Under the pieces are notes generated by a model. It saw only the letters and a program-made list of their open reading frames with translations, did not search any database and was not told the origin of the DNA. A stretch of 64,000 bases of DNA from Lepisosteus oculatus (Eukaryota; Chordata; Actinopteri; Semionotiformes; Lepisosteidae): positions 186,001-250,000 of the forward strand of contig NW_027168341.1 of assembly GCF_040954835.1 (NCBI RefSeq). Reading direction: 5' to 3'. Below are positions 1 through 64,000 of the stretch, in pieces. The position numbers and the translations under genes are program-made. Positions within the stretch are counted from its first letter, which is position 1. Each line of letters opens with the position of its first letter.

Positions 1-1382
1 CACCAGTTCTGTAGGGTTTGGGCATTTACTGAGACAATTATTAATTGTAGCAATAAATCACAAAGTTGATTCTTTTGATGGCTTTAGAATCCAACCATGC
101 GACATAACTCAAACAACGCGCACACACAGGTACTAATACACGAGGATACATTTATTAATACATAGAATATGCATATAAACCTAACAGATCTTATCGAGAG
201 GGTTATCAGAATACAAAAGATATATATTCAGTCAGTTACGAAGTGTTACATATATCAAGAGGACATACGTTCAGTATATCATTCATTAAGACCGTTTCAT
301 AAATGAACTTGGTTATAACTTCTACATTAGATACTCGAAACAAGTACATAACTCTTAGGAATTAAATTGATATCAACTGGTTGGGATAACAATTGAATTC
401 TTGAGCTGTAATGCATTGAAGTTGAATACTCATCCAATCTTTGGGGATTCAGATCTCCTGCGGGCACAAAGAAACAGTTGCAGGCTGTTGCTGTCCAATC
501 CGCGCTCTCTGGCTCGGTGCCAGGCTGTGCTGTGCGGCTTGCGACGGTGCGCTGCTGATGCTCACTGACCGGCTAGTTAGTGTTGGCTTTAACTAGCAAA
601 GTTTGTGCACAGGAGAAAAGATGACTGTGGGTCCCAGCAAGTCAGGAAGAGGACCGGTTCGTTCCTAATGAAGAGCTAGTTCTGAATAGTGATTCAGCTG
701 TCCACAGTTCCGACCTGTTCACGAGGCCTGCTGCTGGTTACTCTCTGGCAACCTCCACTCTAGACTCTTAGAACAAAGGAAAGTTCTGGCACTCGGACAC
801 ACTGGCCGTTCCGTGGTTGTCCGGGCTGAGTCTCAGGATGGTCAGGAGGCGCGCTGCGAGGATGTCCTGCCCTTGGGAGCCTTCTGCTCCTGGGCCGTCC
901 TGCCCTGGAATTCTCCTTTGAATTCCCTTTAGAACAGTCCACAGAATCCTCTTGAATCTGAATCTGAATCTGAATCTCTCAGGTTCTCTGTGCTGCCTGT
1001 TTTTACCTGGAGGAACTTCAGCTCATTGATTGGCTGAAAGTTCCATGGGCATCAGAGTCCCACGTGGGTTACTCGGCCCTACCAGTCCCTGATTGGTTGA
1101 TCAGGGTGAGATATGAGTCACTTAGTCCTGACACTTAGTAATGCAGTCCAGATGTCCAACTGGCACTCCCTAGACAGATAGGCGCCAATGGATGACCATT
1201 GATCATGATAGCCAGGCTTAGCTAAGTGCATCCCCCTTTGGGAGCTGTCCTTATCAAAAGAAAACATCTTGCATGAATGGTTTCTCTGTGGCTGCACCAC
1301 AGAGATGAACAGAGAAATGGGGCCTCATTTGGGAAGCTCAGAAACACTTAATTCTGCATTATTATTAAGCCTCGCCACTACA
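1..1382 (-). mobile_element. LTR of an LTR retrotransposon (fossil), element continuing off the left edge
   Basis: On the minus strand this begins TGTAGTGGCGAGG at 1382 and matches, over its whole length, the LTR-like insertion at 40591-42074 and the more diverged LTR at 60632-62011. It has the TG...CA form of retroelement ends. Positions 1-9 continue the same sequence as the 40.6 kb copy, so the element runs past the window edge. The right edge lies exactly in a tRNA-Thr gene. Family (Ty3/gypsy or ERV-like) is not resolved from the LTR alone. Only this terminal part is visible, so completeness cannot be judged. Confidence 0.8.
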
Positions 1383-1449
1383 GCTGGGATTCAGACCCAG
1401 GATTTTCTGTTTACTAGACAGGCGCTTTAACCAACTAAGCCACGGCGCC
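1383..1449 (-). pseudogene. tRNA-Thr(AGT), 3' end displaced by LTR insertion
   Basis: The minus strand reads as a tRNA-Thr with acceptor GGCGCCG, D-arm, anticodon loop CTAGTAA (anticodon AGT) and most of the T-arm. The last acceptor bases are missing because the LTR at 1-1382 begins there. Intact relatives are at 27573-27646 (-) and 58057-58130 (+). With its 3' acceptor strand replaced it should not give a mature tRNA. Confidence 0.85.
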
Positions 1450-1828
1450 CCAGGAGTGCTGTCCTTTTGCAGCCACTTGGACACACCACTCAGACACATC
1501 TGCATTCGGTGTGTGCTCCGCCTGCTCGCTGAGCAAGTTGCCACCTTTACATACAATAGCAACATCGACACCAAGAGAAAGGATGACAAATGGCTTTTAT
1601 CTGGAACTTTTCATGTCCAAGGAGCTCAATGTGCTTTCTGTGTACAACAGGGCCACTGAACTCCACACTGGCCACTGAACCACAGCAGTGGCTTGCTGGC
1701 TTGACATCTCCCAAGGAAAATGTTGAAATCGCATGTGGAACAGGAAAATGACCCTCGAGTATGAGGGAAAAAAAAGAAAAAGATCAACTGGAGTGCGCCA
1801 ACCCATGTCAGGACAGCCCAGTTTCCTG

Positions 1829-1849
1829 GACGAGGTGGCCGAGTGGTTA
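1829..1849 (+). pseudogene. tRNA-Ser(GCT) 5' fragment fused to the 5S-U1 array
   Basis: The 21 bases match the acceptor and D-arm start of the tRNA-Ser(GCT) gene at 57596-57677. The match stops in the D-arm, and the next base (1850) is the first base of array unit 1. The two partners share TACTG around the junction. The rest of the tRNA is absent, so this marks a rearrangement breakpoint. Confidence 0.8.
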
Positions 1850-2220
1850 CTGTATGCTGAGTCTAAAGACAGTTTCACCCGTTTTCTGATTGCTCGGTTC
1901 TGTACCAGTGCAGACATGTCAAACAGTGAATGGCTGTACCTCTATTGTATCCGTGCTCAATGAATGAAATCGGTAACAAATGAATATATGTCTAGTTATA
2001 CGAAAAATGAGTGGTTTATCGACTCATCTTCATTTGCAGATTTAGAGGCAGCTTCGATATTCGTTTTACAGACGGGTTTTTTTTTTTGAATATGGGTCAC
2101 ACACATGCCACAGCAACAAAACATCTCTAGAGATGAGGCTATAGATCACCTTTCCATCCTGCAGGTTTTCCTCCCAAAGCCTACGGCACCAACGGCGACC
2201 CCTGCTGGCCGGGAGAGCAA

Positions 2221-2340
2221 AAGCTTACAGCACCTGGTATTCCCAGGCAGTCTTCCATCCAAGTACTAACCAGGCCCGACGCTGCTTAGCTTCCGAGATC
2301 AGACGAGATCGGGCGTGTTCAGGGTGGTGTGGCCGTAAGC
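2221..2340 (-). rRNA. 5S ribosomal RNA, unit 1
   Basis: The minus strand starts GCTTACGGCCACACCACC and follows vertebrate 5S rRNA for 120 nt, including the internal promoter around AGCTAAGCAG. It ends in a T-run (GCTTTTGC) suited to RNA polymerase III termination. The copy has one likely substitution in the box C region (GATGGAAGAC where the other units have GATGGGAGAC). It is part of the large ribosomal subunit. Confidence 0.95.
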
Positions 2341-2980
2341 GAAAGCCCCGGCGCCTGACTCGCTACTTGAAGCTGTGTGTGGCGGGGGTTCCGTGCCCCC
2401 CGAGCGGGACTGAAGGATCGTTCGTGTGCCACTCTTTGGAAAGGAGCTGCTTTCCAAATCGCATTGCATGCCTGGATGTTGGCGAATGCGCTCCCTTGTG
2501 TTGGCACATCCCGCACTGGAGGAGGACAAACAATCTGCACGGAGGAGCACCAGGCAAGTCTTCACCAGACAAAAACCTCCAGTGCACAGCACTCTGGAAA
2601 CATTTCGGGGCTTTCGCGTGTTTATTTCAGCACGTAAAGCGCACCGGTCCAACACGTCGGCCGGGCGCGCGGCGCCTCCGCCCTCTTGTGGCCTTGCGGC
2701 GTCAGAGCAAGAGGCTCCTTCTCGCTGCCCTTCCGCTGTGTTGCAGGGCCCCGAGAGGGAACCCGGAGCGCGCACTTTGTGGGGGGCGGGGGACCGCGTT
2801 CGCGCTCTGCCCCCGGTCTCTTGCGCGAGTACTAAATCTCACGGACAGGGGGGCCTCGTCATTGATTGTTACAGGTGAGACGGGGATTAGGAGGAGACCC
2901 CGACTGATGGGTAAAGGGGAGCACTAACACCAGAGGGACACCCCCGGCGTCTCTTTTTGAGAGACGCCCTGGGGTTTCCT

Positions 2981-3249
2981 AATGGCCAAGGAGGGTCGGG
3001 ACCTCGGTTTGACGCCTCCCCCGAAGGACGGCGCCTGTTTGTGCAGCAGAGTGTCGCCATCAGGAGGCTGGGGCGTAAGAGAGCCACACAGCCCGCAGGG
3101 TGAGCGCTCCCTACTGGTCCCAGTCACACCTCTTGCAGGAGCAGCAGCAACCGGAGCTTTTCCGGGGTGGAATCTCCCATCCGGGTGCCGGCCAGGCTCA
3201 CACCTGCTGGGCTGCCCCGGGGGTGAGCCCAGTCGAGAGTCGCAGGGCC
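2981..3249 (-). mobile_element. 5S-derived SINE in the spacer, unit 1
   Basis: Read on the minus strand, the right part resembles the 5S internal promoter (CCTGGCCGGCACCCGGATGGGAG compared with CCTGGTTAGTACTTGGATGGGAG in 5S). The rest aligns with the repeats at 53770-54010 and 62030-62270. This fits the SINE3-type class of 5S-headed SINEs known from fish. It sits at the same place in every unit, so it predates the array's amplification. Confidence 0.65.
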
Positions 3250-3906
3250 AGATCTAGTCACCGGGGAGAAACGATACAAGTGAAGGATTGCTCGGCTCTC
3301 GGCACTTGAAAAGACCGACAAATGTCTCGTTCCCGCCGGAGCTGAATGTACCCGCATGTGTGGTGTCGTCTTCTTCCCCCGCCCCGCTGTGTTTGCTGTA
3401 TTGTCTCTGAAGCCGGCCCCCCCGAGACGAGACGGGCTGTTCCTGTGCCCCAATTAACACTTTACAGGTGCCATTCCCCGGCATTGTGGCCATTGTCGGT
3501 GCTCACACGCGATAAGATAAGGCGGAGGAGAGCGGGGCATGCCCAGCGGCAGACATTCAAGGAGGGGGCAGTGCGAGGTGAGGTGAGGTGCGACACGCCG
3601 GAGCCCCGACGCAGCTAATGCGGAGCACTTGTTGGACTGGCATCGAAAGGACTTGTGCGCACGGAGCGAGCCTTCCCTGCGGCGGAGCGCGGGAACTTTC
3701 TCCCCCCCTCCCGCTGCAGGAGTTGTGTGCGCTGCAGCGGTGCCGAGAGAAAAGCACAGAAGGCAGCAGGCTCTGGAGAGCAGGTAAGAGACGGAGCCTT
3801 GTGGGCAGGCGAGCAGGCCCGTTTTTTGGAAATTGCTGAAAAGGTTTGTTCGGTGTGTGGCAGGCGCACGTCGCGAGCTTGCGTGGCGATCTGCCGGTCT
3901 GGAGTT

Positions 3907-3950
3907 ATGCAAATGAGGCCGAATTGCATCCCGGGACATGCTGCGAATGC
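3907..3950 (+). promoter_or_regulatory. U1 distal sequence element, unit 1
   Basis: An exact octamer ATGCAAAT (3907-3914; Oct-1 site) lies 241 bp upstream of the U1 start. It is followed at 3924-3945 by a sequence like the ZNF143/Staf (SPH) motif, with core CCCGGGACATGCTGCG. Octamer plus SPH near -220 is the usual enhancer of vertebrate snRNA genes. I could not identify the proximal element near -55 with confidence. Confidence 0.75.
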
Positions 3951-4147
3951 GCAACGGCGACTGCAGATGTGTAGGAAACGGCGCGCTCGTTTTCTCGTTT
4001 TGCCCACACTTTTGAGTGTTAGTGTGGCGTGTGAGTGTGTGAAAGAGTGGGCCCAGCAGGAGGCGGTGGCGTGCGGGGCGAGGAGGTGGCCTAGGCTGCG
4101 CGATTTGTGCTGTGGGTGCGGGCCGCTTGCAGGGGCCTGTTTAACTC

Positions 4148-4311
4148 ATACTTACCTGGCAGGGGAGATACTTTGATCAAGAAGGAGGTTCACCCAGGGC
4201 GAGGCTTGGCCATTGCACTCCGGCTGTGCTGACCCCTGCGAATTCCCCAAATGTGGGAATCTCGACTGCATAATTTCTGGTAGTGGGGGACTGCGTTCGC
4301 GCTCTCCCCTG
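4148..4311 (+). ncRNA. U1 spliceosomal snRNA, unit 1
   Basis: Exactly 164 nt, starting with the 5' splice-site recognition sequence ATACTTACCTG and ending CTCTCCCCTG as vertebrate U1 does. The Sm-like site AATTTCTGG and the final stem-loop are present. It differs from units 3 and 4 at two sites (ATACTTTGATC for ATACCTTGATC; GGCTTGG for GGCTCGG). U1 base-pairs with the 5' splice site in the nucleus as part of U1 snRNP. Confidence 0.95.
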
Positions 4312-4320
4312 ATGTGCTTG

Positions 4321-4333
4321 GTCCAAAATCAGA
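4321..4333 (+). terminator. snRNA 3' box, unit 1
   Basis: GTCCAAAATCAGA, 9 bp after U1, approximates the vertebrate snRNA 3'-end formation box GTTTN(0-3)AAARNNAGA. It lies at the same offset in units 1-3; in unit 4 its last base differs. Confidence 0.65.
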
Positions 4334-4946
4334 TACGGGAGGGTTAGGACACCACGAGCTGCGTGGCTGCGGAAGGATCCCGGTTCGACAGGAGTGGACG
4401 CCGCTGCTGGTTCTCGCTGGCTTTTAGTTAGGGGTCCGGAGAAGCATCTCAAGCTAGTTCCACTACTCCTTCCGGACGTTCATTCCCTTTTCAAAGTCAG
4501 TCGTTTTGCTGTAGTCTGCGTTCTTTAGGCTGATTATCGAGGTTAGCCTTTATTTGGTCATGGGGGGCCTCGGTACTGTATGCTGAGTCTAAAGACAGTT
4601 TCACCCATTTTCTGATTGCTCGGTTCTGTACCAGTGCAGACATGTCAAACAGTGAATGGCTGTACCTCTATTGTATCCGTGCTCAATGAATGAAATCGGT
4701 AACAAATGAATATATGTCTAGTTATACGAAAAACGAGTGGTTTATCGACTCATCTTCATTTGCAGATTTAGAAGCAGCTTCGATATTCGTTTTACAGACG
4801 GGTTTTTTTTTTTGAATATGGGTCACACACATGCCACAGCAACAAAACATCTCTAGAGATGAGGCTATAGATCACCTTTCCATCCTGCAGGTTTTCCTCC
4901 CAAAGCCTACGGCACCAACGGCGACCCCTGCTGGCCGGGAGAGCAA
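4334..4946. other. U1-to-5S intergenic segment, unit 1/2 boundary
   Basis: About 610 bp between the U1 3' box and the 3' end of the next 5S gene; the two genes converge on it. It holds no gene I can support. The part beginning near 4576 is the shared start of each unit, with an AT-rich stretch and a T-run near 4802. The equivalent segments follow U1 in units 2, 3 and 4. Confidence 0.7.
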
Positions 4947-5066
4947 AAGCTTACAGCACCTGGTATTCCCAGGCAGTCTCCCATCCAAGTACTAACCAGG
5001 CCCAACGCTGCTTAGCTTCCGAGATCAGACGAGATCGGGCGTGTTCAGGGTGGTGTGGCCATAAGC
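4947..5066 (-). rRNA. 5S ribosomal RNA, unit 2
   Basis: 120 nt, same structure and T-run terminator as unit 1. It differs from the unit 3 sequence near its 5' end (GCTTATGGCC rather than GCTTACGGCC) and at one site in the internal promoter (GTTGGGCC rather than GTCGGGCC). It is probably still a recognisable 5S gene, possibly less well expressed. Confidence 0.93.
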
Positions 5067-5706
5067 AAAAGCCACGGCGCCTGACTCGCTACTTGAAGCT
5101 GTGTGTGGCGGGGGTTCCGTGCCCCCCGAGCGGGACTGAAGGATCGTTCGTGTGCCACTCTTTGGAAAGGAGCTGCTTTCCAAATCGCATTGCATGCCTG
5201 GATGTTGGCGAATGCGCTCCCTTGTGTTGGCACGTCCCGCACTGGAGGAGGACAAACAATCTGCACGGAGGAGCACCAGGCAAGTCTTCACCAGACAAAA
5301 ACCTCCAGTGCACAGCACTCTGGAAACATTTCGGGGCTTTCGCGTGTTTATTTCAGCACATAAAGCGCACCGGTCCAACACGTCGGCCGGGCGCGCGGCG
5401 CCTCCGCCCTCTTGTGGCTATGCGGCGTCAGAGCAAGAGGCTCCTTCTCGCTGCCCTTCCGCTGTGTTGCAGGGCCCCGAGAGGGAACCCGGAGCGCGCA
5501 CTTTGTGGGGGGCGGGGGACCGCGTTCGCGCTCTGCCCCCGGTCTCTTGCGCGAGTACTAAATCTCACGGACAGGGGGGCCTCGTCATTGATTGTTACAG
5601 GTGAGACGGGGATTAGGAGGAGACCCCGACTGATGGGTAAAGGGGAGCACTAACACCAGAGGGACACCCCCGGCGTCTCTTTTTGAGAGACGCCCTGGGG
5701 TTTCCT

Positions 5707-5956
5707 AATGGCCAAGGAGGGTCGGGACCTAGGTTTGACCTCTGTTTGTGCAGCAGAGTGTCGCCATCAGGAGGCTGGGGCGTAAGAGAGCCACACAGCC
5801 CGCAGGGTGAGCGCTCCCTACTGGTCCCAGTCACACCTCTTGCAGGAGCAGCAGCAACCGGAGCTTTTCCGGGGTGGAATCTCCCATCCGGGTGCCGGCC
5901 AGGCTCACACCTGCTGGGCTGCCCCGGGGGTGAGCCCAGTCGAGAGTCGCAGGGCC
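5707..5956 (-). mobile_element. 5S-derived SINE in the spacer, unit 2
   Basis: Same SINE as in unit 1, lacking the 19-bp segment that units 1 and 4 retain. The deletion is shared with units 3 and 5. Confidence 0.62.
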
Positions 5957-6613
5957 AGATCTAGTCACCGGGGAGAAACGATACAAGTGAAGGATTGCTC
6001 GGCTCTCGGCACTTGAAAAGACCGACAAATGTCTCGTTCCCGCCGGAGCTGAATGTACCCGCATGTGTGGTGTCGTCTTCTTCCCCCTCCCCGCTGTGTT
6101 TGCTGTATTGTCTCTGAAGCCGGCCCCCCCGAGACGAGACGGGCTGTTCCTGTGCCCCAATTAACACTTTACAGGTGCCATTCCCCGGCATTGTGGCCAT
6201 TGTCGGTGCTCACACGCGATAAGATAAGGCGGAGGAGAGCGGGTCATGCCCAGCGGCAGACATTCAAGGAGGGGGCAGTGCGAGGTGAGGTGAGGTGCGA
6301 CACGCCGGAGCCCCGACGCAGCTAATGCGGAGCACTTGTTGGACTGGCATCGAAAGGACGTGTGTGCACGGAGCGAGCCTTCCCTGCGGCGGAGCGCTGG
6401 AACTTTCTCCCCCCCTCCCGCTGCAGGAGTTGTGTGCGCTGCAGCGGTGCCGAGAGAAAAGCACAGAAGGCAGCAGGCTCTGGAGAGCAGGTAAGAGACG
6501 GAGCCTTGTGGGCAGGCGAGCAGGCCCGTTTTTTGGAAATTGCTGAAAAGGTTTGTTCGGTGTGTGGCAGGCGCACGTCGCGAGCTTGCGTGGCGATCTG
6601 CCGGTCTGGAGTT

Positions 6614-6657
6614 ATGCAAATGAGGCCGAATTGCATCCCGGGACATGCTGCGAATGC
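6614..6657 (+). promoter_or_regulatory. U1 distal sequence element, unit 2
   Basis: Octamer ATGCAAAT at 6614-6621 followed by the Staf-like site, 241 bp before the U1 start at 6855. It still faces a U1 5' end, but that U1 is split by a LINE. Confidence 0.72.
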
Positions 6658-6854
6658 GCAACGGCGACTGCAGATGTGTAGAAAACGGCGCGCTCGTTTT
6701 CTCGTTTTGCCCACACTTTTGAGTGTTAGTGTGGCGTGTGAGTGTGTGAAAGAGTGGGCCCAGCAGGAGGCGGTGGCGTGCGGGGCGAGGAGGTGGCCTA
6801 GGCTGCGCGATTTGTGCTGTGGGTGCGGGCCGCTTGCAGGGGCCTGTTTAACTC

Positions 6855-6907
6855 ATACTTACCTGGCAGGGGAGATACCTTGATCAAGAAGGAGGTTCAC
6901 CCAGGGC
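6855..6907 (+). pseudogene. U1 snRNA 5' part (nt 1-53), unit 2, first copy
   Basis: It matches U1 from ATACTTACCTG to CACCCAGGGC and is then replaced by LINE sequence. The other part of the gene is at 11726-11850 beyond the LINE. Confidence 0.92.
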
Positions 6908-7041
6908 AGCGTAAATGGAGGCTTAAGGCACCTGCCCTCTACAATCCGGCTGGGCGCCTGCAATGGCTATGTTTTTTATGTGGCCTAGGCTGCGCGATTT
7001 GTGCTGTGGGTGCGGGCCGCTTGCAGGGGCCTGTTTAACTC

Positions 7042-7094
7042 ATACTTACCTGGCAGGGGAGATACCTTGATCAAGAAGGAGGTTCACCCAGGGC
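7042..7094 (+). pseudogene. U1 snRNA 5' part (nt 1-53), unit 2, duplicated copy
   Basis: Second copy of the U1 5' part, produced by the 187-bp duplication. It is followed directly by the LINE at 7095. Confidence 0.9.
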
Positions 7095-8081
7095 AGCGTA
7101 AATGGAGGCTTAAGGCACCTGCCCTCTACAATCCGGCTGGGCGCCTGCAATGGCTATGTTTTTTATGTGGGACAACCAAAGGTGTGTCGGCGCTGTGGTG
7201 CTGTGGGACACCTGGCATCGTCCTGCACTGTGAAATGCTGCAAGACCTGTGGCAAACAGGGACATTTAGCCTCTGACTGTTCAATGCTGCCAAAGTGCAA
7301 TTTATGTGGCTCGGAAGGACACGTTTTTAAGAACTGCCCTCACGCCTACGCCAATAAACTCAAAATGAGAAAGGATGAGGCAGTGCTTGTTTCAGCCAAA
7401 CCGGCCCGAAAATCCAAAGCAAACAACAAGTCAAACAAAGAACCCTTGTTGGACAAAGACTCTCAGCCTCCAGCCAGGATTAGTCCTGCTGTGGCTCCGG
7501 GGCCGGTGGAAGAGAAATCCACTACGCTCCAACAACCGCAGACTGCACCAGACAAGCACGAGGGTTTGAAAACCCCCGAGAACAGCGAGGACCCCTCCCC
7601 CACTCCTGCTCCTCAGAACGAGGGCCAGTGTGGGGCCCCCCGGTGGAGCGGGTCCAGCGAGGATACCCAGGATTCAGCGGAGCTGCTTTTCTCAGACTCT
7701 GCAAGTGCGACAGATGCCCTCCTCTCCTCCATCCAGTCCATCACGGAGGATCTGCAGCAGCTGGTGGGTGAGGGGGAAGAGGAGACTGGTGCATCGGCTG
7801 CACCCCTTTCCCCTCAGTGCTCCCAGGAGCTGGACTTGAGGAAAAGAAAAAATGACTCTGTTTTCTCCCCGAGCGAGGAGGAAGGAGAGCATGGCGATGG
7901 GGACAGCTGGAACCTCTCCACCCCTCCCTCTACCCCCTTCCTTGAAATGGACTCTGTGAACGCCTTTACTGCTGCCACCCTGATGAAGGCTCATTCAGAG
8001 GATGGCTGGCAGGAAATTGGTAAGAAGAAAAAGAAAAAGAAAAAGGTAACAGGTGAGACCGAAGAGAAATGTGTTTTGTAA
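7095..8081 (+). CDS. LINE ORF1 protein, 5'-truncated (copy 1)
   Basis: This frame corresponds to residues 148-475 of the full ORF1 in copy 2 and stays open to its stop codon. It keeps all three CCHC zinc knuckles (C-x2-C-x4-H-x4-C), an acidic, serine-rich middle and a lysine run near the C terminus that may bind nucleic acid or act as a nuclear signal. The first 147 codons, including the start, are missing. The first internal ATG that could start translation is at 7167. ORF1 proteins of this group coat the element RNA. The reading frame ends 26 bp before the likely ORF2 start. Confidence 0.85.
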   Translation, partial: SVNGGLRHLPSTIRLGACNGYVFYVGQPKVCRRCGAVGHLASSCTVKCCKTCGKQGHLASDCSMLPKCNLCGSEGHVFKNCPHAYANKLKMRKDEAVLVSAKPARKSKANNKSNKEPLLDKDSQPPARISPAVAPGPVEEKSTTLQQPQTAPDKHEGLKTPENSEDPSPTPAPQNEGQCGAPRWSGSSEDTQDSAELLFSDSASATDALLSSIQSITEDLQQLVGEGEEETGASAAPLSPQCSQELDLRKRKNDSVFSPSEEEGEHGDGDSWNLSTPPSTPFLEMDSVNAFTAATLMKAHSEDGWQEIGKKKKKKKKVTGETEEKCVL

Positions 8082-8107
8082 AGACTGGTTCCACTTTCTT
8101 ATGTAAT

Positions 8108-18614: not shown

Positions 18615-18864
18615 AATGGCCAAGGAGGGTCGGGACCTCGGTTTGACCTCTGTTTGTGCAGCAGAGTGTCGCCATCAGGAGGCTGGGGCGTAAGAGAGCC
18701 ACACAGCCCGCAGGGTGAGCGCTCCCTACTGGTCCCAGTCACACCTCTTGCAGGAGCAGCAGCAACCGGAGCTTTTCCGGGGTGGAATCTCCTATCCGGG
18801 TGCCGGCCAGGCTCACACCTGCTGGGCTGCCCCGGGGGTGAGCCCAGTCGAGAGTCGCAGGGCC
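18615..18864 (-). mobile_element. 5S-derived SINE in the spacer, unit 5
   Basis: Same position and 19-bp deletion as in units 2 and 3. Confidence 0.62.
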
Positions 18865-19520
18865 AGATCTAGTCACCGGGGAGAAACGATACAAGTGAAG
18901 GATTGCTCGGCTCTCGGCACTTGAAAAGACCGACAAATGTCTCGTTCCCGCCGGAGCTGAATGTACCCGCATGTGTGGTGTCGTCTTCTTCCCCCGCCCC
19001 GCTGTGTTTGCTGTATTGTCTTGAAGCCGGCCCCCCCGAGACGAGACGGGCTGTTCCTGTGCCCCAATTAACACTTTACAGGTGCCATTCCCCGGCATTG
19101 TGGCCATTGTCGGTGCTCACACGCGATAAGATAAGGCGGAGGAGAGCGGGGCATGCCCAGCGGCAGACATTCAAGGAGGGGGTAGGGCGAGGTGAGGTGA
19201 GGTGCGACACGCCGGAGCCCCGACGCAGCTAATGCGGAGCACTTGTTGGACTGGCATCGAAAGGACGTGTGCGCACGGAGCGAGCCTTCCCTGCGGCGGA
19301 GCGTGGGAACTTTCTCCTCCCCTCCCGCTGCAGGAGTTGTGTGCACTGCAGCGGTGCCGAGAGAAAAGCACAGAAGGCAGCAGGCTCTGGAGAGCAGGTA
19401 AGAGACGGAGCCTTGTGGGCAGGCGAGCAGGCCCGTTTTTTGGAAATTGCTGAAAAGGTTTGTTCAGTGTGTGGCAGGCGCACGTCGCGAGCTTGCGTGG
19501 CGATCTGCCGGTCTGGAGTT

Positions 19521-19564
19521 ATGCAAATGAGGCCGAATTGCATCCCGGGACATGCTCCGAATGC
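19521..19564 (+). promoter_or_regulatory. U1 distal sequence element, unit 5
   Basis: Octamer at 19521-19528 plus the Staf-like site with the unit 4 type change. It could drive transcription into the LINE at 19794. Confidence 0.68.
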
Positions 19565-19761
19565 GCAACGGCGACTGCAGATGTGTAGGAAACGGCGCGC
19601 TCGTTTTCTCGTTTTGCCCACACTTTTCAGTGTTAGTGTGGCGTGTGAGTGTGTGAAAGAGTGGGCCCAGCAGGAGGCGGTGGCGTGCGGGGCGAGGAGG
19701 TGGCCTAGGCTGCGCGATTTGTGCTGTGGGTGCGGGCCGCTTGCAGGGGCCTGTTTAACTC

Positions 19762-19793
19762 ATACTTACCTGGCAGGGGAGATACCTTGATCA
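19762..19793 (+). pseudogene. U1 snRNA 5' part (nt 1-32), unit 5
   Basis: It matches U1 up to CCTTGATCA, then LINE 5' sequence follows. No 3' part remains. Confidence 0.92.
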
Positions 19794-19861
19794 GCCTGTA
19801 GGTGGAGTAGTTGGATTGTTTTTCTTTTGTTGGAAGCAGTGTTCGATTTGCAGTTTTTGAA

Positions 19862-21289
19862 ATGGCAACCTTTGGATCCCGTAAGAATGCTGTACGTTTT
19901 GAGCTCTTGGATGACCTCTTCATGGATCGTATGCAGTTCAGCAGAAAAGTGTTACAGAAGGAACTTGGCTTTGAACCTCGGCACTTGGATTTCATCTTCG
20001 CTCTCCCAGGTCAGAAAGCATTTGAGGTTGTATTTGCTACCTATCCTCTGTTTGAACAATGCGTGGATGTGTTTGAGGCAAAAAGAGGCAAAGTTCCTGC
20101 ACTTGAGAAGATCAACTTGCAGCCTCTGACACAGAGAGAGAGGAAAACGGTGCATGTTGTTATGTTCTCGGAACTGGCAAAGACGGAGGACATTCACACC
20201 TGGCTTAACCAGTACTGCACCGTCCACCATGGAACTGAGGTTAGAGATGTTGATGGTATAAAAACAGGAGCAAGGAAATTCGAGGTTCGCTTGCTACCGG
20301 ACAGCGTAAATGGAGGCTTAAGGCACCTGCCCTCTACAATCCGGCTGGGCGCCTGCAATGGCTATGTGTTTTATGTGGGACAACCAAAGGTGTGTCGGCG
20401 CTGTGGTGCTGTGGGACACCTGGCATCGTCCTGCACTGTGAAATGCTGCAAGACCTGTGGCAAACAGGGACATTTAGCCTCTGACTGTTCAATGCTGCCA
20501 AAGTGCAATTTATGTGGCTCGGAAGGACACGTTTTTAAGAACTGCCCTCACGCCTACGCCAATAAACTCAAAATGAGAAAGGATGAGGCAGTGCTTGTTT
20601 CAGCCAAACCGGCCCGAAAATCCAAAGCAAACAACAAGTCAAACAAAGAACCCTTGTTGGACAAAGACTCTCAGCCTCCAGCCAGGATCAGTCCTGCTGT
20701 GGCTCCGGGGCTGGTGGAAGAGAAATCCACTACGCCCCCACAACCGCAGACTGCACCAGACAAGCACGAGGGTTTGAAAACCCCCGAGAACAGCGAGGAC
20801 CCCTCCCCCACTCCTGCTCCTCAGAACGAGGGCCAGTGTGGGGCCCCCCGGTGGAGCGGGTCCAGCGAGGATACCCAGGATTCAGCGGAGCTGCTTTTCT
20901 CAGACTCTGCAAGTGCTACAGATGCCCTCCTCTCCTCCATCCAGTCCATCACGGAGGATCTGCAGCAGCTGGTGGGTGAGGGGGAAGAGGAGACTGGTGC
21001 ATCGGCTGCACCCCTTTCCCCTCAGTGCTCCCAGGAGCTGGACTTGAGGAAAAGAAAAAATGACTCTGTTTTCTCCCCGAGCGAGGAGGAAGGAGAGCAT
21101 GGCGATGGGGACAGCTGGAACCTCTCCACCCCTCCCTCTACCCCCTTCCTTGAAATGGACTCTGTGAACGCCTTTACTGCTGCCACCCTGATGAAGGCTC
21201 ATTCAGAGGATGGCTGGCAGGAAATTGGTAAGAAGAAAAAGAAAAAGAAAAAGGTAACAGGTGAGACCGAAGAGAAATGTGTTTTGTAA
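19862..21289 (+). CDS. LINE ORF1 protein, complete (copy 2)
   Basis: 475 residues from ATG 19862. An upstream in-frame ATG at 19811 lies in the leader and I consider it less likely, because MATFGSRKN follows a short leader and begins the structured part. The N-terminal region of about 170 residues has no motif I can name. Three CCHC zinc knuckles follow at 178-191, 196-209 and 215-228. The middle is low-complexity, proline- and serine-rich, then acidic; a run of lysines lies close to the C terminus. Such ORF1 proteins bind the element RNA and help form the retrotransposition complex. The stop at 21287-21289 lies 26 bp before ORF2. Confidence 0.92.
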   Translation: MATFGSRKNAVRFELLDDLFMDRMQFSRKVLQKELGFEPRHLDFIFALPGQKAFEVVFATYPLFEQCVDVFEAKRGKVPALEKINLQPLTQRERKTVHVVMFSELAKTEDIHTWLNQYCTVHHGTEVRDVDGIKTGARKFEVRLLPDSVNGGLRHLPSTIRLGACNGYVFYVGQPKVCRRCGAVGHLASSCTVKCCKTCGKQGHLASDCSMLPKCNLCGSEGHVFKNCPHAYANKLKMRKDEAVLVSAKPARKSKANNKSNKEPLLDKDSQPPARISPAVAPGLVEEKSTTPPQPQTAPDKHEGLKTPENSEDPSPTPAPQNEGQCGAPRWSGSSEDTQDSAELLFSDSASATDALLSSIQSITEDLQQLVGEGEEETGASAAPLSPQCSQELDLRKRKNDSVFSPSEEEGEHGDGDSWNLSTPPSTPFLEMDSVNAFTAATLMKAHSEDGWQEIGKKKKKKKKVTGETEEKCVL

Positions 21290-21315
21290 AGACTGGTTCC
21301 ACTTTCTTATGTAAT

Positions 21316-23100
21316 ATGGCTCTTAACATAATTTCTCTTAACACAAGAGGTATCAATGACAGAGTTAAATGCCAGTCTGTCTTTGATTACCTCCAGCAGA
21401 GAGAGGGAGATGTGTTGATGTTGCAGGAGTGTGCTTTAGCCTATCAAGAGAGGTATAAAAGTTTTGAAGATAGGTGGGATAAAGGGCCTTCTGTTTGGTC
21501 AGGGGACAATAACAACAGAGCCTCTGGCGTGGCCATTCTTTTCAAAGGATGGGCATTCAAATTGAAAAGTATTCAGAGGGTCATAGATGGCAGGTTGCTG
21601 TGTGTGGATGTGGAATGGGGGACCGTTAACCTGCGGCTAATCAATGTGTATTGCCCTACTGACGTAGGAGGAAGGGTGGAGCTACTCAAGGCACTCTCCC
21701 CCCTATTGTTATGCAGCACAGACGTGATAGTGGGAGGGGATTTTAATTGTATCTTAGAGCACACAGACAGGCAGTCTAGCTCTCCGATAAAATTGGATTC
21801 CAGCTCACTGGCCCTGCAAAACTTAGTTCAAGACTTTAAACTCTCAGACACATATAGATGTATATATCCCACAACAGCAGGATATACATGGTCAGGGAGG
21901 AATAGCAGCTCCAGAATTGACTATTGCTTTGTCTCAGAGAGAGTGAAAGTTGTTGGGGTCACTCTTCAGCCTGTCTTCTTCTCAGATCATCAGGCTTTAG
22001 GGTGTAGAGTGGAACTCCAGGGCGGGACTGTCTTTGGCCCAGGCCTCTGGAAACTCAACACAAAGCTGCTAGAGAACGAGGGGGTAGTATCCCGCTACAA
22101 GGAGAAACTATCACAGTGGCTGTCCTTGCAGTGTCTGTACGGGTCAGTAGGAGAGTGGTGGGAGGAGGTGAAGGTGAGGACAAAGGCCTTTTTCATGGCT
22201 GAGGGAAGGAAGGCTGCTGCCAGACGGAGAGGAGTGCTAGCCAGGAAACAGAGGCAGCTGCAGCGTCTCTACACGATGCTGCACAGTGGCTTCGATGTGC
22301 TCGAGGATATCGCCCTTTTAAAAAAGGACATCCGGAGCATAGCCGAAGAAAGTAGTCGAGGAGTGCTGTTAAGAAGCAGAGTGCAGTTCTTGGAAGAAAA
22401 TGAGAAGTGTACTCGCTTCTTTTTCAGGAAAGTGGTAGGCTCCAAGACTGTCATGGAAAGTGTAGTTGATGAGGAGGGACGAGAGAGAACAGAGCCGAGT
22501 GCTATCCTCTCCTGCACCGAGGCCTTCTACTCAAGACTGTACAGCTCTACAGAGGTAAAGGATGAAGATATTCATTTTTTTACCTCAAAGCTAGAAAACG
22601 TTTTGAGTGAAGAAGATAGGGAAGTACTTGAGAGGGATTTGACAGTAGAAGAGCTGAGACAGGCTATGGAGAGCTTACAGCAGGGGAAAACTCCGGGTGC
22701 TGACGGGCTCCCTAAAGAATTTTATTGCACCTTTTGGGATCTGCTTCAGGATCCGCTACTGCTCCTATTCGAGGAAAGCTACAAGACAGAATTGCTGCCT
22801 GACTCCTTAAGAGAAGGCACTATCTCTCTCTTGTTTAAGAAAGGAGCAAAGAATGACATAAAGAACTGGAGACCCCTCAGCCTGTTAGGCGTGGACACTA
22901 AGATCCTGTCCAAAGCCCTTTTCCTGCGCCTACAAAATGTAGTGGCCTCACTGGTAGGGAAAGAACAGACTTGTGGGATAGCAGGACGCCTGATGAGCGA
23001 CAACCTGGCCTTGTTGAGGGATGTCTGTCTGTACTCAGAGGATCGCTCCCTCCCTCTGTGCATTTTAAGTGTAGACCTAGAAAAGACCTTTGACCGCCTA
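21316..23100 (+). pseudogene. LINE ORF2, 3'-truncated (copy 2)
   Basis: It is open for about 595 codons from ATG 21316: the complete AP endonuclease (N9, E38, D142, N144, SDH at 223-225) and the N-terminal part of the reverse transcriptase as far as D587 of VDLEKTFDRL. It lacks GVRQGCPLSP, YMDD and the C-terminal knuckle. The frame runs on for about ten foreign codons. It differs from copy 1 by a few amino acids, for example LQQGKTPG and SVDLEKTF. Confidence 0.92.
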
Positions 23101-24890
23101 CCGGTCAAAGGCCGGTCACGCGGTGCGTGATTGGTTGACCGACAGGGGCACTCGTGGTCCGTTGGTCTGTCGTAGAAAGACTTACTGTAAACGTCTTTAC
23201 TGTGCCCGTTGTAGATATTGAATTTTACCACTGAAGGGAAATCTTAGTAGCTGAGCATAAAAAGAATAGGAGCATACTGTAACGCGTGTGAAGGCCATAA
23301 ACGATATTAATTTTGGAATGTAAACATACAGTATATAGCTGGTCTTGGTACTTTAAAGAAAAAAATACACACCAGTATTCCATTTCTCCCTAAACATTGT
23401 AAGCTTCGAAGTCTTTAACTAACGTGATACCGGAGTCAACAAGCATACTTTTAGAATTTGATTAAAAGGGAATATAATATGGAATCGCGTATCTCAAGAA
23501 ATTAATAACGATATAATTATATTCATGTTGCAAAAGAACTGCAACGGACATAAAAACTCCCTTGCTTTTAACAGAGCGTTCCATAATTTCTAACTACGAA
23601 AATGCCAGGTGAAAGGATTTGTAAACATATTTTGTTAAAGCAAGTCAGTTTTTTCCGCAACACATAAAATACATTTTTCCAAGAAAGTTTAGCCTTTGTC
23701 ACTAATGAAACCACTAAATAAAGACATAAATATAGAAATCTTAAGATTTGTTTTATTTAATGTTGGTAGCAGGATGAACTGTCAGAGTGTATATTTTGTC
23801 GCAAAGTTGCTGCAAGATGTTAACAGTGAAAAAGGTATTTAGAAATGAGTTATTTCAAGATGAAAAAGAAAACATACACGAAACATGGTTTCATAACGAC
23901 CAGAATCGGTCTTGAGAAATTTTTAACTTGATTTACAGTATTTGAGAGGTATGTCTTAACACCGATACTACAGTGCTTAAGTACTGCTCACGTATATGTT
24001 TCTAGGTTTATATTATGCATTTCATACGGTCAAATTACTTTTGAGCAACTAATAAGAAGCGCGAAACGGTATGCGTTTTAGTTTCGTTTTGTGCTGGGAC
24101 CCGTGGATTGATTAGAGATATCAAGTACATACAAGTCATTTTTTAAATGTTGTAGTTCGTCTTGAAAAAATGTTACGAGTACATCATCTATCAACAATTA
24201 CACAGGTTCTGTTTCCATATTGCGGATTTTCGTTAGGTATTATCAAATCCAGTGGCGCTGTGTGTTAGTTTACTGAGTCCCATGTCACATGGTCTGTGAT
24301 TGAAACCTGTAAAACCGGTTTAATTTGTCACAGCCAGCACTCTTCAGGTGTGAGGGTCTTCTGCTCAGAATGAAACGCTAAAATGTTTGTGTATATTCTA
24401 ATGGTAGTGGGGGCAGGGTGTGTGGGAACAGGTTTGGTTGAAATTGCATTGGACATCTATGTTCTTCACACCTGAAACATTTTCTCTGAAAGCATTTTCT
24501 TCGCAATTTAACCGATCTTGTTACAGCATGTTACAGTTTACTATTATTAACCATATTAATTTTAAGTGCTTAATGTAAAATCTTGTAAAAATATATTTTC
24601 ATTGTTGAAATATACATTAAGTCTGACTATCATATAATAAGTTAAATACAAAACTAAAGATAAAATAGGGTTAAATATAATTCAAAATATTTTGCTAACA
24701 ATGTTAACTGTTTATGAATAATAAAATGTATTAACTAAGGAGTAGGATGGCACAGTTGTTAGTATGTTTTTTGTTTTGTTTCTTTTTCATAAATACAACA
24801 GTAGTACCTGATGTCTCAGTGGCTTTCAAAATTAAATTATGCATGCAAACCTGTGAACTAGAAAGATAACTAAGATATCCATCCATTATA
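23101..24890. other. AT-rich DNA without a gene; relative of 48.6-49.1 kb
   Basis: No gene is supported. It begins at the breakpoint with a small inverted motif (ACCGGTCAAAGGCCGGTC). From about 23200 it is a direct relative of 48600-49150: both contain ATTTTACCACTGAAGGGAAA and later GAAACATGGTTTCAT. The 48.6 kb copy lacks about 500 bp (23360-23870). A tRNA-like repeat lies near 24245-24315. Confidence 0.7.
24245..24315 (+). repeat. tRNA-like short repeat (possible SINE head)
   Basis: It resembles 49630-49710 (+) and 28235-28310 (-), sharing a CTGTG.GTTAG segment and ATGTCACATGGTCTGTG(A/G)TTGAA, which recall tRNA A and B boxes. The copies are diverged. I cannot assign a tRNA or SINE family. 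Confidence 0.4.
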
Positions 24891-24926
24891 TTCCATAATA
24901 TCCATGAAATATATGGCGCTGAAATA

Positions 24927-25740
24927 TGTGTGACGCAGTGGTGGCCTGACACGGTGAGGTGCGCTGGCAGCTGTGTGATGCAGTGGTGGTCGGGTATGTA
25001 GAGGTGCACTGGCAGCTGTGTGTTGTGACGCAGTGGTGGCCTGACACGGTGTGGTGCCCTGGCAGCTGTGTGATGCAGTGGTGGTCGGGTATGTAGAGGT
25101 GCACTGGCAGCTGTGTGTTGTGACGCAGTGGTGGCCTGGCACGGTGAGGTGCGCTGGAAGCTGTGTGATGCAGTGGTGGTCGGGTATGTAGAGGTGCACT
25201 GGCAGCTGTGTGTTGTGACGCAGTGGTGGCCTGGCACGGTGAGGTGCGCTGGAGCTGTGTGATGCAGTGGTGGTCGGGTATGTAGAGGTGCACTGGCAGC
25301 TGTGTGTTGTGACGCAGTGGTGGCCTGGCACGGTGAGGTGCGCTGGCAGCTGTGTGATGCAGTGGTGGTCGGGTATGTAGAGGTGCACTGGCAGCTGTGT
25401 GTTGTGACGCAGTGGTGGCCTGGCACGGTGAGGTGCGCTGGCAGCTGTGTGATGCAGTGGTGGTCGGGTATGTAGAGGTGCACTGGCAGCTGTGTGTTGT
25501 GACGCAGTGGTGGCCTGGCACGGTGAGGTGCGCTGGCAGCTGTGTGATGCAGTGGTGGTCGGGTATGTAGAGGTGCACTGGCAGCTGTGTGTTGTGACGC
25601 AGTGGTGGCCTGGCACGGTGAGGTGCCCTGGCAGCTGTATGATGCAGTGGTGGCCTGGCACGGTGAGGTGCGCTTGCAGCTATGTGACGCAGTGGTGGCC
25701 TGGCACGGTGAGGTGCGCTGGCAGCTGTGTGATGCACAGC
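24927..25740. repeat. Minisatellite, 95-bp period, about 8 copies
   Basis: The motif CGGGTATGTAGAGG recurs at 24991, 25086, 25181, 25275, 25370, 25465 and 25560, spacing 95 (one 94). Each unit is two related half-units, one with GTGGTCGGGTATG and one with GTGGCCTG(G/A)CACGG, both followed by CTGGCAGCTGTGTG. The last part (25620-25740) repeats only the second half-unit. The minus strand is open in all three frames over 250-283 codons; I regard this as a result of the repeat and its low AT content, not a gene. Confidence 0.95.
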
Positions 25741-26443
25741 TCAGTTGGTTTTGTCCAACTGAGCAATCTTGCTTTCATAAAATATACCAACATTTTAATG
25801 ACTGATGATTAACATGCTGTAATACACAGTTCAAAATTAAAGGCTCAAATGCTGTACATGAGAGGTTAAGCTCCCCCTGGCGGTTTTACAAGGCGACGCC
25901 GGATAGTTAGTCACGTGACACACGTGAACCGCGTGATACCCCGGTGGGCGTGTCGCGGTATGCCGCGAAATACCTCACCCATTTTGAATGGCTGCATCTG
26001 TACGTTCAGAATCAAACCCGCAGCTGTTGTTCGACTTTATTTCTTGACTAATTACAACTGAGTGTCGCACGAGCAGTTACGTAAACTTGTCTGGTATATT
26101 TGAACACAAATGCCATTCTTCAATTAAAACTAACAGTACATTGTCAGGGACATTCAGTTCTATAAAAACAAGAGACAGACAAGAGAATATTTCTTCCTTT
26201 CATGTGGACTACGTGTTGACTTACTGATCGGAATAATTGAAAAGTTCGGGTTCATAGCCGATGCAGTGCGTGCTAATTAGAACAGCAACGCTGAGCTCTC
26301 GGCACCGTACTGAGCCCAGGTGTTTTTCTAAAGCTGTCAGGTGCAGTTCATTTACATGAAGGAAATTTCTTACTGGGTACAATTACAATGCAGTAAGTAG
26401 CACAGACTACTTAGGGAGCAGCCCGATGTGTTTAAAAATGACC
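25741..26443. other. Repeat-derived DNA without a gene
   Basis: 25866-26010 is an inverted, diverged relative of 48120-48250; both end next to TTGAATGGCTGCATCTGTA. 26020-26200 is an inverted relative of 54390-54570 (for example ACTAACAGTACATTGTCAGGGACATTCAG and its complement). No gene is seen. Confidence 0.6.
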
Positions 26444-26516
26444 CGAGCCAGGTAGGAGTCGAACCTACAATCTCCTGATTCGTAATCAGACACCTTAGCC
26501 ATTGCGCCACTGGACC
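26444..26516 (-). tRNA. tRNA-Arg(ACG)
   Basis: 73 nt; anticodon loop TTACGAA. D-arm and T-arm (GGTTCGACTCC) are normal. The acceptor has one mismatch (GGTCCAG with CTGGCTC). A T5 run follows at once on the minus strand. Probably functional or nearly so. Confidence 0.88.
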
Positions 26517-26519
26517 TGG

Positions 26520-27646
26520 TGTAACACTGCAGGACTGTAACCCAGTGAGCTCAGCCCTGCAACTAGTAAAATATTACCCCCGGTCCATTCTTTTCCAAAA
26601 GTGAGAAACACCTGTTTTCTACATGTTGTCTGTTTTAAAACCATATCTCTTTAAACCAAACCAAGAGTTTGTCTTTTGCACTGCTATTCTGATTCATTTC
26701 GATTTCAAAGAAAAAAAAACATTACCTTCCAAAGCATCATAAAATTGTCCCTTCTTCCAGACTCTACTTCTCTCTTGTAGTAGTACAGCAGACCTTTCCA
26801 GGTGAGCAGATCACAGAGTCCGAAATGAGCTTCCTCCATCAAGCAAAGTACCTGAACATGACTCTGTCATCATAAAAGCGCCCCTGTAATAAAGAAATTA
26901 AATCCGAAATCAAGAGGGCAGTTGCCTACTGAAATACAAGAAGTCATCAATTTTAACCTAGCAACACAGTTCAGAGTCCGGAGTGCGGACTGATGGCGCA
27001 CGGAGGGTCCATATACTGTGTATCCCTCAGTGATTTTCCGCGTATTCAAACCGCCAGCGTGTGACTCCCCTGTCCCCGTGACCTCATTGCTCTGCTCTCT
27101 CCTCTGTGCAGCCGAGCCCGACTCACGGTAAAGTGAAAAAAAATATGCCCTCAACGTGAGATTTAGTCTGGAGCGAGGATAGATGTTACCTTTTTATCAT
27201 TGAACAGGATGTATGTGATGTGGCGACTAGGTTCAATTTTGTATCCTCTTTAAAAGATTAAGGACTGGGGTGAGCGTGATTTACCAGCTAAGAACCCGAC
27301 GTGCGCACCGTTTAAGCTGCATAGACTCGGTCGTTTAACTCTTCTCCATTAGTAGGGTTAAGGTTAAAGAAAAAAACATTGCTGACTTCTTTTTTTTTTG
27401 CCAGCCGCTAGCGCTGATTAGCAAGGTTTGTATTTCATGTTTTGCAAGTTGCATCCATTTTAAGAAAAACAAGTCGCGTTAAAGACAGGAAATGAATACT
27501 TGCATTTAATTAAGTCTAGCCGTAGGCGGTTGTCCATAATGACCAGTACTGTTCAAGAAGACAGAACAAAGAAGGCACCGCTGGGATTCAAACCCAGGAT
27601 CTCCTGTTTACTAGACAGGCGGTTTAACCAACTAAGCCACAGCGCC
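26520..27646. repeat. Inverted relative of 58057-59262
   Basis: From the tRNA-Thr outwards (27646 down to about 26575) the sequence matches 58057 up to about 59245 in opposite orientation, including CCTCTTGATTT/AAATCAAGAGG near 26910 and the GGACCGGGGG/CCCCCGGTCC edge. The part 26520-27570 has no gene I can support. Confidence 0.8.
27573..27646 (-). tRNA. tRNA-Thr(AGT)
   Basis: 74 nt; anticodon loop CTAGTAA, standard T-arm with GGTTTGAATCC, acceptor GGCGCTG/CGGTGCC. The T-run after it is short (TTT). It closely resembles the copy at 58057 and the truncated copy at 1383. Confidence 0.9.
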
Positions 27647-27649
27647 CCA

Positions 27650-29221
27650 GGAGTGTTGTCCTTTTGCAGCCACTTGGACACACCTTTAGAAAAACATTTT
27701 GTTAGGCATTCTGCCTCAGCCTAAACACCTATAGCTTGCAAAGCGCATGCTATTAGACAGGCACCTCTGCAAGACCTTAAGAGTCTCTTAAACTAGTGAT
27801 AGTAAGGTGTTCCCAATGGGTGATGTTCGGCTTTCAAATCATCTCTCCGTGGAAGCGCCGAGATGCAGCTGTTTAAGGCTTAGAAGCAGCTGACTGTTTC
27901 ACTACCTAGCTGATCACTGTCAGTCAGGGAGCTTAGAGGTGAAAAGCCTGTCTGAGAGACAATTCGCCATCGATCAGTTCAATATGTTCTGTACCAGCTC
28001 GGCGCACCCGAGATCATCTTGGTAGCCGTGTAGCTCAGATGAGTGAGAGCTTGTGTGTATTTACCACCGTGATTGGATGCCGGCCTTTCTCAGGTCACAG
28101 TAAACCTTCTGCTCAAAAAAAGTGAGGTAAAACCTCACTCTGCACAGTAAAACCTAAAAAAGTGAGGTTTTATTTAATCTCTGACCAAGGGAAACGTTTC
28201 ATTTTTTCAAAGAAATGTTTGTTAAAAAATAAAGTCATAGTTCCATGGGATTCAATCATAGACCGTGTGACATGGAAGTCAGGAACCTAACCCACTAAAG
28301 CACTACAGAAACATTATCGACAGACAATGTACAGCGTGTACTATTCTTGTGTTGCGGTACATGAATATAATTATATCGTTATTAATTTCTAATTTATAAC
28401 TTTATTAACTTTATAAATTAACTTTATAAATTTATTAACGTTATTAATTAATTTCACGACGCACAGACAGAGCGTGGGGAGCCGCCGCCTGCAAACACGG
28501 CTCCAGGCAGGACTCCGCTCTGCAGGAGCCGCAGAGCAGAGGAGATGGGGGCAGCTTAGCTCCTGTGCAGAGACCTGAGCTGTTGTTGCTGCGGACGCTG
28601 TCTTTTCTGCACTCGGGGTAGGAGTGAATGTTGAGTTGCCCTTAGAAATGAAGCAGAGCACTTCAACGGCACGGGTGTGTGTGTGTGCGCCCTGGTGATT
28701 CTGGGAGCCAGATCGAACCTGGGCTAAAAGAGAGGGGGCTTAGCCCTCTTCCATTTACTAGTTCAAAGTTGTACAACCCATTTGTATCTGCTAGGCGGCG
28801 CAGTCGTCGTGCACAAAGAACGCTTTGAAAAGCGTCAAAGGCAAGTCATTCTGAGTTGGTCGTTTGTGTTTTCCGTTCAGACGCGAAATGCTGAAATGAT
28901 CTCTCGGCTCCTCGGTTGTCATTTCTGCTCCGTAAAGGAATCACAGCACGCGTCGGCTTCCAGCACGGTGGGTCGGGACACGATGCCGGGGGTCGGAGAG
29001 AGCGATGTCTTCCTCGTTAGTATAGGACCTGTCACTTGTCCCCACCTGTCACGCGGGAGACAGGGGTACATCAGGATGTTTCATTGAAGTGAAAGCAGGA
29101 TGCGCTGCGACATGCACTGTGCAGATCCCGCCACACTAAGAGGTGAGTGGGTCTGTTCGATCACAGCGCTAGGCGAATCCCCAATCCCTTTTGTGCGTGG
29201 CGACAAAAGAAGTCTGAAGTC
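27650..29221. other. Intergenic DNA of the tRNA cluster
   Basis: I see no gene. It includes a segment (27760-27800) complementary to 35605-35655 (AAGAGTCTCTTAA), a small hairpin around 28120-28175 (repeated GTGAGGT... and its complement), the tRNA-like repeat on the minus strand at about 28235-28310, and an AT-rich run of TTTATAAA repeats at 28380-28450. Confidence 0.55.
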
Positions 29222-29283
29222 TGTTTCCACCCGGGGACCTTTCGCGTGTGAGGCGAACGTGATAACCATTACACCACGGAAAC
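29222..29283 (-). pseudogene. tRNA-Val(CAC) with T-arm deletion
   Basis: 62 nt on the minus strand. GTTTCCGTGGTGTAATGG, anticodon loop CTCACAC (CAC) and the acceptor GGAAAC end match tRNA-Val. About 11 nt of the T-arm are missing: after GGTCCCCGG the sequence passes straight to GTGGAAACA. T4 follows. Likely non-functional. Confidence 0.85.
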
Positions 29284-29735
29284 AGTGGTAAGATGTGCCC
29301 AGCGGCCCAGCGCTGAGCTTCGCCAATGCGATTCAGCGGCTTCCAGTGCCTTTATTGGGGTGCGCTGATGGACCGTGCTCTCTCTCCAGAGACCAGCACG
29401 CCTGTCATGGACGGAGCAGGAAAGGTGGCGCCACATTCTACAGCCCTCTCCACGCAATCGACGAAATCGGGCTACTGAAGTGGAGAAAATCGCCTCTCCA
29501 GAAAGTGCAAATATCATCTTGGAGAGTATAAATCCTATTGCCAAAGGTCAGCCCTGTCTACCAGAGTAACCCTCCCACCTCCTGCAGCGATGGTCAGCTC
29601 ATCTCACACGCGAGAAGTTTCGGCTGGAAACAAGCGCCCCCTCTTCTCGCACGTTTTGCACGTTTGAGTAGTTTTAATGCGGCTCCTTCGTACGCGGTGC
29701 TGATCTTTTGGAAAGCAGGAGGCAAAACTGACACG

Positions 29736-29806
29736 TTCCCATACCAAAGTCGAACCCGGGCCGCCTGGGTGAAAACCAGGAATCCTAACCGCTAGACCAT
29801 ATAGGA
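29736..29806 (-). tRNA. tRNA-Glu(TTC)
   Basis: 71 nt; TCCTATATGGTCTAGCGG start, anticodon loop TTTTCAC (TTC), GGTTCGACT T-loop. It is one base shorter than usual in the 3' T-stem and has a GT pair in the acceptor, so it may be a decayed copy. T4 follows on the minus strand. Confidence 0.8.
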
Positions 29807-30005
29807 GAGCACAACCCTGCTGTTCCGGGCATCATGCAAGCAAACTACAGAAATATTAGAAAACGCAAGAGAGTTGTCACTCAGAGTGTCGAAGGGTCGA
29901 TGTATACTGGGGCTCAGTTGAAATGCAACGTCAGGACTTTTCCGAATTATGTCACATGAAGAGAGCACAGCCTTTTCCACCCTGCCACGTGTGTATCGGT
30001 AACTC

Positions 30006-30077
30006 GCCGTGATCGTATAGTGGTCAGTACTTTGCGTTGTGGCCGCAACAACCCCTGTTCGAATCCGGGTCACGGCA
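30006..30077 (+). tRNA. tRNA-His(GTG)
   Basis: 72 nt; acceptor GCCGTGA pairs fully with TCACGGC, anticodon loop TTGTGGC (GTG), T-loop TTCGAAT. One mismatch in the T-stem. T4 at 30096. Confidence 0.92.
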
Positions 30078-30651
30078 GAATAGGGGTGTCTGCTTTTACT
30101 ACTTGCACGAATGAAGGCAAAAAAAAGCCAATCGATGTGAACGAACGGCGCTTTACAGAGGAGTACTGCCTGACTGGATCGTTGATGAACGACAGAGGCC
30201 ACTCCGACCTCTTCTCGGGTTTCTTCAATGACTTACTAAGGATCTTCTTCACATTCGCCCATGCAGGGGAAGCCAGTTACACCAAAGCAAACGCAGAAAA
30301 GTGCATTTCATGCAGAGACCAGGAGGGACCTGTTTACACCAAGAGTGGTCGGAGTATGGAACAATGCGCCCAGCCCTGTTGCTGGAGTCGATTCTTGATT
30401 AGATTTTGGGCTCACTAAGAGGCCCCCGCTGGGTACTAATCTTTCTGTTGTTCTCGCAGGTGTTGCGCTGCTTTTGAGCCGACAGAGCTTGTCTTGGTCT
30501 GTCGGGACAGCCCAATTGCAAATGATCGGCTCCAGGTACAGAAGGAACGTGCGTTTGGTACAAGAGTGCATGAAGGCACCGGAAATACATTGGGAACAAA
30601 TGACTGGTGGTTCAAGACCTCTGTGAAGTGCAGGAGTGTGCAAGAAGAGGC
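30078..30651. other. Intergenic DNA between tRNA-His and tRNA-Val
   Basis: No gene seen. Short open frames occur on both strands without recognisable motifs. Confidence 0.5.
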
Positions 30652-30724
30652 TGTTTGCACCCGGTCTCGAACCTGGGACCTTTCACATGTTAGGCAAACG
30701 TGATAACCACTACACTACGGAAAC
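30652..30724 (-). tRNA. tRNA-Val(AAC)
   Basis: 73 nt; GTTTCCGTAGTGTAGTGG, anticodon loop CTAACAT (AAC), T-loop TTCGAGA. One acceptor mismatch. No T4 run lies directly after it, so termination is uncertain. Confidence 0.85.
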
Positions 30725-30833
30725 CTGTAGGGTTTGTTGCTGGTGTATCGCTTGCGTTTCGGGCTGAGAAAGGGACGCGTCATTTTAGGCAGGGGGCGCT
30801 GGAGAGAGGAACAAAGGGAGCGATGAAACAAAA

Positions 30834-30868
30834 TGCCGAAACCCGGGATCGAGCCAAGGACCTTTAGA
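30834..30868 (-). pseudogene. tRNA-Phe 3' fragment
   Basis: The minus strand reads TCTAAAGG, then the T-arm GGCTCGATCCCGGG and acceptor TTTCGGCA, as in the 3' half of tRNA-Phe. Sequence upstream of it does not fit the D-arm or anticodon arm. Confidence 0.75.
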
Positions 30869-31401
30869 ACATACTCTCACGAATCGTTAGAATATGTGCG
30901 TTTGATCATCAATTGCGTAACAACCACATTCGTTCGACTTGAGCCATCAAGCTCATAGTTTTCAAATCTTGAAAGCTGTCATTGAGCACATCATAGTCTG
31001 CAGTACGCCCCGTAACTTGCGTACTTCAACAGAAAGAAGAGCAGACAGCTCCATAAATATGCGAGGCGCAGAGAGTGCAAGGCGAGCCGCACACGTTTTG
31101 GTGGCTGAGAGAGGGCAGTTTTTGCTTCTGCATTTCCCAAGTAAGGACGCATGACAACAAGCGATTGCGGTGCTCATTTACGACATAGTGGTGATGAGTT
31201 TTCAGTACGTGTTCTTTTGAACGAGCAATGAGGTTGCTGCCTTGGACAGCTGACTGCACGCTCTCATTGTGCCACGTGATGAGTATTCACCAGGCTCGTT
31301 CAGTCATTAGTCACATTCCATCGTTTGCCATAAGCAGATGCTGCAAGGTGATGTGGATATCAGTTCCCAGTCTTGTGGACGAGGACAAAAAGAGCACACA
31401 A
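30869..31401. other. Intergenic DNA
   Basis: No gene seen; short frames only. Confidence 0.5.
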
Positions 31402-31473
31402 GGGCTCAGCCGGGAGTTGAACCCAGGACCTCCCACACCCTAAGTGAGAATCATACCCCTAAACCAATGAGCC
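31402..31473 (-). tRNA. tRNA-Pro(AGG)
   Basis: 72 nt; GGCTCATTGGTTTAGGGG, anticodon loop TTAGGGT (AGG), T-arm GGGTTCAACTCCC. One acceptor mismatch next to the D-arm. T5 follows on the minus strand. Confidence 0.9.
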
Positions 31474-31673
31474 ACGGCAGCACTTTCTATTTTATCCTGT
31501 CAGCGAGCTTGAGGACGGGGGAGAGGCGTCATTCGCTCGTCCAGTCAGACCTTCATCAATAAGTCAAGAAAGCCGCAATTACACGACTGCCTTGCAAACG
31601 AAGGGCAGTGAACTGCACCCGGTAAGAGGGGAACAAGCGGCACTAGGCGACACTGAGGCATGAGCCCCAGTGA

Positions 31674-31746
31674 GGGGGGTTAGCTTGCATGGTACAGCGC
31701 TCGCTTTGCATGCGAGAGGTAGCGGGATCGTTTCCCACGTCCTCCA
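31674..31746 (+). tRNA. tRNA-Ala(TGC), D-arm diverged
   Basis: 73 nt; acceptor GGGGGGT/GTCCTCC pairs with GT pairs; anticodon loop TTTGCAT (TGC). The D-arm (TAGCTTGCATGGTACAGC) and T-arm (AGCGGGATCGTTTCCC) depart from consensus and no T4 run follows nearby. May be a pseudogene. Confidence 0.72.
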
Positions 31747-32160
31747 GGTGTGTGCTTAGAGCTTGATGTGCCGAAAGGTGTCCTTTAGCCTGTGGTCACG
31801 CCTTGCATGGAGAGCGTCATGCAGCTGTCAATCATTTCGCAGCCACGCCCCCTCTTCATCTTCTCTCTGCCTTAAGCGTCTCCGCCACTCTCTCTTGACA
31901 TTTCATGTCAGCATGTCAGAAGTCCGAGTGACGTTTTTAATGGCTGAGTGAGGGCACGATGCTGAAGCAGAGAGGCCACTTCAGCCAGAGAGACTTGTGC
32001 TAGGTGAGATCTGAAAAACGGACTCACAACAGAAACAGACCAAAAAAGTATCGGTGAGATCAAAAGGCAAATGCAACATCCAGCAGAGGGCGTCTGAAGA
32101 TTAGGGAACGGGCGACTGAAATCCATATGAGGCAAACTTTCCGGCTGTGCACTGCAGCTG
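31747..32160. other. Intergenic DNA
   Basis: No gene seen. Confidence 0.5.
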
Positions 32161-32233
32161 GCCTCGTTGGCATAGTTGGTAGCGCGTCAGTCTCTTTATC
32201 TGAAGGTCCTGAGTTTGATCCTCACACGGGGCA
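32161..32233 (+). tRNA. tRNA-Met-like body with anticodon CTT
   Basis: 73 nt. Acceptor GCCTCGT with ACGGGGC, D-arm and T-arm match elongator tRNA-Met, but the anticodon loop reads CTCTTTA, so the anticodon is CTT (Lys codon AAG) instead of CAT. T4 lies about 12 bp downstream. It may be a pseudogene or a genuine chimeric decoder. Confidence 0.75.
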
Positions 32234-33256
32234 TGGCTGCTTGCTCTTTTCAAACACTTGCGGCAACTGTTCGCTCATAACCACGTCTGGAATGCGTGAC
32301 CTTTACACGGGGGAGAAGCAACGCCGCATCCCTTTTCTAAAGAACATTCATATTCAGAAATAAGTCAAGAAATTTGCCATTACTTTTGCTGTCAGCCTGC
32401 CCATGTTGCCAAAGAAAGATTCACTCTGCGTCAACATGACAGAACAGCGATCACTTGAAAACACTGTTCCACACTCCGTAAGCAAGAACTTCAGTGTTTG
32501 CAGTCACCCGATATGCCGATAGTCAAAGGAGCACAAAACACGAAGCGTCAAAAGACAAGATGAGTTGATGGAAAGAGCGTTGAATTGATGAGCACAAAAG
32601 TTCAGCTCGTACAATAGGCAACGAAGGTCCCGGCGTCATCATCGCACTTGAAAGGACTGCCTTGCAGACTAAGGGCAGTGGGAGGTTGCTGTTTTGAGAT
32701 GGAGGCATTGGGATGGTGGGCCGAGATCTATTCTTCTTAAGGAATTCTTCATCGTGAAAGATCGGTCCACAGATCATCCAAAGAACTTACAAATTTTTGG
32801 GACTCAGGGAATCACGTCTTGAAAATACGGCTTGGACGCGTAACGGCATTCTATCCAACTATCCAACTGCAGGACTTGAGGGTTTTTTGTGCTTTGTTCT
32901 GTTTTCGTTGACATCGCATTCGTAAGAGCGTCAAAAAAAGGCAATTCCAGCATCTAACACGAATAAAAGGGCTATTGAAACTGCAGGGCTGCGCAGCTTC
33001 TAAAATCCTTGCACACAATTCTCCGTTATTGTTACTTCCTTCTTTCTGTCTAACAAAGTTCCCTTTTCCTGACCGGACGGGGAGACTATCATTCCAACTT
33101 GAAGCCAGCCTTAAGTTCTCCGAGGCGCATTTGTCTGCTAGCACGCATTTTGTGAAATTTTTTTTTGTTGTTGTTAAACCAAAAGCGACTTTGAAAAAGG
33201 TTTCCACCGCCGCCCGGCACTCTATGTTAGACTGTATCAAGAAAGCAGCGCGCGCT
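32234..33256. repeat. Intergenic DNA including a direct repeat of 36185-36520
   Basis: 32822-33155 closely matches 36188-36510 in the same orientation (both contain GCAATTCCAGCATCTAACACG and GGGCTGCGCAGCTTCTAAAA). No gene is supported in 32234-33256; the repeated block appears to be the flank of a tRNA-Ser module. Confidence 0.75.
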
Positions 33257-33338
33257 GCAGCCGTGGCCGAGTGGTTAGGGCGATGGATTAGAAAGCCGTC
33301 GGGGTCTCCCCGCGAAGCTTCAAGTCCTGCCGCCTACG
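33257..33338 (+). tRNA. tRNA-Ser(AGA)
   Basis: 82 nt with the long variable arm of tRNA-Ser (GGGGTCTCCCCGC); anticodon loop TTAGAAA (AGA). The acceptor GCAGCCG/CGCCTAC has a mismatch, and the T-loop reads TTCAAGT. A T4 run comes only about 45 bp later. Moderately diverged. Confidence 0.85.
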
Positions 33339-33529
33339 GTGTCGTCGTGTGTCTGCGCAACAAAGGAAAAGCACCCGTTTCACTTTTCCCGTGACTTTTA
33401 AAACACGAATGATCTGGATTTCTACATGAATGGCTCTTAAAATGTGATCTGATCTTCATCTGACGCATAATAATAAATAAAGACAGTCTTGTTTAACAAA
33501 CAACACACAACATTTTACATTGTCAATTC

Positions 33530-34550
33530 AGTTCAAATCAATGTATTTCTATATAGCGCCTTTCACAACAAGGTTGTCCCAAGGCACTTAACAATGCAAG
33601 TTGTTAAGAGCCTTGTGTCTAATATGCCGCCTAGGTTACGTGCTGTCTCTTTGAGGCAAATGTTTAAATCCTCTGAGTTAAGTGCTGAAGTTATAGTAGT
33701 CCTATCAGTTTTGTTGCCTCCGATCAACAGATCCTCAGTTTTCTCAGAGTTGAGTAACAAAAAGTTTTCACACATCCAAGTCTTTCCTTCATTAATGCAT
33801 TTAACTAAAGTGATAATAGAAGAGTTGTCATTTGGTGTAAACAAAATGTTTATTTGAGTGTCATCAGCATATGAATGAAAGTTCATATTATTTTTTCGTA
33901 TTATCCTACCTAGCAGCAGCATGTAGAGAGAGAGAGCAATATTGGTCCCGGCACTGATCCGTCTGGTACCCCAAATTGAACTGGTGACGTTGATGAAGCA
34001 GTACAATTATTAGATATTTGAACATAATGAAAACGATGAGTAAAATGTGAAGTAAACCACTGAAGGACGGTTCCAGATAAGCCAACCTCAAACTCAAGCC
34101 TGTGTAACAAAACAGAGAGGTCAACCGTGTCAAAGGCAGCTCTAAGATCTAGAAGCACAAGCACTGTTGCATTCCCCGCATCAGTAGGTAAGAGAATATC
34201 ATTTACGACTCTCGTTAATGCAGTTTCAGAAACCAGACTGAAATTTCTCAATTATATTATTTGAATCCAGATACGATTGACGTTGGGCAACAACTATTCT
34301 CTCAAGACTTTTAGATTGAAATGGGACCTTTGAGACAGGCCTGTAGTTGTTAAGAACTTGTGGATCCAAATTTGACTTCTTAAGGAGCGGTCTAACAACT
34401 GCTACCTTAAATTGATCAGGTACAACGCCTGACGCAAGCGATGCATTCATCATACTAATTATAGGTCCTGCCAGTCCTTCGAGGGAATCTTTGACTAGCT
34501 GAGTGGGGATGGGATCTAGCGAACAGGTGGTTGACTTTGTCTTACGTCTG
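33530..34550 (-). mobile_element. L2-like LINE remnant (reverse transcriptase part and 3' end)
   Basis: The minus strand has pieces of reverse transcriptase in several frames: LDPIPTQLVKDSL...NYRPVS (about 34520-34330), DLRAAFDTVD (about 34150), YADDT (about 33875) and trailing L2-type sequence. The low-number end near 33560 (TATAGCGCCTTTCACAACAAGG and on) resembles the 3' end common in fish L2-like elements. Frames are interrupted, so it is dead. The 5' part is missing where a Tc1 element adjoins. Confidence 0.75.
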
Positions 34551-35461
34551 TGTTCATGAGTCCACCATAAGAAGAAATCTGAACAGGAGTGGTGATCATC
34601 CGAGGTCACCACGGAGGAAATCACTGCTCTCCCCAACAAAAAAACCACCACTGCCCCTCTCAAGTTTGCTAAAGACCACATGGATGTTCCACAGCAACTC
34701 TTGGAACAATGTTCTGTGGACAGACGTGACAAAAGTTGAACTTGTTGGTAAATGTACACAGCGTTATGTTTGGAGATAACAAAACACTGCATACCAACTC
34801 CAAAACCTCATCCCACCTGGGAAGCATGGCGGAGGCTGTACGGCTTGCAATCATCGAGGGACCGATGAATTCCAAGATGTATCAGGAAATTCTACAGCAG
34901 AATGTCAGGGTGTCTGCCTGTGATCTAAAACTCGAAAGACGCTGGGTCATGCAACATGACAAAAACAAAGGAGTACATCAACAACAGAGTGGCTGAAACA
35001 GAAGAAATTCCGTATTTTGGGATGGCCAAGTAAGAGTCCTGACCCCAATCCCATTGAAGTGCTGTGGCATGATCTGAAGCAGGCCGTTCAGCGCAAGACA
35101 TCCCAAAAATATACATGAACTGAAACAGTTTTGCATAGAGGAATAGGCCAAAATACCTCCTAACCGCTGCTCAGGTCTGACCAGCCGCTACAGAAAGTGG
35201 GGGTTGAGGTTTTTGTCAATAAAGGAGGTTCCACTAGCTCCTTAATATAAGGGTTCACGTACTTTTTCCATCAATGACCTTGATTGTTTAAAACATTTGT
35301 TAAAACAGCAATGTCAAATGTTGGGCGTGTGTTGTTTGTTAAATCAGACTCTCTTTGATTATTATGACTTAGATAAAGATAAGATCACATGTTAGGACCC
35401 ATTCATGCAGAAATCCACATCATTCCGAAGGGGCTGTTTACAAAAGTTTTTCTCCCAACTG
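34545..35461 (+). mobile_element. Tc1/mariner DNA transposon remnant
   Basis: The sequence reads like a fish Tc1 transposase with many interruptions: CATGAGTCCACCATAAGAAG, AGACCACATGGATGTTCCACAG, TCTGTGGACAGACGTGAC and CCTGACCCCAATCCCATTGA correspond to conserved Tc1 segments, in order. The right end (ACTTAGATAAAGATAAGATC ... CTCCCAACTGTA) is the typical terminal segment. The left inverted repeat and the N-terminal part are missing. Broken by many small changes. Confidence 0.85.
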
Positions 35462-35555
35462 TATGTGAGAGAAAAGCAGAGACGCTCACTGAGTAAGGTG
35501 GGGTTGCAGCTTCGCAAATTGCAAGGACATTTGTACTCTCAAAAGGGGACAGGAG

Positions 35556-35592
35556 CACCCCAGATAGAACTCGAACCCACAATCCCTGGCTT
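35556..35592 (-). pseudogene. tRNA-Arg(CCT) 3' fragment
   Basis: The minus strand reads AAGCCAGGGATTGTGGGTTCGAG...ATCTGGGGTG, as in the 3' half of tRNA-Arg(CCT), with its T-arm and acceptor. The 5' half is replaced by the repeat starting near 35600. Confidence 0.75.
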
Positions 35593-35599
35593 AATCACT

Positions 35600-36527
35600 A
35601 GTTTAAGAGACTCTTAAGGTCTTGCAGAGGTGCCTGTCTAATAGCATGCGCTTTTCAAGCTATAGGTGTTTAGGCTGAGGCAGAATGCCTGTTAACAAAA
35701 TGTTTTTCTAAAGGGGCCTCGCACTCTTTTCCAAGCAATGGTCACCATCCCCACCGAGTGTCACAATGTAGTCATGTCCTAGGACGTCACCTGTTAGTCT
35801 CCATTTGTCTGCCACCAACACTTTAGGTTACGGGGTCACAACCGCACCCCGGAGCGCAGAGGAGCCGTTGGCGTTCTGGTGGCGCAGATTGGGCTGAAGG
35901 TGGGGCGCTTGAATCTCGCTGTTGGAGGCCGTCTGAAACTGACCCAAGCCTTTCCCTTGAATTAAATGTAAATAAGATATGAACCCCAGATGCACATGGA
36001 ATCAATCACGTGTTTCCTTTGAGCCGTTTCAAAGACTGCTCCAGAGTTTACCTTGCACAGATGCGCAAAGATTAATGATGGGGGTGCATGCTTCCAGGCG
36101 CCTTACAACTGTAGGGACTGATTAGAGACAATTCGTAGCGTGTGTTCGTTTCCATATACGCCCCGTGTTGCAATGGTAGGATGAAGTCAAATACGGCTTG
36201 GACGTGTAACGGCATTCTATCCAACTGCAGGACTTGAGGGTTTTTTTGTGCTTTGTTCTGTTTTCGTTGACATCGCATTCGTAAGAGCGTCAAAAAAAGG
36301 CAATTCCAGCATCTAACACGAATAAAAGGGCTATTGAAACTGCAGGGCTGCGCAGCTTCTAAAATCCTTGCACACAATTCTCCGTTATTGTTACTTCCTT
36401 CTTTCTGTCTAACAAAGTTCCCTTTTCCTAACCGGACGGGGAGACTTTATCATTCCAACTTGAAGCCAGCCTTAAGTCCTCTGAGGCGCATTTGTCTGCT
36501 AGCATGCTTTTGTGAAAGTTCAAATTT
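35600..36527. other. Intergenic repeats without a gene
   Basis: 35605-35680 is complementary to 27710-27800. 36040-36190 belongs to the flank module also found near 38400-38560, 44560-44700 and 55590-55750 (TTTGCGCATCTGTG context and GGCGTATATGG...). 36188-36520 is the direct repeat of 32822-33155. Confidence 0.6.
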
Positions 36528-36768
36528 GGACAAACACAATCTGTGGCGTTTAGCGTGACATAGTCTTGCAGGCATCGTGCTGTCTCACTGCAATACTATA
36601 CCGCTGGAGGAAACAGTCCATCTGGCCATGAAACTCATTTGAACGTCTAGCTACAGCAACTAACAATATCATGATTTATTCAGGATGTGTGGAATCAGAA
36701 CGTCCCGGAGACAGCTTCCGAAATCGTGAGCATTCTCTGGTGGTGTCCTGCTGGGATCCTGTGGGCGT

Positions 36769-36793
36769 GTGTTGGTGGTATAGTGGTGAGCAT
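36769..36793 (+). pseudogene. tRNA-Gly(TCC) 5' fragment
   Basis: GTGTTGGTGGTATAGTGGTG then AGCAT matches acceptor and D-arm of tRNA-Gly(TCC). It stops before the anticodon arm and passes into the 3' end of the opposite-strand tRNA-Gly at 36805. Confidence 0.7.
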
Positions 36794-36804
36794 GCAAAAG
36801 CCAC

Positions 36805-36875
36805 TGCACTGGCCAGGAATCGAACCCGAGCCTCTTACTTGACAGGCAAGAATTCTTCCACTGAACCACCAATGC
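36805..36875 (-). tRNA. tRNA-Gly-like body with anticodon GTC
   Basis: 71 nt. GCATTGGTGGTTCAGTGG, T-arm GGGTTCGATTCC and acceptor match tRNA-Gly(GCC). The anticodon loop reads CTGTCAA, so anticodon GTC (Asp codons). The anticodon stem CTTGC/GTAAG still pairs with a compensating change. T4 follows on the minus strand. Pseudogene or altered decoder. Confidence 0.78.
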
Positions 36876-37596
36876 TCAATACCTGTACCTTCAAAAAAGA
36901 CGCTTTTTTGGTGCTCTGTTCAAAAAGCGTCGACATCTGTTTCCAGCTGCAAAATGCCATCCGCGGACACTGAAGAATTTATTTATTTAGACACCGCTCA
37001 GAATCCCCTGTAAGATTCTCCCTCAGTTCCTTTGAGCAGTGTTTTACCTCTTTCAAAAGGCTTCACTTTCCTAGTCACATTCCAAGGCTCATCGAACCCG
37101 GGCTGTTTCCTCCAGCGGTATAGTATTGCAGTGAGACAGCACGATGCCTGCAAGACTATGTCACGCTAAACGCCACAGATTGTGTTTGTCCGTTCGTGTC
37201 AGTTGTCCTGCAACCACGGGAAGTGGGACACAAACATGCTGCAATGCTTTCAGGACGTTAGGATTTGTTTATGCAACATCCGAGAAGAGTACTTGTGGCT
37301 TGAATGTGAACTGTACGTGCCCGCCCCCTTTCCTCTGTAGTGCATGAGTTCCTCCCGGCCCTTCGTCATTGTTCTGTCATCTTGTATTTAAAGGGTTGTA
37401 TTCCTGCTGCTGATAATAAGCAACGGTTTTCTCACAACGCCCTTTGTTTCCGACGGAGCCCTTGTCTGTCATGAAATTCTTCAAAACCTCAAGCTAGAAG
37501 AAGAAGACGACAAATATGAAGCGTTACAGCAACGACATGCCATGAGACGATTGATAACGATTTCCGTAGGATCCCCGCGGTTGCCTGGCAACCGTC

Positions 37597-37741
37597 AGCT
37601 TTGCGCAGTGGCAGTATCGTAGCCTGTGAGGTTTAGCCGAGGCGCGATTATTACTAGTTGAAAACTTTTCCCAATACCCCCCTTCCGCCGGTTTGCAATA
37701 CAATCGGCGAAAGCAATTTTTGACAGTCTCGTCAGAGACTG
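37597..37741 (+). ncRNA. U4 spliceosomal snRNA
   Basis: 145 nt, starting AGCTTTGCGCAGTGGCAGTA. The 5' stem-loop, U6-pairing region, central AACTTTTCCCAATACCCC, Sm site AATTTTTG and final hairpin (CAGTCTCGTCAGAGACTG) all fit vertebrate U4. U4 pairs with U6 in the U4/U6.U5 tri-snRNP before splicing is activated. It lies alone in the tRNA cluster. I could not identify its upstream promoter elements with confidence. Confidence 0.95.
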
Positions 37742-37749
37742 AGCAAGGT

Positions 37750-37762
37750 GTTTAAAGACAGA
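37750..37762 (+). terminator. U4 snRNA 3' box
   Basis: GTTTAAAGACAGA, 8 bp after U4, matches the snRNA 3'-box consensus GTTTN(0-3)AAARNNAGA exactly. It supports a functional RNA polymerase II snRNA gene. Confidence 0.85.
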
Positions 37763-39685
37763 TTTTGTCATGGTGACATCATGATAGAAAGAAACGAGCT
37801 TGTTACGTTTCAACAGAAACGCTCTTTAGCTCTTTCAGCGTTATGCAGAGAACAGCGTCTGTCGAGATCACTTTTGAGTCAGCGCGAAACGCCGTGTGCT
37901 GTCAGTTTGATTTCATATTGCTCGTAGCGGCGCCCGGCTTTTGTCTGTCAAACGTTAGGTTGCGCTTCTTCATGCTGCATCGTCGGCATGAGTGGAGCTT
38001 TATAAACGTCTGTACTTACTGCGCCCCATAAGAAATCGTTTGTCCCCGTTCAAAAGAGATTGTGCGATGTCCTGCAGCAAACCTTTGACAGTTTGAAAAG
38101 AGGAATTTATTCTGCTTCCTGTGCGTGCAGTAGTTACAAAGTTGAACGCCTTTACACGATCTGCTGCAGTTTTCAGTGGGCGGGCTTTGTCAAATGGCTT
38201 GGAAAAACGCACAGTGTTTCGGCTCGGGAAACATCATGAGCAGTGTCCTGCATGTTTTCTGTGTATAGCTGTCTTTTAACGCATACAGAATTCATTCGAA
38301 ATCATTGATTCCTCCAATTAACAAGGGTCCCTTAAAGGATGAGTCAAAGTAACGTCTAATCGGATTAGTTTCCTTAGAGCTGGTTCAGAGTTTGCTCAAG
38401 AGTTTACCTTTCACAGATGCGCAAAGAAGAATGTTGGGGGTGCACGCTTCAAAGCTCCTTACAGCTGTAGGGAGTGATTCGAGACGATTCGTGGCGTGTG
38501 CTCGTTCCCATATACCGTACGCCCCGGGGTGCAGTGCTAGGATGACATACAACACCGCTTGGGCACGTAACGGCGTTATATGCAAGTGCGGGACGTGAGG
38601 GTTTTCGTTTGTTCGTTTTGTTTTGCTCTGCTTTGCTTTGTTTCGTGGTCAAGAGGCGTAAGGTAAGTCGTAATCCAGGGAGAACACTGGTGGCAAACAG
38701 TCCGAGGTGAGAGGCGAGGACAAAGTCGAAAAGGCAGAAGGGGAGTCCAATATCCAGAATAAACGAGGTAATGGAAAAACGCCAGGTAGAGCTCTCAAGG
38801 AGCAGACTCAATACCGAGCAGCGGGAAGCAGGTAAAGATGGTAAAAATAGCATTGCGTACCGCACGGTGGAGTGTGTGCAGGTGGGTAAACTCGTGCGGC
38901 GGCGTTTGTTAATAATCACCCACTGCTGGTGCTGATTAGATCGCTTATGAGTTGGTCTTAACTGCCTGGCGGTCATGACAAGCTCCTCTTTAAGCTGTGG
39001 TTTAGTTTTGCATTCATGTGTTTCTAGAGCAGTTATTTATAGGGGTGGGTGGGTCTTTCACAGAGGCTCAGGACAAATCCCCCACATGAAATTTTACTGT
39101 GTGCGTTCAGACAGTCACAGGTCAAGAGCCAGGCAGGAGGACAATGGACAGAAGAGCCAACGAACTAAAAATAAAAGAACGAATATGAAAAAGCCACCAT
39201 CTTTTTCTTTTTGACATTTTCCGACTTTCATGCAAGCCAGGACAAAGTTGCTCGTAGCTACTTGTGGATTCAAATACTCTATCGAGTGCTTTGATGAGTT
39301 TTTGCAATTTGATTGTCGTCCTGTCAGCCTGTTTCTGTTTTTTTTTTCAATCTAGTGATGGAAAGTAAGAGGGAAATGATGGAGCAATCAATAACCGCTC
39401 CGGAAAAATGGCAGAAAGAAATGGCCCGTCACTAAGGACATTTGTGAAGCAGAGGAGTGACATCACCACAAAGGCGACTTATTCTGCTGATCGTTTTGGT
39501 GAATAATGATTGAGGCGCGTTAAGAGAAAGGTAGCTGCGTCAGCATGCTTAGGCTGCAAAGGATCAAGCAAAGGTTTACTCCATGCTGAAAAGAGAAGAA
39601 AAGAAGCACAATGTTTCGACTGTGGAGCCTTCTGCGCCATCTTCTTTAGCGGTGATGATGTTTACATTGGAAAAACTGAGACATG
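37763..39685. other. Intergenic DNA with repeat pieces
   Basis: 38390-38620 is the tRNA-Ser flank module (inverted relative of 55560-55760). 38640-38980 resembles LTR-retroelement terminal DNA common in fishes, ending GGCGGTCATGACA; I hold this loosely. From 38981 the sequence is copy A of the large direct duplication. No gene is supported. Confidence 0.5.
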
Positions 39686-39692
39686 CGTCCCT

Positions 39693-39759
<67 letters not shown>
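39686..39759 (-). tRNA. tRNA-Asn(GTT)
   Basis: 74 nt; GTCTCCGTGGCGCAATCGG, anticodon loop CTGTTAA (GTT), T-arm GGTTCAAGCC. Acceptor pairs GTCTCCG/AGGGAC with one weak position. T5 follows on the minus strand. Its 3' end matches the primer-binding site of the LTR element at 60609-60626. Confidence 0.92.
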
Positions 39760-40002
39760 TGACGGCCACTTGTGCTCCCTACATTTGCAGGTTTATGGTC
39801 AAAGAAAACAATCACTTGCGCTTCTTGCAGCCGGCAATCTTTTTCCACTGACAACCAAGAAATGGATTTCATCTTTCACAAGCTGTATGGATTTCTTCAA
39901 AAACAAGTTATTCCAGAAAGGAAATGAATTCTTGTATTAAACTGAACCAAGCTGTACATGTTTGTCTGAAATGATACATTCGGCACAACAAGACACGGAG
40001 AG

Positions 40003-40076
40003 AGGCACCGCTGGTATTCAGACCCAGGATCGCCTGCTTACTAGGCGGGCACTTTAAGCCACTAGGGAACAGCGCC
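40003..40076 (-). pseudogene. tRNA-Thr(AGT)-like pseudogene, copy A
   Basis: It retains CTAGTAA in the anticodon loop and CGGTGCCT at the 3' end but has an altered D-arm (TTCCCTAGTGGCTTAAAG) and T-loop (TCTGAATA). The same changes occur in the copy at 46009, so it decayed before the duplication. Confidence 0.78.
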
Positions 40077-40590
40077 AGCGGAGCACCGCGCTTTTACAGA
40101 CACTTGGACACATCTGCGTTCGGTGTGCACTTAACCTGCTCTCTGAGCCCGTTGCCTCCATCCCATTTAATAGCAGAACTGACGCCAAGAGAAATGATGA
40201 GAAATGGCATTTATCGGGCACTTTTCATGTCCAAGGAGCTCAATGCCCTTGACACCTCCCCAAGGCGACAGAGCTGTGCATTCTTTGGCGACACCACTTT
40301 TTCTTTTGTTTAATTTCTATACTTATTGATAGAATAAAAACGATATGTCATGTACTGTAAGGGAAATGTCTCTTTTCATGGGGAAAGCTAGCACCAGCAA
40401 ATGTTGTGTTTAGAAGAAGTGATTTAACATGACACGTGACCTAATTTACCGGAGCAAAAGCTCACCCAGCAAGCCCTGCTTTACTTCTACAGGAGAGAAG
40501 TACTGTAGAGTCTGCAAGATGTTCAGCTGGGTAGCTACGTCAGCATGCCTCGGCTGCAAAGGAACAAGTAATAGGTTTATTGCATGCTGA

Positions 40591-42074
40591 TGTAGCGGCG
40601 AGGCTTATTAATAAGGCAGAATTAAGTGTTTCCGAGCTTCCCAAATGAGGCCCCATTTCTCTGTTCATCTCTGTGGTGCAGCCACAGAGAGACTATTCCC
40701 AGGGTGATTTAAGGTCCTAGGACAGCTCCCAAAGGGGGATGCACTTAGCTAAGCCTGGCTATCATGATCAATGGTCATCCATTGGCGCCTATCTGTCTAG
40801 GGAGTGCCAGTTGGACATCTGGACTGCATTACTAAGTGTCAGGAGTAAGTGACTCATATCTCACCTTGATCAACCAATCAGGGACTGGTAGGGCCGAGTA
40901 ACCCACGTGGGACTCTGATGCCCATGGAACTTTCAGCCAATCAATGAGCTGAAGTTCCTCCAGGTAAAAACAGGCAACACAGAGAGCCTGAGAGATTCAG
41001 TGAGATTCAACAAGATTCAGAAGGGATTCTGGAGAGGATTCTGTGGACTGTTCTAAAGGGAATTCAAAGGAGAATTCCAGGGCAGGACGGCCCAGGAGCA
41101 GAAGGCTCCCAAGGGCAGGACATCCTCGCAGCGCGCCTCCTGACCATCCTGAGACTCAGCCCGGACAACCACGGAACGGCCAGTGTGTCTGAGTGCCAGA
41201 ACTTTCCTTTGTTCTAAGAGTCTAGAGTGGAGGTTGCCAGAGAGTAACCAGCAGCAGGCCTCGTGAACAGGTCGGAACTGTGGAAAGCTGAATCACTATT
41301 CAGAACTAGCTCTTCATTAGGAACGAACCGGTCCTCTTCCTGACTTGCTGGGACCCACAGTCATCTTTTCTCCTGTGCACAAACTTTGCTAGTTAAAGCC
41401 AACACTAACTAGCCGGTCAGTGAGCATCAGCAGCGCACCGTCGCAAGCCGCACAGCACAGCCTGGCACTGAGCCAGAGAGCGCGGATTGGACAGCAACAG
41501 CCTGCAACTGTTTCTTTGTGCCCGCAGGAGATCTGAATCCCCAAAGATTGGATGAGTATTTAACTTCAATGCATTACAGCTCGAGAATTCAATTGTTATC
41601 CCAACCAGTTGATATCAATTTAATTCCTAAGAGTTATGTACTTGTTTGAGTATCTAATGTAGAAGTTATAACTAAGTTCATTTACGAAACGGTCTTAATG
41701 AATGATATACTGAACGTATGTCCTCTTGATATGTGTAACACTTCGTAACTGACTGAATATATACCTTTTGTATTCTGATAACCCTCTCGATAAGATCTGT
41801 TAGTTTTATATGCATATTCTATGTATTAATAAATGTATCCTCGTGTATTAGTACCTGTGTGTGTGCGTTGTTTGAGTTATGTCGCATGGTTGGACTCTAA
41901 AGACATCAAAAGAATCAACTTTGTGATTTACTGCTACAATTAATAATTGTCTCAGTAAATGCCCAAACCCTACAGAACTGGTGCCTTCAGAGAGCCACTA
42001 TGATTACATATTTGGCGTCCCTGAACCGGTTTTCTTACATATTTGGGGTCCCTGAACGGCTATGAATCACTACA
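40591..42074 (+). mobile_element. LTR insertion (solo-LTR-like fossil), 1484 bp
   Basis: It begins TGTAGCGGCGAGG and ends CACTACA, flanked by CTGA on both sides (40587-40590, 42075-42078), which fits a 4-bp target-site duplication. The duplicate at 46580 has the empty site with one CTGA. The first 1380 bp or so match the LTRs at 1-1382 and 60632-62011. The last 100 bp contain two short segments like a primer-binding site. No coding part remains. It is younger than the segmental duplication. Family not resolved. Confidence 0.88.
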
Positions 42075-42440
42075 CTGAAAAGAGAAGAACGGAACCACAG
42101 CGTTTCGACTGTGAGGTCTTCTCACACCTGAAGAAGCCTCACACCTGTTAAAGGCTCCATGGTTTTCTTTCTTCTCTTTTCAACATGGAATACACCTATT
42201 GTCTGCAAGATGTGACAATTTCATGGTGTTTTGGAAGAAAACCTTTTTTCTTTGAATTCAAAATCAATCGGAATTTCAGCACGACACATCAACACTTTTT
42301 CTGTTTTAAGGAGATGATATTTTAAACCTGATAAAAATAGTAGGAAACACAAGTTTCTTGCTGTGAAAATTTAGATGGGGAAGTGTACTACTAGTAGCAG
42401 TGTAGAGCTCTCTGTGGTGGAGTGCAAGTGCATGTTCTAT

Positions 42441-42513
42441 GGGCCAGTGGCGTAATGGATAACGTGTCTGACTTCGGATCAGAAGATTGTAGGTTCGAGT
42501 CCTGCCTGGCTCA
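42441..42513 (+). tRNA. tRNA-Arg(TCG), copy A
   Basis: 73 nt; acceptor GGGCCAG/CTGGCTC, anticodon loop CTTCGGA (TCG), T-loop TTCGAGT. Discriminator A, where copy B has G. T4 at 42519. Likely functional. Confidence 0.93.
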
Positions 42514-44073
42514 TGAGGCTTTTAAACCTCTCAGGTTCCTCGGTAACAGGTTGCCGTCATGTATATGAACTATAGAAAAGCATTTGCCACAACCCGTAAA
42601 TTAGCACGCAAGTGCGGGCTAGTGAACACAGAACTGTATGGAGATCATCTCCAGCTCCGAGCTCAATTGCAATGAAAAAACATGCAGAACAGAACTGGAG
42701 AGCAGCTGAATTTGTGCTCGGTAGGGTGGGGAGGACTCAGCATTGCTATTGTTCTAATTGGCATGAACTGCAGGGGATCTGAATCAGAACATGTCAGTTA
42801 GTTCGATCATTGCGTCAATATGTAGGCCACGTTAATACAGAATTATTACTTTGTCTGTCTCGTCTTTGTATATAGCTGAATGTCCCTGACAATTTCATGT
42901 TAGTTTTTAAGAACGACATTGGTGCTAATAGATACACATATAGCATATAAGGAACACGTAAAAGTTTAGTCCATGCTGAAAAGATAAGAAAACCGCCACA
43001 ACGTTTCATCTTGGAATAAATCTTTACTTGTTGTTTTGCAGCCTACCCATTCTGACCTAACTCCTCCCTTGAAATTCCCTAACAGATAAGGGTACGTAAC
43101 GGCTCATGCGATGCTCAGTTGCAATTTGTCCCAAAACAAACAAGAACAGCAGCTGAGGGTTTGAGTTTGAACATGCACTGTATTAAAGCAGCTTTTATTT
43201 CCATTGATAAATGCTAGATATTCCTACAGAGATTCTCCAGGTGAGTAAGCGATTCCTGTTTCTGTTTCTATTTCTGTTTCATATATATATATACAGTATA
43301 TATATATATGTTACATGTGTCTCTGCAATAGTACAAATGTGTTATACACTATCAGGGGCTGCTTTTTTGTGCACCTCATCTACAACAAGGGTTTTTTTTT
43401 CATTTATGTTTGTGGACCTTCACCATTTGAGGAAATGAGTTAGATAAGAAAGTTACAGGTATGGTGAGCAATGACTGACAAAGGCACGTACTGCGTATTC
43501 CTTACAGAAGTGTAAGCAATTTGTTCTAAAAAACACCGGCTAAAGTCCAACATCGTTAGCAATCTTATTACTTAAACAGAATTAACATCAATAAACTGTA
43601 AGGTGCTGGTACAGGCGAGTAGATTTGATCTTCTATTAAACAAAAATGCAATTACAGCTCTAAAAAGGTCAACCTAGACTTCTGGAACAGATCTGTTCAG
43701 GTCATCGCTGTTCCTCTGACCTTGTGAGTCTTTGGAATTTTAAAAGTGTATTTTGCTTGCCTTTCATGTGGTCTGTGTACAAGTCACTGTGGCGTATGCG
43801 GTCCTACACAGCCTTGCTATAGACGTGACGAGCCTCCGCTATGTTGCAATGGAGAACAGGTTCAGTACGGAGCTGCCGAGAAAATTCAGCTGGAAAGCTC
43901 GTTGCAGAAAAGCATCGGTATCTGTGTCCAGCGGCAAAGCGTCCTTCGTGGGTGCTGAAGAATCGATTTCACAGGCTGCGGGTCCAGGCGATTTAGAGTG
44001 TTAAAGGTCCCAGCGAAAACGAAACGGCGCTGGTCCTTTTACACGCACGCACGCAACCAAATGCAAAGGACGC
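42514..44073. other. Rest of duplication copy A and intergenic DNA
   Basis: 42840-43190 shares the GAATGTCCCTGACAAT...GTTAG repeat seen at 26020-26200 and 54390-54570. An (AT)n microsatellite lies at 43279-43312. No gene is supported between 43313 and 44073. Confidence 0.55.
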
Positions 44074-44155
44074 CGTAGTCGGCAGGATTTGAACCTGCGC
44101 GGGGAGACCCCAACGGATTTCAAGTCCGTCACCTTAACCACTCGGCCACGACTAC
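44074..44155 (-). tRNA. tRNA-Ser(TGA), first copy
   Basis: 82 nt; acceptor GTAGTCG/CGACTAC pairs fully, long variable arm, anticodon loop CTTGAAA (TGA), T-loop TTCAAAT. Only a T3 run follows at once. Best preserved tRNA-Ser in the window. Confidence 0.93.
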
Positions 44156-44806
44156 AGCGAGCGCCGCGGCCGCTGCCTTCTTGCTACAATCGAACAGGGA
44201 GTGCGAGGCGGCGGCGGCAGCGGAGGCAACTTTTTTCAAGTTCGCTCTCCGTTTAAGAAACCTTTTACGCCATACGTGCAAGCACACACACACACACCTT
44301 AGAGGACTTAAGGGTGGCTTCAAGTTGGAATGATAAAGTCTCCCCGTTCGGACATGAAAACAGAACGTTCTTAGACAGAAAGCAATCAACAACGGAGACA
44401 TGTGGACGACGATTTTAGTCACTGCACTTTGAATAGCATTTTTGCTCCCGTTACAGGAGATGCACCAATGGCCCTTGACCTACGCTCTTACCAATGCCTT
44501 GAACATTCAAACAAAACAGCCCTCAAGTCCTGCGGTTTAATATAACGCTGTTACGTGTCGAGGCAGTATTTTTCTCTGTCCTACCGTTGAGACACGGGGC
44601 GTATATGGAAACGAACACATGCTACGGATCGTCTCTAATCGGTCCCTACAGTTGGAAGGCTCCTTGAAGCGTGCACCCCCATCATTCATCTTTGCGCATC
44701 TGTGAAAGGTAGACTCTTGAGCAATGTTTGAGCCAGCTCTAAGGCAACTAGTGCTATTGGACAGAGACCTCTGGAAGATCCTAAGAGTCTCTTAACACCA
44801 CTTCCA

Positions 44807-44862
44807 GCAGCAAGCTTAATTGTTCGCTGGAGGTCTCCCACCCAGGTACTGACCAGGCAAAG
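44807..44862 (-). mobile_element. 5S-derived SINE fragment
   Basis: GTCTCCCACCCAGGTACTGACCAGG corresponds to the complement of the 5S box C region (CCTGGTTAGTACTTGGATGGGAGAC), preceded by CTTCCAGCAGCAAG as in the longer copies near 53.9 kb. Only a short piece remains. Confidence 0.55.
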
Positions 44863-45691
44863 AATCACCACTACATTGAATGAGGAAGTTAATCCTGAAA
44901 TCCAATTACATATCTCAAGGTAAGACAAATCCATAAGAACATGTCTTAGTATTACTTTGTTTACATTAGTATGGCACTGAGTTGGAGCTCCTCTTTAAGC
45001 TGTGGTTTAGTTTTGCATTCATGTGTTTCTAGAGCAGTTATTTATGGGGGTGGGTGGGTCTTTCACAGAGGCTCAGGACAAATCCCCCGCCTGAAAGTCT
45101 AATGTGTGCGTTCAGACAGTCACAGGTCAAGAGCCAGGCAGGAGGACAATGGATAGAAGAGCCAACGAACTAAAAATGAAAGAACAAATATGAAAAAGCC
45201 ACCATCTTTTTCTTTTTGACATTTTCCGACTTTCATGCAAGCCAGGACAAAGTTGCTCGTAGCTACTTGTGGATTCAAATACTCTATTGAGTGCTTTGAT
45301 GAGTTTTTGCAATTTGATTGTTGTCCTGTCAGCCTGTTTCTGTTTTTTTTTTTCAATCTAGGGATGGAAAGTATGAGGGAAATGATGGAGCAATCAATAA
45401 CCGCTCCGGAAAAATGGCAGAAAAAAATGGTCCGTCACTAAGGACATTTGTGAAGCAGAGGAGTGACATCACCACAAAGGCGACACATTCTGCTGATGGT
45501 TTTGGTGAATAATGATTGAGGCGCGTTAAGAGAAAGGTAGCTGTGTCAGCATGCGTAGGCTGCAAAGGATCAAGCAAAGGTTTACTCCATGCTGAAAAGA
45601 GAAGAAAAGAAGCACAACGTTTCGACTGTGGAGCCTTCTGCGCCATCATCTTTAGCGGTGATGATGTTTACATTGGAAAAACTGAGACACG

Positions 45692-45699
45692 CGTCCCTA

Positions 45700-45730
<31 letters not shown>

Positions 45731-45765
45731 TAGACGAACGCGCTAACCGATTGCGCCACAGAGAC
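45692..45765 (-). tRNA. tRNA-Asn with anticodon ATT, copy B
   Basis: 74 nt, nearly identical to 39686-39759, but the anticodon loop is CTATTAA (ATT) instead of CTGTTAA. There is also a change in the anticodon stem and one in the T-arm/acceptor (CACCTAGGGACG). ATT still reads Asn codons in principle, especially if A34 becomes inosine, but vertebrates normally use GTT. Probably decaying. Confidence 0.82.
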
Positions 45766-46008
45766 TGACGGCCGCTTGTGCACCCTACATTTGCAGGTTT
45801 ATGGTCAAAGAAAACAATCACTTGCGCTTCTTGCAGCCAGCAATCTTTTTCCACTGACAACCAAGAAATGGATTTCATCTTTCACAAGCTGTATGGATTT
45901 CTTCAAAAACAAGTTATTCCAGAAAGGAAATGAATTCTTGCATTAAACTGAACCAAGCTGTACATGTTTGTCTGAAATGAGACATTCGGCACAACAAGAC
46001 ACGGAGTG

Positions 46009-46082
46009 AGGCACCGCTGGTATTCAGACCCAGGATCGCTTGCTTACTAGGCAGGCACTTTAAGCCACTAGGGAACAGTGCC
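46009..46082 (-). pseudogene. tRNA-Thr(AGT)-like pseudogene, copy B
   Basis: Duplicate of the pseudogene at 40003 with the same D-arm and T-loop defects plus a few more changes. Confidence 0.77.
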
Positions 46083-46948
46083 AGCAGAGCACCGCGCTTT
46101 TACAGACACTTGGACACATCTGCGTTCGGTGTGCACTTAACCTGCTCTCTGAGCCCGTTGCCTCCGTCCCATTTAATAGCAGAACTGACGCCAAGAGAAA
46201 TGATGAGAAATGGCATTTATCGGGCACTTTTCATGTCCAAGGAGCTCAATGCCCTTGACACCTCCCCAAGGCGACAGAGCATTCTTTGGCGACAACATTT
46301 TTTCTTTTGTTTTATTTCTATACTTATTGATAGAAAAAAAACGATATGTCATGTACTGTAAGGGAAATGTCTCTTTTCATGGGGAAAGCTAGCACCAGCA
46401 AATGTTGTGTTTAGAAGAATTGATTTAACATGACACGTGACCTAACATACCGGAGCAAAAGCTCACCCAGCAAGCCCTGCTTTACTTCTACAGGAGAGAA
46501 GTAGAGTCTGCAAGATGTTCAGCTGGGTAGCTATGTCAGCATTCCTCGGCTGCAAAGGAACAAGTAATAGGTTTATTGCATGCTGAAAAGAGAAGAAAGG
46601 AAACACAACGTTTCGGGCGTGAGGTCTTCTCACACCTGAAGAAGCCTCACACCTGTAAAAGGCTCCATTGTTTTCTTTTTTCTCTTTTCAACATGGAATA
46701 CACCTATTGTCTGCAAGATGTGACAATTTCACGGTGTTTTGGAAGAAAACGTTTTTTCTTTGAATTCAAAATCAATCGGAATTTCAGCACGACACATCAA
46801 CACTTTTTCTGTTTTAAGGAGATGATATTTTAAACCTGATAAAAATAGTAGGAAACATAAGTTTCTTGCTGTGAAAATTTAGATGGGGAGGTGTACTACT
46901 AGTAGCAGTGTAGAGCTCTCTGTGGTGGAGTGCAAGCGCATGTTCTAT

Positions 46949-47021
46949 GGGCCAGTGGCGTAATGGATAACGCGTCTGACTTCGGATCAGAAGATTGTAG
47001 GTTCGAGTCCTGCCTGGCTCG
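46949..47021 (+). tRNA. tRNA-Arg(TCG), copy B
   Basis: 73 nt, anticodon TCG, discriminator G as usual for tRNA-Arg, and GATAACGCGTC in the D-arm and anticodon stem where copy A has GATAACGTGTC. T4 follows. Likely functional. Confidence 0.94.
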
Positions 47022-47839
47022 TGAGGCTTTTAAACCTCTCAGGTTCCTCGGTAACAGATTGCCGTCATGTATATGAACTATAGAAAAGCATCTGCCACAA
47101 CCCGTAAATTAGCACGCAAGTGCGGGCTAGTTAACATAGAACTGTATGGAGATCATCTCCAGCTCCGAGCTCAATTGCAATGAAAAAACATGCAGAACAG
47201 AACTGGAGAGCAGCTGAATTTGTGCTCAGTAGGGTGGGGAGGACTCAGCATTGCTATTGTTCTAATTGGCATGAACTGCAGGGGATCTGAATCAGAACAT
47301 GTCAGTTAGTTCGATCATTGCGTCAATATGTAGGCCACGTTAATACAGAATTATTACTTTGTCTGTCTCGTCTTTGTATATAGCTGAATGTCCCTGACAA
47401 TTTCATGTTAGTTTTTAAGAACGACATTGGTGCTAATATATACATATATAGCATATAAGGAACATGTAAAAGTTTAGTCCATGCTGAAAAGATAAGAAAA
47501 CCGCCACAACGTTTCATCTTGGAATAAATCTTTACTTGTTGTTTTGCAGCCTACCCATTCTGACCTAACTCCTCCCTTGAAATTGCCAAACAGATAAGGG
47601 TACGTAACGGCTCATGCGATGCTCAGTTGCAATTTGTCCCAAAACAAACAAGAACAGCAGCTGAGGGTTTGAGTTTGAACATGCACTGTATTAAAGCAGC
47701 TTTTATTTCCATTGATAAATGCTAGATATTCCTACAGAGATTCTCCAGGTGAGTAAGCGATTCCTGTTTCTGTTTCTATTTCTGTTTCATATATATATAT
47801 ACAGTATATATACAGTATTGTACTATTATTATATAATTC

Positions 47840-47930
47840 GTTACACTGTGGCTGTGTTGTGTGTGTTAAGCTGCTGTTGCACTGCAATTTCCCTCACGGG
47901 ATCAATAAAGTATCTATCTATAAGAAGACA
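47840..47930 (+). mobile_element. LINE 3' tail fragment
   Basis: TTGCACTGCAATTTCCCTC then ACGGGATCAATAAAGTATC and TATCTATAA resemble the 3' tail of fish LINEs that end in a short TATC repeat. No coding part. Family not certain. Confidence 0.5.
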
Positions 47931-48110
47931 TTACCAACAACGACCACAAGATGGAGATATTGTCCAAAGAGGCAAGAAGGGCAAAGCCGCGATAAGGTAA
48001 AATCATTTTTTGTAAGAGATTGGTGTCAGAATGCACATCCGTTTCCCAAACAGAATCTCTAGTAAAATATGATCATTTGTGAAACAGGCAAATGAGTGTC
48101 TGCTACAATA
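47931..48110. repeat. Dispersed repeat, copy 1 of 3
   Basis: It shares ACATTACCAACAACGACCAC and AAACAGAATCTCTAGT...GAAACAGGCAAATGA with 51752-51960, and the second half with 52885-53095. Nature unknown; no coding signal. Confidence 0.7.
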
Positions 48111-51100
48111 TGATTGCTACAGATGCAGCCATTCAAAATGTGCGGGCGATACTGCATTATTTTCCGGTACGCTGTACGCAGTCTACCGCGAGTTACCGGT
48201 AAATACCGCTAGCAAAATAATAGTATCCGGAATTTCCGCAAGGTGGAGCTAATAAAGCTCAACTTCTCATGTTTGAGCTGTAGCCATCAAAGTCTTTAAT
48301 GAAGATATTACTAATAGTATTAATAATAAATGACCTTGGACAAGCTGTAAACTCAAAGTATTGCCCTGGTCCACATTATTTTTTTCACTGACCTTCTTTG
48401 TAAAAGTAACACCACAGCATTTCGCAATCACGCATTTTTTTCCAATCATGCAAAGTACAGTAATTTTTGAGAATCGATTCACCATGCCTTTCACATGCTC
48501 ATAAAAGAGATTGATTTAGGAACATAAACATATTACCGTATGCAAACTGTACTGTATACAGTTTGTATATGTATATGTATATGTATATTTAATGTCTTAA
48601 CTGTGCCCGTTTAAGTATTGAATATTTATATGGAATTTTACCACTGAAGGGAAATCTTAGTGCCTGAGCATAAAAAGAATAGGAGCGTAATGCAACGCGT
48701 GTGAAGGCCATAAATGATATTAATTTTGGAACATAAACATACAGTATATGGCTGGTCTCGGTACTTTAAAGAAAACATACACGAAACATGGTTTCATTAT
48801 GACCAGAATCGGTCTTGAGATATTTTTAACTTGATTTACAGTATTTGAGAGGTATGTCTTGACACCGATACTACGTAAATACTCCTCACGTATATGTTTC
48901 TAGGTTTATATTATGCATTTCATACGGTCAAATTGCTTTTGAGCAACTGATAAGAAGCGCGAAACGGTATGCCCAGGGCGTTTTAGTTTTTGTTTTGTTT
49001 TAATGCAGTGCAGTGGATTGATTAGAGATATCAAGTACATACAAGTCATTTTTTAAATGTTGTAGTTCGTCTTGTAAAAATGTTATGAGTACATCATCTG
49101 TCAACAATTACACAGGTTCTGTTTCCATATTGCGGTTTTTGGTTACGTAATACTATTTTCTAATTTCACGTTGTGAATATATGATTTGGGCAAACAGAGC
49201 CGCAAAGAAGTACATTATGGGTTGTTGTTGTTTTTTTGCAGTTTTATCTAAAATAAGCGATGCTTAAACCTTTGTCTGATTCTTGTGAAACTATCCACAC
49301 GACAGTTACCTAGGAGTTGACTTCAGTGATGTCACTGATGGGATGTTTCTAAAAATCCATCCTCTGTAAAACATCTTCTCTAGTTGTTCTGCATATGTAT
49401 TCGCTAATGAAGCTGTGTGTTCTGAGCCTGGTTCTCTACATTTCTGTATGAACCAGCTTAGAGGGCTAAAGACAGCTTGTGTTTAAATTGAGTGTAAGGT
49501 AATTTATGCTTCTAAAGTCATGGTCAGCATTTATTATTGTACTGTGCTGTAAACTTCTTCTGTGCCTAATTACATTATTTTATAGTCGATAATGTTTCTG
49601 TAGTGCTTTTTCAGCCCTCAGCATGTGACTGCGCTGGTGGTGCTGTGGGTTAGGTTCCTGACTCCTATGTCACATGGTCTGTGGTTGAATCTCATGGAAC
49701 TATGACTTTAATTTTTAACAAACATTTCTTTGAAAAAATGAAACATTTCCCTTGGTCAGAGATTAAATAAAACCTCACTCGCATCAAAACAAATTTATAT
49801 TTCTAAATATCACAACATGATCGAATTTACGTCTTTTTAATAACAATGAATAGTCACCTATGCGTTACAAAATAAACATTTATATTGATTTGAATCGAGT
49901 TTTGATTTAAATCGTAAACGCGTGTTTAAAGGCGATATACTGTATAAAAGCGCTGATTCTTATGGAATGTGTTTGGCCGGGGATTCAAAAAAATTATTTT
50001 TTTTAATCGCGTATCTAAGGAAAATTGCAGTATAACTTTGTTCATGCACAAACAGTGGCATGTTACATTATAATTTGGGTGTCTCCTCTTGCCAGAAAGC
50101 TCTAAATTGGATTTTGAGTGCGGTTTTTGACTTTTTCTAAATTGCAACCCATAAATAAAGCTGATACAGTTTAGACTTACTGTATTCTAAACTGTATTAC
50201 AACATCACATTGGACAATGCAACGTAAATTGCAAAAATGCACTTGGAATCTGTCCAAGCCCTACTACGAAAATTATTAAAACTGCGACACTTATCATTCA
50301 TCTTTAAATAAACTTTATTTTATATAGCGTTTTAAGCGAATAGGTAATTAGATTGCTCATAAACCTAATCGCTTTTTCTACATAAACACAGCGTGATTGC
50401 TCTCTGAAAATGCTTTTTTCTTTATATTTAGGCTCAGATTTCAACTATAGATTGTATTATTATAAACTTTCTTGGAAAAATGTCTTTTATGTAAACCATG
50501 TTTGCTATTAATTCATTTAGGGCTAAAATACGTTCATTGTCTTCCAATCGAGTCGAGTTGACATTGGAAGCTTGCCACGCCCGGACTGCTACACCAACGC
50601 ATTAGCATGTTGAAGCGATTTCATTGAGGAGGCCATCTACTAGTTAACACTGTACTTCCTACTTTGAAAACACCTGTGAAATTGGTTTAATTCGTCACAG
50701 CCAGCACTCCGGCAGAGAGGGGGGTTGTACTCGTTAATGTCTGATGACATACAAGTGGAAAGATTACAGATTTTAATCGTTTTTTTTCTGAACCAGGGAA
50801 AATCTGATCATGTTTCTCTATAACAATAATAAAAAACTTTATTTTAAATTATTTTACATATCCCGCTTGCACATCGCACGACTTTAATAAATCTATTCTT
50901 TATTAATACTAAATAAATAATACTAAAAATACTACAGCAAAGAGGTCACTTGATTTTTGGAATAATTCCAAATAGCACAATGATCCACTGGCATTCCTGA
51001 AGTCTGTTTAGTGCATAATCTTCCAAATACAATCACTAAGCAATTATAAGAATTATACCATCCTATTTCTTTGTGATGTCCTGTAAAAACTAAACCTATT

Positions 51101-51750
51101 TTTATAAGGCTTTTACTCAAAAGGTTTCCAAACACACAAAGCATTTGTGAAGTACTATAGTATTTCTAAAGGTTACTGGTACAACATCAATCATTAAAGC
51201 TTAACAATAAAGTTTAGATTGCTGACTATGGACTAACTACATTAACTAACTGCAATGCAACATTATACATTTTACAAGAATATCTGGTTGAATTCTTGCA
51301 TTTGTAGCCAATTTAATGCGAGAGAAATAAGCCAATTTAATTATTTCACAAAAAATAATGTAATATAAAATGGATGTTTTTAACTTTATTGTAGTGTTTT
51401 AGAAACTAATATGTCTTCAAAAATGGTTGTTTTTCACTCCTAGGAATGAAAGCTGTTGTTATATGATGTTTATTTTCAAATTTGGAAAAATCAAAGGATT
51501 CTAGCTTTCTCCCCTTGCAGGCATCGGACACAGAGAACCTCATGGTTTTCCTAAAAATCATTTTTTATGTTCCCTGGTGTTCCAAACTTAGTTTTAATTT
51601 GTTATTATGTTAAAAACAGGGTAATAAATTTCTAATTGGACTATAAATAATGTCATATTGTCTGCTATAAAACTGATGTTTTCAACTCTATTGTAGAGAT
51701 TCTAGAATCATCTAATAGAGAATTGAAATAAAAAAGGGCATAAGAAAACA
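48111..51750. other. AT-rich DNA without a gene
   Basis: 48120-48250 is an inverted relative of 25866-26010. 48600-49150 is a direct relative of 23200-24220. 49630-49710 is the tRNA-like short repeat. A TATATG microsatellite lies at 48560-48590. Otherwise there are only short frames full of stops. Confidence 0.6.
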
Positions 51751-51751
51751 T

Positions 51752-51960
51752 TACCAACAACGACCACAAGATGGAGATATTGTCTAGACATTACCAACAA
51801 CGACCACAAGATGGAGATATTGTCCAAAAAGGCAAGAAGGGCAAAGCCGCGATAAGGTAAAATCATTTTTTGAAAGAGATTGCTGTCAGAATGCACAACT
51901 GAATCCCAAACAGAATCTCTAGTCAAATATGATCATTTGTGAAACAGGCAAATGAGTCTC
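51752..51960. repeat. Dispersed repeat, copy 2, with a short internal tandem duplication
   Basis: The segment ACATTACCAACAACGACCAC...AGATATTGTC occurs twice in a row here (51752-51785 and 51787-51824) but once at 47931. The remainder matches copies 1 and 3. Confidence 0.75.
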
Positions 51961-53417
51961 TCAGGTGCCCATTGCTCATTTTCAGACACATTTATGCAAT
52001 ACTTTCACCATGCGTTGAGCAATAGGGATTAAAGATACCAGAGGTAAGGTTTAAAAGTGATTCTGAGGTGCAACACATCAGCAATACAGCTAGGCATCTG
52101 AAATGCGGGGTTTGAGAGCCCTTCAGGAAACACCGTACCCTAAAGGTACCAGAAGTCCAGTAGTATAAGCATTAAGTCACTGTCACCCCTGTTACAATGT
52201 GATTGCTACATATCTTCATTTCTTTGGTTTTTAAGGAGTAAGAGTGCAGGGGGTCTAAATCTGCGATCCAGTGTGTTGAAGTATTTCACAACATTACCTG
52301 TAGCCCGTATGGAAATAAATACTAATTCTGATTATTGCCCTGGGCATGTACCAATAAATCACTGAGCATATATATATATATCACTGTGTTGAAGCTAGAG
52401 ACCTGTATGTAATATTATGGTGCTAAAATGTCATTTTCACATATATTAATGTAATAAATGATTGCTTATGCTTTATAAACAAATCTAATTAAAATAAATG
52501 ATTAAGTTTTGTATTTATCTTGTACCATAGAACATGATTTTCTTTGTATTTCAAGCCCACAAAGTGTCCAAATGACGCACTACATGATATAAGGAAGATT
52601 ATCACATGCATATCGGTATTATCTTTCTTATGAAAATGCATTCCTTTCATTACCTTTTACTTTTTAAAATGAACTCAAATTGTGTATAATGTAATAATTT
52701 AAGTAGAAGTGCTTCACTGCTCTATGCCGTCTGGAAATAAATCCTCAGACTACTTACTGCCCTGGGCATGTACCAATAAATTACAGGAGCACATCTATAT
52801 ATCACTGCGTTGAAGCAGGAGACACACAATCACTGCAAACACATCCTAAATACAGTGTTCTAGCACCTTTGACCTCATCCAGAACATATCATTTCTTGAA
52901 AGGGATTGCTGTCCGAATGCACATCTGAATCCCAAACAGAATCTCTAGTAAAATACGATCATTTGTGAAACAGGCAAATGACTGTCTCAGGGGCCCATTC
53001 CTCATTCTCAAGACACATGTATGCAGTACGTACACCATGCATTGAGCAATAGGGATTAAAGACACCACAGCTAAGGTTAGAAGTCATTCTGACTATATTC
53101 TAAAATATTGGACTCATATTCTTATGATGGCAGACATGATGCTGCGTTTAAAACCGGGGTTAATGGACATTATATGACTGTCAATTCTGTTTTGTTTTGG
53201 AGACTCTTGGCTGCCTATATGGTACACTGCAGCGTGAAGGAATTATTTTCCAAAACTGTGTCAGCTCAAAAGTTGTAAGAGAACCTCTCCAGCTGCTTTA
53301 ACTCTCTTCATTTTTGTCATTTAATTGTCTGTCGGCACTATGTGGCAGCGTTGCATGACAACCCCTCTCACCACGGAAAGGAACCTAACAGCTTTGGTAA
53401 GAGAGGAGAAAAGGACC
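51961..53417. other. AT-rich DNA with the third repeat copy, no gene
   Basis: Two related stretches containing CCCTGGGCATGTACCAATAAAT occur near 52335 and 52760. 52885-53095 is copy 3 of the dispersed repeat; the part from TTCTCAAGACAC also resembles 51975-52060. From about 53160 the DNA resembles 55940-56090 and its inverted form near 63000. Confidence 0.6.
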
Positions 53418-53491
53418 TGGCCAGTAAGGGGCACGAACCCATGACTTTGGCGTTATTAGCACCATGCTCTAACCAACTGAGCTAACCGGCC
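53418..53491 (-). tRNA. tRNA-Ile(AAT)
   Basis: 74 nt; GGCCGGTTAGCTCAGTTGG, anticodon loop CTAATAA (AAT), T-arm GGGTTCGTGCC with a changed loop base. T4 follows on the minus strand. Likely functional, slightly diverged. Confidence 0.88.
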
Positions 53492-53769
53492 TCACGACAG
53501 TGGTTCTCTCTGTGCTGCAAAAAATCGAACTCAGGGAATTTCTTTTGCCCTCCTTTGAATAGAAAGCCGTGTAATTCAGTGTACGGGCTTTCTCATGCAG
53601 TTTCATGGTTCTTGTAACCCAAATCCTACACTGGCCTGAAGTGCCCCCCATTTCACAGAATTTTTCAGCTGATTTAAAATGTACCTAAAGGAGAAGCATT
53701 ATTGAAGACGATCAATTACCAAGAGCTTTTGTCAAAGGTTTTGGTGGTCATTTTTAATGACCACAGAGC

Positions 53770-54010
53770 GATGTGACCTCGGTTTTACATCTCATCCAAA
53801 AGACAGCGCCCTTTTACAACACAGTGTCTCCGTCACTATGCTGGGGCATTGGGACCCGCACAGACCTCAGGGTGAGCGCCCCACCGCCGGCACCATTAAC
53901 ACCGCTTCCAGCTGGAAGCTTTGTTTTTCCCTGTAGCTCACCCTCATCCGGGTACTGACCTGGCTCACACCTGCTTAGCTTCAGTGGGTTTTCAGTTGCG
54001 AGTTGCAAGG
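53770..54010 (-). mobile_element. 5S-derived SINE
   Basis: On the minus strand the head (54005-53935) reads GAAGCTAAGCAGGTGTGAGCC then AGGTCAGTACCCGGATGAGG, clearly related to the 5S internal promoter GAAGCTAAGCAGGGTCGGGCC...TAGTACTTGGATGGG. The body contains GGGTGAGCGCC/complement, as in the 5S-U1 spacers. It is an inverted relative of 62030-62270. Confidence 0.75.
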
Positions 54011-54047
54011 GGATGCAAGTGATGGAGCAGCTAGCTGCAAAAGCCAC

Positions 54048-54118
54048 TGCATTGGCGGGGAATCAAAGCCGAGCCTCCCGCGTGGCAGGCGAGAATTCTA
54101 CCACTGAACCACCAACGC
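54048..54118 (-). tRNA. tRNA-Gly(GCC)
   Basis: 71 nt; GCGTTGGTGGTTCAGTGG, anticodon loop CTGCCAC (GCC), acceptor GCGTTGG/CCAATGC. The T-arm is weakened (CTCGG CTTTGAT TCCCC), so it may be a pseudogene. T4 follows on the minus strand. Confidence 0.83.
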
Positions 54119-54331
54119 TCAGAACCCGGGCCTTCAAAAAAGACGCTTTTTTGGTGCTCTGTGCAAAAAGCGTCGACATCTGCTTCCAGCTGTAAAATGC
54201 CATTCGCGGACGCTGAAGAACTTATTTGCAAGGGAGCGGGTACAAGCAATTTGGCATTTTAAAACCACCAGGAACACCGAACAGGCGCGCTTCTTTGCTT
54301 GCGCCGAAACACAACGACAGGAGGTGGACAA

Positions 54332-54354
54332 CGTAGTCGGCAGGATTCGAACCT
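54332..54354 (-). pseudogene. tRNA-Ser 3' fragment
   Basis: The minus strand reads AGGTTCGAATCCTGCCGACTACG, the T-arm and acceptor of tRNA-Ser. The rest is cut off by the GAATGTCCCTGACAATG-type repeat beginning at about 54355. Confidence 0.8.
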
Positions 54355-55077
54355 CTTTCTGTCTATTATATACTAAATGTTCTCTTGTCTGTCTCTTGTT
54401 TGTATAGAACTGAATGTCCCTGACAATGTACTGTTAGTTTTAATTGAAGAACGGCATTTGTGTTCAAATATATCAGACAAGTTTACGTAACTGCTCATGC
54501 GACACTCAGTTGTAATTAGTCAAGAAATAAAGTCGAACAACAGCTGCGGGTTTGATTCTGAACGTATCAGATTGCAGCACCTTTTACTTCCATTGACAAA
54601 TGATAGAGATTCGAAGAGAGATCCTTCAGACCAGCAAGCAAACCCACGGCTATTTCGGTTTTCTATCTAGGCAACGTTGGTGTCTGCAATAGCATACATG
54701 AAAGCGTGATGCAATTTCTGTGGCTAAATTTGTTGCACGTCATGCACAGTAAGAGTGTTTCTAACACCAAATAAAAAGTCAACAATTAGCGATCACACCT
54801 TCTCCTCAGTTAACCCACTGAAACCCTTGCTGTTAACAGTTCTTTAATGCATGCTTTACGAGCACCTACATATTGTGTCGGTTCTTTCAGTTTTATTCAT
54901 TAGGTTTTCAAAGGCATAAGTAGAACACCAGAGGTGCGAACGCAAGATGTGTGGTTATCTGAAGAACTCATTTCCATGGCAGCGGGGCCAAGCTATTTAG
55001 TGTTTTTATAGTACTAGGGAAGGAGAAGCGGCACTTCACCTTTGCCGCGCAGGCACAAGGAGACGTGCGGCAGACGC
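54355..55077. other. Repeat-derived DNA without a gene
   Basis: 54390-54570 is the inverted relative of 26020-26200 and resembles 42840-43190. No gene is supported in the rest. Confidence 0.55.
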
Positions 55078-55159
55078 CGTAGTCGGCAAGATTTGAACCT
55101 GCATGGGGAGTCCCCAACGGATTTCGAGTCCATCGCCTTAACCACTCGGCCACGACTAC
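55078..55159 (-). tRNA. tRNA-Ser(CGA)
   Basis: 82 nt; acceptor GTAGTCG/CGACTAC, anticodon loop CTCGAAA (CGA), long variable arm GGGGACTCCCC. The body is closest to the tRNA-Ser(TGA) genes nearby and not to the usual Ser(CGA) body, so the anticodon may have changed from TGA. No clear T4 run follows. Confidence 0.88.
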
Positions 55160-56548
55160 AGCGAGTTCACCACCGCCGCATTCCTCCTTTAATCTAACAC
55201 GGAGTGCGACGTGGCTGCGGAAACCTTTTCAAAGTCGCTCTCCGTTAAAAAAAAATAATACCTTTGACAAAATACGTGCCGGCAGACAGACACGCCTCAG
55301 AGGGTTTAAGGCTGGCTTCATGTCGGAATGATAAAGTCTCCCCGTCCGGACATGAAAATGCCACTTTGTTACACACAAAAAAAGAATCAACAACAGAGAA
55401 ATGCCCACAAGCATTTGAAAAGCCGCACCACGTCGCACTTGAAATAGCTCTTACATTAGTGGTAGACGCAGGAATCGCATTTTTATTTACGCTCTTACCA
55501 ACGCGATGGAAAGCAAAACAAAGCAAAGCAGAGCAAAACAAAACGAACAAACGAAAACCCTGCACATAACGCCGTTACGTGCCCAAGTGGTATTGTACGT
55601 CATCCTAGCACTGCACCCCGGGGCGTACGGTACATGGGAACGAGCACACGCCACGAATCGTCTCGAATCACTCCCTACAGCTGTAAGGCGCCTTGAAGCG
55701 TGCACCCCCAACATTCTTCTTTGCGCATCTGTGAAAGGTAAACTCTTGAGCAAACTCTGAACCAGCTCTAAGGAAACTAATCCGATTAGACGTAACTTTG
55801 ACTCATCTTTTTACGCTCAGTGCTGGATTGCTCAAACTCCAGCTAGGGTTAGGGTTAGCATTACCACGCTACTTAGACACTTTGTTTACGCTCAGTGCTG
55901 GATTTTGGGAACTTCAGGACGAGTGGGAATTTTCTCCTATCTGTCCATTCTGTTTTGTTTTGGAGACTCTTGGCTGCCTATGTTGTACAGTGCAGCATGA
56001 AGGAAACATTTTCCAAAACTGTGTCAGCTCAAGAGTTGTAAGAAAACCTCTCCAGCTGCTACAACTCTCTTCATTTTTGTCATTTAATGTGACACTCGAT
56101 GTATAACTGGAGCCTCACATATGCAAATGGTGCGGCTCCAGTTCGACACCCAGTTCGACACCACTTTACAGTATATGACAAAAGCATGGCAAACTGTGCC
56201 GGACCAGCAGATAACTTCCGCTTATTTTGACCATATTAAACATTGGAAATCTTCCCACTTGCATTTGTGACACTTGATTTTGGCTCCACCTAAGAAACTC
56301 TTAAATCTTCTAACACTTTTCTCTTCTCCCGCAACACACTTGTCTGTCGGCACTATGTGGAAGCGTTGCATGACAACCCATCTCACCACGGAAAGGAACC
56401 TAACAGCTTTGGTAAGAGAGTAGAATTACCTGAAGAACTGCTTTCCATGGAAACAGGACCAAGCGATGTAGCATTTTTATAGTACCAGGAAAGGAGAAGC
56501 GGCACTTCGCCTTTGCCACAGAGGCACAAGGCGACGTGCAGCAGACGC
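55160..56548. other. tRNA-Ser flank module and inverted relative of 62620-63270
   Basis: 55160-55760 is the tRNA-Ser flank module (shared with 36.1-36.5, 38.4-38.6, 44.2-44.7 and 56.6-57.0 kb). 55737-56409 matches 62620-63270 in opposite orientation, including a short (TTAGGG)2-like motif near 55845 and an octamer-like ATGCAAAT near 56118. I see no gene attached to the octamer. Confidence 0.6.
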
Positions 56549-56630
56549 CGTAGTCAGCAGGATTCGAACCTGAGCGGGGAGTCCTCAATGGATTTCAAGT
56601 CCATCGCCTTAACTACTCGGCCACAACTAC
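56549..56630 (-). tRNA. tRNA-Ser(TGA), second copy
   Basis: 82 nt; anticodon loop CTTGAAA (TGA), T-loop TTCGAAT. The acceptor GTAGTTG/TGACTAC has a weakened pair, and the D-loop reads GAGTAGTTAA. No T4 run is close. Likely decaying. Confidence 0.83.
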
Positions 56631-57330
56631 AGTGAGCTCGCCGCCGCCGCCGCATTCCTCCTCCGGAGTGCGAGGTGTCTGCGGAAACCTTTTTAAAGTC
56701 GCTCTCCGTTAAAAAAAAATACCTTTCACAAGATACATGCCGGCAGACAGACACGCCTCAGAGGGTTTAAGGCTGGCTTCACGTTCAAATGATAAAGTCT
56801 CACCGTCCGGATGTCAAAATGCAACTTTGGCAGACAGAAAAAAAACATCAACAAACCACAAATGTGGACAAGGATTTTACAAGCTGCACCACACTGCACT
56901 TTCAAAAGCATTTACATTCGTGTTAGACGCAGGAATTGTCCTTGTTTTGCGCGCTTACGAACGCCATACAAATAAAACAGGTCTACGGGTCTGAAACCTG
57001 CTCCACGGAAAACAGTTCTGTTGCGCTTTTGATCAAAGGGAGATTCTCTGTTCTTACTTTTTCATGACATAACACCCAAAGGGGCTTCTTTGGAGCTGGA
57101 TTCCAACCAGCATCCTAAAGTTTCTTGGTCGTATCCTTTACAGTCCTCTGTTCGGTCGACATGGAACAGAAGGGGGCAGCTTTCCTCACACATACAGTGC
57201 AGTTCTGCATCAGACCTCTAACTCGTTTCCTTAGCTTGGATTTAAGCCACGAAGCAGGCTTCTACTGTATAAACGTCTAGAGGAATCACAAACTATTTGA
57301 AAGGCCATCATCCCAGGGGGAACTGACAAA
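56631..57330. other. tRNA-Ser flank module and unique DNA
   Basis: 56640-56990 resembles 55170-55490. The rest has no gene that I can support. Confidence 0.5.
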
Positions 57331-57402
57331 GTCTATCCCTAAACACCTAGCGCAGTCTCTCGAGAGACTGTCAAAAATCGCTTTCTCCGTTTGTGCTGCA
57401 AG
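57331..57402 (-). pseudogene. U4 snRNA 3' relic with 3' box
   Basis: On the minus strand TTGCAGCACAAACGG then GAAAGCGATTTTTGACAG and a perfect hairpin CAGTCTCTCGAGAGACTG resemble the last third of U4 at 37680-37741, including the Sm site. After the same 8-bp gap comes GTTTAGGGATAGA (57332-57344), like the U4 3' box. The 5' two thirds of U4 are not convincingly present, so this is a diverged fragment. Confidence 0.68.
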
Positions 57403-57595
57403 TAAGTGAAAATGCGGTCTCAACCCAGAGCCACTTGGCAGCAGCGGCACGTAAATACTGTTACTGCCACTGCTCGATACCGACGTTAGCCTACTATACC
57501 ATGTTCAGCCACCGCTAGAAAATGTACAGCTCTAGTACTGGAGCAAACAGAAGGAGGGCCAACATCTAACAGGCACACGTGTCAGACATAGAGAG

Positions 57596-57677
57596 CGCCG
57601 AGGATGGGATTAGAACCAATGCGTGCAGAGTACAATGGATTAGCAGTCCATCGCCTTAACCACTCGGCCACCTCGTC
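57596..57677 (-). tRNA. tRNA-Ser(GCT)
   Basis: 82 nt; GACGAGGTGGCCGAGTGG, anticodon loop CTGCTAA (GCT), variable arm TGTACTCTGCACGC. One mismatch in the acceptor (GACGAGG/CCTCGGC). T-loop TTCTAAT departs from TTCGAAT. Partner of the fragment at 1829-1849. Confidence 0.87.
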
Positions 57678-58056
57678 AATGAAACTGGGCTGTCCAGACA
57701 CGGGTTGGCACGCTCCAGATGATCTTTTTCTTTTTTTTCCCTCGTACTCGAGGGTCCTTTTCCTGTTCCACATGCGATTTCAACATTTTCCTTGGGAGAT
57801 GTCAAGCCAGCAAGCCACTGCTGTGGTTCAGTGGCCAGTGTGGAGTTCAGTGGCCCTGTTGTACACAGAAAGCACATTGAGCTCCTTGGACATGAAAAGT
57901 TCCAGATAAAAGCCATTTGTCATCCTTTCTCTTGGTGTCGATGTTGCTATTGTATGTAAAGGTGGCAACTTGCTCAGCGAGCAGGCGGAGCACACACCGA
58001 ATGCAGATGTGTCTGAGTGGTGTGTCCAAGTGGCTGCAAAAAAACAGTACTCCCGG
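57678..58056. other. Spacer of the tRNA-Ser/tRNA-Thr block
   Basis: Inverted relative of 1450-1828. It holds open frames of about 80-100 codons on both strands that I judge to be chance. Confidence 0.6.
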
Positions 58057-58130
58057 GGCGCCGTGGCTTAGTTGGTTAAAGTGCCTGTCTAGTAAACAAG
58101 AAATCCTGGGTCCGAATCCCAGCGGTGCCT
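58057..58130 (+). tRNA. tRNA-Thr(AGT)
   Basis: 74 nt; acceptor GGCGCCG/CGGTGCC, anticodon loop CTAGTAA (AGT), T-loop TCCGAAT. The anticodon stem has one mismatch (TGTCT with AAGAA). A long T-run follows at once (58129-58135). Likely functional. Confidence 0.9.
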
Positions 58131-59262
58131 TTTTTTGTGCTGTGTTCTCGAACAGAACTGGTCATTATGGACAACCGCATACGCCTAGACTTAATTAAAT
58201 GCAAGTATTCATTTCCTGTCTTGAACGACTTGTTTTTCTTAAAATGGATGCAACTTGCAAAACATGAAATACAAACCTCGCTAATCAGCGCTCGCGGCTG
58301 GCAAAAAAAAAAGAAGTCAGCAATGTTTTTTTTCTTTAACCTTAACCCTGCTAATGGAGAAGAGTTAAACGACCGAGTCTATGCAGCTTAAACGGTGCTC
58401 ACGTCGGGTTCTTAGCTGAAAGGGTGATAAATCCCGCTCACCCCAGTCCTTAATCTTTTAAAAGGATACAAAATTGAACCTAGTCGCCACATCACATACA
58501 TCCTGTTCAACGATAAAAAGGTGACATCTATCCTCGATCCAGAGTAAATCCCACGTTGAGGGCATATTTTTTTCCACTTTACCATGAGTCGGGCTCGGCT
58601 GCACAGAGGCGAGAGCAGAGCAATGAGGTCACGGGGACAGGAGAGCCACACGCTGGCGGTTTAAACACGCGGAAGAAAACTGAGGGATCCACAGTATGTG
58701 GACCCTCCGTGCGCCATCAGTCCGCACTCCGGACTCTGAATCCTGCCATCCGAGTTAAGATCTCGGCGGAACCTGAGGCACAGTTCTTTCTTAAAACGTA
58801 ATCTGGTGAGCATTTCTAGAATCGTACTTGTATAGATGCAGCCTTTAATGTGTTGCTAGGTTAAAATTGATGACTTCTTGAACTTCAGTAGGCAACTGCC
58901 CTCTTGATTTTGGATTTAATTTCTTTATTACAGGGGCGCTTTTATGAAGACCGAGTCATGTTCAGGTACTTTGCTTGATGGAGGAAGCATATTTCGGACT
59001 CTGTGATCTGCTCACCTGGAAAGGTCTGCTGTACTACTACAAGAGAGAAGTAGAGTCTGGAAGAATGGACAATTTTATGATGCTTTGGAAGATAATGTTT
59101 TTTTTTTCTTTGAAATTGAAATGAATCAGAATATCAGTGCAAAAGACAAACTCTTGGTTTGGTTTAAAGAGATATGGTTTTAAAACAGACAAAATGTAGA
59201 AAACAGGTGTTTCTCACTTTTGGAAGAGAATGGACCGGGGGTAATATTTTACAAGTTATATA
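58131..59262. repeat. Inverted relative of 26575-27570
   Basis: The tRNA-Thr flank, matching the region beside the tRNA-Thr at 27573 in opposite orientation. No gene is supported. It ends at TGGACCGGGGGTAATATTTTAC, where the truncated LTR element starts. Confidence 0.8.
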
Positions 59263-59299
59263 ATAGTAAAATATTATATAATAGGGGTAATAGTCGCGA

Positions 59300-62011
59300 G
59301 GGGCTTCAGCTTTTTCGTGCTTAATATGGTGCGCTGTGGCCACGGCAGATATGGGATCTATAAAAGCCGAAAATTCTCCGATCATTGCCTGACACAGCTC
59401 CTCAAAGCTATTACAGACCTCAGGTCCTTGTCTAGACATCCACTCGTGGACCGCTCGGCTGGTAGTTTTCCTTACTAACATAGCCTTTTCCTGTTCGGAC
59501 GCTTCGGGCATAAACTGCAAAGTATATCTCAGCTCATCAATGTAGGTCTCCACATTATTCCCTGACACTGTCGGGTCAAACCTTTCTACATCTTTGGCTA
59601 ACTGCCTCAGGGAGTGGAGGTTAATTTTTACAGTTTCTCCGTGGGCAGGGAGACGGCCGTGATCAGGAGCAGGGGGTCTATGCCTGAATTGAATCGCCCT
59701 TGCGTCTCGCGCAGGACTCGGCGATCTCCCCCATGCCGATCCGACCACAGACCCTGGCCGGGAGAAACCTCCTGGGTGAGCGCTCCGGGCTGCTAGGTGG
59801 GCTGGCATGTAAGTGGGATCTAGCCTGTTTTGCTTCCAGTACGGCAGCATCTAACTCCTTTTGCCTTTCCTGGCTGAGCTCATTTAAACTCTCAATTTCT
59901 TTTTCTTTTTCTTTTAAGCTCGCTTCTAGGTCTCTCCTAGCTACCTCAGCCGCAGTTTCTCTAGCAGACAGGTCATCTAATTTACCTAAAACTTCCCTGA
60001 GTCTGTCTTCACTTTCCTCACTTTTCACTCTCTTTTCTCTGATTATATCCAACAACTCAACTCGCTCCGCCTTATATCTTTCTAGCTTTCCCTGAAGCGT
60101 TTGAAACTTTGTCAGCTCGGACAAAGACAGTTCCAGCTGTTTAGCTAGATTTAAGGCGAAACTAGATAGGACCTGAACTGCGTTCACAGACCCTCCTGTG
60201 TTAAGCTGGTTCGCTACCTTAGCTACTAAATCTACTTGCAGCTTCTCAATATCATCAAAGTTCAACTTTTCGATACCGCTCCAGTAACCAGGATTGTCGT
60301 CGCTAGAAATAGTACTTATAAGCGACTCCACTTCAGACATTTTAGCAGCCATTGTCATTACGTCAGAGAAACTTTAAGAGTATTACTTTTTTTCCTTTTA
60401 CCAAAATACAGTATGGAATCTAAACACCCGAGCAGATGGATTTCCAATCAGCACACGTTACACTAAACGCTAGAAAACAGGGGGATTTCTTTACGCAGTT
60501 ATCAGCACACCCGGTATTCGCGTATAAAAGCCACGGTGCTGTGCTGAACTTGAACTCACAGCAACATCAGTTATTCTGTGCGATTGAGTCTCATTTCATT
60601 CTAAACTCGCCCACCCAGGGACGCCATTAAATGTAGTGGTTTGATGGGTTTACTGAGACACTTATTAATTGTAGCAGTAATCACGAGGTTGTTCGTTGGG
60701 GCTTTTAGAAAATCAATCGCCAGAACAACTAACAACGCACACACACGGGTTCAATACACGAGATACATTTATTAATATAAATTGTGCACCAAACATATAC
60801 TAGTCTGCCTGGATACGAGCGGCAGACCTTACTGTGAGGGTTATCAATATACAAGATATATAATCTCGAAGAGATGCAAACACAAAGAGATACACAACAG
60901 AGAATATATGTCAATATATATCGTTCGGTTACCAAATCGCTAATCAGTGTTATTACCCATTGTTACTCTAAACTCGGAAGTAAATACATTACTCATGAAT
61001 TAAATTGATAACAACTTGTGTTGAGGTACAATTGAATTCTCGAGACGCAATGTAGAACATGGGGTTAACTTATCCACTGTGTATGGATTTGGAATTTCCC
61101 GGCACGAACACCAAACCAGCTGACAAGCTCTGTTGCAGCCTCTGTTCCAGCGGTTGTCCAATGGGCGTTGTGTCGGCGTCCTCTGGCTACCAGCCAACCA
61201 GTCAAGGTGCAGCTCGGAGTAGGACGGGCGGAGGAATCTGACTGCGGCGCGCAGGGCAGTCGTTGCTCCGAGGGGATCTACCAGCAGTCCGGCTGGCTAG
61301 TAGAAAGTCTCTATGCACAGAGTGTGACCGCGAGTCCTCACAAGTCACTCTTTTGCCTGGGAAGAAACTGGTTCGTTCCCGGTCCAGCGCTGCTTCTGAA
61401 TAAGCTATTCAGGTTGTCGATGAGGGTCCAACTGTAGGCTGCCGTTGATCAAACGGAGCATTCACGTTAGTAGAATTCTGAGTACGTACGGGATGCTTGG
61501 CCTCGCGCTTAGAACAAAGTCCAAGTCCCTATGCAGACAACAGCAGTTGTCACGTGATTGTCTCTGAGGATGCGCGAAAATGGCCAAGGAGAGCCCCGAT
61601 CTGAGCTTGCGCTCCCTTTTTGACCAAGACACAGATGTGTGCTGATTGGTTGAGAGTTTGGCGGGCATTGGAGACCCACGTGGTATTACCACGCCCTGCC
61701 AGTCCCTGATTGGTTGGTCAAGGTGAGATATAAGTCACTTACTCTTGACACTTAAGAATGCAGTCCAGATGTCCATTCAGCACTCCCTAGACAGATAGGC
61801 GCCAATGGATGACCATTGATCATGATAGCCAGGCTTAGCTAAGTGCATCCCTGTCTGGGAGCTGTTCCCTATCAAAAGAAAACAACTTAAATCAGTCTGC
61901 ATGAATACTTTCTCTGTGGCTGCACCACAGAGATGGGGGGTGAGATGGGGCTTCATTTAGGACAGCATACCAACGCTTAATTCTGTCTTATTAACAAGCA
62001 TTGCCGCTACA
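59300..62011 (-). mobile_element. Truncated LTR retroelement (fossil): 5' LTR, primer site, gag remains
   Basis: Minus strand, from right to left: LTR 60632-62011 (TGTAGCGGCAATGC ... CACTACA), 5 bp, primer-binding site at 60609-60626 complementary to the 3' end of tRNA-Asn plus CCA, then gag-like coding remains at about 59330-60353. The gag product has a long helical, probably coiled-coil part and a capsid-like part. Everything beyond gag (pol, second LTR) is absent, and the gag frame is broken at least once. The LTR is diverged from the copies at 1-1382 and 40591-42074, so I take it for a related older subfamily. Ty3/gypsy or ERV-like origin is unresolved. Confidence 0.85.
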
Positions 62012-62029
62012 CTTGTATCCCAACTTTTG

Positions 62030-62270
62030 CAACTCGCAACTGAAAACCCACTGAAGCTAAGCAGGTGTGAGCCAGGTCAGTACCAGGATGAGGGTGAGCT
62101 ACAGGGAAAAACAAAGCTTCCAGCTGGAAGTGGTGTTAATGGGCGCTCACTCTGAGGTCTGTACGGGTCCCAATGTCCCAATATAGTGACGGAGAAGCTG
62201 TGTTGGAAAAAGGGCGCTGTCTTTTGGATGAGATGTAAAACCGAGGTCATAGTGCTCTGTGGTCATTAAA
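62030..62270 (+). mobile_element. 5S-derived SINE
   Basis: Plus-strand copy: GAAGCTAAGCAGGTGTGAGCC then GGTCAGTACCAGGATGAGG, as in the complement of 53770-54010. It belongs to the inverted duplicate of 53395-54010. Confidence 0.75.
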
Positions 62271-62529
62271 AATGACCACCAAAACCTTTGACAAAAGCTC
62301 TTGGTAATTGATGGTCTTCAATAATGCTTCTCCTTTAGGTACATTTTAAATCAGCTGAAAAATGCTGTGAAATGGGGGGGCACTTCAGGCCAGTGTAGGA
62401 TTTGGGTTACAAGAACTATGAAACTGCACGAGAAAGCCCGTACACTGAATTACACGGCTTTCTATTCAAAGGACAAAAGAAATTCCCTGAGCTTGATTTT
62501 TTGCAGCACAGAGAGGACCACTGTTGTGA
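62271..62529. repeat. Inverted relative of 53492-53770
   Basis: It matches the flank between the SINE and tRNA-Ile on the opposite strand at 53.5-53.8 kb (for example GAAAGCCCGTACACTGAATTAC). No gene. Confidence 0.75.
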
Positions 62530-62603
62530 GGTCGGTTAGCTCAGTTGGTTAGATGGTGGTGCTAGTAACGCCAAGGTTGCGGGTTTGAGCCGCGTACGGG
62601 CCA
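62530..62603 (+). tRNA. tRNA-Ile-like body with anticodon AGT
   Basis: 74 nt; the body matches tRNA-Ile(AAT) at 53418-53491, but the anticodon loop is CTAGTAA, so the anticodon is AGT (Thr). The acceptor GGTCGGT/ACGGGCC pairs with GT and one weak position. T4 follows at 62608. Pseudogene or mischarging candidate. Confidence 0.8.
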
Positions 62604-63280
62604 GGTCCTTTTCTCCTCTCTTACCAAAGCTGTTAGGTTCCTTTCCGTGGTGAGATGGGTTGTCATGCAACGCTGCCACATAGCGCCGACAGACAAGAGT
62701 GTTGCGGGAGAAGCGAAATGTGTTTGAAGATTTAAGAGTGTCTTAGGTGCAGCCAAAATCAAGTGTCACAAATGCAAGTGGTTGGATTTCCATTGTTTAA
62801 TATGGTAAAAATAAGCGGAAGTAATCTGCCGGTCCGGCACAGTCTGCCATGCTTTTGTCATTTACTGTAAAGTGGTATTGAACTGGGTGTCGAACTGGAG
62901 CCTCACCATTTGCATATGTGAGGCTCCAGTTATACATCGAGTGTCACATTAAATGACAAAAATGAAGAGAGTTAAAGCAGCTGGAGAGGTTTTCTTACAA
63001 CTTTTGAGCTGACACAGTTTTGGAAAATGTTTCCTTCACGCTGCACTGTACAACATAGGCAGCCAAGAGTCTCCAAAACAAAACAGAATTGACAGATAGG
63101 AGAAAATTCCCACTCGTCCTGAAGTTCCCAAAATCAAGCACTGAGCGTAAACAAAGTGTCTAAGTAGCGTGGGAATGCTAACCCTAACCCTAGCGTAAAA
63201 AGATGAGTCAAAGTAACGTCTAATCGGATTAGTTTCCTTAGAGCTGGTTCAGAGTTTGCTGAAGAGTTTACCCAGTGGGC
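62604..63280. repeat. Inverted relative of 55737-56409
   Basis: It continues the duplicate from the tRNA-Ile flank. It includes ATTTGCAT (octamer complement) near 62910 and CTAACCCTAACCCTA near 63179. No gene. Confidence 0.75.
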
Positions 63281-64000
63281 ACTGATTCGGCGAAAATACG
63301 GCTATACGTATATATACGTCGCCTCGACGTATAATCAAAGTCGAATTGCAACCGTAAAATCGACGACATTAATAAACGCATATATAACGTCGAAAACACA
63401 TCTAACACAGTGCCTGAGGCTTTTTACTGTATGTATCGTGTGTGCCGCAACTAGGAGTATACGGCACTCTGCACAGTGTACGAAGTAAATTATTTTCGCA
63501 GTAATTAATTTACACGTGTATAATAAATATAGTAAATATAATAAATTAATTACTGCGAAAATTACTTCGTACACTGTGCAGAGTGCCGTATACTCCTAGG
63601 TAAGTTAGGTACATCTTTTTGCCCAAAACTGAAGGGGCGACATTCCTCCCTCCCCCCGTGATGCCAGGCCTGTCCCCATCCTATTCCATAATGTCATTAT
63701 ACTGTATATAATACCATACAACAGTGACCGATCCTTACTAACTGCATGCGTTAAAATTGCACATCAGCTCATAGCAGGGGGCACATAGCCGCGATGTATT
63801 ATCAATGTTAAATTTCAACCATAATATCGACAACATTAATAAACGCATACGTTGAGAAAATATCGAACCCAGCATATTTTCCGGTTATATACCACAATGC
63901 ATTGCTAGTATTCCTTGGTCACCATTTTGGACACGTTTTTCAAACGTAGAAGTATATCCGCAAATATCTCAGCAATCCTCTTTTGACGAGTAAGTATGAA
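63281..64000. other. AT-rich terminal segment
   Basis: It holds the palindrome and two copies of a short motif, CATTAATAAACGCATA, at about 63366 and 63834, each near GTCGA or TCGA steps. It may be parts of an unrecognised element. No gene is supported. Confidence 0.5.
63451..63599. repeat. Near-perfect palindrome
   Basis: Left arm 63451-63512 and right arm about 63542-63599 are reverse complements apart from a 4-base AATT present only in the left arm. A loop of about 30 bp of AT-rich DNA lies between. The arms begin and end with CTAGGAGTATACGG. No coding content. Confidence 0.9.

Follow-up and report, generated by a model that had tools for sequence, protein, structure and literature searches.

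The 64,000-nucleotide stretch of Lepisosteus oculatus DNA analyzed here (the window) holds an array of ~2.7-kb tandem units that each combine a 5S rRNA gene on the minus strand with a gene for U1, the small RNA needed for splicing, on the plus strand; every feature located by coordinates below lies on the plus strand. Five U1 genes were found in this 5S/U1 array, three of them intact and two interrupted by a LINE in the U1 orientation. Rfam calls placed the intact genes at 4148–4311 (array unit 1, RF00003), 14380–14543 (our U1 reference) and 17069–17232, and an interrupted one with its end at 11850.

The first LINE (copy 1) occupies 7095–11725 and is 5′-truncated, since it starts at element position 510 (the first 509 bp are absent). 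It is preceded by U1 nt 1–53 (7042–7094) and followed by U1 nt 40–164, the 3′ half of the interrupted gene (11726–11850, Rfam), and the 14 bp of U1 nt 40–53 (GGTTCACCCAGGGC) flank it as a target-site duplication, upstream at 7081–7094 and downstream at 11726–11739, i.e., the first 14 nt of the U1 3′ half. Copy 1 retains an open ORF2 of 1152 aa (8069–11527) with AP-type endonuclease, reverse transcriptase and zf-RVT domains, and a 3′ UTR without poly(A) (11528–11725), which we used as the query for genome searches. Its 5′ junction is spanned by an exact 187-bp tandem duplication (6793–7166, with 6793–6979 identical to 6980–7166) made of U1 upstream sequence, U1 nt 1–53 and the first 72 bp of copy 1, so that the two latter pieces are present twice (U1 nt 1–53 first at 6855–6907 and then at 7042–7094); this duplication is either a secondary event or an assembly error.

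The second LINE (copy 2, 19794–23100) has a complete 5′ end, which directly abuts U1 nt 32 of a U1 nt 1–32 piece (19762–19793), the 5′ leader of full-length copies. It encodes a 475-aa ORF1 with ZCCHC3-like RNA-binding domains and CCHC knuckles (19862–21289) and a cut-off ORF2 (21277–23100), and breaks off at 23100 with its 3′ 1,833 bp missing, so that its 3′ junction is absent from the window. The two copies are 99.3% identical over 2,802 bp (differences at 19 of 2,802 sites), and represent separate insertions since both their 5′ junctions and their 5′ ends differ; one duplicated event behind both was ruled out on these differences in junction and truncation. The original prediction had described two same-orientation LINE insertions in U1, with 5′ junctions after nt 53 and nt 32, a copy 1 3′ junction resuming at nt 40 and a 14-bp duplication of nt 40–53, all of which agrees with the Rfam calls and the junctions. 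It had also placed the insertions within 8 bp of each other, which needs correction: the 5′ junctions are 21 nt apart, and the shared feature is the nt 40 3′ junction, visible in the window for copy 1 only.

Joining the two window copies end to end yields an element of 5,140 bp, organized as a 68-bp 5′ UTR, an ORF1 of 475 aa, an ORF2 of 1,152 aa and a 198-bp 3′ UTR devoid of poly(A). The first ATG of the leader plus 5′ UTR is the ORF1 start. ORF1 matches PF00098, PF23057 and PF23058, and ORF2 carries an endonuclease (PF03372, 5.8e-15) and a reverse transcriptase (PF00078, 9.6e-35) within a single frame, as in AP-endonuclease non-LTR retrotransposons; its best phmmer match among solved structures is human L1 ORF2p (312 bits, with R2 at 82 bits). 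A CCHC-bearing ORF1 such as this one is typical of the Tx1 group, although not diagnostic alone; membership of this LINE in the Tx1 group is plausible. Among 20 long loci, a script found both ORFs open (475 and 1,152 codons) in 12, some of which are probably copies of one unit, and one or both ORFs shorter, missed by the script or truncated away in the other eight. With 12 of 20 loci open, the family looks recently active.

To evaluate how general the U1 junction is, we searched the assembly from which the window derives (1.2 Gb, 813 contigs). The exact 21-nt 3′ end of the element occurs in 412 copies, and 317 of these (77%) are followed within 30 nt by GGTTCACCCAG, i.e., U1 nt 40–50, with zero matches for the reversed-pattern controls of both the 3′-end and the 3′-junction patterns. 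In at least seven further 3′ flanks (L055, L094, L105, L110–L113) the sequence is U1 carrying point changes, so that 77% is a floor for this 412-copy set. By exact match, 443 U1 sites are uninterrupted, so that ~42% of U1 sites are filled (317/760). A search with the 3′ UTR returned 791 candidates, and among the 40 of them that were scored (all at 100% identity) the 3′ flank was U1 in 26 and outside U1 in 14, which indicates that targeting leaks and that specificity is not absolute. The 26 include two double insertions (L025, L057), in which the U1 target duplication is followed by another LINE copy. The commonest 3′ junction of this LINE genome-wide is U1 nt 40. Two U1 hits in one window had been judged unlikely to arise by chance, and chance is excluded by the genome-wide 317/412 and the empty controls; the proposed site specificity likewise holds in this genome by both counts of 3′ flanks, most copies lying in U1 and not outside it. 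Among off-target flanks, 25 of 35 start with G after the tail, an observation that permits no conclusion because the tail units themselves begin with G. Rfam, run on 59 loci (a set that leaves out L109, L111, L114 and L119), returned U1, a 7SL gene at one insertion, and U5, U4, 5S and one tRNA near others.

At the other end of the element, the junction of U1 nt 32 with the element start (nt 32|GCCTGTAG) was found in 538 places, and full-length copies usually carry U1 nt 1–32 at their front. In 14 of the 20 long loci, U1 runs to nt 32, followed by the full-length element and then by U1 from nt 39/40; in 10 of these 14 the leader is U1 nt 1–32 within a U1 gene, and in the other four it is nt 4–32 with U4/U5 DNA upstream. 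The remaining long loci comprise three 5′-truncated copies with U1 to nt 55 or 57 (two being the same repeated unit), two in which the element begins at position 18, preceded by another sequence, and one outside U1. Truncation comes with target duplication: in window copy 1, L040 and L048, all truncated, U1 is read to nt 53, 55 and 57, respectively, and then again from nt 40.

The 5′ junctions were classified for the first 100 listed of the 538, in contig order, and 20 places were read first, picked partly for a non-U1 3′ flank. U1 nt 1–32 is preceded by C, as in U1 genes, in 35 of the 100 (upstream DNA was U1-like in all eight of these that were read), seven more are U1 genes with variant bases, and two are U1 genes in which the leader follows the gene's own U1 in tandem. 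An amplified class of 45 (38 exact, seven variants) has a leader that starts from nt 4, or up to nt 9 where bases vary, with U4 and U5 genes upstream in the long loci; 10 junctions have other non-U1 DNA upstream, and one (C43:97881) falls outside the reading. Across all 538, 178 have the full leader preceded by C, 272 are preceded by exactly CTCGGC, and 88 remain. In the four long loci read with CTCGGC, this upstream sequence is U4/U5 gene DNA and not a U1 gene (one of the four, L034, is a recombinant LINE), and the leader-junction count is inflated, since 272 of 538 share it.

The 10 copies preceded by other non-U1 DNA indicate how far the leader extends. It starts at U1 nt 1 (L062, L065), 2 (L072), 3 (L061, L126), 4 (L063), 5 (L066), 9 (L067), 10 (L125) or 13 (L069), positions ambiguous by a few shared bases, and in none of the 10 does it reach upstream of nt 1: an ungapped comparison of the 22 nt preceding the nt 1 position with the U1 upstream sequence gives 3–8 matches out of 22. 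The 3′ end of L062 was not found at the expected place, and the duplications and 3′ flanks given here come from copies other than L062 and L125. One copy (L061, whose 3′ flank is L053) sits within a 7SL RNA gene and has an 11–13 bp duplication at both sides, and since this duplication bounds the whole, the U1 piece is part of the inserted DNA. Others are bounded by GGTTTT(CT) (L063/L029 and L067/L108) or AAGGT(T) (L072/L122), and no clear duplication was seen at L065/L024 and L069/L115. L126 may be a rearranged copy, because its 3′ flank (L055) is U1 despite a non-U1 5′ flank, which suggests that rearrangement also makes leader junctions with non-U1 DNA upstream. By eye, L066 is preceded by a stretch resembling the U2 5′ end, with no Rfam call. 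The clearest cases for a leader travelling with the element are the two tandem ones: L124 reads U1 nt 1–43, then U1 nt 5–32 (two bases shared) and the element, and L127 reads U1 nt 1–51, six nt, U1 nt 3–32 and the element. In both, U1 on the upstream side continues without a break beyond the insertion point, and the second U1 piece comes in with the element; the leader must thus belong to the element's RNA.

The element can therefore be described as a target-specific LINE that has a new snRNA target and carries a mobile leader derived from U1. In the one open-access library that we searched, no U1-targeting LINE in print was recognized. SINEU of crocodilians, reported along with Tx1-Mar by Kojima in 2015, are said to bear U1- or U2-derived 5′ heads, and their movement has been attributed to a Tx1 LINE. 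SINEU are short and non-autonomous, whereas here an autonomous LINE carries U1 nt 1–32 and also targets U1. SLACS and CZAR insert in spliced-leader genes. Insertion in a gene that drives or co-transcribes the element would link these and R2, which is described as co-transcribed with its target 28S rRNA genes in the available part of the source (PMC3954772), to the LINE described here, but they belong to other clades and have other targets. In the accessible portion of a 2015 paper (PMC4640811), the only snRNA-gene targeters named are Keno, Utopia (U2), Dada-U1 and Dada-U6. Keno, as presented there, is like our LINE an apurinic-type endonuclease LINE with a fixed snRNA-gene site. Compared by description, this Tx1-group element targets U2 snRNA genes, whereas most copies of the LINE studied here are inserted at U1 nt 39/40 and not at Keno's U2 site. 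Utopia shares a fixed 3′ boundary in an snRNA gene, a variable 5′ end and some tandem insertions, but has a restriction-like endonuclease and the U2 snRNA gene as target (same portion of PMC4640811). Dada-U1 of zebrafish has the U1 snRNA gene as its target too, but is a transposase-encoding DNA transposon, whose duplication is likely GCGAAT/GCGAAC, in another part of U1 (PMC3706591, available part). A U1-specific LINE extends the short list of snRNA-targeting elements, and with ~42% of sites in this assembly filled by exact match, an essential gene family is heavily burdened.

Taken together, the junctions lead us to favor, with a probability of about 85%, a young two-ORF endonuclease LINE that inserts by TPRT at a single U1 position, with an RNA led by U1 whose pairing would seal the 5′ end. 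A bottom-strand nick by the endonuclease between U1 nt 39 and 40 would expose a U1 end that primes reverse transcription of the element RNA, with short (GAAATC)n-like tails left behind. This RNA would be initiated at the U1 transcription start or close to it and would consist of U1 nt 1–32 plus the element, so that the U1 end of a complete cDNA could pair with the upstream U1 DNA and produce the seamless U1 nt 1–32|element join. An incomplete or unpaired cDNA would instead be joined to a second-strand cut farther downstream, giving duplications of ~2–18 bp; truncated cDNAs would leave such duplications because, without the leader, pairing with the upstream U1 is impossible. What the sequences show directly are the preferred 3′ site, the varied tails, the common nt 32 junction, the mobility of the leader and the duplications at truncated copies. 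Both the transcription of the element from the U1 promoter and the pairing as the 5′ sealing step are what we infer from the DNA; a leader that reaches no farther than the U1 start is most simply explained by transcription from there. If this explanation is right, expression would be confined to copies in U1 or next to another suitable promoter, which would select for targeting. The mobile leader also provides a natural handle on the poorly understood 5′ end joining of LINEs, since one genome holds seamless joins, leaderless duplications and tandem leaders together.

A leader that is mobile with the element would also be expected of a U1-specific LINE with an internal promoter of its own, for which U1 nt 1–32 would be a part of the 5′ UTR kept for target pairing. 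Other LINEs are known to have internal promoters that initiate at their first base, and the DNA data are compatible with a promoter within U1 nt 1–32 or the 5′ UTR; we nevertheless regard this as rather unlikely, as the limit of the leader appears to coincide with the U1 transcription start (reached in two of the 10 copies with non-U1 DNA upstream, passed in none).

Repeated template switching from the LINE RNA to mature U1 RNA is a much less probable source of the off-target leader. Reverse transcriptases of the LINE kind do switch templates, human U6/L1 chimeras result from switching onto an snRNA, and L044/L047, judged by eye, resemble a jump onto a different LINE RNA that has an A-run. Entry onto U1 RNA would, however, normally occur at its 3′ end (nt 164), and the off-target copies, found as they were through the nt 32|GCCTGTAG pattern, share that junction of 538 places, so that a template-switch origin is disfavored.

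It is very improbable that one or two insertions, lacking any site specificity, were simply multiplied by duplication and homogenization of U1-array units. LINE-bearing units do recur, roughly 7.86 kb or 8.475 kb apart, one rearranged 5′ flank is common to the 272 junctions, L034 is recombinant, and unit duplication thus inflates the genome-wide counts. Among the first 100 listed of the 317 U1 3′ junctions (in contig order, hence not a random sample), we nonetheless counted 19 different 3′ tails, by hand and with a few possibly being point variants, ranging from none through GAATC, GAAATC and GAAAAAAA up to GAAAAATCGAAATC. The three 5′-truncated insertions differ in both element start (510, 2564 and 3667) and U1 end (nt 53, 57 and 55, respectively), two loci are the double insertions already described, and on contig C1 U1 genes with a different downstream spacer also carry insertions. 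Array multiplication as the sole cause is thus refuted, as is the possibility, raised beforehand, of one event copied, because the U1 arrays differ in their spacers and the tails are of 19 kinds; most copies sit at one U1 nucleotide position through independent events.

A 7-bp target deletion as the cause of the missing nt 33–39 was ruled out by sequence inspection. Element nt 1–7 (GCCTGTA) occupy the place of U1 AGAAGGA, and because of this replacement GATCA lies equally far from the cut in an empty target and after insertion. A pattern search for the LINE 3′ end joined to element position 8 returned four loci, all on contig C14 (L026, L027, L028 and L109, of which L026 and L027 are alike, leaving three distinct), and the equal spacing may explain these joins. 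It is tempting to see in the U1 gene something that the LINE has probably taken over twice, as landing site and as promoter, by means of a U1(1–32)-LINE RNA and homology-guided 5′ integration. Under such a double takeover, the chimeric RNA would carry the sequence with which U1 pairs to 5′ splice sites, the 32 nt of the leader would re-align the cDNA with the target and leave the site reusable, and the position-8 joins would be a by-product of the LINE landing in an older leader. Insertion into the leader of older copies was considered for head-to-tail LINEs in general: 3′ flanks running into a LINE 5′ end were observed in six of 80 flanks read, the C16 array (L123) has a head-to-tail join at element position 20, and the L106/L107 joins contain extra bases.

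Genome-wide, 272 junctions share the motif CTCGGC immediately before a U1 leader (the part of U1 nt 1-32 directly 5' of the LINE) that starts at nt 4. Among the loci read from the window's own 1.2-Gb assembly (L-numbers), this class comprises L034, L036, L043, L049, L070 and L132-L138, and the four long loci of the class that were read carry U4 and U5 genes upstream and, downstream of the LINE, U1 from nt 39/40 followed by a 5S unit. Sliding identity identifies one member, L034, as a recombinant LINE, and snRNA arrays may therefore have been fused through LINEs.

At L044 and L047 the LINE begins at element position 18 and its 3' end lies in U1, yet the sequence upstream looks, as judged by eye, like another LINE's 3' terminus with its A-run; such a junction might have formed when reverse transcription switched templates from one LINE RNA to another. 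At L040/L041, ~120 bp of extra sequence (oriented positions 5103-5224 of L040) separates U1 nt 55 from a truncated LINE and is filler at the 5' junction. A tandem repeat of two identical 187-bp units crosses the U1/LINE 5' junction of the 5'-truncated copy 1 (window 6793-7166); GTGG is found at both breakpoints of this duplication, which is either a recent event or an assembly error.

Turning to 3' ends, a contig-ordered list of which the first 100 entries extend to contig C20 places 36 of those 100 on the 60-Mb contig C14 of the same assembly (G000), 17 of the 36 being exact U1 junctions. Six off-target 3' flanks (L022, L082, L085, L114, L118 and, with a shorter stretch, L099) have in common, by eye, a stretch like CGTCTCCACTGGTCCTTTGTTCTGAAAAGAACCTG and diverge beyond it, which may be either the end of a repeat common to these flanks or a second target that is hit recurrently.

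Elsewhere in the window, a 95-bp unit is tandemly repeated in 8.6 copies (24929-25736), 1.8 kb past the broken end of copy 2. Beyond the 5S/U1 array lies a cluster of tRNA genes (26444-58130), inside which is a U4 gene (37597-37738).
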